A stretch of 64,000 nt of DNA from Plectrocnemia conspersa (Eukaryota; Arthropoda; Insecta; Trichoptera; Polycentropodidae), in assembly GCA_009617715.1 (NCBI GenBank), contig VTFK01000068.1:868001-932000 (forward strand). Reading direction: 5' to 3'. Every line of letters starts with the position of its first letter. The first letter of the stretch is position 1. This document shows, piece after piece, positions 1 to 64,000 of the stretch. The position numbers were made by a program, and so were the translations under genes. A model generated the notes under the pieces. It made no database searches. It was not told the origin of the DNA and saw nothing but the letters and a program-made list of their open reading frames with translations.

Positions 1-703
1 TTTACGAGCGACTTTCCAACCAAACACCGCGGTAACGACATAACTGCTCTATTCGCTGATGATACAGCTATTTTGTGTACCTATAAAAATCCTCATCGAG
101 CGGTAATTAAGCTTCAAAATAAAATTAAAAATATTGAAAAATGGTTCGACAAATGGCTGGTCACTGCAAATCCACTAAAAAGCGTCGCAGTAATGTTCTC
201 TTAGAAGAAAAAAAAAGCCTTTGCTATAGAAAATTTAGCCAAAATTAAAATGTATAATAAACCGATAGAATGGCATAATAAGGCCAAATACTTAGGTCTT
301 ACCTTAGACTCTAAACTTTCGTGGAAAACCACACATAGACACTCTAATTCATCGAGTTAAATACACAAGAGCTAAGCTTTTACCCCCTTCTTTGCCGCAA
401 AAGTAAATTAAGTATAAAAAATAAACTGCTAATTTTTTAGCAATAATCAGACCCGCAATGTCTTATGCATCCCCTGTGTGGGGACATATTATAAATACCC
501 GCAAATACCCTCAAAAATTACAAGCCCAGCAGAATATTTCATTGAGAATCGCAGCAAACGCTCCTTGGTATGTTCGCAATTCGATGTTGCACCAGGATCT
601 ACAAATAGACACTCTTAAAAATCATTTTGAAAGGCTTAATAATAGACACCGCGAAAGAATACGAAATCATGCAAATGGCTTAATAGCTGATTTGCTTGAT
701 TAA
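1..703 (+). mobile_element. Jockey-type non-LTR retrotransposon relic (reverse transcriptase C-terminal part)
   Basis: Broken frames on the plus strand encode the second half of a LINE reverse transcriptase. Around bases 45-200 the translation contains FADDTAIL, the catalytic FADD form of the YxDD box, followed by an IEKWFDKWLVTANPLKS stretch. Around 240-335 it reads KYLGLTLDSKLSWK, another hallmark of Jockey/X-type reverse transcriptases. From 458 to 703 an 81-residue open frame (SYASPVWG..., APWYVRNSMLHQDL) matches the usual C-terminal region. Frameshifts and an in-frame stop separate these blocks, so the copy is dead. It is also cut by the window start. An A-rich tail-like stretch follows at about 710-760. 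Confidence 0.85.
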
Positions 704-3700
704 TTCCAGCTAATATTTTTTTAAACTCAAACAAATAAAATAATAATAAAAGGTGATGCGTGCTAACACACACAGACACCAATCCTCGTCAAGCAGGTGA
801 GAGACTTAAGTCTAGAAACTGCGATAAAATATTAGATATTATATACATACTTAAAACTTGTTTTAAAAGTAATCCTCTTCATTTTTGTGAAATCCTAAAA
901 AAATAAAGAAATCAAAAATGTTTTTAACTGAAATTGAATGCGGTCATCACAAACTAAAAATAATTCTGATCATTTCGATGAAATCTTGGAGAAAAAATTA
1001 AAAATATTTTTAATGGAAATTAAATGCGGTTATTGCAAAATCGTATTGCGTACGCGATCGCCTCACAATTCTGCGCTCCTAATACAAAACCATTCGGAAT
1101 CCAGTTGGGGAGGAAGGAAGAAGAAGTCGCTCCGGACTTCTCCGTTGGTCGATGTAGAGTGGCTTCACTGGCTTGGCGTCGGGACAGCTCAGTAGCCCTG
1201 GTTGAGATTCTTAATCTCCGGGTAGGTGTTGTTCGTCTCTTGACCGCCGCGGAGTGAGTGAATTGGGTCAATTGCGCCCCTTTATACTAAATCGCTGCTA
1301 TCTCCAATGCAGTAATTGGTATTCTAACAATAATCGACGTAGCGCGCCAGTAGATCAAATATTTATAACATTACTTTAAAAATCTTAAAGAGATCAGCTT
1401 GCAGATCGCACTATTTCGGGTATTCGGGTAAAATATTTTCTCTTTTAATCTGTTCACCGCTACGCACATGTATATATGCATTGCTTTGTTGGGCCCTCGG
1501 TAGCAAACGTATGTATACATGCGTTCGTTTTAGCCCGTGTTTTAAATAAAACTAGATGGAGATGGATGGCCATAATTATTTTAAAAGTCAGTTCGTATTC
1601 TTACTAAACGTTTACAATATTATTATTGTGATAATTTGCGATGAAACAGTGATATATACATAGATTTAGAATTTTACATTTTATTCAGTCTTTTGTAACT
1701 CGCGGGCGAGCTCTAACGGTACACCTCTAGGGCTGACACAATCCTGTTGCGGTTAAAGCTTATAAATTTTAATTTATAAGCAACAATTATTATACATTTT
1801 ATAAAAGTTATTTTATAAACTGTAATCTATTCTTTATAATATTTTATATTCGGTAGTGATATAATCCTCATAATATTTTATAATCGTTATAGTTATCGCC
1901 ATAATACTTTATAATCAGTGTAGTGATATAATTTTATAATCGTTATAATGATCTGTGAATTGGGAAAAAGTATTTTGGACTATTCTAATCTTTTTGCGAC
2001 TGACGATTTTTCTTTTATAATACATTTTAATAAAAAAAATACTTAAATATATATTTTAATGGGTTTATCAATTAAATTACTCTACAATTTACAATTAGAG
2101 GGAGTAACTTATGTTAAACCATTTAAGAAAAATGTATTTTTTCGGCAAAATCAAACATAGTGGGAAACGGACTAAGTCACAAATTACGTGCCAAGTAATG
2201 AATATTCGCCTTAACACATTAATTACCGTGTGCACAAATTTGTGCTTTTCATCATTTCAACTTCATATAACAAAATCACACGTTAAACTGCATATTTACC
2301 GTAATGTATTCGTTTAATAATTTCAGTCTGCTATCAAAAAGTGTGTTGATCACTGAATTACATTTTAATTAAAAGGTTCTGAAAAACCTTAAAATAAGCG
2401 AAGAATTTAAAACAGTGATTAGGATATTTATTTTTGTATTTAATGTAATTTGTGGCCAGCTTAATGTTATTTAAATAAAATTTTTAACACAGAAAAATTG
2501 TTTATCGACAAAGTTCAAGGGCTGCGCAGCGATAACTAGATGTTTCGAACAGCAGCTTGCATTCAAAGAGCTGAATTTTGGTTCTAGAGACGGCCTTTTT
2601 ATCTTTCTTTTGCGACTCCGATTGTGTAATAAGTGTTGATAATACTTATACTAATTTAAATAAACCATTTAGTTTATCTTACAATTTGCAATTGATTTAC
2701 ATTTTATATATGAATTGGAATTAAATAACATTAAGTCATATATATTAACTTTATTTTATTTATTAATAAAAAACAACAAAGTTTATGACATTATAAGCAA
2801 CAGAAACAGGTTTGATAAATTATTGTTTATAATACTGTGCTACATCAATGTTGTGTTTATGTCTGGTACAATGTATAAACGTAAAATGTCAGCTTATAAA
2901 ATAAAATATAAAATCAATAATAGTCAATAAATGTTTAACAATAATATTTCAAGCATCTTTTAAATGAACTAAAACATAGAATGATAATTTTTGGCACAAA
3001 AATTTACACACGCATCGTACATTTGTAAAAATGGAATCGACTTAAGCACATATCGTAAGTATTGCTGAAAATATACACAATAGATTTATATGAACACATT
3101 GCCAATTTCCGAGGGTTTTTATACAACATTTACGTTGGCATTTTATGATACTACTTATGAGGAAAATTGAAATGTGTTTTTTTTTGTCAGGTTTTTGTCA
3201 CAGCCTCCGTAATGAGCGAGCAATAACGTTAACAATATGTCACAGTACATTTATTACTTTCTAATATTCACTAATGTATATAAAATCAGTAAAATTTGTC
3301 TCGTCTTTATTATAATTGTTTCAAGTCGTCCGTGATGTACCGTGGTGATATCACAGCATGGAAACGTACCCAAAAAATATTCATTTGCATTTTTGGTAAA
3401 ATGTATATTAATATAACATTCACTCATATCTATTCACATTTATGCTACAATGTATCTGGGAATGGTTTCTATACATCAAAAGGTTTAAATTTCACATCAA
3501 TGCCATTTTTTTAGGTATATTCACATATATGTAATATTTAAATATCTAAACTTTTGACACATTCGTTTTATGACTTTGTCACATCACATTTATAATTTAT
3601 AACAAAAGTATATTCTTAAAACAGAATATTAACTTGGTTAACATACCTGCCAAAATTAAAATTACCATTTAGATAAGTAGACCAAATATTGGAATGTTTA

Positions 3701-4827
3701 TTTTCGTCCCGCGCTTGAGTTCAAAAAACCACTAAGTTTAGGTAAAAATGTTAACAACTATGAACAACCGCAGTATTGCGTTCAATTAGTAACAGTAAAT
3801 ATGTGGCGTAAATATGTTAATAACTCACGAAATTATTTTTTAATAGCATCTTTATCATAAAAAAATATATTACAGTCATTTTTATGAGGACTTGAATGGA
3901 ACAAGTTAAGTTTTATTAAATAATAAATCAATCAGTATCCATCTAAGTGGTTGATGATAAGTTATTTTAGAGAAATTAAACTATATAGTTTTAATTCATG
4001 AAAAGTAGTATTTGTCTATAAAATTTATAGCTTGAACTATACATTAAGTTCTTTCAAATGTAGTAACAAATAATTTCGTATGTAAAGATATGAAAGATAT
4101 ACGATTTATAGTATAATTCATTTATGAAAAATGTATTAGGTTTAAAACCTATTTACTATAAGTAGATATATTAACGATTTGATAAGTAACAAATAGATTT
4201 CATAATAATATAATAATAACAAAAATGATTGAATTCTTTAACTTAAAAACATAACAGAACAATTAGGAAAGCTTAAGGTATTATCATTGTTTGTCTTACA
4301 TTGATGTAATAATAATAATAACAAAGAACTGGTATTTTTGATTTATCAACATATTTATGCCACTCAATATAGACTACACAATTAATACAAAAATAACTTC
4401 ACATTTATTATTAAAACAGTAACACCATCCCTTAATTAGTCTACATGGAAGAAATAATTTAACGTCAAAATTAATTTAAAAAAAAAATAATCCTAAAAGT
4501 TAATGATATTTTTTTTAATATAACTGTTTTTTATATGATAAAATTTTATTTTAAATTATTAAAACGTAAATTAGTATTATAAAAAAAATTTGTTAAAAAT
4601 CTTTATAAGCCACTATTTAATGAGGGATATTTTATAAGATTAAGGTTCTGTATAAAGTGTATTGATGTACTTTAATGAGGTTATTTTTACTGCTTATCAT
4701 TTAAAAAAAACATTTTCTGAGAATTGCTTTGCATGCATGAATCCTGTCAACGTTAAACAAGTGACTTATAAAGTTTTTGAGAAACGCGTTTCATATCAAT
4801 AAATCATGTGAAAGTTGTTATATTGCA
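704..4827. other. Gene-free AT-rich interval between the LINE relic and the sphingosine kinase 3' end
   Basis: No coding region is supported here. A somewhat GC-richer block at about 1020-1560 ends in an AATAAA-like signal and could be an old LTR, but I found no partner copy. Bases 1770-1950 are made of short degenerate TATAATCGTTATA-like repeats. The rest is AT-rich sequence with short chance frames. The 3' UTR of the minus-strand sphingosine kinase probably occupies the right end. Confidence 0.5.
4545..4550 (-). promoter_or_regulatory. Candidate polyadenylation signal of sphingosine kinase
   Basis: The minus strand reads AATAAA here, about 280 bases past the sphingosine kinase stop codon. 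It is the closest perfect hexamer I saw downstream of the stop. AT-rich sequence makes chance hexamers common. Confidence 0.35.
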
Positions 4828-5727
4828 TCAATGCGGTGGTACCATAATTCTGGCTTGGACGGAGCAGACTTCTGCCTGCACAGGGCCATAAGCTACCAAT
4901 TCGCCGTCGACTGTTATGTGGGCAGGATGTGTCGGATCCGGCTCAGGTTCTATACGGAAAGCATTAACGGGTATCAATTGAAGAGTACCGTTATTACTAG
5001 ATGCCCCATTAGCGTGAGCGCCGCTCCCCAGTCCCAACAGGAAACTTAGCAATTGTCCCCGCGTCGCTTCCCCTCTTATTATAACCAGCCAAATGATTCC
5101 ATCGTCTAACTTAGATTCGGGGGCAAAGATGCAATCTTCGCCCAAAAACGGTTGATAAGCGGCGTGAACTAAAATAAATTCTCCTTCGATGCACTTCCAT
5201 CCGTTCGGCGGAGGAGCCGTTAGAGCGGGTAATCTCGAAGCGGGGCCGTAAACTTGAACGGGAGTCTTTTCCTTGCCGTTTTCCAATCCTTTTTCGTCGA
5301 CGATGCTTCTGTAATCCGAACCGACGAGACTGAAATACGCGCTCTTTTTAGAAGTGGTCGAATACCAAGAATCTAATCTTGTTCTTTGCTCTTTTGGCTC
5401 TTCTTCGGCGCTGTTGTCTAAGGTGATGGTTGCGTTTGTTCGGCAATTTTCGCATTCGTCGCCGAGTTCGAAGCATTCGTTGCAGTCTACTATGCCGTCT
5501 TGGCTGAAGCTGTGGTTTAAGTAAGTAGATGGGAGTTTTACTGGCGATGTCACGTTCGAGACGGACACTGGAGAGTAGTACACCTTTCCTCGATAAGTAC
5601 GTAGGCCAATCAATCGAGCTAGAGACCAGACGGTGAACCTCTTTCCGCCTATGATTCTCAATCGTTCGCTTTCGATGTCAATATCGGAAAGCAGCCCCCA
5701 ACCGATTGACAGGAATGAGAACAGTAT
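4828..5727 (-). CDS. SphK: Sphingosine kinase, coding exon 3 of 3 (C-terminal half)
   Basis: This last exon supplies about 299 residues of the kinase. It begins after a TTCCAG acceptor at 5728-5733 in phase 0 and opens with ILFSFLSIGWGLLSDIDIES, the conserved sphingosine kinase block containing the WG..(S/A)D(I/V)D(I/L)ES signature. It continues with RFTVWSLARLIGLRTYRGK. The C-terminal conserved block is also present: EFILVHAAYQPFLGED, PVNAFRIEP, then VDGELVAYGPVQ close to the end. These features distinguish sphingosine kinases from ordinary diacylglycerol kinases. A variable, polar, Ser/Glu-rich insertion lies between the two conserved blocks, as is usual for the family. An open frame extends upstream past the acceptor to 5817, but it loses family similarity there and is intronic. 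Confidence 0.93.
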   Translation of the reverse strand: MLFSFLSIGWGLLSDIDIESERLRIIGGKRFTVWSLARLIGLRTYRGKVYYSPVSVSNVTSPVKLPSTYLNHSFSQDGIVDCNECFELGDECENCRTNATITLDNSAEEEPKEQRTRLDSWYSTTSKKSAYFSLVGSDYRSIVDEKGLENGKEKTPVQVYGPASRLPALTAPPPNGWKCIEGEFILVHAAYQPFLGEDCIFAPESKLDDGIIWLVIIRGEATRGQLLSFLLGLGSGAHANGASSNNGTLQLIPVNAFRIEPEPDPTHPAHITVDGELVAYGPVQAEVCSVQARIMVPPH

Positions 5728-6116
5728 CTGGAAAATAAAATAAAGACTTATTAATACATACTCATTGAATAAAAAAACATGATTTTTATATATTTTATGA
5801 CACATAATTGTTTTCATGGAATTTAATTGAAAACGTGTAATAATTTATTATTATTAAGAAACATGACTAGAAAGATATAAAAGATGACCTTGTGCCAATT
5901 CACAATCATATATTATGTTGCAAATCAACAGGACAATTGAAATACCATTTATTTATGGTAAGGAGATTGTGATGAATTTGTGTGCCAGTGGATCATCAAG
6001 CCATTTTATATAGCATTCAAATAGGCCTGGAAAGACAGTGTTATCAGCCGAGGGTTTAAATATATTAAAAAAATAAGAGTCTCTCTAGTTGCCAACCCGA
6101 CATCAACCGAACTGGC

Positions 6117-6172
6117 GTGGCTCAAAAGCTGTTGGTATCCCTGGCGTGTGATACCAACAGCTTTTGAGCCAC
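6117..6172. repeat. Perfect 23-bp stem with 10-nt loop
   Basis: Bases 6117-6139 and 6150-6172 are exact reverse complements, separated by a 10-base loop. The arms are GC-balanced in an AT-rich intron, so this is not a simple-sequence artefact. It could be the core of a foldback or Helitron-like element, or a short hairpin RNA. Nothing in the sequence decides between these. Confidence 0.8.
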
Positions 6173-8231
6173 TGGACATTGATTCACACTGTATTCGGTA
6201 GTGACCGCGAAATAGGCACTGAACAATTCAAAAGAATCATTGTTTTTATAATACTTTTTTACGCACAATGCACGTTGTTCCATTGCGACTAAATTTCAAA
6301 GAACTAAACTCAGAAGCGATTTAAAAAGTGCAAAAACTTATAACCTACCCTGTATTATATATTTTTATAATTTTTTACTGTGAATCGACTAGATTATGTT
6401 TTATACAAATTAAGACGATCATAAAATAAAATAATATATTATCAGCGATTATCCAACCGCTTATCATAAATTGCGCATTTTATCGCTTATATGATTTTAC
6501 GTGATCGTATACTTGCATTAATAATTTTATTAAAGTAAAATATCAATTTTTTGTGATACGTAGCAAGAATTATATTGTTTTTAGCATTTTTTTTAAGCTA
6601 CGAGTATATATACATGCAGTGTCAAATGAAAATCTTTAAAGTGCAAGAGTAAATTGTGTATTTTATAGTTCTGTATATTGACAAGATTTTTTTTATGAAA
6701 ATATTAATGCATTCAATATTTGTTCAATTCTTATTTATCTTTGTACTGATTTTTTATGAATTATTATACATTTATAGTATGTATATATATATTTTTTTAT
6801 GATTTTACTGAAGCGAAAAATATTCAAGGTCAAGGTACTATAAACATTTTCGTAATTTACGTTTTAATAAAAATTGTGGAAAAATTACAGGAATGCAGTG
6901 ATTTTTATATATATGTATTAAAAAATGTTTAAATCATCTTGGAAATTATTTCAACATTACCATAAATATAACAATAACACTTTAAATAAAGCCTCAACAG
7001 AAAAATAGTACTGATAACTTTCTACAGAATTTCATATAAAAGTGGTACATCTGCTTTACAATAATTCTAATTGATTCTAAAGTGGCTCAGTTATTAGGCT
7101 TTTGATAATAAATAAGAAAATTTCTCAAAAGAGTGTTTGTGCAATGTACTCAATTTTACTTAGTTCAATGGCAGTTCCTCCACGATTTTCATAGTACTTT
7201 TGAATGTTTAAAATAATCAATGTCGCGACGGTGACTACACATTGACCTTTATAAAGAAGGCTATAATCTTATTTAGAGCTATGACATGAAAAATAACCAT
7301 TATATTTAAGAATTTAAAAGTAAAGGTGCGCCCACATTCTCCTCAAACACGCACATGTTTAGTAGTAAGTTCTTCGATCAGATGCATCCAATTTCATTTT
7401 CATCAGCTTTTCTAACTTCATTCATTGTTTCATCACATAGAAGATAACATCAACACGCGTGACGTATTTTATTCCATAGAAAACATGTTTGAATTATGTT
7501 TGCATACCATTAAGTTGCATGCTACTAATCTAGATACCCATCTGCAGTTGAACGTAGATATACGATACTAAAATACACAATTCAAGGTAAGGTTATCTGT
7601 AGCTCAATGTAAAAACACCATAATTGTTCTTTGGACGACACACTGTCGTGCAAAAAAAATACATGTGCGTCGTATTCATTATATCGATGGCAATGGTGAT
7701 TAGCACTCATATCATCGTCGAACAGTTAGTATAAAACCCGGAAAAATCCAATAACCTTACTTCGCGTGTGCTCAAATGTCGCTGCTTATTCATCATCATA
7801 ATGATGTTTGTAAAACAATAGCAAAGTGACGTGTACCATAATTGTAATTATTAAAAAAAACACGACGAAACACAACAATAAGGCGTTAATGCAATGAACC
7901 AATTATGATCAATCGATTGTGATAGTTTACAGCAAAAACAAAAAAAAGGAAGTGTAATGAAATTTTTTTTTAAAGTATGTATATTAAAAATATACTTATT
8001 TTTTAAATCTACTTTTTTATTTTTTTTTTATTATATTATGTATTATATATGTATGTTTAGCTATATTAGCTAAATAAATTTAAAAAAAATAAAGCCCCTA
8101 CATTGATGAAACATGCCAGAAAAGATGAAACGCTTATCGAAATTTGGAAAACAAGAAAAGAGATGTTAGAATGATATCTACTTTTCATAACAGCAAAATG
8201 AGAGACACGGGGAAAATACGGCATATTCAGG

Positions 8232-9287
8232 GGACGGTTGGCATGATCGGCATCATAAGATTCCCTATCGAGCTCGACGATTTACCGTTACATTCTAATT
8301 AGAATCCACTACTATTTGCCTCTCAGCCATACACCGTGGGGGTGTTACCCTGCGCTTCTAAAGAAATATTCACCATTTTATTTTTATTATATAATAATGC
8401 TCTTTTCTTATAATAAATACAAATATTTTATTGCTTTTGGAAACAACAATAGTAGGAACACATTTAATAATGTCTATAATAATTATATTTATTTAAAAAA
8501 TATTTGAAATTCTGCGCAAAATTAAAAAAAATCAGATACATAAGTAGCAAAATTATGGAATAAAGTTAGTGGTATTGCAGGTTAATCAAATTTATTTATT
8601 TAACAATCCAGAACTGATGCCGATCCCCTAGAAATAGAAGTGGGAGGGGTGTCGCACGCATCGAAGAAAGAGATAAAGCATGCTATTTCGTGTAACGGTA
8701 CTTCGTCCAGACGACATGGGAATCTTTTAAAGCGGACGGTTGGCATCATAAGATTCCCTATCGAACTCAACGGCGTCATAAGATTCCCTATCGAGCTCGA
8801 CGGTTTACCGTTACATTCTAATTAGAATCCACTACTATTTGCCTCTCAGCCATACACCGTGGGGGTGTTACCCTGCGCTTCTAAAGAAATATTTACCATT
8901 TGATTTTTATTATATAATAATGCTCTTTTCTTATAATAAGAAAAAAAATATTGCTTTTGGAAACAAAAATAGTAGGAATACATTTAATAATGACTATAAT
9001 ATCGTTAAAATTCTGCACAAAATTAAAAAAAATTTAAAATATCGTTAAAATTCTGCACAAAATTAAAAAAAATCAGATACATAAGTAGTAAAATTATAAA
9101 ATTAAGTTAGTGGTATTGTAGGTTAATCAAATTTATTCATTTAACAATCCAAAACTGACGCCGATCCCCTAGAAATAAAAGTGGCAGTGGTGTCGCATGC
9201 AACGAAGAAAGAGATGAAGCATGCTCTTTCGTGTAACGGTACTTCGTCCAGATGACATGGGAATCTTATGAAGCGGACGGTTGTACA
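8232..9287. repeat. Tandem pair of about 0.5-kb repeat units
   Basis: Two diverged copies lie head to tail. The block GGACGGTTGGCAT ... CATAAGATTCCCTATCGA ... ATACACCGTGGGGGTGTTA starts near 8232 and again near 8737. The adjoining block GCCGATCCCCTAGAAATA ... CGTGTAACGGTACTTCGTCCAGA ends each unit (8617-8745 and 9160-9287). Short frames in both copies (8316-8507, 8839-9048) share a translated start but diverge by indels, so they are not genes. This is probably a non-autonomous transposon array or a small satellite. Confidence 0.75.
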
Positions 9288-9474
9288 CAAACAAAAGCAT
9301 TTAAGTTTATTGTTTTTATTTACCGTCAGTGATTTCTGATCGCTGGTTATCCATCGCTTGATAGCACTGGTAGTATGGGATGTGAGCAGATTTTAAAAAA
9401 TGATTTTATTAAAAAAAAAAATAAGAAAATAATAGTTAAAAAAAACAGTGGCAAGTAAATATACGTGTATTAGT

Positions 9475-9690
9475 TTGTCTGCTAACCGATATTACATTAT
9501 ATTTAAAAAATATGATAGCTATCTTAATCGATATTACTACGGACTTCTGATATGCGAGTATTGGTCAAAGTAAATTCAAATCAAATTTTGTTTAATAGGA
9601 GGGCGCAAAAACAATTATCACTTCCAAGAAGTCAAAAATTCACGTCAAAAGCAATAAAATTGTGTCGGCGCCGTCACAGTGGGAACGCAC
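9475..9690 (+). repeat. Partial copy of a dispersed repeat family (right end)
   Basis: This segment is a diverged copy of 21140-21335 in the same orientation and of about 58100-58250 in the opposite orientation. Shared blocks include ATATGATAGCTAT, GCGCAAAAACAATTATCACTT and CACGTCAAAAGCAATAAAA. It belongs with the two fuller copies listed at 20520-21340 and 58087-58752. Confidence 0.75.
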
Positions 9691-12600
9691 GGGAAGTGTT
9701 TTACAATTTGAATCGCTAAAATTAAATGCGTAGTTCGTTTTCAAGCGCGGCAAAACTAAGATTTCCCATAAATGTCAAATTTGCTTACATATGGCAACTC
9801 TTCTGACATCTGTCAAGCGTACGCCGCGAAGTTTAGTGCAATTAAAAAAACATTGAAATAATGTTAATGAATCACATAATTTTTTTTACAAAGTTTTGAT
9901 TGAATAAGATTCAAAATGATGTAGCACTTATATAAACAAAACTTTAAATTATGAATGTGCCAGTAATTGTTTGGTTATATGAATATGTCACGGTTTGTTG
10001 ACTTTCTAGGACCAAATATAAAAAGACAAACAGCAGTGATTTGGCAATTTAAGATATACATACCAAAGTTAATTAAACATATTACAATGGTAGTAATAAT
10101 GAAAAATCTTAAATTTGATAAACAAAAAAGTTACATTTTAAATATTATCGTTTAAATTAATTTTCAAACAATGAAAGATCTAATAACATTTACGTATGGA
10201 AAATAATTAAAAATGACGTTTGCGACAACTTTTGAAAGATATACGTTTAATCCTCTACACTAGAGTAACTTCCGTTAATTTTGTTCTTCGGATGTCGTTT
10301 AAGTTTCATTTATGGATTATATTAGTAGTAATAATTAAAAAAGGTCTTATTGTTTTTAATTATTTTTCAGAACCAATGATAAACAAAAAGTTGAAGTCAC
10401 TGTCAGCAAGTATTATCTTTTTATAAAGAACATACTACATAAGTTTGATGTAACTGAATATACCGAATTTAGCTGTTCCAAAAGAGAAATTATTGCACAG
10501 AAGAAAAATTGCTAAAAAACCATGACGTAGATACATATTTTGCCACATTGGAATTAAAAATAACCCACTCTTAGATATTTTGGCTATCGATTATTCCAGG
10601 TATGCAATCATATATTTATAATTATTGTAAAATGTCGTCTATTAGATAACATCCAAGAAACTGCATATTTATAAGCTGTCCGTTGGCTGATATATATATA
10701 ACGTTCCCAATGCGACTGACGGCGTAGATTTGATCGACATTAACTTTAAATCCTCATACATACTAAGGATTTATTACACGTTCACGTTTAAAACGTATCT
10801 GGTTTATCTGCAATTCCAGTAATATATTCAATCAAATCTAACGAATATGTGCATTAAATCAGAAGCAATGATAATTTTTATGTATTGTACAAGGAAAAGC
10901 TCACTTTTGGCCTCGGAGCCCGTCGACGGGAATTCAAAATTTGAAGTTTTCATTACGAAGTTTGTTTATCTAGTTTAATCAATGCATTCTTATAATCCTT
11001 AGACACGTTATGTATATATTTCATTTTCATAGTTATAACATTTTCAGTCAAATCGAACAACTCACATGACAAATAAATGAAAATTAATGTTGCATAACAA
11101 AATTATTGAAACTGTTGTCATGTTGATGTCGGCCATCTTGTTTTATATTTGAATGATTATTTTTCATTGGTCGAAACAACAGAATGCATTATCGGTGGCT
11201 CAGAAAGGAGCAAATCAATTTTAATTTTTATTATTATAATTAAATATATTTATTTTGTATTATTATTTACGTTTATGTATGCGATTTACAGAGTAGAAAA
11301 TCGAACGGAGAATGTTTAATTTTAAAGAAGCGGCTTAAAACAATTATATATAAGATAAAATGAACAAATAAAATATATTGAAGTAATTAATAAATAAATG
11401 ACGATATGCTGTTTTTTTAAATAATATTAAAATTATTTTTAGAATTAATTTTTCAAAATGTAAAAGATAAAATGGTTGAGAATCACTGGTTTAATTATTA
11501 TTAAAAAATCATAATAGAGGCAAAGAATTTATTATTATATGTAATAAAGAAAAACTATGGATATACTGCGCTTTTGATATTTGTTTTTAACCTTGATTTA
11601 TGTGCAATTGTATATATGTATAATATTTATAATAATACGCCGTTCATGATAATATAAATTAAATGCTTAGATAGATTATTGTTATAACGTTTATGTATAA
11701 AAAAAAAAATTTTATTTAGTTTGCGTATTTCCGTCGTCTGACTGAAATACGCAAACAATTTTTTGAATAAAAATAAATGTATTATCAAAAATACCGAACA
11801 TAAAAATGGTAGTTAACAAAAAGTAGAGGTCATCGAGAAATCGGCAAGTTGTGGTACAAAATGCTAACAAATATTTAATCAACACTAAAAATTGCCTTAA
11901 CCTCGAAAATTGCAAATTGTTAATATTTACATTTATTAGAGATAGTTATTTTTCAAATGCTAAATTGTGGTTAAGTGAATAAAAATGTTTTTATCATGCT
12001 AAATACAATATTAATTATAAATACACATATGTGATAAACTGTTATGTTAGACAACCAGATAAATATCAATCAAATGAATATGGACGTTGAAAAGATATGG
12101 TAGTGTATTAAAATAATATTAAAACAACACATTTTTATAAAAAATAGAGATAACATATTTGGTTGATAAAAAATAGTAGACGAACATTTTACGCTGACCG
12201 AAAACCGAAACATTTAATTTGACCTACCGAGATCTTCTCGAAGTCGAAGTGAGAGTGTAGAAGAGGCAATACACTTTTGGAAATGTAAGAAAGAAAACGC
12301 AAACACTAATGGAGACAACTTGATAGTTGTAATGTAATAAAAACACAGTGTTTCAATTATTATTTTATGCTACCCACAGATAAAAAACCATGAATGAAAT
12401 AATTTTAATAAATGTATACAAGTCAAAACGACCCGTCTATATAGTGCTAGTTTTAAATTAGTAATCGATAATTTTAATATTGCGACCAACTTCTTCAAAA
12501 GTTTGAAATAATCATTAAATATATTATAGTTAATGATAAATTAAACAATACATAGTATTTTTTGTTAATTTTCTGAGATTAATAAGCCTTAATTTTTTAC

Positions 12601-12823
12601 TTTTTCTATACGATATATTGAAGAGTTTTTTACTTAAATATATTATTTCATAATCACGAATATTACTTTGAACACACTTGATGTAACAAAGAGCGTGCCT
12701 ATCACTTTAACCTTATTGTTTAAGTTTAAAATAAACACCTTAACCTAGTTCAATTTTTTTTTAATTTTTATATATGACTGATAAATATTATTGTATTTTT
12801 TATCCGAAGTTAATAAAAAAATA

Positions 12824-12925
<102 letters not shown>

Positions 12926-14185
12926 TGATTACGCCATTTCATAAAGTATTCAATTTTATTATTTAACTATAAACACGGATTAAAAAGATTAGATAAAAAA
13001 TACACATTTTATAAAAATGTACACATGACTTTAATCGTTTTAAAATCATGTAGAATTCAATAACAAAATTATGACAATGACTATGACCTAACCGTCAGAT
13101 AATATCGTAAAATAAATAAGATAAAAGAGCAATTATTCGAGTTAATCAAGCGATTAATAAAAACATATCAACCAGGTTACTTTACAACCTTACAACGATC
13201 AAATCTCGAGTGAAATGTCGACGAACTCGATTTCTCTCGCGTACAAAATAAAACACTATGGTTACAAAACCTTCACCGTTATGCATGGCATTATGATAAA
13301 TCATGTAAGAGAACTATATTCCTATGTAAAAATGTAATTTTTTATCAGTGGACTTTGTTTGCTTTAACAATAAAAAATAGACGTAGATAACGAATATATC
13401 CAAATCAGAATAACTAATTATCTATGTCTAAATGACAGTCAAACTATTAGTGCAATATTTCATAATTACCAAAAATAGATTAAAATTTTCTTAAGACCTT
13501 GGAAGTTTCCTGTAATTAACAAAACTTCTTGTTCATATTACGGAATTGATCAGCGTTGTTCAAGCGTGAAAAGCAATCAAACTACCATTAAATAACAATG
13601 CATGCAAAATGTTTTAAATTTCAAATTTTCCAACAATTATTTGCTATTCTGAACTAAGACATAGTTATCAACGATCATTCTTCGAGCGTTCGTAAATTTG
13701 CTATTCGCCATCAATTTGATCTCTTGTTTATTAGTTCAACGAACGATGCTTCTAAGTTGTATAATATAGCTACAGTTCATGATCGTGATTGAACAAAGAG
13801 AAAAAATATTCCATCCAAAATATAAAATCATTTTAACGAGACGTTTTCTACAATCAATCATTGTAAATAGTAATTATATTACATCTAATAACACTAATGG
13901 CTTTCGTGTCATGTAATTATGTAATTATACGCCACTGGACACCAATTAAGTAAAACCCAAAATGCTTCTAAGTATATCCAAAGTTGCTTTTCTGCTACAA
14001 TTACGCATCAAACATAATATGTTTTATTAGAAATTTGATAATCGTAACTTGACAGGTTTCCCCAATGCGTCATGAATGTACACAAATATGGTAATGAAAA
14101 AAAAATGTGCACCGTAACTCCGTAACACATAAACAGTTCTTCATAGCTAACGCCGAAAATATCATTTTCTGGCAAGCTCGTATAG

Positions 14186-14640
14186 AAGCTGGATGGCTAG
14201 TGTAATAAGAGGGCTGACGTTCTAGCCGCATTGGTTGAGAATAAGGGACGCAATCGCGACTCTAGGGCGCTAACATTATCGACACCACTCCCCAGTATCT
14301 GAAATGCAATGAATTGTATCCCAACGCTCCTAGCAAAAAGGCACTATGATACAAAACAGTATACACATCGTACTCCTTTTTGTAGATATCTATGGGATTT
14401 CAGACTGCACAACAATATTCGAGGAAGCTACTAAAATACATATCGTACAGAACGCAAATCGACAATAAATTGTTCAAGTGACACGCGCTCCGCATAACAA
14501 AGCCGAGCATCTTCGACGCCTTATCGCAAGCTTTAGTGATGTACATATTAAATCTCCGTCACTCCCAAGTATAAAAATGTAACAATGTGACAGTTAGCCT
14601 ATGGTCGATAAACCTCCACCTCAACCCATTAAAACTAATC
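14186..14640 (-). mobile_element. LINE relic (Jockey/CR1-like reverse transcriptase thumb region)
   Basis: On the minus strand the translation reads ITKACDKASKMLGFVMRSA, then SSFLEYCCAV and NPIDIYKKEYD. This is the conserved arrangement after the catalytic core of Jockey/R1/CR1-type reverse transcriptases (KASKxLGFIxR ... RSxLEYCSxVWxP). Frames are interrupted, so it is a relic. Its 3' end, toward 14135, resembles 18520-18690, marking two copies of the same LINE family in neighbouring introns. Confidence 0.7.
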
Positions 14641-15024
14641 CTTATTAGAATATTTGTCTAACTATTCGCAAAGCATCTGTTCATATTAGTAGTGAAATAC
14701 ATAAAAAAATCAAGAATACCAAAAGCAAGTTTCTTGTGTATTTTTTAATATAAATAGTATTTGTGTATTACAACAATGCAGGTAGTTATTTTTCTTCTAT
14801 GTACCACTGCATTATCTACATTCCAACTGTGCTCTATTATTATTTTTTAAAATGTATTTACTTATCTTGATGATATTTATAACTGCCATAGCCATACCAA
14901 CTAATAGCTGACAAACAAAGTAATGAATAAAAAACTTGGTTATTGCCGAAATTCCAGAAGTTGCTAATTTTTTCAAGATATTGTGCAGCTGTTGGACTTT
15001 CTCATTTGATGGTGTACTATATTA

Positions 15025-15463
15025 GGGGGACCCGACAAAGCAGCGCCGGACAATCCCGCGCAATACAACCCCGACATTGCCGCGACGATAAAGCCGCGCC
15101 GACATTGCCGCGCAAATCAAAATTATAAAATTGAATAAAATGAAAGAAAATTATTTTTTTAATTCTAATTATTTTGTTTTGTAGACAGCTCTATCACTAG
15201 TAATTCGCTTTTTGAACAGTAAGTCATAGATTGGATGATGCTGGACAGTTACAAAATATACCGAAATAAAAAGAAATCAATACAATATCATTAAAAAATG
15301 TTAGGTTGTTTGGTTCTACAGTGAAAGTCGGCGCAAGCGGTAGCGAGACGCCTCCCTTTTCCTATATATATTTGTAATTATTAATAAATAAAAACCATGT
15401 TATAAAATTAATTTTGTTTTGACTTTGCGCGGCTATGACGGCGCGGCTTTGTCGGGGTACCCT
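15025..15463. mobile_element. GC-rich-ended short inverted-repeat element (MITE-like)
   Basis: The left end reads GGGGGACCCGACAAAGC followed by a GCGCCG-rich stretch. The right end is its near reverse complement, GGCGCGGCTTTGTCGGGG then TACCC. Both ends abut TATAT sequence that could be a short target duplication. Degenerate CCGCGCCGACATTGCCGCG repeats lie inside the left end. The 61-residue frame at 14943-15128 runs from host sequence into this end and is not a gene. Confidence 0.65.
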
Positions 15464-15481
15464 ATATTTGATGTCTTAAAT

Positions 15482-15743
15482 CAGTGGTCGGCAAACTTAT
15501 TAGCCAAAGAGCCAAATATGTACATTACAACGATTAAAAAAAATTGAGAGCCAAATCTATTTATTAATTTAGCAAACCTTTATTATAATTTTTCAAATCA
15601 ACACAACGACGTTCGAATTTAGAGCTCCATATTTCCTTGTTTTTTAAATCTGGTGCAAATGCCTGTGGATATTTGTGCCAGAGCCGCACTTACGGGGCCA
15701 AAGAGCCGCATGCGGCTCCGGAGCCGCACTTTGCCGACCTCTG
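15482..15743. mobile_element. hAT-type non-autonomous element, 262 bp, with perfect 8-bp target duplication
   Basis: The element opens with CAGTGGTCGGCAAA and closes with TTTGCCGACCTCTG, a terminal inverted repeat with one mismatch. It is flanked on both sides by TCTTAAAT (15474-15481 and 15744-15751), an exact 8-bp duplication as hAT transposases make. Internal GAGCCGCA/TGCGGCTC repeats are typical of this kind of element. It has no coding capacity. Confidence 0.9.
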
Positions 15744-16185
15744 TCTTAAATCAATACATAATATATTTTATATTTTTAAGCATACCGTAGTGTTCAAAAC
15801 CTGCCACTGAACAGAATTATTCATTATATTTTTTTATTAAACAGCAAATAAATGTATAATATATGACATATGTAAATATAACTTCACATCATGAATCATA
15901 TTGAATACTTGGATTTTGTAGCAAAGTATAAAAAAACAACTGGTTCAAAAAAATAGTTCTCTTAAATTATTTACTTAGTAGACGAATGTTTTGATAGACT
16001 AGGAGGAAAATCCTAGTAATAAAGTCATCGTTGTGTAAATATTGACTGGTTTCGTAATAAATATTTTGTTACAGGTACCCAAACTAAAGTAAGTAGAGTA
16101 GAAAAATCAATACAGTTTAAGGAAAAATTAAGATGAACTAAAAGCAAATATAGTTTTTATCGGTACACAGAGTTTTATTGGTTAC

Positions 16186-16285
16186 CTGAGTCTTAGTCTC
16201 GACTCTGATGACATCCATAGCGTTGGTATGACCTCTGACGATGGCCAAGGTGCTGGCCATGACGGGGTTCCTATCGTACGGCTCA
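16186..16285 (-). CDS. SphK: Sphingosine kinase, coding exon 2 of 3
   Basis: This 100-base exon follows a GATTGCAG acceptor and ends in ACTCAG before a GTAACC donor. It completes a split Asp codon with exon 1, then reads EPYDRNPVMASTLAIVRGHT and on through NAMDVIRVETKTQ. This is the region after the glycine-rich nucleotide loop, where sphingosine kinases carry the A..I..G....DV helix (substrate-side residues around the Asp). Phases are 2 on entry and 0 on exit, so it joins exons 1 and 3 without a frame break. Confidence 0.9.
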
Positions 16286-18519
16286 CTGCAATCATAAACC
16301 AAGATAGAAGCAATTTAGTACATTCATAAATTACAATTGCTGGGCCAATTTTGCCAATGACGCTATTGATAAATTAGATTTAACGATAAAAATAGCAGCA
16401 GTCATAACTGCAAACTTCTGATCGAACACAATAAGATTTTATAAGGATGTTTCATTTAAACATACTCTGAAACCTGATTTGATTGGCTTGCATTTCATTT
16501 ACTTTAGTCTATTCACAACATACATAAATTAAAGTAAAGTTTTCCAAAATGTTAATAAAGGATTGCGGTAGCATATGCATATAATATAATCTCTCAGGGT
16601 CAATTCGGGTAAAATATTTTTTTTCTATCGTGCGTGGATCCAAGAAATAGATTAGGGAAAACCAGCTGAGGCTTATTTTATACTGCATGGACTTATTTTG
16701 ACCCCAGATCGTTCACTTAATCAAACACGATAAAATCAGAGTCGACTTAAGATTACCTTATATTTTCTACGTATCAATGGAATATTTCCCAAAATATTTT
16801 CTAAATAATATAATAATAAAATAAGCTAATTAATTAATAAAATACCTTATCATTAACCCGTCTTATTATTATGTAATAAAAATGAGCTAATAAAAACTCA
16901 AACAGTGCATTAAAGTGCAGTAAAACGATACACGTGCTTTAGTGCCTTTCAAGTTCGCGTACTTTTAAATTTCTGCATTTTGATGCAAGTAATAACGTAG
17001 TTCCTTTAACGTTGTTTTTATGTATTATATATCTTGACAATGAATAGACTATAGATAAATATTTCTCATCGTGCGATAATGTACTTCATATCGATCACAA
17101 ATATAAATGTTATATACGTTAGCCAGAATATATTGTTACGTTTTGTAAAAAAAAAACAATGTCGTGGCGACCAACATAAATTAGATGCGAGACGAAATTT
17201 GCTTTCAGCAAAGTTGTAAAAACTAATACATTTTTTTATCTACGCATAAAAGCAACGTTTGAGTTCACCGTCATAAAATAATTTCGAAAATAATGAACCT
17301 AAAAACATCATTTAAGACGCAATTAACGCTTTTAAAACTGATCACAGCCTTAAAAAAAGTTACAATTATTAGATGACTTATTGGTGGCCTGACAGGTGTG
17401 CAAAGTTATTTATTGTGAATATTTCGTTGCAGTATGATAGACGTTAGCTCAATACGTTGCAACGTGGTAAACAATCTATAACTATTAAGTAAGTAACATC
17501 TTTTGTATTTGTGGTAAGTCTGTAAATTTCACAATTATAGTTATATAATAATCATTAATTCTGATTCCATGAACACGATAAAATTGAAAAGGAATAGTCA
17601 ACATAGGATTTGAATACAGGTCTTCTATGACTTATACCGCTGGTCTATCCTACTGGTAAAATTAAAAATACCAAGAGAATGCTTTCTTTCCCCAGACACG
17701 GCAAAAAAATCACTTTGAGAACTATCCATTTCTTCATTATTCATAAGTGAAATAGAGATGACAACTTTGGATGTACGCGCCCCACCAATTTGCTTTATAG
17801 CAGTGAACATCACGCCTTCCAATGTTTATCCAAAATACACAGACGCTTTAGTCACAGTTGACAACCAGTTACTGTGATATTACATATATTTTATTTTGCA
17901 CGAAATAGACCGAAATATTCATTTTTATAGCCGGATGTGACACTGAAATGAGCATTGCCTCTTCAACAAGAATAAGCGAGACAACGAATATTCTTACGCG
18001 TATGTATCGACAATGCATTCACAAAATTATTACAGTACGAATTTTTGACGTATCAGTTAACATCAAACTGTCTTTGGATTCGGAACTCTCACAATTTTTC
18101 ATAGTGACTTTTTGAAAATTGAAAATGAACTGGCAATATTTTTCTTCTACATCATAAGAAAGTTAACTTATTGGAACAAAACCAAACCCTTCTTGGAACG
18201 AAACCAAAGAAAACTGTCGAGAAAGTTAATAATTACATTTTTTAAATAATATATCATACGTGTAAAATTGTTATCAACTTCTGCATACACTCTTCGAAGT
18301 ATGCCGATACGCGGCAGTTTCCCGATAATAACCGTTATTGTAGCGTAGGTAAAAACAAAAACAACACACAATCGTATTTTCGTGCGAAGTATATGACTTT
18401 ATTCTTGTGACTTAGCTCTAGCACGCGCCAATGAAAACATAAACTCAAACAAACGTATACACTATATTATTGTTGAATATTAAATTATATCACTAGAATT
18501 AAAAAAAAACGATTATGTA

Positions 18520-18690
18520 GTTCCTCATAGCTTTCGCCAAAAACATATTTATGTATGGCAAGATTTAAGAGTGCTAGAGGAGCGTTCTCAAGCGCTGATG
18601 TACTGGCCGCGACGTCAAGAATAAGGGACGCAATCAAAACTCTCTAGGGCAAAAACACATATCATTGGCGGATTAGACACCACCCTTTAA
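18520..18690 (-). mobile_element. Fragment related to the 14.2-kb LINE relic
   Basis: The plus-strand text TCATAGCT...GCCAAAAACATAT ... AATAAGGGACGCAATC ... ACTCTCTAGGGC matches 14135-14290 with scattered mismatches. It appears to be the 3' end of the same LINE family in the same (minus) orientation. No reverse transcriptase motif survives here. Confidence 0.55.
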
Positions 18691-20209
18691 AAATCAGAGA
18701 AAAAGAAAACTGTGGCAATAAAATAAAATATAAATAACATACTTGCAAATATAGTACGCCACCGACATAGGATATTGTACAAAAGCCACTCCTTTAATTA
18801 CCTTTTTTCGAATCGCAAATAAAAACATTATATTAATTGTAGTAAAAACGCTGGCAACAATTAGGAAAAATCTGCCTAGAAAACCAAACATTTTTGACAA
18901 ATCTGCTAGAATCGCTTTGAACAGATGGCGATTTATGGAGACACATATTTTCCCTCATAAGATATTGTGTATAACTCGTCGTCAACCAGCATATCCTCAT
19001 TTCTAATATCTCCTATATGTGTATTTAAATTGACCAGCGATGCTGGAGACCATTAGTTTATCCGACCGCGACTGACAATGGCGACAGCCCAGGAAGGAGG
19101 TCGAGCCAAAGCCCGAAAAAGTAAGGGTCGTAATTGGTGATGGGGCCAGAGTAAAACTACATATTCAGGATTTAGTAGTCGAGTAGCAACCTTTAAGCAT
19201 CAAGGAGTTTTCTCAAGACATAACGACAATCTACGCGGCATATGTAAAATATACGTGATATTTAACAAAACCATTTTATAAGATAATTCTGAATTCGATA
19301 GGTAATACGTATATATGAGTCAACATAAAAAAATACCAGAATTTTTCTATTGATTTTGACATATATTCATACTAGTGATATGTTGTTGGACCTTATATTA
19401 TAAGAATGTTTTGGACTTTAGCCAGTCCAGTGTAGTCGTACTATTGGATTGTATGTATACGAGAAAATCCGAGTGGAAACTTACGCGAGTAAATTATTCT
19501 TGTATCCAATCCCTAGAGATACGGATATTTCGCATCTATTTTTTTCCAATTTCGCATTTTTCGTTCATGAATTTCGTGTTTTGTAGCAAATAAAATGTTA
19601 CGTTTTAGCATCTTTCTCGCATTTATATTTACCGTACAAAAACCTTACACACATTCAAATTTATTTATATAAATATACATAGAATTTAGAATATAAAAAA
19701 AACAACAACACTGACAATTCAACATATATAAAAGTATATTCATATTATTGAAAATCTAACTACTTTAATATAAACTAAAAGTATAAAACTATAACGTAAT
19801 ATAAAATGTAAAAGTGTATTCGTAAACTTTATTAAAAATAGGCATATTATAGGTTTATTCTGAACTAGATTTTAATATTTTTACAATTAAACTATAACTT
19901 ACTAAAAATTCGTTTTTTATCTTAATTTAATTCGGAGTAACAAATCCAAAAATTTGGTATATTCTTTTTATAGAAATTATTTAAAAACTCTATTACAATT
20001 TTTCTTTAGTGTTTTTGTGGACGAAGCAGATTCAAAGTAGCAATTTGGAAAACACCATTCAGTATTTTTTTTGACAGAAAAAAAAAAGCTGGTTATTGGG
20101 ATTCTGGCATTTACATATAGTGCGACATAACACGATATTTGAGACATAGGCTTCATCGACACATTTATTTTGTGTTAAATGTGTTAACAAATTAAATATA
20201 AATATTAGA

Positions 20210-21453
20210 CAGGGCTTTTTTTTTCAACAAAAAAAAGGTGCCGGAACTCACTTATTGTCAAGATTTTTACTAGAGAAAATTATATTAAAATATCATTTAA
20301 AGCAGCTTTTCCTATGCTTCGAAGCGCATGAAAAATTAAAAAAAAATTATATTTTTTATTTACTTTTGACATGTCAAATCTAAAGTTAAATAAACAAATA
20401 CAAATATACAACTGAAGACTAAATTTAAAATAAAATTGTATTTGAAAAAGTTTATCATATATTTGAATAAAAGATATATATCATCATTTCGGCAATCAAA
20501 GTGTCTTTAAATTTGGCCAAAAAAATGCATGTAGTTTAATGAAATACTATGAATTTTAATAAAATCAAAATATTAAGAAAAACGATCACTGACTGGCCAA
20601 ATTTTGCCCACTTTCCCTGGATAAAGCAGAAATAACGTTCCTGTTTCCAAACCAGAAATTCTCAGGAAATCCCTCAAAGAAAATCTAAAAAAAGTCTCGA
20701 ATCTATTTCGAAGATATTTAAAAAAATATGTTATTTCACCAGTAGATATATATTTTTACCAGTAAAAATATCATTTATCTAGCAGGCGCAAGTAAAATTT
20801 TTCCATACGTTGTAATAAATACATTTACATACTTATCATTATTTATTTACATGCGTTGTATAAATGATGATGTATTTTTCAGAGAAGTTATATTTTTACT
20901 AGTGAAGACCAAATACATTTTCACCAGTAGATATATATTTTGACTAGCGGCAATATAGTTTAACTTATAGGCGCTAGTGAAATTACATATATGCTGTTCT
21001 AAATTTGTAAATTTTCTAATTACAATTTAAGAACTTTCATTAGGTTAAAATACAAACTTAGTCAACTCAACTCTGGTGGAAATAAGCGGAAAAATAAGTA
21101 CAGACAGACGTCGCATCTCGCATATTGCTCCCTAGTTTGTCTGCCTTTATACTACACTATGTTTTAAAAATATGATAGCTATGCTTATCGATATTACTAT
21201 GGACTTATAATATAAGAGGGCTGAACAAAGTATATTCAAACCGAATTTTGGTCAATAGGAGCGCAAAAACAATTATCACTTCCCAGAAGGCAAAAATTCA
21301 CGTCAAAAGCAATAAAACCGTCGCAGTAACGAGCATATATAATTTTCCGCAGATTGTCAACCGCTACGCACGTGTATTCAGTAAAACATTAAAAATACCG
21401 TAATAAAGGTACCGGAACGCCGTTCTACCGCATTACATGACAAAAAAGCCCCG
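20210..21453. mobile_element. hAT-like insertion, 1.24 kb, with near-perfect 8-bp target duplication and a nested repeat
   Basis: The left end reads CAGGGCTTTTTTTTT ... AGGTGCCGGAACTC. The right end reads GGTACCGGAACGCC ... AAAAAAGCCCCG, its approximate reverse complement. The flanks are ATATTAGA (20202-20209) and GTATTAGA (21454-21461), 7 of 8 identical, which fits a hAT target duplication. Most of the interior is a copy of another dispersed repeat (20520-21340), so this is either a nested insertion or a non-autonomous element that captured that repeat. No transposase is visible. Confidence 0.65.
20520..21340 (+). mobile_element. Near full-length copy of a dispersed 0.75-kb repeat family
   Basis: Bases from CACTGACTGGCCAAATTTTG (about 20587) to CACGTCAAAAGCAATAAAA (about 21300-21320) match the reverse complement of about 58100-58800 along their length. 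Within it, CCAGTAGATATATATTTT and ACCAGTAAAAATAT recur as an internal motif. Partial copies in the same orientation lie at 9475-9690, 35280-35375 and 41640-41810. No open frame is shared, so it is non-autonomous. Confidence 0.7.
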
Positions 21454-21753
21454 GTATTAGATTAAGCATTATATAACTAAATTCGTCTCATAATAAAAGG
21501 AACATTTGCGTAATGTCGGACTTGCTAATAGGTTATCAAAAAAAAGCAATCGATTTCTTTCCCTGGATCTTATAAGAAATGATGTTTTACGCATCAGCGT
21601 AAATAAACGATAGTACGTATCCGAGTGGACGATCTATTAACAATTTCAAATCGCTTGCTGATTAATTCTATATAAAGACGACGTTATCAATTTTTACAGA
21701 TTTAGAATCACCGTTACGCATGTATACAGTTTAATAAGATATATCAGACGTTA

Positions 21754-22262
21754 AAACGGACCTATCGGAGACGAGCTACTTTGGAAACATCATAAACAGG
21801 GCTTTTCCCCACCAACCAAGTTGCATCCGGCACGTGCCTCGACTACTATATAAGGAGGGTCACGGCCGGATCAAATCACTCTATCTTGGGACGCCAAGCC
21901 GGGAGGAACTCTCCCTCTACTCTTCATACTCTTTCTTGGGAATCCAAGCCGGGAGGAACTCTCCCTCTACACTTCACTTCTCGTTGGGAATCCAACTAGG
22001 GAGGAATCTCCTGCGTCACATCAAGAACTTCTGATAGGGAGGATTCTCCTTCGTCCCATCAAGAACTTCTGAATGGGAAGACCTCTCCCTCTTCAAGAAC
22101 CTGTCCACGTCCAGGAGGAGTCCGGAGCCTAGACCGTCCGCGCGTCTACGCTTCGTTAACCAGTCCACGAGCGACTTTTGTATCATTTTTACCGTCGAAA
22201 TAAACACATTTACAACCTACCTCTCGCCTATTTTAATAGTATCATTTATAACATGATATTTT
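21754..22262 (+). repeat. 5' LTR of the gypsy element
   Basis: Bases 21754-22218 align with 28834-29359. The LTR carries a TATATAA box, a region of imperfect tandem units around GGGAGGAACTCTCCCTC (21897-22090), and an AATAAA at 22199-22204. It ends directly before the TGGCGCAG primer site. The left edge is where similarity to the 3' LTR begins; I could not find a clear TG start or a target duplication. Confidence 0.8.
21847..21853 (+). promoter_or_regulatory. TATA box of the 5' LTR
   Basis: TATATAA lies in the conserved core of both LTRs (here and at 28925-28931), followed about 30 bases on by the GGCCGGATCAAATCACTC region where transcripts would begin. Confidence 0.6.
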
Positions 22263-22280
22263 TGGCGCAGTCGGTAGCAT
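22263..22280 (+). other. Primer binding site
   Basis: TGGCGCAGTCGGTAGCAT starts immediately after the 5' LTR. TGG matches the CCA end of a tRNA, and the sequence resembles the serine-tRNA primer site reported for 17.6/297-type elements of insects. The tRNA identity is from memory and unverified. Confidence 0.7.
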
Positions 22281-22571
22281 TCTGTCGGGATACGTCAAGC
22301 GGCCCGCCGCAAGCACGTTGATCGAGAATCTACACGGCGAGAGTTGGATAGTAATTGAATGTTTTGACTTTTCGAAGACTACTAATTCAGGAGATCCAGG
22401 AAGGAAGGAGGTCAACGACCTTAAAACAGAGCTTTCGACGTCCAGCTACACGAACACCCACGTACGAGCTGCCTAGTCTTGAGTCTGGAGCCTCACCAGT
22501 ATAACTGCGTGAGCTGAGAGATCGACACTTTTCGAACAATTTGATCTTCCGAACGAACTGTGAGTCCTTTT

Positions 22572-23744
22572 ATGTCTATCAAGGTTGCACATACACGCTC
22601 AAACCCCTCACCTTTATTTTTCGATATTTCAATTCCTGCCCCTTTAATTTCTAACAACCCTTTACCTGTAATTTCGAAGGAATCTGTACCTTCAATCGCA
22701 TCCTTTACAATGTCGATTGAGGAGTATATCCGTTTCATTCCATGCACGTTCAACCCCAAAACTGAAGATCTGAACGACTTCACCTTTTACTGTGACGAGG
22801 CAATTTCAAGTTGCCCGCCAGATTTATTACCTCGACTCATACGTCACATTAAGTTATCCATCACGGGGGATGCAAAACTTCAAATCTCCAGATTTACGAC
22901 GTATGAGGAGATTAAAACATTTTTAATTTCGACGTACAAGCGGAAGGTTAATCCCGTTGAACTCCGTAACAAACTTCATGGCGTAAGCCAAAATTCTAGA
23001 GAAAATGCTCGCGACTTCGCGATCCGCGTTCAAAATCTTTTAAATAGAGCGCAGGATGCTATCCCGGATGATACTCTTGCACCCGGTCGATTGGCACAGC
23101 TCGAAGAGACAGCCGTAGATTCTATCCTTACTGGACTTGAACCCCAGATAGGGAGGAGAATATTTCAGGGTAAACCAATGTCGTTAGAAGACATTTTCAA
23201 TCTTTTGGACGAGGAAGAGAGGTGGCCGGAGAGATATCCGACACCTGAGAGAAAACCACATTATAACAATGTAAACCCTAATTCGAATTTTAATAAACCC
23301 TTTTTAAATAATTATTCACCGCGTGATGCAAATCAACGCCCTACTTCTAAACCTTTCAATAATAATTATAATAATGTAAATCAACGCCCTTCTAACACTT
23401 TTAATAAGAATTTTGATTCCAATCAACATTCTTATAATAATTCTTTTAATAAAAATGCTAATTCTAATTCGTTTACTAGAAATTCTAACCAACGGTTTAA
23501 TCCTAATCCTAATAATTCTAATTTCGTTAGGAACCCTTATAGTAAAAACACCTTTTGTAATTATTGCAAAGATGAAGGTCATTTACTTGAAAATTGTAAA
23601 CTCCGTAGCGAAAGCCAGCTAAAACGCAATGCGAGAGTTAACCATTTAAACTTCAGAGTTCCCGAACCAACTGCCAGGCGAAGGAACAAAACTTTAAACC
23701 TATCGGCAGAATCCATTCAATCGCCCCCACGGGAACATTCATAA
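22572..23744 (+). CDS. gag: Gag-like nucleocapsid polyprotein of the gypsy element
   Basis: The protein would be about 390 residues from the first ATG; the frame is open from 22560. Residues from SIEEYIRFIPCTFNPKTEDL through WPERYPTPERK have the helical capsid character seen in gypsy Gag (a PxF.G....L..F block, then RGKxxxxAxxFL-like spacing). A long Asn/Ser/Phe-rich low-complexity stretch follows (23263-23545). One CCHC zinc knuckle, CNYCKDEGHLLENC (about 23556-23597), gives CX2CX4HX4C, which binds genomic RNA. The frame ends in TAA at 23742-23744. The pol frame is open in the -1 frame across the last 80 or so bases, so Gag-Pol is probably made by -1 frameshifting. Confidence 0.88.
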   Translation: MSIKVAHTRSNPSPLFFDISIPAPLISNNPLPVISKESVPSIASFTMSIEEYIRFIPCTFNPKTEDLNDFTFYCDEAISSCPPDLLPRLIRHIKLSITGDAKLQISRFTTYEEIKTFLISTYKRKVNPVELRNKLHGVSQNSRENARDFAIRVQNLLNRAQDAIPDDTLAPGRLAQLEETAVDSILTGLEPQIGRRIFQGKPMSLEDIFNLLDEEERWPERYPTPERKPHYNNVNPNSNFNKPFLNNYSPRDANQRPTSKPFNNNYNNVNQRPSNTFNKNFDSNQHSYNNSFNKNANSNSFTRNSNQRFNPNPNNSNFVRNPYSKNTFCNYCKDEGHLLENCKLRSESQLKRNARVNHLNFRVPEPTARRRNKTLNLSAESIQSPPREHS

Positions 23745-26700
23745 TAATTCAATGTTTAAACAACCCTAAACGTTCTTTACGATTCTTAATCGACACGGGC
23801 GCGGGCGTCTCCTTGGTAAGCCCCGAATCGATCCAAGATTTTCAGTTGGATCCAGAGGATACGGTGACCATAATGGGTATCACTAAATCTTCTACCCCCC
23901 CTAAAACCTTAGGTTCTACTTTTCTTACACTTTTACTCCCCGGAAAGCCGGAGATAAAACATCATTTTTATGTAATTTCTAAATCCGTTTCTAATTTACC
24001 ATTAGATGGAATCCTTGGTAATGACTTCTTAACAAAACACGGTATAGTGATAGATTATAAAGAAAACGTCCTTAATTTATACGGACTTAAGTATCCCCTT
24101 TTAGACCGTGGTCATGAACCTTTTGTAATATTAGAACCTCGTACTGAAACGTTAGTTTCACTTAACGTTTTAAATCCCGAAATTCAAGTCGGAATTATTC
24201 CCGATCAAACCATACTTCCAGGCGTATTCTTGTCTCGCGCTTTAACAAAAGTGACAAATTTCGAAGCACTAGCGACTATTTTAAATACAACGGAAACCCA
24301 CATAAGAGTTTTTCCCCTTTCCGTAACCCTTGAACCCTTTAATGAAGTCGACAGTGAAGAAATTTTATCGCGACCCCAACTATACGATTCGAAACGAAAC
24401 GTAAGTCTCGATAGTCAGTTGGATTTAGCACATCTTAATGAAGAAGAGCAACAGTCTATTCTTAACCTTTGCCACTCTTATAATCATTTATTCTATTTAG
24501 AAGGTGACGAGTTAACGCATACAAACTCAGTTTGCCATAACATTCCCGTTACGTCGCAAGTACCCATTTTTACTAAATCTTATCGATTTCCGGAGGTGCA
24601 TAAGCAGGAGATCGAAACCCAAATTCAAACAATGTTAGGTCAAGATATAATTCGGGAAAGCACTTCTCCTTGGTCCTCACCTGTTTGGATAGTTCCCAAA
24701 CGTAGCGACAGTTCAGGCGCTAAAAAGTGGCGCGTAGTCATAGACTACAGGAAGTTGAACAACGTCACCGTTGGCGATGCTTATCCTTTGCCCAACATCG
24801 CCGACATTCTCGACCAGTTAGGTCATAGTAAATATTTCACCACCTTAGACCTCGCGTCTGGATACCATCAAATTCCCATTTCTTCGGCCGACGCGGCCAA
24901 AACAGCGTTTTCCACCCCAAACGGTCATTTTGAATTCACTCGTATGAGTTTCGGCCTCAAGAATGCCCCTGCATGCTTCCAACGGTTAATGAATAACGTG
25001 TTAGCCGGCATTCAAGGTATTAAGTGTTTTGTATATTTGGATGATATAGTTGTTTACGCTGACACCTTACAAACTCACGATAGGAAACTTCGTGAAATTT
25101 TCCAGCGATTGTCGAAACACAACTTAAAGCTTCAGCCAAACAAATGTGCCTTTTTACGAAGAGAGGTGGGCTATTTAGGCCATATTATTACTGAGGACGG
25201 CATCAAACCCGATCCTGATAAAATTGTTTCTATCAAAAATTTTCCGATGTTAAAGAACATCCAACAAATTCGATCCTTTCTAGGATTAGTCGGGTACTAT
25301 AGAAAATTCATTCCGGATTTTGCGAAAATTGCTCGCCCTTTAACGTCCTTATTAAAGAAAGACGTACCATTCACATGGAGGGACAAGGAAGAGAATGCTT
25401 TCTCCCAATTGAAAATTAGTATAACTACTCCTCCAATTCTTAGTTACCCTGATTTCGAAAAACCTTTTATTGTCACCACGGACGCTTCAAACCACGCGAT
25501 AGGAGCGGTCCTTTCTCAAGGAAAGATCCCTAACGATCTTCCTATTTATTTCGCTTCGCGAACTTTAAACCCTGCAGAGACTAACTATTCAGTCACTGAA
25601 AAGGAGTTATTAGCCATTGTATGGGCTTGTAAACATTTCCGACCATATTTGTACGGGAGGAAATTTCAGATAGTTACGGATCATAAGCCATTAACTTGGT
25701 TGTTTAATAACAAGGATCCCAGTTCCAGGCTAATTCGTTGGCGTTTGAAACTGGAAGAATTCGAATACGAGATTGCGTATAAACCCGGCAAATTAAATGC
25801 TAATGCCGACGCTCTCTCTCGTTATCCTCCTGAAGTATCTGTAAATACTTTTTCAATTTTTCTTACGTCTGCGGACTTTAAACATTCTGATGAATCCTAT
25901 CAGGATTTCATCCAGTTTCATTATATGAACCGGAAACGGTTAAAATATAATTTTCGCGAGTTAAACTCCAACCTTTTAGATCGACAAGATCACATTGCAC
26001 ATTGCGTGTCGGGAGATTTAGAAATGTCAGCCGGACTAGCCGTAGCCATTAAAGAGAGTATTCCTAATTATAACGATTTAATTAGCAAACCTCATTCTTT
26101 ACACGAAACTTTACATTCGTCGTTAAATTCTTTTTATATTTTTCATGTTGTAACCAAATTAAATTTCTGGGATAAACCCACTTATCCAGATTTATTTTAT
26201 GCTTTGAAAAACTTACGTAGTGAGTTAGACAAACTTAATATAAAATCTATTTCATTACCGCGCCTTGGTTGCGGTTTAGACCAACTTAAATGGGAAAAGG
26301 TCAAACTCATTCTCCATTATATTTTTCGCAATTCTGATATTCAGATAACAGTTTGTCACAATCGGATAATCAAGCCGCTTCGAGGAATCATTCCTACTAT
26401 TTTATCTGAGTACCATAACTCCGTAGTCGGGGGTCATGCAGGTCAGAATCGCATGTTTAATAAAGTTTGTTTGAAGTATCGTTGGAAAGGTATGCGAAGA
26501 GATATATCAAATTATGTTAATCGATGTACATCATGCCAAACCAATAAAGTTCACCGACAACGAATGAAACAACCTATTGTGATCACCACCACAAGCGAAA
26601 AACCCTTTGAACGGATAGCGTTGGATATCGTAGGTCCACTTCCAATTTCAGAATCCGGTAATCGGTTCATTTTAACCCTTCAGGACGACTTAACGAAATT

Positions 26701-27427
26701 CACACAAGCATATCCTATCCCAGATCATGAAGCAGTAACCATTGCCCAAACTTTAACAACTAAGTTTATTTGTAATTTCGGCATTCCCGAGTCAATTTTA
26801 ACAGATCAAGGAAGGGAATTCACTTCCAACCTTTTCAGGGAAGTAGCCAAACTTTTCAAGATAAAGCGGGTGCAAACCACCGCTTATCATCCCGAAACTA
26901 ATGGAGCCCTAGAGAGGACCCATAGTACGATAAAGGATTACTTAAAACATTTTCTGGCACCTGATCAGACTGATTGGGACGAGTGGCTACCTTTTTCGAT
27001 GTTCAGTTATAATTCTACTCCTCACACGGCTACTAAATTCACCCCTTTTGAGTTAGTGTATGGTCATCCCCCATCACTGCCTACTTCAATAACTTCCCCT
27101 TCTTTTTCTTCTACGTATGATAGTTATGTAGAAAATCTTAAACTAAAATTAGTTAAATCTTTAGAGGTGGCTAGGCAAAACACCATCCATAACAAAGAGA
27201 AGGTTTGTACTAAGTACAACAAAACCAAAAAGTTACGTACCTTTAAACCAGGAGATTTGGTTTATTTGATTAATAGTGCCGGGAAGATAGGCACAGCAAG
27301 GAAGTTTAACCCAACTTTCACGGGTCCTTATGAGGTAACCTCAATAAACAGTTTGGTAAATATTTCCATAAAAGTGGGAAACAACATAAGACGAGTCCAC
27401 ATAAATAGGGTAAGATTAAAAAGATAA
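23741..27427 (+). CDS. pol: Pol polyprotein: protease, reverse transcriptase, RNase H, macrodomain, integrase
   Basis: This is a single frame, -1 relative to gag; its entry point upstream of 23744 is inferred. Protease: LIDTGAG with the aspartate codon at 23792. Residue numbers below count from 23813. Reverse transcriptase: WRVVIDYRKLN (306-316), LDLASGYHQIP (345-355), YLDD (408-411). RNase H: acidic residues D557, E598, D623, D666. Residues about 716-847 are a macrodomain (separate entry). Integrase: H-H-C-C zinc site from H874 (GGHAGQ) through CTSCQT (905-910), then the D,D35E triad D938, D998, E1034, and a GPY motif at 1171-1173. All catalytic residues are intact and there is no stop. It lacks an env frame downstream. 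About 195 residues separate RNase H from the integrase zinc site, mostly occupied by the macrodomain. Confidence 0.95.
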   Translation: MIIQCLNNPKRSLRFLIDTGAGVSLVSPESIQDFQLDPEDTVTIMGITKSSTPPKTLGSTFLTLLLPGKPEIKHHFYVISKSVSNLPLDGILGNDFLTKHGIVIDYKENVLNLYGLKYPLLDRGHEPFVILEPRTETLVSLNVLNPEIQVGIIPDQTILPGVFLSRALTKVTNFEALATILNTTETHIRVFPLSVTLEPFNEVDSEEILSRPQLYDSKRNVSLDSQLDLAHLNEEEQQSILNLCHSYNHLFYLEGDELTHTNSVCHNIPVTSQVPIFTKSYRFPEVHKQEIETQIQTMLGQDIIRESTSPWSSPVWIVPKRSDSSGAKKWRVVIDYRKLNNVTVGDAYPLPNIADILDQLGHSKYFTTLDLASGYHQIPISSADAAKTAFSTPNGHFEFTRMSFGLKNAPACFQRLMNNVLAGIQGIKCFVYLDDIVVYADTLQTHDRKLREIFQRLSKHNLKLQPNKCAFLRREVGYLGHIITEDGIKPDPDKIVSIKNFPMLKNIQQIRSFLGLVGYYRKFIPDFAKIARPLTSLLKKDVPFTWRDKEENAFSQLKISITTPPILSYPDFEKPFIVTTDASNHAIGAVLSQGKIPNDLPIYFASRTLNPAETNYSVTEKELLAIVWACKHFRPYLYGRKFQIVTDHKPLTWLFNNKDPSSRLIRWRLKLEEFEYEIAYKPGKLNANADALSRYPPEVSVNTFSIFLTSADFKHSDESYQDFIQFHYMNRKRLKYNFRELNSNLLDRQDHIAHCVSGDLEMSAGLAVAIKESIPNYNDLISKPHSLHETLHSSLNSFYIFHVVTKLNFWDKPTYPDLFYALKNLRSELDKLNIKSISLPRLGCGLDQLKWEKVKLILHYIFRNSDIQITVCHNRIIKPLRGIIPTILSEYHNSVVGGHAGQNRMFNKVCLKYRWKGMRRDISNYVNRCTSCQTNKVHRQRMKQPIVITTTSEKPFERIALDIVGPLPISESGNRFILTLQDDLTKFTQAYPIPDHEAVTIAQTLTTKFICNFGIPESILTDQGREFTSNLFREVAKLFKIKRVQTTAYHPETNGALERTHSTIKDYLKHFLAPDQTDWDEWLPFSMFSYNSTPHTATKFTPFELVYGHPPSLPTSITSPSFSSTYDSYVENLKLKLVKSLEVARQNTIHNKEKVCTKYNKTKKLRTFKPGDLVYLINSAGKIGTARKFNPTFTGPYEVTSINSLVNISIKVGNNIRRVHINRVRLKR
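25958..26353 (+). other. Macrodomain of OARD1/TARG1 type inside the gypsy pol frame
   Basis: Seen in the sequence: after RNase H the translation runs LNSNLLDRQDHIAHCVSGDL, MSAGLAVAIKE, YIFHVVTKLNFWDKPTYPDL, then ISLPRLGCGLDQLKWEKV and IQITV. Known of the family: OARD1/TARG1 and Poa1p-like macrodomains show HC(I/V)S.D..MGAGIA, (L/V)(I/V)TK......PTY, MPR(I/L)GCGLD.L.W and (I/V)TV in this order. In human TARG1 the ITK lysine (K84) and the GCGLD aspartate (D125) are catalytic for removing ADP-ribose from glutamate. Both positions are kept here (K782 and D823 counting from base 23813). One deviation is SAG in place of the usual GAG. The role in the element is inferred: ADP-ribose binding or removal, perhaps opposing host ADP-ribosylation, or chromatin targeting next to the integrase. 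Confidence 0.85.
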
Positions 27428-28833
27428 CTTTTCTCGTACCTGTCCTATTTATGATGAACCCTAGTTATTCTCACGATCAAATGTTTTTGTATCTCTATTT
27501 CATTACTTTATAAGCATCGTCTTTATAATGTTCTTTGCTCCAACTTGAGTAAAATTATTCTTAATCTCATTTTCTTATTTTAGAGATTAATCCTTTTATG
27601 AAGTTCACGGCAGGAGGCCTGAACCATTTCATTTCATTTTTATGTCATCATCGATGATCATCCATACGATGGATAAACCTTCGTATTCAATTCGTTCAAT
27701 TGAGCTTTTAATTTGTTTTGTGACATCGGTCATAGCTGGATCAAGTCTTGTAACCTGAAAGGAGGTTAAATGTAACCCTGACCTGCGAGTCGGAGGTGAT
27801 TCGGTGTAATGTTTGAAAAGATATTTTCCCCTATCTTGTTCATTCGGAGAATTTTGTAACCCTGACCTGCGAGTCGGAGGTGATTCGGTGTAAAGTTTGA
27901 AAAGATATTTTCCCCTATCTTGTTCATTCGGAGAATTTTTGGGTCTTAATTTCTGTCTTTCGATGTAAAGAAGGAATTTTATTTGTAGCCAAGGAAGAAG
28001 TCCTGTGGTGATTCGTAAGTTGATCCAGGTGATTCGTATGTTTACGATAATTATTTAATTGTGAAATTTATATTTGTCTGATGACAATTGAATTATTTCT
28101 TTATTTTCATGTTCTGATAAAATGAAAATCCTTTTCTTTTCCTTTTCCTAATCCTGAGCGATTATTCGTAATTTTGGTGGATGTCTGAGGACATTCGTAT
28201 TATTAATCTTAATGATTAAATTTTTCGTATTTTATTATGTTTAATAAATACATTTTCATGTTTACAATCTTAGCGATAATATTTCGTTGTAATCGTATTG
28301 TAATTTCTTATTATAATTGTATTCTATTCGTAAGATTCATTATAGATCCTACCGATCAAATTGTATAATTGTAATCGCAATTGTAATTTTTATTATATTT
28401 GTTTATATTTCTAAGATTCCTACCGACACGATGTCGCGTAACTGTAATCGTCATAATAATTGTTTTATGTTTTATAAATCTTTCTATGTTGTATACTTGT
28501 GAATTTTCATTGTATTTGAAATCGCATTTATAATTTTTGTTATACCTGTACTATTGTAATTTAATTATAATCCTACGGTTTAAAATTTCGTATACCTGTA
28601 ATCGAAATTATTTTTACACTTTTATATTTCTATAATTTTCTATGTTCGTAATTGTGATCGTATTTGTAAAACGACCGTTTAATTTTCATATTTTTGTACT
28701 TTGAATTGTACTTTCAAATTTTTGTATTTTCTGTGAACGGAGAAACTAAGCTCCAGAAGTTAGTTTCGTCTTGGGCTCGGAGGTGTTATAATCGTACTTC
28801 GACGCGCCACGTTTCGATTCATATCCATGCGCG
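27428..28833. other. Noncoding spacer between pol and the 3' LTR
   Basis: This 1.4 kb has no env-like frame. It begins with sequence still of pol-like base composition, includes an 84-bp tandem duplication (27771-27938), then becomes T-rich with repeated ATTGTAATCG/TATAATTGTA-like words. A purine-rich GGGCTCGGAGG just before TGTTATAATC (28785) could be the polypurine tract and the true left edge of the 3' LTR. Confidence 0.5.
27771..27938 (+). repeat. 84-bp direct tandem repeat, two copies
   Basis: TGTAACCCTGACCTGCGAGT ... ATTCGGAGAATTTT occurs twice with a period of 84 bases and almost no differences. It sits in the element's 3' noncoding spacer, where errantivirus-like elements often carry regulatory or insulator repeats; that role is only a possibility here. 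Confidence 0.9.
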
Positions 28834-29359
28834 AAACGGACCTATCGGAGACGAGCTACCCACACCCAATCACAGAAGGGCTTTCCCCCACCAACCAGTT
28901 GCATCCGGCACGTGCCTCGACTACTATATAAGGAGGGTCACGGCCGGATCAAATCACTCTATCTTGGGACGCCAAGCCGGGAGGAACTCTCCCTCTACTC
29001 TTCATACTCTTTCTTGGGAATCCAAGTCGGGAGGAACTCTCCCTCTACACTTCACTTCTCGTTGGGAATCCAACTAGGGAGGAATCTCCTGCGTCACATC
29101 AAGAACTTCTGATAGGGAGGATTCTCCTTCGTCCCATCAAGAACTTCTGAATGGGAAGAACTCTCCCTCTTCAAGAACCTGTCCACGTCCAGGAGGAGTC
29201 CGGAGCCTAGACCGTCCGCGCGTCTTTTTTGTATCATACGCTTCGTTAACCAGTCCACGAGCGACTTTTGTATCATCATAATCTATTCCGAATTTACCGC
29301 AAAATCCCTCAAACTTCAATGCCGAATTTTTACCGTCGAAATAAACACATTTACAACCT
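28834..29359 (+). repeat. 3' LTR of the gypsy element (shared core)
   Basis: It aligns with 21754-22218 at high identity, including the TATATAA box and the GGGAGGAACTCTCCCTC repeat units. It carries two insertions absent from the 5' LTR: about 12 bases near 29226 that duplicate the neighbouring TTTTGTATCAT word, and about 50 bases near 29275-29325. Past 29359 the sequence no longer matches the end of the 5' LTR. A minus-strand frame across it (29137-29460) has no recognisable features. Confidence 0.8.
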
Positions 29360-29954
29360 CCAAACAAAATCGATAATACAACGCGATAACCTTCGATACC
29401 GTAGGCGTTTAATGGTGATTGCGCCAAAATCCTGTATAATATATAAGTGGTTTTATGCATATGTGTATATATTTATATATGATAATGGGAAATACATATA
29501 ACATGTAGAATATAACCTAATTTGAATTTATTTTACAAAGTTCACTTTGAGTGCGAAATCATTAGTCCGCGTAGCGCGAAATCCTGACTCGCCCATAATT
29601 TTTAATTTCACCTTTCCACGCCAAACTTTTTCTCCATGACAAGTGACCTGTCCTTATCAAATCGTGCATAGGCACGCTACCAAACAGACCGTCTAACTAC
29701 AATGTTCCTAAAAAGCACCACAATTTGGAAAAAAATATATTTCTAGATTTCTTCCTATTTTTAACCTTTAAAAATCCAAAGGCATGTGTGTATATCATGC
29801 CCAAAATGATTTTACCATTGCAGTCCAAAGACACCTATATCACATCCAATATATTTTAAACGATTTGATGATAAAATTTTCAGTATTTTATTTCATTAGA
29901 GATACTTCTATCAATATATTACGGTAAATCCTAGTCATTTTACCTGGAATTGTG

Positions 29955-30630
29955 TTATTATTAATATGAAATACACGACTTGATTGATTATTATCATAAA
30001 ATAATACTATAGTTTTAAATATATAAGTACATTTAATTTCCAATTAAATCTGATCCAATGAAACATAAAATTAAAAATTTATATTTATTAATTTGCATAT
30101 TGTAATGCAACGTGAAGATCAATATTGTACATCATTATAATATTGGACTGTGCGTTTCGTATCGCAAGAGTAAAATAAGCATTTAGGTATGTACTTTATA
30201 TTGTATATGTATGAACAACTTAATTTGATGACACCGCCACAATTTGTTATAATTGAGAGGTCATTCTAACGACCATTTCGAATTAATGAAACTCGCCTCG
30301 AAAGTTTTCTTTTACTAAAATGGAGAAAAGATATCGTAACAATTGCGTTAATAATTGGAAATATTTCACGGATCCGTCCCGAGACGTTAATCACTTATAA
30401 GCGTCAGCTAAAAACTAATCTTTATGTGGAAAGGATGTGCGATAGGCAATACGTTCTACCCTTTAGTTATCGATCGTCGGAGTGGCTCACTTTTAAGGCG
30501 TGAACACATTTCGTGTGTCTAAGAAGCGATGCAATTGGTCAACAAACACCCTCATCTGCGATTTGCTAGAGCTGTCTCGAACCAGCATTATAAAATATGT
30601 GACATTGAGTCACAGAAGGAGCAGATGAAG
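29955..30630 (+). repeat. Duplicated 0.65-kb segment, copy 1
   Basis: This matches 36039-36680 in the same orientation, with single-base changes and a few indels. One 15-base stretch ahead of GGATCCGTCCCGAG is present only in copy 2, and about 70 bases near 30517-30588 are present only in copy 1. The 116-residue frame at 30529-30879 spans the copy 1-specific part and has no recognisable domain. Confidence 0.8.
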
Positions 30631-32452
30631 GAGTCACAGCACATCAGCGGATCATCCAAAATCGTTAAAGGAACACGTTGCGATAAATCACAGCCGACAA
30701 TAATTCAGTCCGACACTCCAGCAAAGATCTCCGACTTGCCATTTAAATTCTACAGCAAGAAATCGGCATCTACATTTATCTATATATGTGGTAATTTATA
30801 TTTTCACTGCAGAGTCACATTTATTCAACCTCAAAACCTGAAAAATCTTAGTTTACATAAAATCAAAAAATATGTCTAGAATCTGTTTTTAAAAATTCTC
30901 CGAAATTACATTATTGCCAAATCTACAGATTTTTTTAAACCTTACGGATAAAAGATTAAGAACAGGGAACTCGCACAAAGCGGAGCTACGCCGAGTATTG
31001 ATCGACCGAGACGAACCATTGATAATCGATAAAGCAGCCGCTTTCTAATTCCATATTTATAATAAAAAACTTCTACGTAACTATGGAAATTAATGTGCGC
31101 ATTGCTATGTATGGACTTAATTAATATATGTATATGTTAAATAAATGTCTCCAGCTTACACAACTTAAAACGTCAGCATTCACCAATGCCCGAGCTAACA
31201 AAGAAACGACTGGCCGGCCAATTTAAAAATTTAAAACAGACAAATAATATAATTAAGTATTCGGATGTTGTAATCAACAGTACTGTGGAATTACAAGATT
31301 TCAAATAGATACAAATTGAAGAATTAGCAGAAGCTAAAATTGGAACATGCTGATATCTGGACTCCTATTTGAGAATCTGGAGAGAAATCGTCTGCAGAAT
31401 AAAAAGTTAATATGCAATTAATGCTGCTAGCTTGAATTTAAAAAACACAAAATAACAAATTCAATTCAGATTGCAACTTAGCAACAAAATATTTTTTAAT
31501 TGATATAAAAACAAATATAACGGTTACAGGTAAACTAAAACAGTTATAATCCATTAACTGTAGTTTTAAAAAAGTGTTACTCTTTACCATTAGTTAAAAA
31601 AAAACAGGGTTGAAAAACACTTCAAAAACAATGTATAATAATAGCAAATTCTTCAAAGCTTCTTGTCATTAAAATGCAATAAACATCGAAAATTCTATAC
31701 AAAACGACCAGTTAGGTGTAAATTTAGAAACGGAAAATTATGTAGGAATTCGAGTATTTGATGATAAATTATCACCCCATAAATTAAATCAGAAACCATG
31801 CGAAAATAAATAATTTAGCAGTACGCGGATGCAATAGAAGGTCGAAGGTTTTTTTTGGTCGTTCCTATTTGTCTCATTTGTATTTAAAATCTTGATCTAA
31901 CGTATAGAAACGTACGAGAGGATTCAAAGGGAATTTCTCAAATATTTTTTCAAGAGAAAGTATAATAAAAACTTTTATACTGATCCATAAACTTAATTAT
32001 TTAACAGGATTAAGTCAATCGAAACTAAATATCAAAACTAAATCTCATAAAGCAAGAAATCATTATATATTTTTATAACATTTTCTACTTCTTATTTGCA
32101 ATTTTTTTTATACTATAAAAAAAAAAAAAACGAAAGAGCAAGTTTAATATTGGTTTGAGGAATAAATGAGAAATGAGGTGGAAAATTCCTCAAGTATCAA
32201 GCCTAATATTATTAATCACAAAATTATTTTCCAACATTTTTATTAAGCATATATTTTTTTTAAATTAAATTTCTTGATATTATAAATCATTACCAGCACG
32301 ATAGAATAATGGACGCAAGTGTTTTTCAATTTCTATAGTCTTGGGAATCAAAATTAGTGATTTCGATTGATCATCACAGATGAAGTTTTCCAAGATTTTC
32401 CTAATCTCAAGGATTAATATCGTGATAATAATTCCAACATTTTAGTAGTGGC

Positions 32453-32614
32453 CAGGCGCGTATGGTGAGATACATTCTCTTTCGCTCGCTCGCGTGTTGA
32501 GTGACGAGAATGAGTGAGAAGTGGCCGTATGGAACGCACGTAACGCACGACCTTATCTCTCACTCACTCTCACGCGAGCGAGCAAAAGGGAATGTATCTC
32601 ACCGTACGCGCCTG
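32453..32614. mobile_element. 162-bp MITE with long inverted ends and 8-bp flanking repeat
   Basis: The ends are CAGGCGCGTATGGTGAGATA and the near-complement TATCTCACCGTACGCGCCTG. Complementarity continues inward through CATTC...CGCTCGCTCGCGTG to about 50 bases per arm, with few mismatches. It is flanked by GTAGTGGC (32445-32452) and ATAGTGGC (32615-32622), 7 of 8 identical, suggesting a hAT-type target duplication. The element is GC-rich and noncoding. Confidence 0.85.
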
Positions 32615-33448
32615 ATAGTGGCGATCTACTTTTTTTCTATTAAAAATCATCGCAATCTGCCAATTATTTAGGGTATAAATAATATATTTTTTTATAAGTT
32701 ACAAATAAAAAATGCTTATTAAATATTTCAGTACATAAAAATAACAATTTAAAATAATTTCATAAAAAAAATAGAAATAGAGTTAATTCTGCATTAGATA
32801 AAATATTATTAATGAGACCGTTGATCTGCCCTGATTTGGCAATATGTTCACCACTCAAATAATTTTGTAAAACAATTTTATAATGTTAAAAACTGCGGAT
32901 TCAGCCAAATATATAGAGCCAAAACAAGAGATTAATTTTTGTATCCCATTTGTAAGAATTAGGTATTTATCTTTAGTGTATTTCAAATTCAACCTCTGGT
33001 TTTAAATATAAATCATTCTAAAGAGTGATTATTATCAATTTGAGTTCATTCTGATTTGCTTTAAATATAGTAAAGATTTGATTTGTTGAAAGATTAGATC
33101 TTTCTGAAAGGAATTTGAAAAAAATAGTGTGATATTTTCAATCTTGACAAAATCTTCGAATCAAGCCTTAAATTGTTTTTCAACATTTTAATTTCGAATA
33201 TCATTATGTTTTATGTTATACGGAAAATGCATTTTACTTTAAACAATATTATAAGTTGTTGAAAATATTTTATTGAGCTTATCATATCTAATAAATATTT
33301 ATCTTTGCCTTGTAATTCAAGATTCCAATCGCTGAGTTTTGAGCTATTCTGCTAAAAATGATAAATTAAATAATTGTTTGCTTACTGTGGGTAACCATCA
33401 CCTCTATCAGAGATAAAACTTTTTATGTCTTCTAATAACTTGACTTCT

Positions 33449-33661
33449 GCTAAGCCAACAAACATTAGCGTACAACGAAAGTTCCAGATCATTATCTTTA
33501 TTTTCTAATATGCTTGACCTCGACTATTTTAAAAAAAAATAAAGCTTTCCATTTTTTTTTTTAATAAATAAATATTATGGAAGTTTGCCGACTACTGTGC
33601 TAAGCCAACAAACATTAGTGTACAACGAAAGTTCCAGATCATTATCTTTATTTTTTAATAT
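33449..33661 (+). repeat. Direct repeat of 63 bases, two copies 150 bases apart
   Basis: GCTAAGCCAACAAACATTAG ... ATTATCTTTATTTT.TAATAT occurs at 33449-33511 and 33599-33661 with two mismatches. The intervening sequence is AT-rich with A and T runs. It looks like a small local duplication or the ends of a decayed element. Confidence 0.8.
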
Positions 33662-35279
33662 ATGACCGAAACTCGCAGAAAACGTTCGTTAAACGAAGCA
33701 AAAATTGGAAAGGCTCGCCCTTCAGAATTATCAAAACAGGCTCGCCCTTCATTATCAACACTTATTTAAAAAAAAGGTGTGCGTCAAAAATTTATGTGAA
33801 GTACGTGTTATGTTTTTGTGGATTTTTATTATAAATCTTTTATACAACATACATATTATTAAATTATAAGGTACTGATTTGTAACCATTGCAATCAATTT
33901 CAATTTATTCGAAATATTATGAATGAAAAAACATATTTATTCGTTCGTGCTTTTATTCCTCAGATACTCTTTTAAGTGTAATAATATTTTTTTAAATATT
34001 TTTACGAAAATAAACTAATAAGGCGATAATTGATTCTAATTTTAGTTCTTTTCCTAGTTTCTTAATCGGGAGAATCATTGCGGTTTTCCAAGTGGTAAGA
34101 AAATACCAAAATGACAAACATCCGGTAAAAATGTTCGTACGTTAATGGATGTTATTTCTTGATTACTATGTTATCTAATTTATCTATATATATCGTAAAG
34201 TTTTTACTTTATAATTATGCAATAATATACAGAATTTCAGGTGGAAAAACTTTGTTAGGTGATATGCTATCAACCGCGAATGTTTCGATTTATTTACCTA
34301 GCCAAACAGTTTTGACCCTGAAATTTATTTCTGTTCAAGGAGTGTAACATAAAATATTTTTTTTTAGTGAAATAAATAATTATGGTTCATTCATTTCATA
34401 AAACAATTCACGTGCCCCAAAAAGACTCATTGCATTGCAACGCAATTGTATAAGACGACTCTTTTTACTTGATATTATAATTTTTATTATTTGATATTAT
34501 GTAGAATCTATACGTTTTTTTGTGAATTTGACTACTAAATGGAATAAACTAATGTCTGTATTAAAAACAACTTTGAAAGGTCATACAAACACACGATGGG
34601 CCTTAAGAGCAAATGTCATCAAGGAATTGGGTCAGAAAATACAATTAGTATATAACGTTTAAATGGATTTTGGGTTGGAAAATAAACAATCCTTACAAAA
34701 AGTCGAAATTAAGAGCTTACTGAAACAAATTAATTTTAAATGTTTGTGTACACTATCTGCATGGAATTAATTACTGCAAAAATTTGCTAGAATAAACAAA
34801 TCCTTGTAGTCAAAAACGATTACCATAATTAAAACTTCGCGTTTAATACAAGGATTATCTGATTTCTTACAGCAAATAAGAGAGACCCCATCTAGGAAAA
34901 AAAATTAGGAGTGAGAAATTGTCAACAAAATTTGAAAACAAACAATGTAAACTTTTCAAATTAGATGATCGATCTCAACAGTCTGTTCCTTATGATTATA
35001 TTTTTTTATTTGCAGTAGAAATGAAAGGAGTGGTAGATATTTTAATAACATAACTTAGATGTAGATATGAAGAAATGTATGAAATTTCATTAAGAGAAAA
35101 ATTATTATATATATAGAGAAGAGGTTATTGTTCAGATTCAAAACAAAATTCAGTTTAGATATGTTTCATTCGGTAAGTCGTAATATTGTTTTAAAAAGTA
35201 GTAGAACGTACGATTTTATTGCTTTTAACGTGGATTATAAACAAAAACTGAACTTGAACGTAAAAATGCATGTCATTTA

Positions 35280-35375
35280 ATTAAAAATACTATGAAATCG
35301 AAATATTAAAAAAAATGTTCACTGACTGACCAACCTTTGTCCCCATGGAAAAAGTTAAAACGACGTCCCTGCATT
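35280..35375 (+). repeat. Left-end fragment of the 0.75-kb dispersed repeat family
   Basis: The stretch ACTATGAAATCGAAATATTA ... TTCACTGACTGACC ... ACGACGTCCCTG parallels 20540-20650, including the CACTGACTG word and the GACGTCCCTG terminus. The rest of the element is missing. Confidence 0.55.
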
Positions 35376-36038
35376 TGATACTTTGAACACACGTGATTAT
35401 TGACAGCTGTCTGATTTATAGTGATGCCAACATATAAAACTCGATCAACCTGTCAATTCTACACGATTATATTACTTGCTGATAATTAACTTTTTCAAAA
35501 ATTATATTTAATTAATACAATTGGGTCTAACACTAGGAATAAAATATATATTGTAGTATTTGCATCAAAGGATGAAAAAAATCGTCGCGATGTGGACTAG
35601 GCATGGCTTATCAAAAATGTATTATTCCCATAAATCAAATTCCTATATTATCAGGTAGTAGTCCCAACATCTGAAACGTGTATATGGTTTACCCCAAATA
35701 AATTATATATAAATAATATGTAAAAAGCTTGATTATTGAATTAAAATAAATTGGACCGAAGAGGATTCAATAAAAAAAAATCCAATAAAGGTTAAATATG
35801 GTCAATAATTACACCTACACTTTATTTACTATTTGTTGTATTAATTTTTTGTGTCAATTGACCAGCTGGCGAATACTTTAAACGACCTTTGTGAAAATGT
35901 GCGCCAAACGAAACAGGAAAATCGAAATTTAAATCGAGATTAAAATATCAATTTTCCTGATACACATCTTATTATAATGTAACATAACGCTTTTACAGTT
36001 TTCTATATTTTATAAAACCATTTCACGATACTAGAAAT

Positions 36039-36680
36039 CATTATTATTAATATGGAATACACGAGTTGATTAATACAGTATTACCATAAAATAATACTAT
36101 ATTTTTAAATATATAAGAAATTTATTCAATTTCCAATTAAATCTGATCCAATGAAACATAAAATTGAAAATTTTATATTTATTAATTTGCATATTCCAAT
36201 GCAACGTAAAGATCAATATTGTACGTCATTATAATATTGGACTATGCGTTTCGTATCGCAAGAGTAAAATAAGCATTTAAGTACCTTATATTGTATATAT
36301 AATATATATGAACAACTTAATTTGATGACCACCGCCACAATTTGTTATAATTAAGTAGTCATTCTAACGACCATTTCAAACAAACGAAACTCGCCTCGAA
36401 ATTTTTTTTTTATTAAAATGGAGAAGAAATCTCGTAGCTAAACAATTACGTTAATAATTGGAAATATTTCACGGACCACCTAATAGCGGATCCGTCCCGA
36501 GACGTTAATCACTTATAAGCATCAGCTAAAAACTACTCTTTATGTGGAAAGGATGTACGATAGACAATGCGTTCTTCCCTTTAGTTATCGATCGTCGGAG
36601 TGGCTCACTTTTGAGGCGTAAACACATTTCGTGTGTGTATTATAAAATATGTGACATTTACTCACAGAAGGAGCAGACAG
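36039..36680 (+). repeat. Duplicated 0.65-kb segment, copy 2
   Basis: This is the partner of 29955-30630 in the same orientation. It runs directly into the Tc1 relic that starts near 36690, which copy 1 lacks; the repeat may therefore be part of a larger transposon of which copy 1 is a deletion derivative. Confidence 0.8.
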
Positions 36681-36689
36681 AGACGTATC

Positions 36690-37440
36690 ATGACTTCGAG
36701 GTTGGACTTCTGAAGATTTTGCGAAAGTCATTTTGTCTGATGAATCCCACTTTAAGATAATTTTAAACTAAAATTGGTTAATATAAAAAAAATATTAAAA
36801 ACATATTTTAATTAAAAATTTCTAAAGCAATAATTTTTAAAATAATCATACTTTTTTAAACATTTTGTTTAAATCCTTGGTATAGTGCAGGTGCGTCGAA
36901 GAGTTGGAGAATAATATGTGGATGATTGCTTAGTACCCAAAATCAAATATTGTGACGGAAACGTTACGGTCTAGGATTGCATGGGAGCAGCAGGGGTAGG
37001 AAATCTGTATATTTGCGAGGGTAGTATGAATAGTGACATTTATATTTCAATGTTGGAATCCACTTTATTGGATTCCTACTATAAAATATTTCTAAGCCTT
37101 TCTAATTGACCACGCTACCAGCTGATTTCAGCAAGAAAACGCCCCGTGTCATACTTCGCTAAAAAGCAGGGGTTAGTTTGCGTCAAAGGGTCTAACGCTT
37201 TTAGAAGTGCTTACACAGTCACTAGACCTAAATCCTACGAAGCATTTATGAGCAAAATTAAAAGGAAATGTTGCCCAACACAATTTCAAATCCAAAATTG
37301 TCTCCATCTACCTGCAAGTCATTAGTTGACAGTATGCCAAAAAAGTAATCAGTATTTTATTTATATTTTCACGATTTTTAAAGATATAGCACATTTATTG
37401 GGGTGCTTCATTATTATGGCCAAGGCTGTATTTAGTGTTT
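36690..37440 (+). mobile_element. Tc1/mariner transposase relic
   Basis: Plus-strand translation in shifting frames gives WTSEDFAKVILSDESHF (the catalytic domain's first Asp region, SDES), later QQENAPCHTS (Tc1 QQDNAPCHTA) and LDLNPTKHLWAKLKG (Tc1 DLNPIENLWxxLK). Several stops and frameshifts interrupt it. The end at about 37402-37433, GGGGTGCTTCATTATTATGG then CCAAGGC, resembles a Tc1-type terminal repeat. I did not find the matching left end. Confidence 0.85.
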
Positions 37441-37750
37441 CATATATCAAATTCATAAAAACAACCATTGGTGTTGTGTGAATTACAATGGGTACAGGGT
37501 ATACCATAATTAAATTATATATAAATAATAGGTAAGAAGTCTAATTTTTGCTATTAAATAAATTGGACCGCAGTGAATTCAATAAGAAAAAATATATAGG
37601 TTATACTTAAAAAAGGTATATAGGGGGGCAAATTTGTCCTTTTACCTCAGGTGACAAAAAGTCACGGCTCTATTGGCCGTGATATCACACATGATCACAA
37701 AGGAAATAGTGAAAATAACGCTGTGTTTTTATAATAAATAAATATATTAC

Positions 37751-38625
37751 TCATAGATGTGGCAAATGGTCCTGGCGAGGCCGTTCCCGGAACCGCAAGG
37801 TATGACTCCCAGGGGCAGCTCCTCGAGCACCTGCTTCCAATCGGACCTTTCGAACAGGCCGTTGAGGATCTCGTAAACTATCCCGTCTCCTCCTACGGCG
37901 ACTATGCCCCTCCAGCGATACAGATTGTGCTCGCGGACGAACTCTCTGGCGTAATCTGCTTTCTTGGTGACGTGCAAGTCGTACGAGACCTCAGCCTCTG
38001 CGAAGAGAGGAGCCACAGTTTTCTGAAACTGCTCTCGAGCTTTGCCGGAGCCCGACTTCGGATTGAGCAGCACTAGAACGCGTCGGTCGTCTTTGGCCGG
38101 GGGTGCAGCCGTCGACACGGGGCGACCTTCGATCAGACACCTGACCGCGTGCCTCCACTTGAGCGCCTCCCTTTGGTTGTCGTCGAAGCGATCGAAGGAC
38201 CGGAAGCGGAGCGCCAGCGTGTTCCTCTCCCTGCGCCCTCCTCGAACGCCTCTCTTCAATTTATACGCGTACACGTACAAATAAGCCGAGACGTCCGAAG
38301 ACTCGGGCTCGGTGTCGTCGCCTTCGTTCTCGTCCGCTGAGGGGGCACCTTTCTTGCGGCCGAGGGCAGTGCAGGCGCACGCGCCCCCTCTCTTGCTCGA
38401 TTTGGCTCTGGAGCACCTGCATCCGACCATATCCCGAGCGGAAATCGAGCGCTCCTTCGACGCCCCGTCTCCTTCCCTTCTGAGGCTGAGCCCCTTGTCC
38501 GTCAGTCTGACTCGAAAGGCCGCGCTTCGCTTGTTCAGGACGTAGAACGTCTCTTCGAGGTGCACGCTCTGAGGCGGAGACTCGGGCGGGGGCTCGACGG
38601 CCCCCGCGGACGCGGACGCGCGCAT
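37751..38625 (-). CDS. SphK: Sphingosine kinase, coding exon 1 of 3 (N-terminal and catalytic lipid kinase domain)
   Basis: Sphingosine kinase phosphorylates sphingosine to sphingosine 1-phosphate using ATP. The full chain is 624 residues over three minus-strand exons, close to the insect Sk1/Sk2 size. Exon 1 gives residues 1-291. A GC-rich, charged N-terminal part (about 1-180) has an Arg/Cys-rich low-complexity stretch. The diacylglycerol-kinase-like catalytic domain starts at RRVLVLLNPKSGSGKA (181-196), with the GGDGIVYEILNGL nucleotide-binding loop (245-257) and GVIPCGSGNGLA (273-284). The start at 38625 is the first ATG after an in-frame upstream stop. The exon ends TATGA before a GTAATA donor (37750), in phase 2. 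Base composition is strikingly GC-rich against its surroundings. The start lies 1.7 kb from, and divergent to, the tudor-like gene. Which insect paralog this is, Sk1 or Sk2, I cannot tell. Confidence 0.93.
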
Positions 38626-40310
38626 ACCGTCCGCACGTCGTAAGCGCGCCGCGCAAACTGAGCTACGGTTTATTTACGATCAAGATCTGACAGCAGTCCG
38701 CAGACGAATTAATCGACCATTAACCGATACATCTCGTACATTTTTTTTATCAAATTATAACTTTTTAAGATTACCAAATTCACATGAAAAATTCAATTAA
38801 ACAAAACGCGTATTTATCAAAATTAAAAATAATTTATGTGTATTTATATATTATGAATATGACCTTCATAATTGCGTTGTAATAGCTGTTATACATAATA
38901 TTTCATATATATATACCTACATATGCGATATGTCTACTCGTATTCAAACACACAAACGTATACAAAACGATTATCAGATAGCTGTATAAGGAATAGTCGC
39001 ATCGGGCCTTTAAAAGCCGTTCTATGAGAATTATGCTTTAATTCTGAGCGAATTCACGAAACCAACGCCCTACAGCGGAGTGTAACAATTAACACACATA
39101 AGTAGACATTGTAGCAATACCTGTCAAAAACTGAGCCGTAGAATCAGTAAAATACATTTTAATAATAAACTATTATTAGAACTACAAATTACCAAATTAG
39201 AACTACAAGGTATTAGATGTCACCAAGTATGTGATGAAGGTTTTTTATTAGTAGCAATTTTTATGAATAAAAATTCGTTTCACGCATAATTTTATTACCA
39301 GAACAAAAGTTATAAGTGTGTGTCTTTGTCCAATATTACGAGTACTGCTGAGCGAAGCCGATGTAGGAAAATCTTTGGAGGCAAAAGTCACGAATAATTC
39401 AATCGTTGACTTCTGCGGTTTATACAATTTAATGTTTTCCTGTCGTTCAATTATACTTTTATTTTACTAAATATACGCGCATGAAATACTTTCGACAGCA
39501 TCGATTGTTGATTCGCCACTCAGAATATTTATGGATGTAATAGGCATTGATCAATGAACTCCATAAATATTCTGAATGGCCATCGCCTTGTTATTTACTT
39601 TGGGGCCTTATGCAAATGAATCAATTGCGTATTTTCAAAGCCGACCCTGCATCCATCTCTTAAATGCCAGATAAATGAACTCCCATAATTTATTTTATTT
39701 TGCTATTACTATTACTCTCATTTTATATTTTTAATTTCCTTTTGGATACTAGAAAATTATGATAAACCAGCATATCTTATTAATTTTAAAGTATGTTTTT
39801 TGTTTTATTTAAATGCACAATATATATAATATATAATAAAATGCGCATAAATTGTAAGCATTATATAAAAAAATGTGCAATAAAAAAACTATTCCAATAA
39901 AACAAATAACATCTGCATTAAATTTTAGCGGAGTGCTTCTAACCTTTCTTACGTATTCGATTAGTAAATATTTTAAAAAATGCTAACGATTTTAATATTA
40001 TAATGAGAATAAGAATTAGGTACGTGTAATATAAATAAATACTTGTATTTTATAGAACAATTTTAATATTTATTTATGTTAAATTTTCCCCTTGTAACAC
40101 TTTAACATATAAAATAAATGTATTATAACACTAGAAATAAAATATTGCTTAAAGTAATATTTATTATTTGAAATAAATGATTTTATTGTACAAAATGTTC
40201 GATTTAATATTAATTGAAAATATGTTTTATTTTAAAATTTAAGCCGACTGGCTACACCGACGTGGAAGGTATCGTTAGGTGCGCGCCACGGATTTGACGG
40301 ATCGTCCGCC
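38626..40310. other. Divergent intergenic region between sphingosine kinase and the tudor-like gene
   Basis: This region holds both upstream regions. It is GC-rich next to each start codon and AT-rich between. It contains an imperfect stem-loop (39515-39580, separate entry). No TATA box is convincingly placed, and no coding region is seen. Confidence 0.6.
39515..39580. repeat. 21-bp stem with one mismatch and 24-nt loop
   Basis: Bases 39515-39535 pair with 39560-39580 except for one C-A mismatch. The size (66 nt) and near-perfect stem resemble a small hairpin precursor, but a remnant of a short inverted-repeat transposon is equally possible. Confidence 0.7.
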
Positions 40311-43300
40311 ATGTACGCGACTCACGCGGAGGGCGACGGCCCTTTTCTGCGAATATGGGTGCAGCCGGACGCGCGGCGAGCCTCCGTCGTCAGCAACAAG
40401 TTAGAGTGGGCTACGCGTTCTTTGCTGGAGCAGCCGCCGCCGCATCTAGCTCTGTTGAGACCCGGCGTATGTCTAGCCGCGAGGCGCTCCAACGAGCGAT
40501 TCTACAGGGCGAAACTGGTGGCGCCCCCGCAACCGCCCGCGCCTCTACTTTTGCACTTTGTTGACTTCGGCTTCGAAGACGTCGTGCCCCCCGAGGACGT
40601 GCGGCTCTTCGACCCCAGCGATCCGCTAGTGACGGAACCCCCACAGGTGATCTGCCCTTGTCCATTGTGTAACATTCCGATAAAAGCTTAGTCCTCTAAA
40701 CATTTTATTGCTGTTAGTATGCTTTTCTATTGACGCTGGCATTCTTCCGGTACTCTTTCATTGCTGATATATTGGAAACAATACTATAGTAATTGATTAC
40801 TGAATCTGAGATTTCCACTTCAACAATGGCCATTTAAAAAACAAGAATTGCGCAATAGTCGCAGACTTAAGCCGGTTTCACACATGCCGGATGGATTTGC
40901 CTGGCACGTCTGAAATGGTAAGTACTAGCCCATACAACACCACTCCCACTACACGACGCCGGCCCGGTACTGGGCAAATCCATCCGGCACGTGTGAAACC
41001 AGCCTTACGAAAGTCATTGGTACTTTCCTATTATTTTATTGTAGAAAAATGTTCATTTGTTTGTACATTTTATTTATATACGATTATAAATTACAATTTT
41101 TAAGTAGACTCGTTACAGAGTTATTCATTCGCTGCCGCCGCTAGCAAAACGTTAGTCGTCAAAAAGTAAAAGCCGACTTTAAATAATGAATCTGAACTAA
41201 ATTACAGTTGTTTGAGATGTATTTCAGGTATAAGTTCCTTCAGCCCTTTTTATACATAGCAGAACATTGCCTTCAAAAGCATCCACTTTCTAGGTAGTAC
41301 TTCCACAATAAACATTATTCAAAGGGACAGATTGTTGCTTTTTGACGCGGCTCTGTTTGTGTTAAAATTTGTTTGCAAATTATTGTTGAATTTATTGCTT
41401 TTTGAACATTAAAAAAAAATTAGACATGGGAAGAAATATTCAACGAATTAAATTAGTAGCTGTAAATTTAAGTATTCAATCTCAATTTTCAGATTGAATA
41501 CAAAGTCAACAACAGCACCAGCCGAATTATATAAATTGAATGTTTTTATAGATTGTATTATCGGTAATTTGACAACTGGATTTAATGCAGCAAAATAAAT
41601 AAATAATACATTCAGTTTCATGTAGTTATTCCTAAAAGAAAATATAGAAAAAAATAGTCGAATCTATCCCGAAAATATTTTTTTAAATATGTCACTTCAG
41701 TAAAATAATATCGGAATACATATTCACCAGTAAATATAGATTTTTACCAGTGAAAATATAAATTATCTGGTAGATGCTAGTAAAATTATATGATTTTAAC
41801 TTTTCTATATGTTAATTGCTAAACGCCATTTGAAGTTTGTTATACTTATTTTTTAAATCTGTTTCTGAATTCTTTGCACCTCTTGTTATCAGCCAGTTGA
41901 GATAATATTTTTGTATTACTTTTTGATTATCAATATTTTACATATACATATTTGGCAAATCTGACTACAGATAAGAAACCGTCGACACGACATAATTTTT
42001 TTATAACACAACTATTATGACAAATCTTTTTATATCTTTGTAGGCATCTGAATTATTACTCAGTCGAGTGATACACCCTCACGGCGCTTGGGATCCTCTA
42101 CAAATAGACGAGCTGCGAAAGCATATTTTCTTAAAAGAATTAGTGTGCACTATCGAGAGACAAGTCGGCGGTCGCACGCTAATAGGCATCAGGATTGAGA
42201 ACGAAGATCTGTCTGAGTTTCTCACCTGCCGCAGAATGGGAGTAGCCGTGGACCCCGATCGACAAGTCGCGATGCTGGCGGTTGAGTTCGAAGCGGCCAG
42301 AGCTCCTTCTTCGAGAACGTTGCCTTCACTCCAGGCCAAACTCACCAAGAATGTCCGTCCGCCTCGACCTCTCAACAAGCTTCCTGAAGAATCACATTCG
42401 AACCCTTCGTCTTACAGGTGAGGTATTTGTCCCAGAAATTTATATGAGAAAAATTGATAAGATTTTACTATTATATATAATTACTTGCAGACCCCGTCTT
42501 CTAGAAATCGGTTCTGAACACGAAGTGCGCGTGTCTCATGCCAAAGATGGCCCTGAGCTATTCGCCGTGCAGCTCAAGAGTGATACCGACGCTTTAGCGA
42601 CGGTGATGAAACGCGTGAGCACCCTGCCCCTCGAACCGTTATTGTCGCCGCTGGCCGTCGGCACTGTCTGTCTCGGCAGGTTTTCCCCAGACTCTCCGGT
42701 GTGCCGCGCCATCGTTACAGGCATTACGACCTCTCGATGTATGCTCTTTTTCGTCGATTATGGCACGACCGATTTCGTATCCAGCAACGATGTCTACCGC
42801 ATTCCCGAAGATCTCATCGTCCCGAATGTATTCGCCCTCAGGTTCAGCCTATCCGGACTCAGGAGTTGTATCGTGTCCGATAAGGTTAAAAAGATGTTCG
42901 CATCTGCAGTCGAGGACAGAACGCTCACTTTGAGAGTTGTGGCGCCCGAAGGTGCGCCGATCTTACAATACGGAGAGCTTTATTTGAACGGACATAACCT
43001 ATTGGACACGATCCGCGCCGCAGACCCGCTGAATCTGCGCTATGTCGAAATATCACCGTCCACTCTAGCTGGAGATCATCGCGTGTTAGTCTCTTTCGTC
43101 GACAGCTGCACTAAGTTGTTCGTCCAGCTGCTTCAATATTCGGACGAATTACATATTATAATGGAAAAAGTGCAAGAACACTGCGCTAATACTCCATCGC
43201 TCACATTCTGCGATCTTAAAGTCGGAGCAGCTTGTTGCGCGCTCTTTTCCGATGATGACAGATGGTACCGAGCTCGTATAGCTAATATAAAGAAAGACAG

Positions 43301-46300
43301 AGCGACTGTCATTTACGTAGACTATGGAAATGAAGCTGAACTTTCCGTCGATTGCTTAAAACCCATAGACCCTTCTCTGTTGAAGCTGAAAACTCAAGCT
43401 ATACATTGTGCGTTGAAAGGTTATGAAGATAAACCGTTCGATGCTGAAGTGTCAAACAGACTCGAATCCATGACGATCGAGACGACATACAATATGAAAG
43501 TACAAGGAATGATCGGAAATGATGTGCTACTTGTAGAGCTAATCGACCAATCTGTGATGCCAGCGGTCAGTGTCATACCAGCTGGCAATGAACGAGCCTA
43601 AAGTTACTCCCGAGCCAACGGTTAGCTTTACTTTATGTACATACACATTGATACTTTGTAATCAAATTTTAGTAGAAATTACTTACAATTTCCAGGTCTC
43701 GCAGACTCGTTCAAATGTAATCAATCAAATGCCGAATTATGAAGATCAAACATCATATGAAGATGTACCAAAATACAAATCAAATAATGACAAGCGAAAT
43801 AAAGAGTGAGTATTATACATTAATCTTATTCTATATATAATTGTAATTATATAGATTGGACACTGCGTTTTTAATGGAACATGTTGTTGCTTACAATAAT
43901 CAGTGTTACAAAAGCCATCGCAGATATGTTTTAATAATTAGCTTTTGAGAAAAAAAAACAAGTTTTTCAGTGCAAGGCAAACAATTCGAATAGTTTTTGA
44001 ATACTAAATTATTTAAATATAAAGATTTTTTTTGCTGCTCGATTGAATGCATTATAAAAATACTAATAATTCATTGATTTGATTCATATAAAATCAAATC
44101 AACCCAGATTTTTAATAAATAATACTGTTATATTCTATTCATAAACACAAATAGACGAGACAACAATAACATAAACATTGTTTGAATATTATAAAACTAA
44201 AACATTTTACAGGAATACGTATGACAACCATCACAATCGACAACGTTCTCAAGAGTTCAACGTTAAGCCGCGGTTTGATAAGACCCAAAATAGTCAGAAT
44301 AGACGGAGGGAGCCACGGGACACAAACAGAAAACAGTTCTCCTCATCGGACTCTCAATCGTATAAGCCTAAATCTCTCTATCCGCAAAAAAAAAGTCAAA
44401 GCGATACTTCTCAGTTTGAAAAAAGGAACCATCGGTATTTTCTTCGTAGTCGCCTGCTCTTGCTGCATGTTAACACACCTACGCCTTGATTATGATTTTA
44501 ATGTTTTTATATCCTCGTATCGGTTATGGTTCTGTTTGAATTTCGTTTTTAGTGTTGCTTTTTTTCTGGTTTTTTCATGTGTTGTGGCAATTTAATCCTG
44601 AGACGCAGCTGCATTACAGACTGGAGTTGAATTAGATTAAAAGTAAATCAATTTGAATTTACGTTGGATATGAATGATTATTTTTTTGCACTACTTTAAT
44701 TTACTTTAGAATCTGTAGATGTGAAGAACACAAATTTTGTAAAACTAAATTTGTATTTTTATTATAATTTATCACACCCTTTTTTTATTAAAAAATGTTT
44801 TATGTGGATATAAATATGGTCTTTATACATTACATTTTTATACCGTTCACGCGTTTTTGCGTGATAGCGAAACTCGACATCTGAAAAAAAATTTTTTTTC
44901 GCAAAATTTAATCCCCACCTCAGAAATTATAGTTATATTATTATCTTGCTAAGGTTGCCCTTATTTTAAAAGAAATTCACGAATTTATAAATTCATCTGC
45001 TAATTTTTGGCGTTCTGGTTACGAGCACAAAAACGGCGAACTGGATAATATAATATCTATCTACGCAGTAGTTACGAGAGAGATAGCTAGCTGTCGACTT
45101 TGCCAATACATAAAAAAATTAATCTAATTTTTCTCGAAATGGTCATTTGTTGAGTTCGCCCTTTGTACTCTGAAATCCTCATATATTTAAAATTGTAATG
45201 TGTTAATAGGTACCAATGAATGTTACTTCTCAAATCAGTTACGTCTGTGGAGAGCAACCCAGAATATTACAGAATCCGTTGTTAATGCATAGATTTAAAA
45301 AATTGAATTTTTTAGACCTACAGATAGTGTAAACTTAAAATTCGGCAATTCTCGCCAATATATTGAATTTCGGCAACCAAAGTAAATGAAGAAAAACTGC
45401 AATAAAAGTGTGTGAGTGATATTAATGTTTCAAAATAAATGGATATTTTGAATACATTTTTTTGTCAATTCAAGAGTTAAATTGCTACACCAATATGTAA
45501 ATTAATAATATTTAACATGTATGTAAATTGGGGAGACTTTAAAATTATTAGGTAGATGTGTATATTTTTTTATAACATATATGCATAATCTCTGCAAATA
45601 AATATAGATGCAGTTGAATGTAATAATATAGTTTATATTCTTAAATGTAAAATAATATACATATGTAGATTGTTCATTCATATTTTGATACAAAGTAGCC
45701 CCTATTTATGATTTTTTTTACTGATTCTTTTTTGGTTCTTTATTAGTTCTTCTACAGTCTTACACAATTGCTTTGAACGTTTGCTTTTAATGATATTTTT
45801 TAACTAATTTATTAAATTATAATATATATTTTCTATATTTCAGAGAAAGAGATTATGGAAATAGTTATAATAAAGAGTCAAGAGAATATGGGAATAGTTA
45901 CAATAAAGAATCGAGAGATTATGGTAATAACTATAATAAAGATCGGAGAGATTCGGGCAGTAACTATTCTAGGGATACACGAGAATCGAGAGACTCCGGC
46001 AGCAGTAACTATCCGAAGGATAGATATAATAATTATAATAAATCCAGTACGAATGACTATCGGTCGACCAAAGTTAGAGGTATGGACGGACAGGACAGTT
46101 CAGATTATAAAAGCAGACCTCCAAAGCCGAGAGCCCAACCCTTAGACGATCCAGCACCGCTCGATTCGACCTTCAAATCTTGCGTGCCGGAGACACCTTA
46201 CGAGAGCAACGTTCGAGTATCGTGGCTGTTCAATCCTCTTTGCTTTTACGTCCAAGATATTTCTCTGTTAAACCAACTCGAACAGATGATGATGAGCATA

Positions 46301-49300
46301 CCAGCGGAGTATAAATACGTTCTACCAATCAGCGAGTCCGTTCCGGTCGGATCATCCGTTTTGGCGCAGTTCCCCGAAGATAAGGTGTTATACAGAGCAA
46401 GAGTGACGGACTCGTCGTTCTCGCAATACACTGTAGATTTCGTCGACTTCGGTAATTCGTGCGAAGTAGACAAGAACAAGATTTGGCAGTTGGAAAATAA
46501 ACATTTAGAATTGCCAGCGGTCGCAGCCAAATGTTCGCTTAAAGGCATCGCTCCTATAGGCGGTAAATGGTCATGGGATAACAGAGAAGATGAGTTTTTT
46601 AACAAGGATAGTTACAAGTGTACTTTTCACAACATTCAATCTGACGATTGCTATGTGGTGTCTATGTTAGATAGTAGCGACGTAGGCATTGACGAAAGAT
46701 TGCTCGAATCCGAATTGGTGATTCTCTCGGATACGTCTGATCAAACTGCCGTTGTTGATGATTTGAAACGTAAGTTTGATATTCATAGACTAAGATATGT
46801 TATATTGTTTATAATAATTATTTCGATAACAGTTACAGTGGAGCCTGTGGACTTTGATATGGCTATCGGACAATGTTTTTATTCAAACGTTAACCACATT
46901 GAATCGTTGTCTAAGTTTTATATATGCCTTGAACCTCCGAGAAACACCGCCGATTGCAATAACATTAAGGTAGGTTTATTTATAATATCGACAATGTCAT
47001 TGATTGTCGTATAACTTATCCGTGTTTACAGATTGCAGAAGATGCGACTATTTATACGAACCAATATATTGAATGTTCTTATGCTGAATTTGATCCTGAA
47101 AACGCAGATCATAATTCCATGAATCAAGAATTTAGAAAGAACTATCAAAATAAATTTGTTATATCGTATATCAATAACACTGCAGATAATCGGTAAGATT
47201 AAATCTAAAATGGTACAATTGTGTTTTAGTTATCTTTGTTGGCTCTAACAACTAATCTTTTAGAAATCTACTAAACCTTAATCTTTCATTAATCTCATTA
47301 CGTTGTAATTTATTCCATGCTAGCTTTTGTACCTGATTACTAATAGAGATGCATCATCCCCTAAGTTACATTGAATGACTATCGACGAATAACGATCTTT
47401 TCATTCCATTTATTAAGAGCCAAGCTTTCGATTCGCAGCCTTTATCAGTATTTTTTATTTGCTGGAACATTTGACTTTAGATCAAATGAAGAAATACTAA
47501 GATTTTGTATTCTGCTTTTAAGAATAATATACATAGTATCATTATTTTATATATTTTTATTGCAGATTTGCAGTTACTCTCTACAATGCAGAAGATGGTC
47601 GGATAATTTATAACTTCACAAATGATAATTCGTTCGATAATGTGCCGGCAGTTAGTCCTTATCCCATTTATAATAAAATGTTTGGTCTCGCCTTTGCTTC
47701 ACACGTGGAGTCTGAGAATGAATTGTATTTGCAAAGATCTTCTGCAGTAGATAATTTGGCTGCATTGTTGGAAAAGTTGTTTATGTATTATGAAAACAAA
47801 GGTATAGTTTCTAATGGCTTGCAATGTAATATATTATTAAATTATAATTGTTTTTTGTATTGCAGATGCTGGTACGTTTATAACACCGAATATCGAACAA
47901 TTATGCGCTGTTAAATCTTGCGACGGTAATTGGTACAGGGCTAAAATTTTACAAAAGTTTCCCACGGAATGTCAAGTGAAGTATATTGATTACGGAAATA
48001 AAGAAAGCGTGCCTTTGCATTTGATAGACGCGCTACATCCCCAATTCTTCAGCATCAGTGAAATGTCGATCCAGTGCAGTCTCGGGGTTTCGCCATTCGA
48101 AGTGGACTTGGAAAAACTTCAAAAGCTGCTGTGCAACGGAGAGTTTACAATTGAACTGTCTATCGACGAGACCGGCTGGGTGTCGAATGTAACGATGGAC
48201 GGTGCGAGTATTTTAGATATGGTCAAGATAGATAAGCCGAAAGACGATCTGCCTAAACTCTCCGTTTATATAACGCACATAGACAGTCCGGGACAGTTTT
48301 GGTTACAATACGAATCGAATCTCGACGCTATACAAGCACTGATGGCGCGACTTCGGGAAGAGGCTGTCGATTATGAAAATTTGGTCGATCACGAAATAGG
48401 AAAGATGTGCATCGCCAAATATTCGGCTGACGAAGAATATTATAGAGCGATCATATTGGATTCGGACAGCGATATCACAACGGTGAGATTCATAGACTTT
48501 GGTAATACGGATGTTTTGAACAGCGATTCGAACGCATTCAAAATGCCTCCCGATGATCTAATCAAACTTCAGTCTTATGCTATTAAATGCAGCGTTAACG
48601 CTTCTCCTGCTGGTATCGGAGAATGGACCGAACAAGCTACAGAACTGCTCACCAAATCAATCGGTGATAAAAACGAACCAATAAACGCAATAATCATTCT
48701 CAAAGATGCTCTCACATATGTGGACTTGTTCAATAAGGAATTGAACATCACCGACGCGTTGGTCAAAGCCGGCTTCGCAACGCCTGCTGAAGTACAGCAA
48801 AACGGCACACTACCGACGTGCTTCGCCAGCCATGTTAATTCACCGTCCGAGTTTTGGATTCAATTGGAAAGCTCCGTAAACGATCTTGAATTAATTTCCG
48901 ATCAGTTGATTGACGCCGAAAACTTTTTACCAATCGGCGATTTAGAAGAGGGTGTGATATGCGCTGCTAAATTCCCCGAAGACGAATCCTGGTACCGTGC
49001 TAAGATAATCATCCACGGTTCTGAAGGCACCGAAGTCTTATTCATGGATTACGGAAACGCTTCTCTAACTAACGATTTGAGGAGCTTACCTGAAAATCTA
49101 AGTTCGTTACCCGCTTTATCCAGAAAATGTGCATTGCAGAAACCTGTTTCTATAGACAATTGGTCTAAAGAAGCCGAAGCTAAATTTGTAGAAATAACAG
49201 CGGAAGGTGCGACTATTTTCCAGATTACTTTTATTGCTTCCGGTGATATATCGATCGTCGATTTGATCTATGAAGGAAATTCTGTAACTAACGAATTGGT

Positions 49301-51014
49301 GAAATTGAACCATCCTCAAGTTAACGCTATAGATGATGTAGAAATCAGTTTAACCGAAATGCAGGTGCATGTAAGTCAATGTCGCGGACCTGATGATTTT
49401 TGGATTCATCCAAACACGAGTTCCGATAAACTTATCATTATAACGAACGTCTTGATTGATGCGGAATCTTTCCCGGCTTTGGAAGAACTGGTAGAAGGTA
49501 TGCTATGCGTGAGTCTCTTCTCCGAAGACAACATGTGGTACAGATCAAAAGTGATCGACATCGGTGAATCCGGTATTGAGGTTCTACACATCGACTATGG
49601 CACCACAGCCATCTCGAAAGTTTTAAAAGAGATACCCGTTGAGATAAAAGAGATTCACCCATTGGCTATACATTGCTGTTTATCCTATTGTAAAAATATG
49701 ATATTCGATAAGAAAAATCATGAAAAGTTCGCTGAATTAGCAGCTAAGAGATCGCAAGAATATAAAATGAAGATTGTCGATTCAAGCAGCGATCCAAAGT
49801 TGGTATCGTTGTTTGTTAAAGAATCGGATGAAAACGTCAATATTTTGAATTTAATCGGTATACCTGAAGATAAAGTCGATTTTTATACTCAACCCGAATT
49901 AGAAACTGAAGAAGGATTTATAGAATTCACCGATATAGAAGATACTTATGAGGAATGTATTACTGTGGAGAATGTTGCTCCTGATTTGAAAGATGAAGAA
50001 GACACTTTAAAAATCGATCAAAAAGACACATCAGATTATAAATCTATTAATAGCAGTTCAGACGAAACTCGTGTATGTGATGCAAACACTGAACATGATT
50101 GTGAAGATAAGACAGATTCAGAAGTCGATCTTAAAATAAAATTAGATCTAAACGAACAATCGGCAGTAGAACTCGAAGATTTGTTAGAAATAGTTCCCGA
50201 TTTAGATTCTTCTGTAGAAAATATTGTTGAAGAAGAAGTAGTTATTTCCGAAGATACTGATTCAATGAGTCCCAAGACGTATTTAAAAAATGAATCGAAG
50301 TCGGGTAAAGAAGATGATCCGGAAGATCAGTCAGCTATAAAAAGCGACGATTCAGTAGAACTCGAAGATTTGTTAGAAATAGTTCCCGATTTAGATTCTT
50401 CTGTAGAAAATATTGTTGAAGAAGAACTGGTTATTTCCGAAGATACTGATTCAATGAGTCCCAAGACGTGTTTAAAAAATGAATCGAAGTCAGGTAAAGA
50501 AGATGATCCGGAAGATCAGTCAGCTATAAAAAGCGACGATTCATTAGGAAAAGTATCCGATCTGGATAATTCGGCGGAAAAGTTTGTCGAAGGAAAACCA
50601 GTTTCCTCCGAAGAGAGCAGCTCGATGAGTTCTAAAGATAATATATATGCAAATGTGACGACCGAAGATGACACTTGCGAGAGCGACTCGACAAGCTCAA
50701 AGAATAATTCAGTCTTATTGGAGAAAGACAAAAATAAGGATGATACGATCGAGACCGATCTGACAAACTCAAAGGATAATTCGCTTCTATTGGAACAGAG
50801 CATCGATTCTACAGATATTGAAGAAACTCCAACTTTCCTGGAAACCAATGGCAAAGTTTGCAATAATGAATCATTTAAGAACGACTTAGATAGTTCCAAA
50901 AACCAGTCAGTTTTGGATAAAGACGATGATATGAGTGTTACAAAAGATTCTTTGAATAATGAATTATTGCAATCTACAATTGACGCACATGACACTACGG
51001 AAAAGAAGGCTTAA
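40311..51014 (+). CDS. tud: Tudor-like multi-Tudor-domain protein (ten coding exons, 2241 residues)
   Basis: Tudor proteins bind symmetrically dimethylated arginines on PIWI proteins and organise germ granules. Exons: 40311-40646, 42044-42417, 42491-43565, 43696-43805, 44213-44434, 45844-46769, 46833-46969, 47032-47192, 47566-47801, 47866-51014; phases agree and the sum is divisible by three. Eight Tudor cores of the form L..G..C.A.F..D..WYRA.(18-22)VDYGN are seen at about residues 50-100, 290-340, 477-530, 872-922, 1200-1250, 1369-1419, 1551-1601 and 1733-1781. Exons 4-6 encode a polar Arg/Ser/Tyr/Asn-rich linker with tandem RDYGNSYNKES units. After residue 1800 the protein is an acidic Ser/Asp/Glu-rich tail containing a 63-residue duplication. 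Drosophila Tudor has eleven domains, so this may be a shorter ortholog or a TDRD6/15-like paralog. The weakest splice site is the exon 5 donor (CG|GTATTT). Confidence 0.88.
40869..41006. mobile_element. Short inverted-repeat element (MITE) in tudor intron 1
   Basis: AAGCCGGTTTCACACATGCC, continuing GGATGGATTTGCC, is mirrored by GGGCAAATCCATCCGGCACG, continuing TGTGAAACCAGCCTT. The arms are about 33 bases with few mismatches, and the whole element is 138 bases. No clear target duplication was found. The 70-residue frame starting at 40891 lies across it and is spurious. Confidence 0.85.
41640..41810 (+). repeat. Middle fragment of the 0.75-kb dispersed repeat family, in tudor intron 1
   Basis: The words TCGAATCTATC, TTCACCAGTAAATATAGATT, TTTACCAGTGAAAATAT and ATCTGGTAGATGCTAGTAAA parallel 20690-20800 in the same orientation. 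Neither end is preserved. Confidence 0.65.
45844..46030 (+). repeat. Tandem coding repeat of 10-12 codons at the start of tudor exon 6
   Basis: The translation repeats as RDYGNSYNKES, REYGNSYNKES, RDYGNNYNKD, RRDSGSNYSRDT and RESRDSGSSNYPKD, decaying toward the 3' side. It makes a flexible Arg/Ser/Tyr/Asn linker between Tudor cores 3 and 4. Such regions are often targets of phosphorylation or promote condensates; that is inference. Confidence 0.8.
46770..46832 (+). other. 63-nt stop-free, frame-preserving intron in tudor
   Basis: GAAAC|GTAAGT on the left and ATAACAG on the right are good splice signals. The length is a multiple of three and there is no stop, so an unspliced transcript would add 21 mostly hydrophobic residues between the fourth Tudor core and the next segment. 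Splicing gives DDLKLTVEPVD, which reads as the native sequence. Confidence 0.7.
50166..50543 (+). repeat. 189-bp (63-codon) tandem duplication in the acidic tail of the tudor-like protein
   Basis: Copies 50166-50354 and 50355-50543 encode VELEDLLEIVPDLDSSVENI ... SKSGKEDDPEDQSAIKSDDS with only a few differences. A third, strongly diverged copy (LGKVSDLDNSAEKFVEG) follows. The near-identity of the first two implies a recent in-frame duplication. Confidence 0.95.
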
Positions 51015-51609
51015 TTTATTTATTTTTAATACTCTTATCTTATAATCATTGTATACTTTAAGGATCCATTCCTATAGTTGTACCATTATTTTATAACAGG
51101 TCGTCGTTATTTTTTTGCACAATTGAGACACAATTTAAAAAGCATTTATAAAAACTTCTACTAATACTTAACTTTGATTTTAATATTATTTATAGAAGGT
51201 TGAACTCTGGGTTCTTAGTATTAACATGAAAAATTTGTCCTGCCTAACCTCGTTGATTAATTAATAAAAATATGCTCCATTACGTTAAATGTTGAACGTT
51301 TACATAATGCAATTATTTGGGTGGAACAAAATGTGCGCGACTGTGATACTTGTTATAGATCTGTTTAAAATTGGCGATGTTTTTCTTACAAATTTGTACT
51401 CTGCTTAAATTTTGTTTGTTTTTAGGCATTTTTATAAATATGCCTTTAAATCTAGTTTTAGGTATTGTTGCTTTGAAAAGTAATGCTATGTATATATACT
51501 ACATACGCTAAAAAGACTACCTTTTAAATACTGTTTTTTCTGTTATTTTGTTTGATTTATTTTTGTTTTTTACATTACTATTTGTTTACCAAAAAAAACA
51601 TAATTTTTT

Positions 51610-51615
51610 AATAAA
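51610..51615 (+). promoter_or_regulatory. Candidate polyadenylation signal of the tudor-like gene
   Basis: AATAAA lies 600 bases after the stop, followed by further AATAAA overlaps to 51635. An earlier AATAAA near 51260 is an alternative. Confidence 0.4.
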
Positions 51616-52249
51616 TGTTTATAAATAAATAAATTTTTATTTATTCCACCACTCCGAACTAAATTTGTTAAAAGTAAATGAGATGTGTTTCTATATGCAT
51701 ATCGATTATACTAAGGTGACCAGACATTCTCGTTTCTTCCTTTTGTCTTTTTTTTATTTTGAGCTCCCTTAGCAATTTATTTTTCTCAAAAAATTTTCGG
51801 AGATGGTCCTTGGAACAAATTTTCCGAAATGACCTTTTTTTAGGTCCCACAGCGATTTGTACTTAAACAAGAATTTCCATGATGACCTTTTTTAACACAA
51901 GCAGCAAAAATGACTTATTTTTTGGATCCTTTAATATTTTAAAAATCTAGTCACAATAATTATATTGACACATACAAAATAATAACTATTTTTGAAACAT
52001 TAACTGAAAGCTTAGTTCAAATTATATAAGAAAAAAGTTAAATAATTTGTTACAAGTTAAAGTGTGGACGCTGTCATCCTATACAGAGTTGTTTCCACAC
52101 TATAGTAAAAAAATCTTACATGTCTAAATTATGTAACATTTCACGTAGTGTGTCGAAATCTCCCATTGATTGGCTAGATACACTGTTCCATATTTTTTAA
52201 CTTAATATAAATCGAGCATAATCAACCGTTCGCCAGTTAAGTTAGGTTC

Positions 52250-52640
52250 GTTATCCCATTTTTTAAACTGCATATAATCCGAACATACACCGGCTACAAT
52301 CATATTTTTCTTCCAACTTTCTTCCTGGTGTCTTCCAATTCTGATGAAGGTAGGACACTCTTCTTGGAAGAGGTTGTAGAGCTCCAGATTGTTTCATATA
52401 CGTCAATCGTTGCTCACGTATATATCCTTCGAAGCACTTTTCTCTCGAATATGTCAAGCAGCCTTTCGTCGGCCCTGGCAAGTATCCAGCTCTCTAAATC
52501 GTATGTCAGAATTGGTCTGATCAGCGTTTTGTAGAGCAATATTTTGTACGACGAGATAGTGTCTGCGATTTGATTTGTTTTATTAGGCTGAAATAGTATT
52601 TATTTGCTGACACTACTCGTCTGTTGATCTCCTTGATAAC
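52250..52640 (-). mobile_element. LINE relic (RTE-like reverse transcriptase C-terminal region)
   Basis: The minus strand reads IKEINRRVVSANKYYFSLIK, then LLYKTLIRPILTYDLESWIL followed by ARADERLLDIFERKVLRRIY. This is the familiar LYKTLIRPVLTYGSETW...FERRxLRKI block at the end of many LINE reverse transcriptases. Stops and frameshifts follow. Only the 3' part remains. Confidence 0.8.
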
Positions 52641-53090
52641 ATAATATGAATTATACATATAGTGACAAATCATAATAAATTTTTAATAAATATAGATACT
52701 GAAAAAACAGAGATACAGACAAGACTGAAACAATAAATGATGTATAAATACAAAATACAGTTAAAGTAAAAAATACTATGAGATTTTTCTGAGAAACGCT
52801 ACCCTTTATATTGATTAAAGACATTTTATTATTTTTAAAATCATTACTTTTTTTATGCAATAATGTAAGTTAAATATAATAGACATAAAAAATATTTTAA
52901 ACCACTAAAACACTGCTCGTGATAGAACCAAACTCATTATGTATTCATTATAATTGCTTTTATTCATCCTGTTATTACAAATTTATTTTATTACAATATT
53001 TTTAGTCTCTTGTCTTCACCTATTGCAGTAGCACATTGCTGTTTAACTTAACTTTGAACTTAAAAATTACTTTTAGGTTAAATTGATTTT
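52640..53090. repeat. Diverged dispersed repeat, copy A (partner at 54450-54780)
   Basis: Both copies contain ACTATGAGATTTTTCTGAGA, TTTATTATTTTTAAA, TAAATTAAATATAA-like and TCTCTTGTCTTCACCTATTG words in the same order. They lie in the same orientation about 1.7 kb apart, possibly as two insertions of one non-autonomous element. Confidence 0.6.
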
Positions 53091-53214
53091 ATGATAAACT
53101 AAATATTTTATTGTGAAGACCTATTTATTCATTATGCCAAAAATTAGGTGGCACTCTGGTAACCCTGACGTGACGGCGGAGAATGGCAACATGTTTCTTA
53201 TCGGATCTCTCATT

Positions 53215-53650
53215 AGTCGGTCTGTGAAGCAAATAATTAATTTATTGTTTTAATTATTGCAAAAAGTGTTTTTCTTAATTCCTGCAATCACAAAAGTAGC
53301 GTCGAAGCATATGCTAAAAATTATCGCCTCAAACTACCATTTTGTGACACACGAAACGGTTTTTGTACGGGTTTTTTGTCATAATCTACCAGGAGTGCAT
53401 ATGAGTGAGATGGTAGCTAACAATTAGTTTATTATTTTAATTATTAGAACTATTTTTTTTCAATTTCTGCTTGGATTGCAAAAAAAGAAAAAACGCTTTA
53501 AACAACCGTTTTTGTACGGGTTTTTTGTCATAATCTACCAGGAGTATAGAATAGCTGAGGAGGTAGTGGAGCTAATAATTTATTTATTATTATATATAAT
53601 TGTTAATAGCTGTCTACTATGGAATAGTAGTATCTATTTACATATACATA
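53215..53650 (+). repeat. Local tandem repeat, period about 149 bp
   Basis: GTTTTTGTACGGGTTTTTTG, continuing TCATAATCTACCAGGAGT, occurs at 53359 and again at 53508. The flanking TTTATT(A/G)TTTTAATTATT and TTTCTGC words repeat at similar spacing, with an older third unit upstream. This is satellite-like but very short. Confidence 0.65.
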
Positions 53651-54449
53651 AAGCCTATTATTGCATAACTGCAGTCTTCAACTGTTCCAACCAATCAGAA
53701 AAAAGAATTTAATTATTTTAAATTTCCATGGATGTGCATGATGTTGGAAAATGGTTACTATGTACATACTAAACAAAATACACAAGGCTCATTATCGAAT
53801 GCGTGTATAATGTTATTGTTCTAATTTGAAGAGCTTACAGTGATTAATCATAAAATGTAATTTAAATAATTCGTATAAAAAAAATGGTTGATAGCGCAAT
53901 GACATCTGTTGATAAAAGTATTTTCCATTGATTTGCCGATTTAATATAATTGTTCGAATGGCAAATAAACCAGCTATGTATTAACCGCAAACATGTTATA
54001 CATATTTAGTATTATGTACGAGGATTGAACGTTAAAGTGGATCTAACTACCTAAACGCTAATAAAACGTATTTTTTATCTTGTGATATTCTGGTATTTGT
54101 CATGGCGATCGCGTAACAATGATTATTTAACTGAATAAGTTTGGTTCCATTTCTGCGTAAAGTCATCTTATTAATCGCTCATGGCTTCTGAAAAATAATT
54201 ATGAACCATTAAAACTATGCACAATAATTAGAATCTAAACACAATATTCCCACAGAGAACTGATAATGATATGACATAATTTTTAAATTAATTTTATAAT
54301 CCTCCTAAAATATTCATGCATCAGTCGTGGGCGCTTTTCGTCTTTATTATTACGTTTATTGTGCCATATAGTGATAATCAGTGACGTCTGGTGAAAATAG
54401 AAATAGGTGGAGCCAGGGGCCAAAAAAATATATTTATTTTTTATCAAAC

Positions 54450-54780
54450 TAAACATAATATGTGTTATATATTTACATATAGGGACAAATTATAATAAGT
54501 TTTACTCTTTAGTCACTATGAGATTTTTCTGAGAAATATTACTATTAATAATTTGAAAAGACAATTTATTATTTTTAAACTCAATACTTTATTTATACAA
54601 AAATGTAAATTAAATATAAAAAAATGTTTTAGACCACTAGGTAAAACATTGTTTAAAATTTATTTTATTACTTGCCTGTATACAATAGTTTTAGTCTCTT
54701 GTCTTCACCTATTGGACTTAATCTGTTATCAGCACGATGCTGTTTAGTTTATCTTACAAGTTGAAATAGCATAGTTTATA
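54450..54780. repeat. Diverged dispersed repeat, copy B (partner at 52640-53090)
   Basis: See the shared words listed for copy A. This copy begins about 70 bases after the CAGTGACGTCTGGTG word and ends near a TGTTTAGTTTATCTTACAA stretch that copy A also approximates. Confidence 0.6.
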
Positions 54781-55279
54781 TAAAAATGACATGTGCAAGT
54801 GTCATGTCACTACTGTACACCATTTGGAAGTTCTTGCGACAGACACATATTATCTGTTTTATAGTATATATTCTGCTCTTCTTTGTTTCATATGACAAAA
54901 TGTTGGATTTCTTGTGAATAATCCTTTTGAATAAATAGTACGGCTAGAGAATTCAACTGATCATGACCAGTCTAATTTCTTAAAAGTGTTTTTATACGTT
55001 TTAGAGTGTTACAGCGCTCGGCATCAGCTGTGGATACCCATTTCACTAAAATAATGTTAATTAATTTTGCCACTTCGGAATAGGTAACAATTTATTGTTT
55101 TATGTAAGTTGGGATGAGGTGTTGATGTTGGGTATATAACAAAAGTTTAATTTCATACATAACATTTAATTCGGATATCAACAATATTTTAATATTTTTT
55201 ATGTGTTCTCTAAGAAAACGATGTCTATTAAAATTGATTTTTTTAAGGTTTACTGTATAAAATTATTTAAATATTTTAA

Positions 55280-55795
55280 AGCTGCTGAAATGTCACTAAT
55301 TACAAAAATTATTTTATCTCAGACATTATTAGAATCTTCTTTCGTGCTTGTTTTTTTTTCTTTTTAGGTATTTCTTCGCTATCATCTCAGGAATATAATC
55401 AGCTATGCGATTCTGTACCAGGTTAAGAGATGATTTAAATTTGTCTGTCAATAATGTAACATCTCTACTGAGGTACTCTACAGTGATCTTTATTGTTATT
55501 AGCATTTTTAATTCGTAAAAAGCGGTCTACCATCGTCTCCATTGTGTTCCATCTGATTTTCACATCTAAAATGAGATTCAATTTTTTTTCAACTTTAAAT
55601 ACATAGTTTTGCAAAAATTTTTTTTTTTACGGGAGAATATTGAAAAATCTTCATAATTTTTCTAATGCTGTTTATTGTTTCTTCAATTATTGGTGCCTCA
55701 CACATTGTCTTGTTTCCTTGTGATGTATGATCATTTTGATCATAATAAAATAACACAAGTTTTGAGTAAAAGACATCTGTGTGTTGTCGCCACAT
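55280..55795 (-). mobile_element. hAT-type transposase relic
   Basis: The minus strand encodes SIRKIMKIFQYSPVKKKIFAK, a one-residue slip, then LDVKIRWNTMETMVDRFLRIKN. hAT transposases show this order: a K(I/V)RK(I/V)(V/M)K.F..SP.K...L block, then (D/S)VKTRWNS...ML.RFLE(L/I)K. The frame breaks between the two blocks and ends soon after. Assignment is by motif only. Confidence 0.6.
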
Positions 55796-56033
55796 TACAA
55801 CGGAAAAATAAATGATTTGGTTTTATTTTTAAAATAAATAAAAAATGTGTTCATGTAACCATTTATCTTAAAATTTATTTATAATAAATGATCAAGAAAA
55901 TTGTAAAATATAATATATTTATGATGGCATATAAGTGAAGACATAATATACATATATATGCTTATTGTGAAAGACTAAAATTAATAATAAGGTTTCAAAC
56001 TGATTTATCATTCTAAATTCATAATAAACTATC

Positions 56034-56039
56034 TTTATT
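56034..56039 (-). promoter_or_regulatory. Polyadenylation signal of barren
   Basis: The minus strand reads AATAAA about 40 bases past the barren stop, a normal distance for a short 3' UTR. Confidence 0.5.
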
Positions 56040-56079
56040 ACACAACAATATATATATACAATAAATACATGGAAATAAA

Positions 56080-59000
56080 TTAATTTTTATCACCGATACC
56101 GGCGTTAATGGAAAAATCTGTAAAATCTGAATTGTTCTGCAAAAATAAACATCTTTCATTAGCCAAATGCAACACGGCCAAGAGAGACAAAGATATGCTC
56201 AATGATTCTTTCATATTTGTCGACAATCTACTCGGTAGCCTTTTGTACAAACTACCAAAGTTGGTCTCTGTCACTTCACTGTTTGCAGTAGCGTTCTCCT
56301 TTTCGGCCTCAGTATTGTTCTTCACAGTCAGCATCTTCCACGTTACGCTCTTCAACTGTTTCATGTCGACTTTCTTAGCTCGCATAGCATAAGGTATAAA
56401 TATTTTGGCAATCTAAATCAAAATCATCAGTTATTATTATATAAAAAATACCATTAATAAAATCAAATTAATAAAATACCTTAGGTGGTGGTTCAACCAT
56501 TTCCATTCCCTCGATAATCGAGCCGTTTTGATTGTGAACGTCGCCTTCGATCCCTTCTTCGTTCGTCCATGGTTCAACGCCATCCTAAAATAATAATAAA
56601 TTATAATAATATAAACACAAATGATTAAACTCAAAAGGATTACATTATCTGGTTGGCTGTTAGGACAATAGGAAGTATCGTTTTCATTATTGTAATCATA
56701 ATCGATAACGTCGCTTATCCTCTCGGCTTCTTTCTTTTCTTTGGCAGCTTTTATATCCGAAGCCAACGATAACATGACGCTTTCCTGAAGATAAAACTTT
56801 CTGAAGTGCGTCATGGTGAAACCTTTGTCAATCGGCGTCTTGAAGTTCTTCTCGTTCCAGGCTGTCCCTTGACTCAGTGTCTTTCGGCCGATCATTATTT
56901 TAGCCGGTACGATGGTTCCGTATTCGGGACACTTTTGGCACATTCGATTGAACACCATTCCTTCGCTGATGAAGTCGAGCTGCCTTTTTTTGCGAGAGGG
57001 AGCTTTCTTGACGATTACGGTCGTTATCGTCTGACTGCGCTCTTGCGCTTTGGATCCTATCGATCAGAAGCTTTATTAGCATATAGGATAAACAATTAAT
57101 ATATTTCCACTATTGCCTTTTCTTTTACGAACCTCTATTGACATTATTTTTGAGTTTCCAATGGGATGGACCAGCCCAAGCGCCAACGACTGCACTACTA
57201 TAAGAGTATTCTAAAAATCCATCCGCCTGCGATGAAGGTCTCATATCGATCAAATTAGCAATGACTTTAGACTTATCTGAAAATTATTAGAATAACACTA
57301 TAATATAAATATAAACTAGTTTCACATTATATTATCAGCCACTTCATATGAACACAACATATTATGTGTAATATTACCTCGTCGGATAGCTTGACTCATA
57401 ATGCCAATTTCTTCTTCGTCACTTTCAATCGCAGCTCGATTATCATCGTCGGCTAATCAAAGCAATAAGTTATTGTATAGTAAAATCAACATAATTTCAA
57501 TAAAAATATGACTTACCGTAAACAAAAGTATCATTGTTCGGCAAAGGCTCGACGTCTGCGTTCATATCGAAAGCCATAGTTTGATGAGAAAGATTTAAAT
57601 TATCGTCCATCCAGTTAGTATCAGTTTTATTCCTGGAAATATAAATAAAAATAATCATTAATACGAATTCTTAGAAGTTATTTTTTTTAAATTTCGATTT
57701 CATTAAATTTTTCGTTTTTTTTTTGGTGATTTGTGTCTTGAACTGTGATTTTTTGTTTATTTTATATATTATTTTGGAAGTTTTGGTGCTTTAACGGTTT
57801 TTTTTTATTTCTTGAACTGTGACATGTTTTATTACCATGATTTTTTTTATTGATATTGTGTCAGGGATCCTCAATATTTTTTATATTAAAATTATTAAAT
57901 AATTAGTAATGTCATTTAATTTTTTTTTATATTATTATTTGATTAAATAGCATAAATTAATGACAAAAAAAATCGGTTTTTTACCGGCTGAGAAAAAATT
58001 TGCCCGGAAAACAGTTCAATGACATGCATTTTTCTGACCAAATTCAAGAGAAGGAAAATGCCCTTACCTTCATTCCCTTCTCCCCCAAATGACGTCCCTG
58101 TTTAATTCACGTCAAAAGAAATAAAAACGTGCCAGCGCCGACACGATTTTATTGCTTTTGACGTTAATTTTTGACTTCTGAGAAGTGATAATTGTTTTTG
58201 CGCGCTCCTATTGACCAAAATTCGGTTTGAATACTCTTTGACTAATACTCCCACTTATTTTCTTGAGAGTTGAATTGGCTTAGTTTGTATTTTGGACTTG
58301 TAATTAGTTTTAGAATATTCATTATGTCAAGTTGGGTTTGGTTAATTTGTGTAGGTTAAAATGTACGCTTTGCAACTGGCAGATGAGTTTCAGAGACATT
58401 TTAGAACAGCATATAATTTCACTACCACTTGTCAGATAAATTATACTTTCGCTACTAGAAATATATATCTACTGGTGAAAATGTATTTGGACTTCACTAG
58501 TGAAAATATGACTTCAACGAAAAATACATAATCACTGTAATAGAAAAGTTGAAATTATGTAATTTTAGTAGCAGATAAAATATATTTTCGCTGGTAAAAA
58601 TATATATCTACCGGTGAAAATATATTTAGATATGATTTCACTGAAATTATATATTTTTAAAAATATTGTCAGAATAGATTACAATATTTTTCTTAGATTT
58701 TCTTTGAGCGATAACCCTGAGAATTTTTGGTTTAAGATCAGGGACGTCATTTCAGCTGTTTTCAGAGGGGAGGGGCAAAATTTGGCTAGTCAGTAGTAGT
58801 AGTCGTCAGTAGTCATTTCATTAAATGACACATTTTTCTGGACAAAATCATGGGGGAAACGCCCCCCCCACCTTCCACAAATTACGTCTCCGTCAATGGC
58901 TTATACATAAAACGCACAATTTAGCTACTTCTTCGTCTGGATCCCAATTGTTCATGGAGAAGCCGTGAAACGATTGGCAAATCTGTTCTTCTTTTTTCAT

Positions 59001-60502
59001 GTTTAAGAATGATTTATCGGTGCATTGGAACATCTTCAAATTAGTAATATCCAACTTGTCTGTATCGTCTTCCGGTTTTAAAAATTGCATATCAGATCTA
59101 TTTAAAAGAAAATACACTATAATAATTGAATATATATTATGAAAAAAATCATTGTCAAATATAAACCTCAATATGATTTCCAAGCTTGTATCGTCGATTT
59201 GTAGAGTGACATTGAAAGCTCTGTTAGGCGACGTCATATCGCCGGTTGTCGCTGCCAATTGAGCAAAGAACGGATCGATGTATTCGGTAATTTCGATCTG
59301 AAATAGCGATAAAATAAACGAAATGCAATCTTTTATAATCATTAATGCATTGAGAACTTATTCGTACTTCACTATTTAACTGCGATTGAATGTTTGTCGA
59401 TAGCGAACTTTTAGCATTTTTTTTTCGTTTCTCTTTTTTCTTCTTATTTGGATCGTCTTCGCCGTTAACTGAGTCGTTGGGATCGTTACCAGTATTGTCA
59501 TCATCGTCGACTTTCTTACCTCGTTTAGCCTTAAAAATATTTTTAAATGAAATATGGAGATTGAGTATGTTCAAATAAAAAAATTTTAATATACTAAGTA
59601 GAAAAACGAGCTATATAAACAACTGTGCTCGTGAAAGCTGCCTCTCGCTAATGTATAAAGTATATATAAACAATTGGAAAAAAATTTGGAAGGCATTATC
59701 GATTCTCCGTTCTTGACGAGCATTGTGCAAATTAAAGTTTTGGCTCTTATTTAAATAAATAATATAAAGTCATACATGGATAGCTTTGGAAAGTCCTCCG
59801 GCCATTTTTAAAACATCATGATGAATAGCGTCCACTCGGAATGAGTATATTCTAGCCGATGCGTCCAACGTGGTGGAAGCCATCTGCAAGTTTTCCATGC
59901 GAGAATCGTGTTTTCGTAGCATAGTGAACATGAAATCGATGAGTTGAAGATTCCACGCATTGTCTTTATTGATTTTCTGCAATTGACAGTTAGATTATAA
60001 TACGAATTGCACATTATAATAAAAATTGTCAAGTAACAAACATTTTCAGCATATAACTTGAGACATCCTTGAAAGTGTTCCTTTTGTGGAGAGCTAATTT
60101 CGGAGACGACACTCTTCGGCGATGAAAAATTCCGCGGTGTGCTGAATACTCCCGATGATTTCGATTTATCTGCGGCCAGAAGCTCAGCCCTTTCGGCTTC
60201 ATCGTCATTTTCGATCTAAACATACAATACAAAACTGATAACATATCGACGAATACAATTGAGTGGTTGAAACTGTAAATAGAAGCAAACGACGCATTTG
60301 CTTTAATTTCAAATTTATTCGATATACAACTGTCAACCCAATTGTTGGCGGTAAATAGAAATTTAACGGTTACCTCCGGTCTGGGTCCGTTGGCGGCGAC
60401 GCGATTGAATATGCTGCGTCTCCTCGGACTGATGTCTTTTTGATTGTATCCTTTTGGACCCTTCATCCTTCCAACGGCCATCAATACTTTTGAAGCGCGC
60501 AA
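56080..60502 (-). CDS. barr: Condensin complex subunit 2, Barren/CAP-H (twelve exons, 720 residues)
   Basis: CAP-H is the kleisin of condensin I. It bridges SMC2 and SMC4 to compact mitotic chromosomes. Exons, 5' to 3': 60502-60374, 60215-60042, 59976-59776, 59529-59368, 59297-59167, 59097-58918, 57632-57517, 57452-57378, 57276-57133, 57056-56644, 56584-56480, 56412-56080. All phases agree. Family landmarks are SPRRRSIFN near residue 25, ENKINKDNAWNLQLIDFM (100-117), TLDASARIYSFRVDAIH (136-152), a Lys/Asp-rich linker, YIDPFFAQLAATTG, GFSMNNWD, VGAWAGPSHW (420-429), and DYDYNNENDTSYCP. The last exon carries YAMRAKKVDMKQLKS and LHLANERCLFLQ of the C-terminal SMC4-binding winged helix. Length matches known CAP-H (700-740). 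ATGs at codons 1, 8 and 13 are possible starts. Exons 6 and 7 are separated by 1.3 kb of inserted repeat. Confidence 0.95.
58087..58752 (-). mobile_element. Full copy of the 0.75-kb repeat family, in a barren intron, with 14-bp perfect inverted ends
   Basis: AAATGACGTCCCTG (58087-58100) and CAGGGACGTCATTT (58739-58752) are exact reverse complements. The interior is the reverse complement of 20587-21320, including the CCAGTAGATATATATTTT-type motifs. Flanking blocks at 58016-58086 and 58828-58893 (AATGACA...CATTTTTCTG.(A)CAAA) are direct repeats of each other, so the real unit may be larger or two copies may overlap. The 60-residue frame at 58614-58796 crosses the right end and is not a gene. 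Confidence 0.75.
59098..59166 (-). other. 69-nt stop-free, frame-preserving intron in barren
   Basis: A TTGAG|GTTTAT donor and an AAATAG acceptor bound a 69-base intron that reads through without a stop. Retention would insert 23 hydrophobic residues, which no CAP-H has, so I take it as spliced. Confidence 0.7.
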
Positions 60503-60644
60503 ACAATGATTGTTGCCATGCGTGAAAAATATAAACCAAACATTTTTTTATATATGCTAATAAACGTTACGATCTGAATAAAAATGATTACAAAATTGCA
60601 TTAAAAATTTATTATTTTTATTGTCATATTAGACAGTAGGGATT

Positions 60645-61410
60645 TAGCGTCCTTTATTGATTTAAGTTGGCATAACTGCATTACTCACGTACACACACAT
60701 TCGTACAATTTGACGTTTAACCCGCTTCGACTCAATTAAAAGTTAATTTTATTTTTAAGACTGATTTAAATATAAAAGCGGACAATACAATACCCTTTAA
60801 TAGTTTTAACGATTTTTTTTCGTCAGCGTACTCCGTGAACTTTATCAATTATTCTCGAATAATTTAACGAAATATTGTGTTATTTTATTTGCTTTATATT
60901 AACGTTTCAAAATAATATAGCTTCGTATATTAACAAAAATTGTGTTATATATAATTCATAGTGCAATCTTTTTTTTTTGAAAATATGTGGACGAAAGAGA
61001 AAGTTGAAAAGGCAATTTGGAACCAGTCGCATGATTTTGTGTACAGAAATAATTATCGAAATATATATAATACTAATAATAAATAATCAACAATTAAAAA
61101 TCTTTATTTTACTTACTTTATCATTTATTCTTCATTCATATGCTATAGTTAGATTTAAAAGCTACAATAAAAAGTCACGGGCTGAAGCGGGTTAAACGCC
61201 CAACTACGAATGAGTGTGTGTGCAGTGATGCCAACTAAACCAGTATACTTAAGGACGCTAAAACTTTATTTTATAATTTTTATTTTGTTTATTAATAGGC
61301 AATCGATCCGTTTTTTATTTTGTAATACAATGTTTGAGCGTCCTTTATTATTAGACTGGCTTAAGGTTAATATCACTGCATTATTCACGTACACACTCAT
61401 TCGTATATTA
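60645..61410. mobile_element. Foldback element between barren and RpL18
   Basis: The left arm (about 60645-60735: GATTTAGCGTCCTT ... GGCATAACTGCATTACTCA ... CGTTTAACCCGCTTC) is the approximate reverse complement of 61180-61262 (GAAGCGGGTTAAACG ... ATGAGTGTGTGTGCAGTGAT ... AAGGACGCTAAA). A third arm in the left orientation lies at 61336-61410. The 450-base interior is AT-rich, with a chance 72-residue frame. It lies within 150 bases of the barren start codon and so probably overlaps its promoter. Confidence 0.75.
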
Positions 61411-61767
61411 TATATATAACCATTCATATGAATAGGTATTTGTTAATTATAACGGCGCCACGCTCAGAAATTAGATTTTTATTAACATCTCTGGCTTTTG
61501 GCTCAAACGTTTGCAAAGGTGGCCAACAACATTTTGATACAAGAATACGTCTTAAAATTAAAAACTTAGTTTTTTATCGCAGCACGCGTGCTTATTCTCC
61601 AAACATCGGTTAGGAATCAAGGATGTCATTTGAGGAAATGTAAAATGGTGGCATTTAACACTAGTATTATTTTGTTCAATGACTTCCCCCAGAGTTGATT
61701 TTTTGTGTGATGAAATTAAAAGTCGTAATTTGTTTATAAAAACAAGAAAAGATGGTGTTTTCTATTG
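61411..61767. other. Spacer between the foldback element and the RpL18 3' end
   Basis: No gene seen. It contains a slightly GC-richer stretch (61455-61610) of unknown origin and a short frame at 61679-61903 that runs into the RpL18 3' end antisense; neither has recognisable features. Confidence 0.5.
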
Positions 61768-61773
61768 TTTATT
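61768..61773 (-). promoter_or_regulatory. Polyadenylation signal of RpL18
   Basis: The minus strand reads AATAAA 50 bases past the stop codon, as expected for a ribosomal protein gene with a short 3' UTR. Confidence 0.65.
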
Positions 61774-61823
61774 GGAAAATATTTCAGTATCATACAAACA
61801 AATAAATGCATGTATATTCCAGT

Positions 61824-63968
61824 TTACTTCTTGTATCCACAGCTGCGCCTGCGTCCTCTGGCCTTCTCGAATTTACGTCCCTTGGAGCGAACGTACGGCT
61901 TAGCGTGAGAACCGGGAACGCCTGGAGCGGCACCAAAGTGCTTGTTGGCTTCGCGGGCAGTACGCCTGCCTTGAATCAACAGTGTCTTGCGTCCGGTGGG
62001 CGCGCGAAGAGCCAATTGATCGAATGTCAAGATCTCACCTAAAACAATAAGCCATAATTAATCTCCATAAGCACATAGATAAATTAATTTGGAAAATACC
62101 TCCAGCCTTCAAAATCCTAGCGCGTGCCTTTTCTGTGACGTGCAAGGCGCACACAGACATCTTGGGAATGTCGTAGATTCTGGCATCGTCGGTGACGGTT
62201 CCTACGATGACGGTGATCAAGCCTTCGCGTGTGGGCTTCTTGACGTTACGCACGATCCTGGCCAGCGAGATCGGCGGTCTATTGATCCTGCTCATAAACA
62301 AACGCTTCAGGATGATCCTGTTGAACTTGGCCCTGGTTCTGCGAGCCAGGAATCTATAAAGCTAATAGAAGAAAATATATCAATATAAAGTACAAAATAA
62401 ATTTCAATATGTTTGTCATAATTCGTGTGATTTCAACCGTACTTTGTAAAGAAAACTTGTCATTTAAAATTTTGGATTTCTCCTGACTTGTCCGCATATT
62501 TTAAATAAAATTCAACAACTATGCAAAAAATCACGGATCTTCGAAATAAAGACATTTTGGTGTAAAAACAAGGAGTGATGAGTATCAGACATGTCCAACA
62601 AAGCCAAGATTATTTATTAAAGGAATTCAGAATGGCAAGAACAAATACTGCTTTTCCTCCAGATTTTTTTTTTAGAAGATGTTTATTTTTGTTTTACTCT
62701 TGTACAAAATGCCTAGAATATTAAAAGCTTACAAAAAAAATTTTTTTCTTGATCAATGGAGCTTTAAAGAATAAGACGAGTGATGGAAGTGGGTTACTGC
62801 TACTGCCTTTGAAGGCTGTTTCATCTCAGATTTGCGATGAGAACTTTATTTCAAGACATTCTTTAGCAAATTTGATCTGCAGATAAGAGTGGCGTTTTGT
62901 CTCTAAAACATTCAAGACTATCTATTCGATTGGAAATATGTAACAGAACGATCAGATAACTAATATATATATATGTATTGAGAATCATGGGTGGAAGTTT
63001 GCAAATGCTAATTTAATTGGGTTGACATCTCGATTTAGAGGTTGATTGAACTCAACACTCAATCTATACAATGTTAAAGCAATTAATGAACAAAATGTTG
63101 AGTAAGCTGAGCTTGAAAGGAACTTCACAATGATAGTAATAGTTCAATTTGTGTGGAGATCGAGTCGATGACCTCCAGCCAGATTTCACTCGAATAAGAC
63201 GAATAGTTCTAAAACTTTTATCGGAAATATTGAGTAATTGACAGTAGCTATTATTGTTCATTATATTAGAAAAAAGTATTTTAATTAGGTCATTTTGGTA
63301 TTGAACTTGTCTATCTTGATTATGACGTTTTAATTAACTTCAAGGAATGAGTTAAAAATATGTAAAGAAGCAGGTGTTAAAAATATCACGGTTTGAATTA
63401 AATAATATAAAATAACTTCCGATTCAACTTGAACATTAAATATTAAAATAAAGAGTACGCAATCCATACTATAACAGCTTAGCACTAGTCGCTATAATGA
63501 TCAACGAGCACTAATTTAGACGTACAATAATCAACTAAAAAAACAATCAATGCGACATAACCTACAAATGACATCAACCATATTTAATGAATATTAACAT
63601 TCAATCATTCTACACAAATAGAAAAATATAATCTCGATGAATAAAATTATAGGTTATGTCTTGATCGCCGCCATGACACATAAACATGAAGTTTCTAACA
63701 GAAATTCATTTTCAATATTATTCTACACGTTCAACATAATCAAATCGAGGATCCAATGATAATATATAGTGATATTATGGAATATAAAATGGAGGAATTG
63801 AACGTACCTTGACGAGGAGCCGTAAGTAGATGTCCTGGGACTTGGGCTCCGTGCGACGCACGATGCGGTCATATTTATGATTAATATCGATACCCTGCGA
63901 ACAAATGCAGCGGTCATTGGACGTTTTTATCGAAGAATCGGGCCGATTCCGACGGATTAACTCACCAT
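61824..63968 (-). CDS. RpL18: 60S ribosomal protein L18 (eL18), four coding exons, 188 residues
   Basis: eL18 is a component of the cytosolic large ribosomal subunit. Exons: 63968-63966 (only the ATG, before a GTGAGT donor), 63894-63808, 62361-62100, 62038-61824. Joined, they read [20 protein letters not shown], then VYLRLLVK-like [40 protein letters not shown]-like [43 protein letters not shown] and the basic tail [17 protein letters not shown]. The length equals known animal eL18 (188). All phases are consistent. The start codon alone in exon 1 and a pyrimidine tract upstream fit the architecture of ribosomal protein genes. Confidence 0.97.
62362..63807 (-). other. Intron 2 of RpL18 (1.45 kb)
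   Basis: Ribosomal protein introns often host box C/D or H/ACA snoRNAs. I looked for paired TGATGA/CTGA and ACA-ended hairpins on the minus strand and found none I could support. The sequence is AT-rich with no repeat match elsewhere in the window. Confidence 0.5.
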
Positions 63969-63983
63969 GGTGACAGCTCGCCT

Positions 63984-63991
63984 GAAAAGGG
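63984..63991 (-). promoter_or_regulatory. TOP-like pyrimidine tract of RpL18
   Basis: The minus strand reads CCCTTTTC 15 bases upstream of the ATG. This matches the C-plus-pyrimidine tract at which ribosomal protein mRNAs begin and through which TOR controls their translation. The transcription start itself is not demonstrated. Confidence 0.55.
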
Positions 63992-64000
63992 CCGCGCGGC

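Follow-up and report, generated by a model that had tools for sequence, protein, structure and literature searches.

An OARD1/TARG1-like macrodomain within the Pol polyprotein of a Ty3/gypsy retrotransposon

RNA viruses are known to encode macrodomains that undo ADP-ribosylation. Among retroelements, fish epsilon-like endogenous retroviruses (ERVs) carry macro-domain open reading frames, according to a review (Basta et al. 2009, as cited in PMC4977317). A second accessory enzyme, dUTPase, is described in PMC1224870 as lying within pol in non-primate lentiviruses and N-terminal of the protease in betaretroviruses, and the places listed for it in retroviruses and LTR retrotransposons include one between reverse transcriptase and integrase (PMC5408684). 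The cellular enzyme most relevant here is TARG1, in which K84 acts as nucleophile and the lysyl intermediate is resolved by D125; PMC6397177 also gives the TARG1 pattern TKx(30,35)Px[IL]GxGxD and names Y150 and L152 as C-terminal residues. Within the literature searched, whose scope left most subscription papers outside, we found no description of a macrodomain inside a Ty3/gypsy pol. A preliminary description of this DNA knew of no such arrangement either; it had, however, left unnamed two precedents visible in these sources, the macro-domain frames of fish ERVs and the dUTPase of lentiviral pol. Here we describe a conserved macrodomain, with its catalytic residues, in a retrotransposon Pol. 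Its presence there suggests that retroelements, or their integration, are likewise subject to ADP-ribosylation.

A macrodomain in the pol frame of a gypsy-type element

The window, the whole stretch of 64,000 nucleotides that was analysed, contains a Ty3/gypsy-type LTR retrotransposon on its plus strand, in which LTR-like repeats at 21754-22218 and 28834-29359 flank gag and pol frames. The first repeat is the matched part of the 5' LTR, with 452 of 460 aligned bases identical to the second (93.9% over 446 by blastn, gaps counted). The two LTRs are unequal. The 3' LTR likely starts with TGTTATAAT at 28784 and would then span 28784-29359; about 50 bases of this likely start have no counterpart in the 5' copy or elsewhere in the window, the 3' LTR holds 12 and 51 bases more than the 5' LTR, and the outer ends differ. 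At 22263-22277, TGGCGCAGTCGGTAG, read directly in the sequence, is primer-binding-site-like and presumably resembles the site of 17.6/297.

The gag frame (22545-23744) contains a CCHC zinc knuckle, CNYCKDEGHLLENC, and a weak Retrotrans_gag match (E 0.0017, under the Pfam cut-off). The pol frame (23642-27427) is shifted by -1 relative to gag, overlaps it by 103 nt, and includes an open reading frame of 1204 aa (23813-27427). The protease, with approximate limits 23780-24080, was recognized by eye from its LIDTGAG motif at 23786; Pfam reported no protease on the piece 23813-24712, which begins behind this motif. Then follow reverse transcriptase (RVT_1, 24719-25189, Pfam E 2.3e-39), RNase H (RT_RNaseH, 25451-25762, E 6e-43), the macrodomain (25946-26368), the integrase zinc domain (Integrase_H2C2, 26390-26551, E 1.8e-18) and the integrase core (rve, 26597-26893, E 1.1e-12). 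A gag with a CCHC knuckle followed by the order PR-RT-RH-IN is that of Ty3/gypsy elements, protease and knuckle being assigned by motif alone. From 27428 to the 3' LTR there is no ORF of 150 aa or more, hence no third frame (env) of that length, and Pfam lists no chromodomain family for the piece 26381-27424. Two head-to-tail units of 84 bp, 99% identical, occupy 27771-27938 between pol and the 3' LTR.

On either side of the element lie minus-strand stretches matching DAGK_cat (37750-38625) and YegS_C (4831-5817). Because these bracket it, the element probably lies within an intron of a host gene resembling a sphingosine kinase, where we infer both a single gene and its name. Host coding stretches with several Tudor domains are found on the plus strand at 42282-51014.

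The preliminary description had placed an OARD1/TARG1-like macrodomain in an unbroken pol frame at 25958-26353. The domain is indeed complete and in frame, with RNase H upstream and Integrase_H2C2 and rve downstream, and the four sequence blocks by which it had been recognized are all present in the order given. The coordinates were correct to within one strand, the first strand beginning at about 25946. Pfam Macro matched above its threshold (26.3 bits, cut-off 22; E 7.7e-6), human OARD1/TARG1 chains aligned to query residues 26-149, almost all of the domain (E 1.8e-23), and an AlphaFold2 model built from a 19-row alignment (mean pLDDT 84) adopted a macrodomain fold. With Foldseek, the eight best PDB matches of this model were all TARG1/C6orf130 (4j5s: E 1.2e-12, TM on target 0.87, 32% identity), and the first other protein was the DarG macrodomain (5m3e) at rank 9. 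Family score, TARG1 alignment and TARG1 fold match together rule out a chance motif match. In a viral structure library, the top match was VP8 of Kadipiro virus (31% identity), and the first eleven matches included several proteins of thrips-associated virga-, negev- and flavi-like viruses.

Equivalents of the ITK lysine and of the GCGLD aspartate are both kept in the window copy, as had been claimed: the lysine of V-T-K, corresponding to human K84, at 26156-26158, and the aspartate corresponding to D125 at 26279-26281, with the roles that PMC6397177 assigns to them. The TARG1 pattern is matched by the window, L004, L005, L006, L007, P0002 and P0005, and is missing from the element loci L003 (lysine lost), L008, L009 and L014 (truncated or broken). 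Except for the fragment L003, lysine and aspartate are kept in every element macrodomain examined that spans both sites. Eight of eight tested pocket positions show no variation among four element lineages (window, L004, P0002, P0005), as compared to 31 of 136 columns overall; these eight are also constants of the whole family, which makes the p value of this contrast no more than indicative, and C33, an alanine in P0002, is excluded from the count. The C-terminal residues corresponding to Y150 and L152 are unmatched, the window having ITVCHN, L004 ITICSN and P0002 ITICYN. ITVC or ITIC hence occupies the Y150 site in three of the four lineages, and the aligned piece of P0005 ends at KVI.

Other copies, phylogeny and selection

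Searching the window's own genome (393 Mb) for the macrodomain gave at least 13 matches at at least 12 loci. Three of these are host OARD1-like copies, seemingly split across exons, which neighbour each other at G000:C484:847885-868088 (L010, L011, L013); L013 has VVK and GCGQN at the catalytic motif sites and may be inactive. Nine loci are non-host, the window's included, and seven of them (C728, C694, C935, C185, C692, C434 and one on C725) adjoin reverse transcriptase, RNase H, integrase or protease stretches of the window element's family, as do, in other words, six of the eight loci outside the window. At C515 and at the other C725 locus, no stretch of this family lies within 1.5 kb. The C185 copy has a broken macro frame and no RNase H match, and among the copies examined the window's alone has its macrodomain in a frame open across all pol domains.

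Of 441 candidates in a search by the macro part of a pol piece of 800 residues, one matched: P0002, a protein of 513 aa from another contig in which macro, H2C2 and rve follow each other as in the window (Macro score 20.3, just under the cut-off). P0002 and the window are identical at 67 of 131 positions in the macrodomain (51%), 25 of 54 in H2C2 (46%), 70 of 99 in rve (71%) and 81 of 163 in the C-terminal part. With the domain alone, 17 of 35 candidates matched, including P0005 (macro then H2C2). Neither P0002 nor P0005 shows the RNase H side. Scanning IMG/VR with the window piece gave one distant match, L001 (32%), and scans with P0005 and P0011 gave zero. A one-copy, assembly or chimera artefact, against which the preliminary description had cautioned, is excluded by the further genomic loci and by the macro-integrase order of P0002.

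In a macrodomain tree of 27 rows, the window, L004, L005, L006 and P0002 form one clade (support 100/99), to which P0005 is weakly attached (37/50). The three host OARD1-like copies cluster with shark OARD1 and P0013 (85/86), so that the element macrodomains stand as a clade separate from the host's own. A recent capture of the host OARD1 is therefore not favoured; the test did not, however, reject a clade uniting the five element rows with the three of the host (p-AU 0.116). For the copy pair L004-L005, the macrodomain evolves much like the integrase, with dN/dS values of about 0.2 (NG86: macro 0.21, H2C2 0.20, rve 0.22; YN00: 0.19, 0.34 and 0.24, respectively), and the window compared with the decayed fragment L003 gave 0.15 (NG86) and 0.18 (YN00) for the macrodomain. 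Four of nine comparisons were valued by both methods, the other five being saturated or without a value in one or both. An integrase search yielded 91 matches, 30 of which were taken as loci; nine of these loci were kept out of the tree: eight partial, duplicate or part-missing loci, and L024 with a stretch of less than 100 residues. The resulting integrase tree has 22 rows, and one group of it (100/100) unites five relatives that bear the macrodomain with four that do not. Thirteen other gypsy elements of the genome fall outside this group, and tblastn over 1.5 kb per side found no macrodomain at any of these.

A second placement was found. In P0011, the macrodomain is followed by a protease-like DTGA seen by eye, Pfam reporting Macro alone. 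A search with its macro region matched 14 of 71 candidates, P0011 included; of the 10 matches scanned, P0022, P0025 and P0027 (by its source's name from the beetle Exocentrus adspersus) match both Macro and a retroviral-type protease; for Macro, P0022 scores above the Pfam cut-off, P0025 (21.9) and P0027 (18.1) below it. P0011, P0022, P0023 and P0025 form a separate clade of the 27-row tree (94/91), and P0027 is unplaced. A single capture for both placements, represented by an 11-row clade, was rejected, though on weak evidence (p-AU 0.034). By this weak test on sequences, retroelements seem to have acquired TARG1-type macrodomains on two or more occasions. In P0023 and P0024, kin of the protease-group macrodomains, a TARG1-type domain ends a low-complexity protein of 350 aa with a putative retroelement origin. 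P0029, from the thrips Frankliniella fusca by name, combines a TARG1-like start with an OSK/GDSL match under the Pfam cut-offs; since retroelements carry GDSL ORFs (PMC5408684), it may be element-derived.

Natural losses of the macrodomain

Near-identical copies with and without the macrodomain coexist in one genome. L017, L018, L019 and L020 are macro-less, and their DNA before the macrodomain is 98.2-98.8% identical to that of macro-bearing L016. Three of the four share an in-frame absence of 471 bp, which a DNA search also revealed at C167, bringing its loci to four; the absence in L019 is a distinct one and measures 456 bp. In total, the subfamily comprises at least five macro-less loci (C164, C633, C296, C167, C858) and at least four macro-bearing ones (C694, C692, C935, and C725/L007 by macro DNA alone). 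L019 retains a remnant of the last strand of the domain, EITICSN, which rejects gain rather than loss for this copy; for the 471-bp type, loss is preferred as the simpler reading. The close kin thus appear to have lost the macrodomain twice through in-frame deletions, of 471 bp at four loci and of 456 bp at one.

LTR-like repeat pairs accompany the macro-less copies L046 (98.1% over 206 bases), L047 (90.4%, 177) and L049 (97.5%, 275), and were absent from L048, L050 and L051. Macro-bearing L045 has no PR/RT match, and its 74.8% repeat of 413 bases is unlike an LTR pair. Two losses, together with macro-less copies that have LTR-like pairs, suggest that the macrodomain is not essential for every round of movement; the elements would have continued inserting without it, unless they had help in trans from macro-bearing copies. 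L016, L017 and L018 have completely identical proteins across the H2C2+rve stretch that was compared. This identity and the five macro-less loci disfavour an essential role such as that of an integrase tether. The coexisting copies make up a natural experiment, in which the function of the domain can be tested.

Possible roles and comparison with known systems

The best explanation, and a moderately probable one given the sequences and the structural model, is an accessory ADP-ribosyl hydrolase module that counters host modification. The preliminary description had suggested either a counter to PARP-type host defence or guidance of the adjacent integrase to ADP-ribosylated chromatin. A Ty3/gypsy lineage took up a TARG1-type segment in the linker that joins RNase H to integrase, as place, family and clade show. 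Fold, pocket and purifying selection point to a domain that most likely still folds and would remove ADP-ribose through the lysyl-intermediate chemistry of TARG1. Synthesized within Pol, it would be co-packaged with reverse transcriptase and integrase, and would strip ADP-ribose that host transferases place on Gag, Pol, element DNA or nearby chromatin. This assumes an ADP-ribosylation defence against LTR retrotransposons in the source animal. A precedent acting by another route comes from mammals, where SIRT6 mono-ADP-ribosylates KAP1 and silences LINE-1 (PMC4695847), and the viral structural neighbours (Kadipiro virus VP8 and the virga-, negev- and flavi-like proteins) fit a counter-defence use. 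Against this explanation count the two in-frame losses, the LTR-like repeat pairs of macro-less copies, the lack of a Y150 match, the lost lysine of L003 and the restriction of a fully open pol frame with macrodomain to the window's copy among those examined. The two clean losses would suit a module useful in some hosts or at some times and dispensable in others, like retroviral dUTPase.

The position of the domain directly before the integrase zinc domain, its intact pocket and the missing chromodomain would suit a reader: ADP-ribose on damaged or PARylated chromatin would be bound, and the adjacent integrase steered there, with no need of catalysis. Binding does not require the catalytic lysine, yet lysine and aspartate are both kept outside L003, and macro-less copies with an identical H2C2+rve protein exist; we regard such steering as unlikely. 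DarG, the next structural match after TARG1, acts on thymidine-linked ADP-ribose, and a nucleic-acid role has been proposed for TARG1 itself (PMC9967889). The element enzyme might likewise clear ADP-ribose from ends or bases of its own RNA or cDNA, which in our analysis would be a variant of the hydrolase explanation with another substrate, and to which we give little weight. Tolerance of the 471-bp and 456-bp deletions is what would be expected if the fold were kept merely to space RNase H from integrase, its chemistry being irrelevant. This is highly improbable, since lineages that are about 50% identical still retain the catalytic pattern and the pocket, and since spread continues after loss of the spacer, which argues that spacing is not the constraint. 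Returning to the counter-defence hydrolase, a wider proposition can be put forward only tentatively, as we doubt it somewhat more than we credit it: ADP-ribosylation might be a recurrent host brake on invertebrate LTR retrotransposons, answered at least twice by TARG1-type hydrolases placed in Gag-Pol in the same two slots as dUTPase, with gain and loss tracking host pressure.

With human OARD1/TARG1 (C6orf130; 4j5r/4j5s), the window domain has in common the fold, the catalytic lysine and aspartate, the Px[IL]GxGxD loop and a length of about 140 residues. The human protein is a standalone cellular enzyme, whereas the window domain is internal to a retrotransposon polyprotein and has no C-terminal tyrosine. 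dUTPase is likewise an accessory enzyme domain with comparable slots, but fold and reaction differ. In non-primate lentiviruses, its exact place is between RNase H and integrase. Macrodomains whose fold matches that of the window domain also occur in polyproteins of alphaviruses and virga-like viruses; these are RNA viruses, however, and the listed alphavirus macrodomains align to the window's at 12-18% identity. The fish epsilon-like ERVs represent another capture of a macrodomain gene by a retroelement, although, by the description in the review, their macro frames are additional open reading frames of vertebrate retroviruses and not part of a Ty3/gypsy pol. Finally, P0022, P0025 and P0027 also have a TARG1-type macrodomain beside a retroelement-type protease, but there it precedes the protease, whereas in the window it lies between RNase H and integrase.
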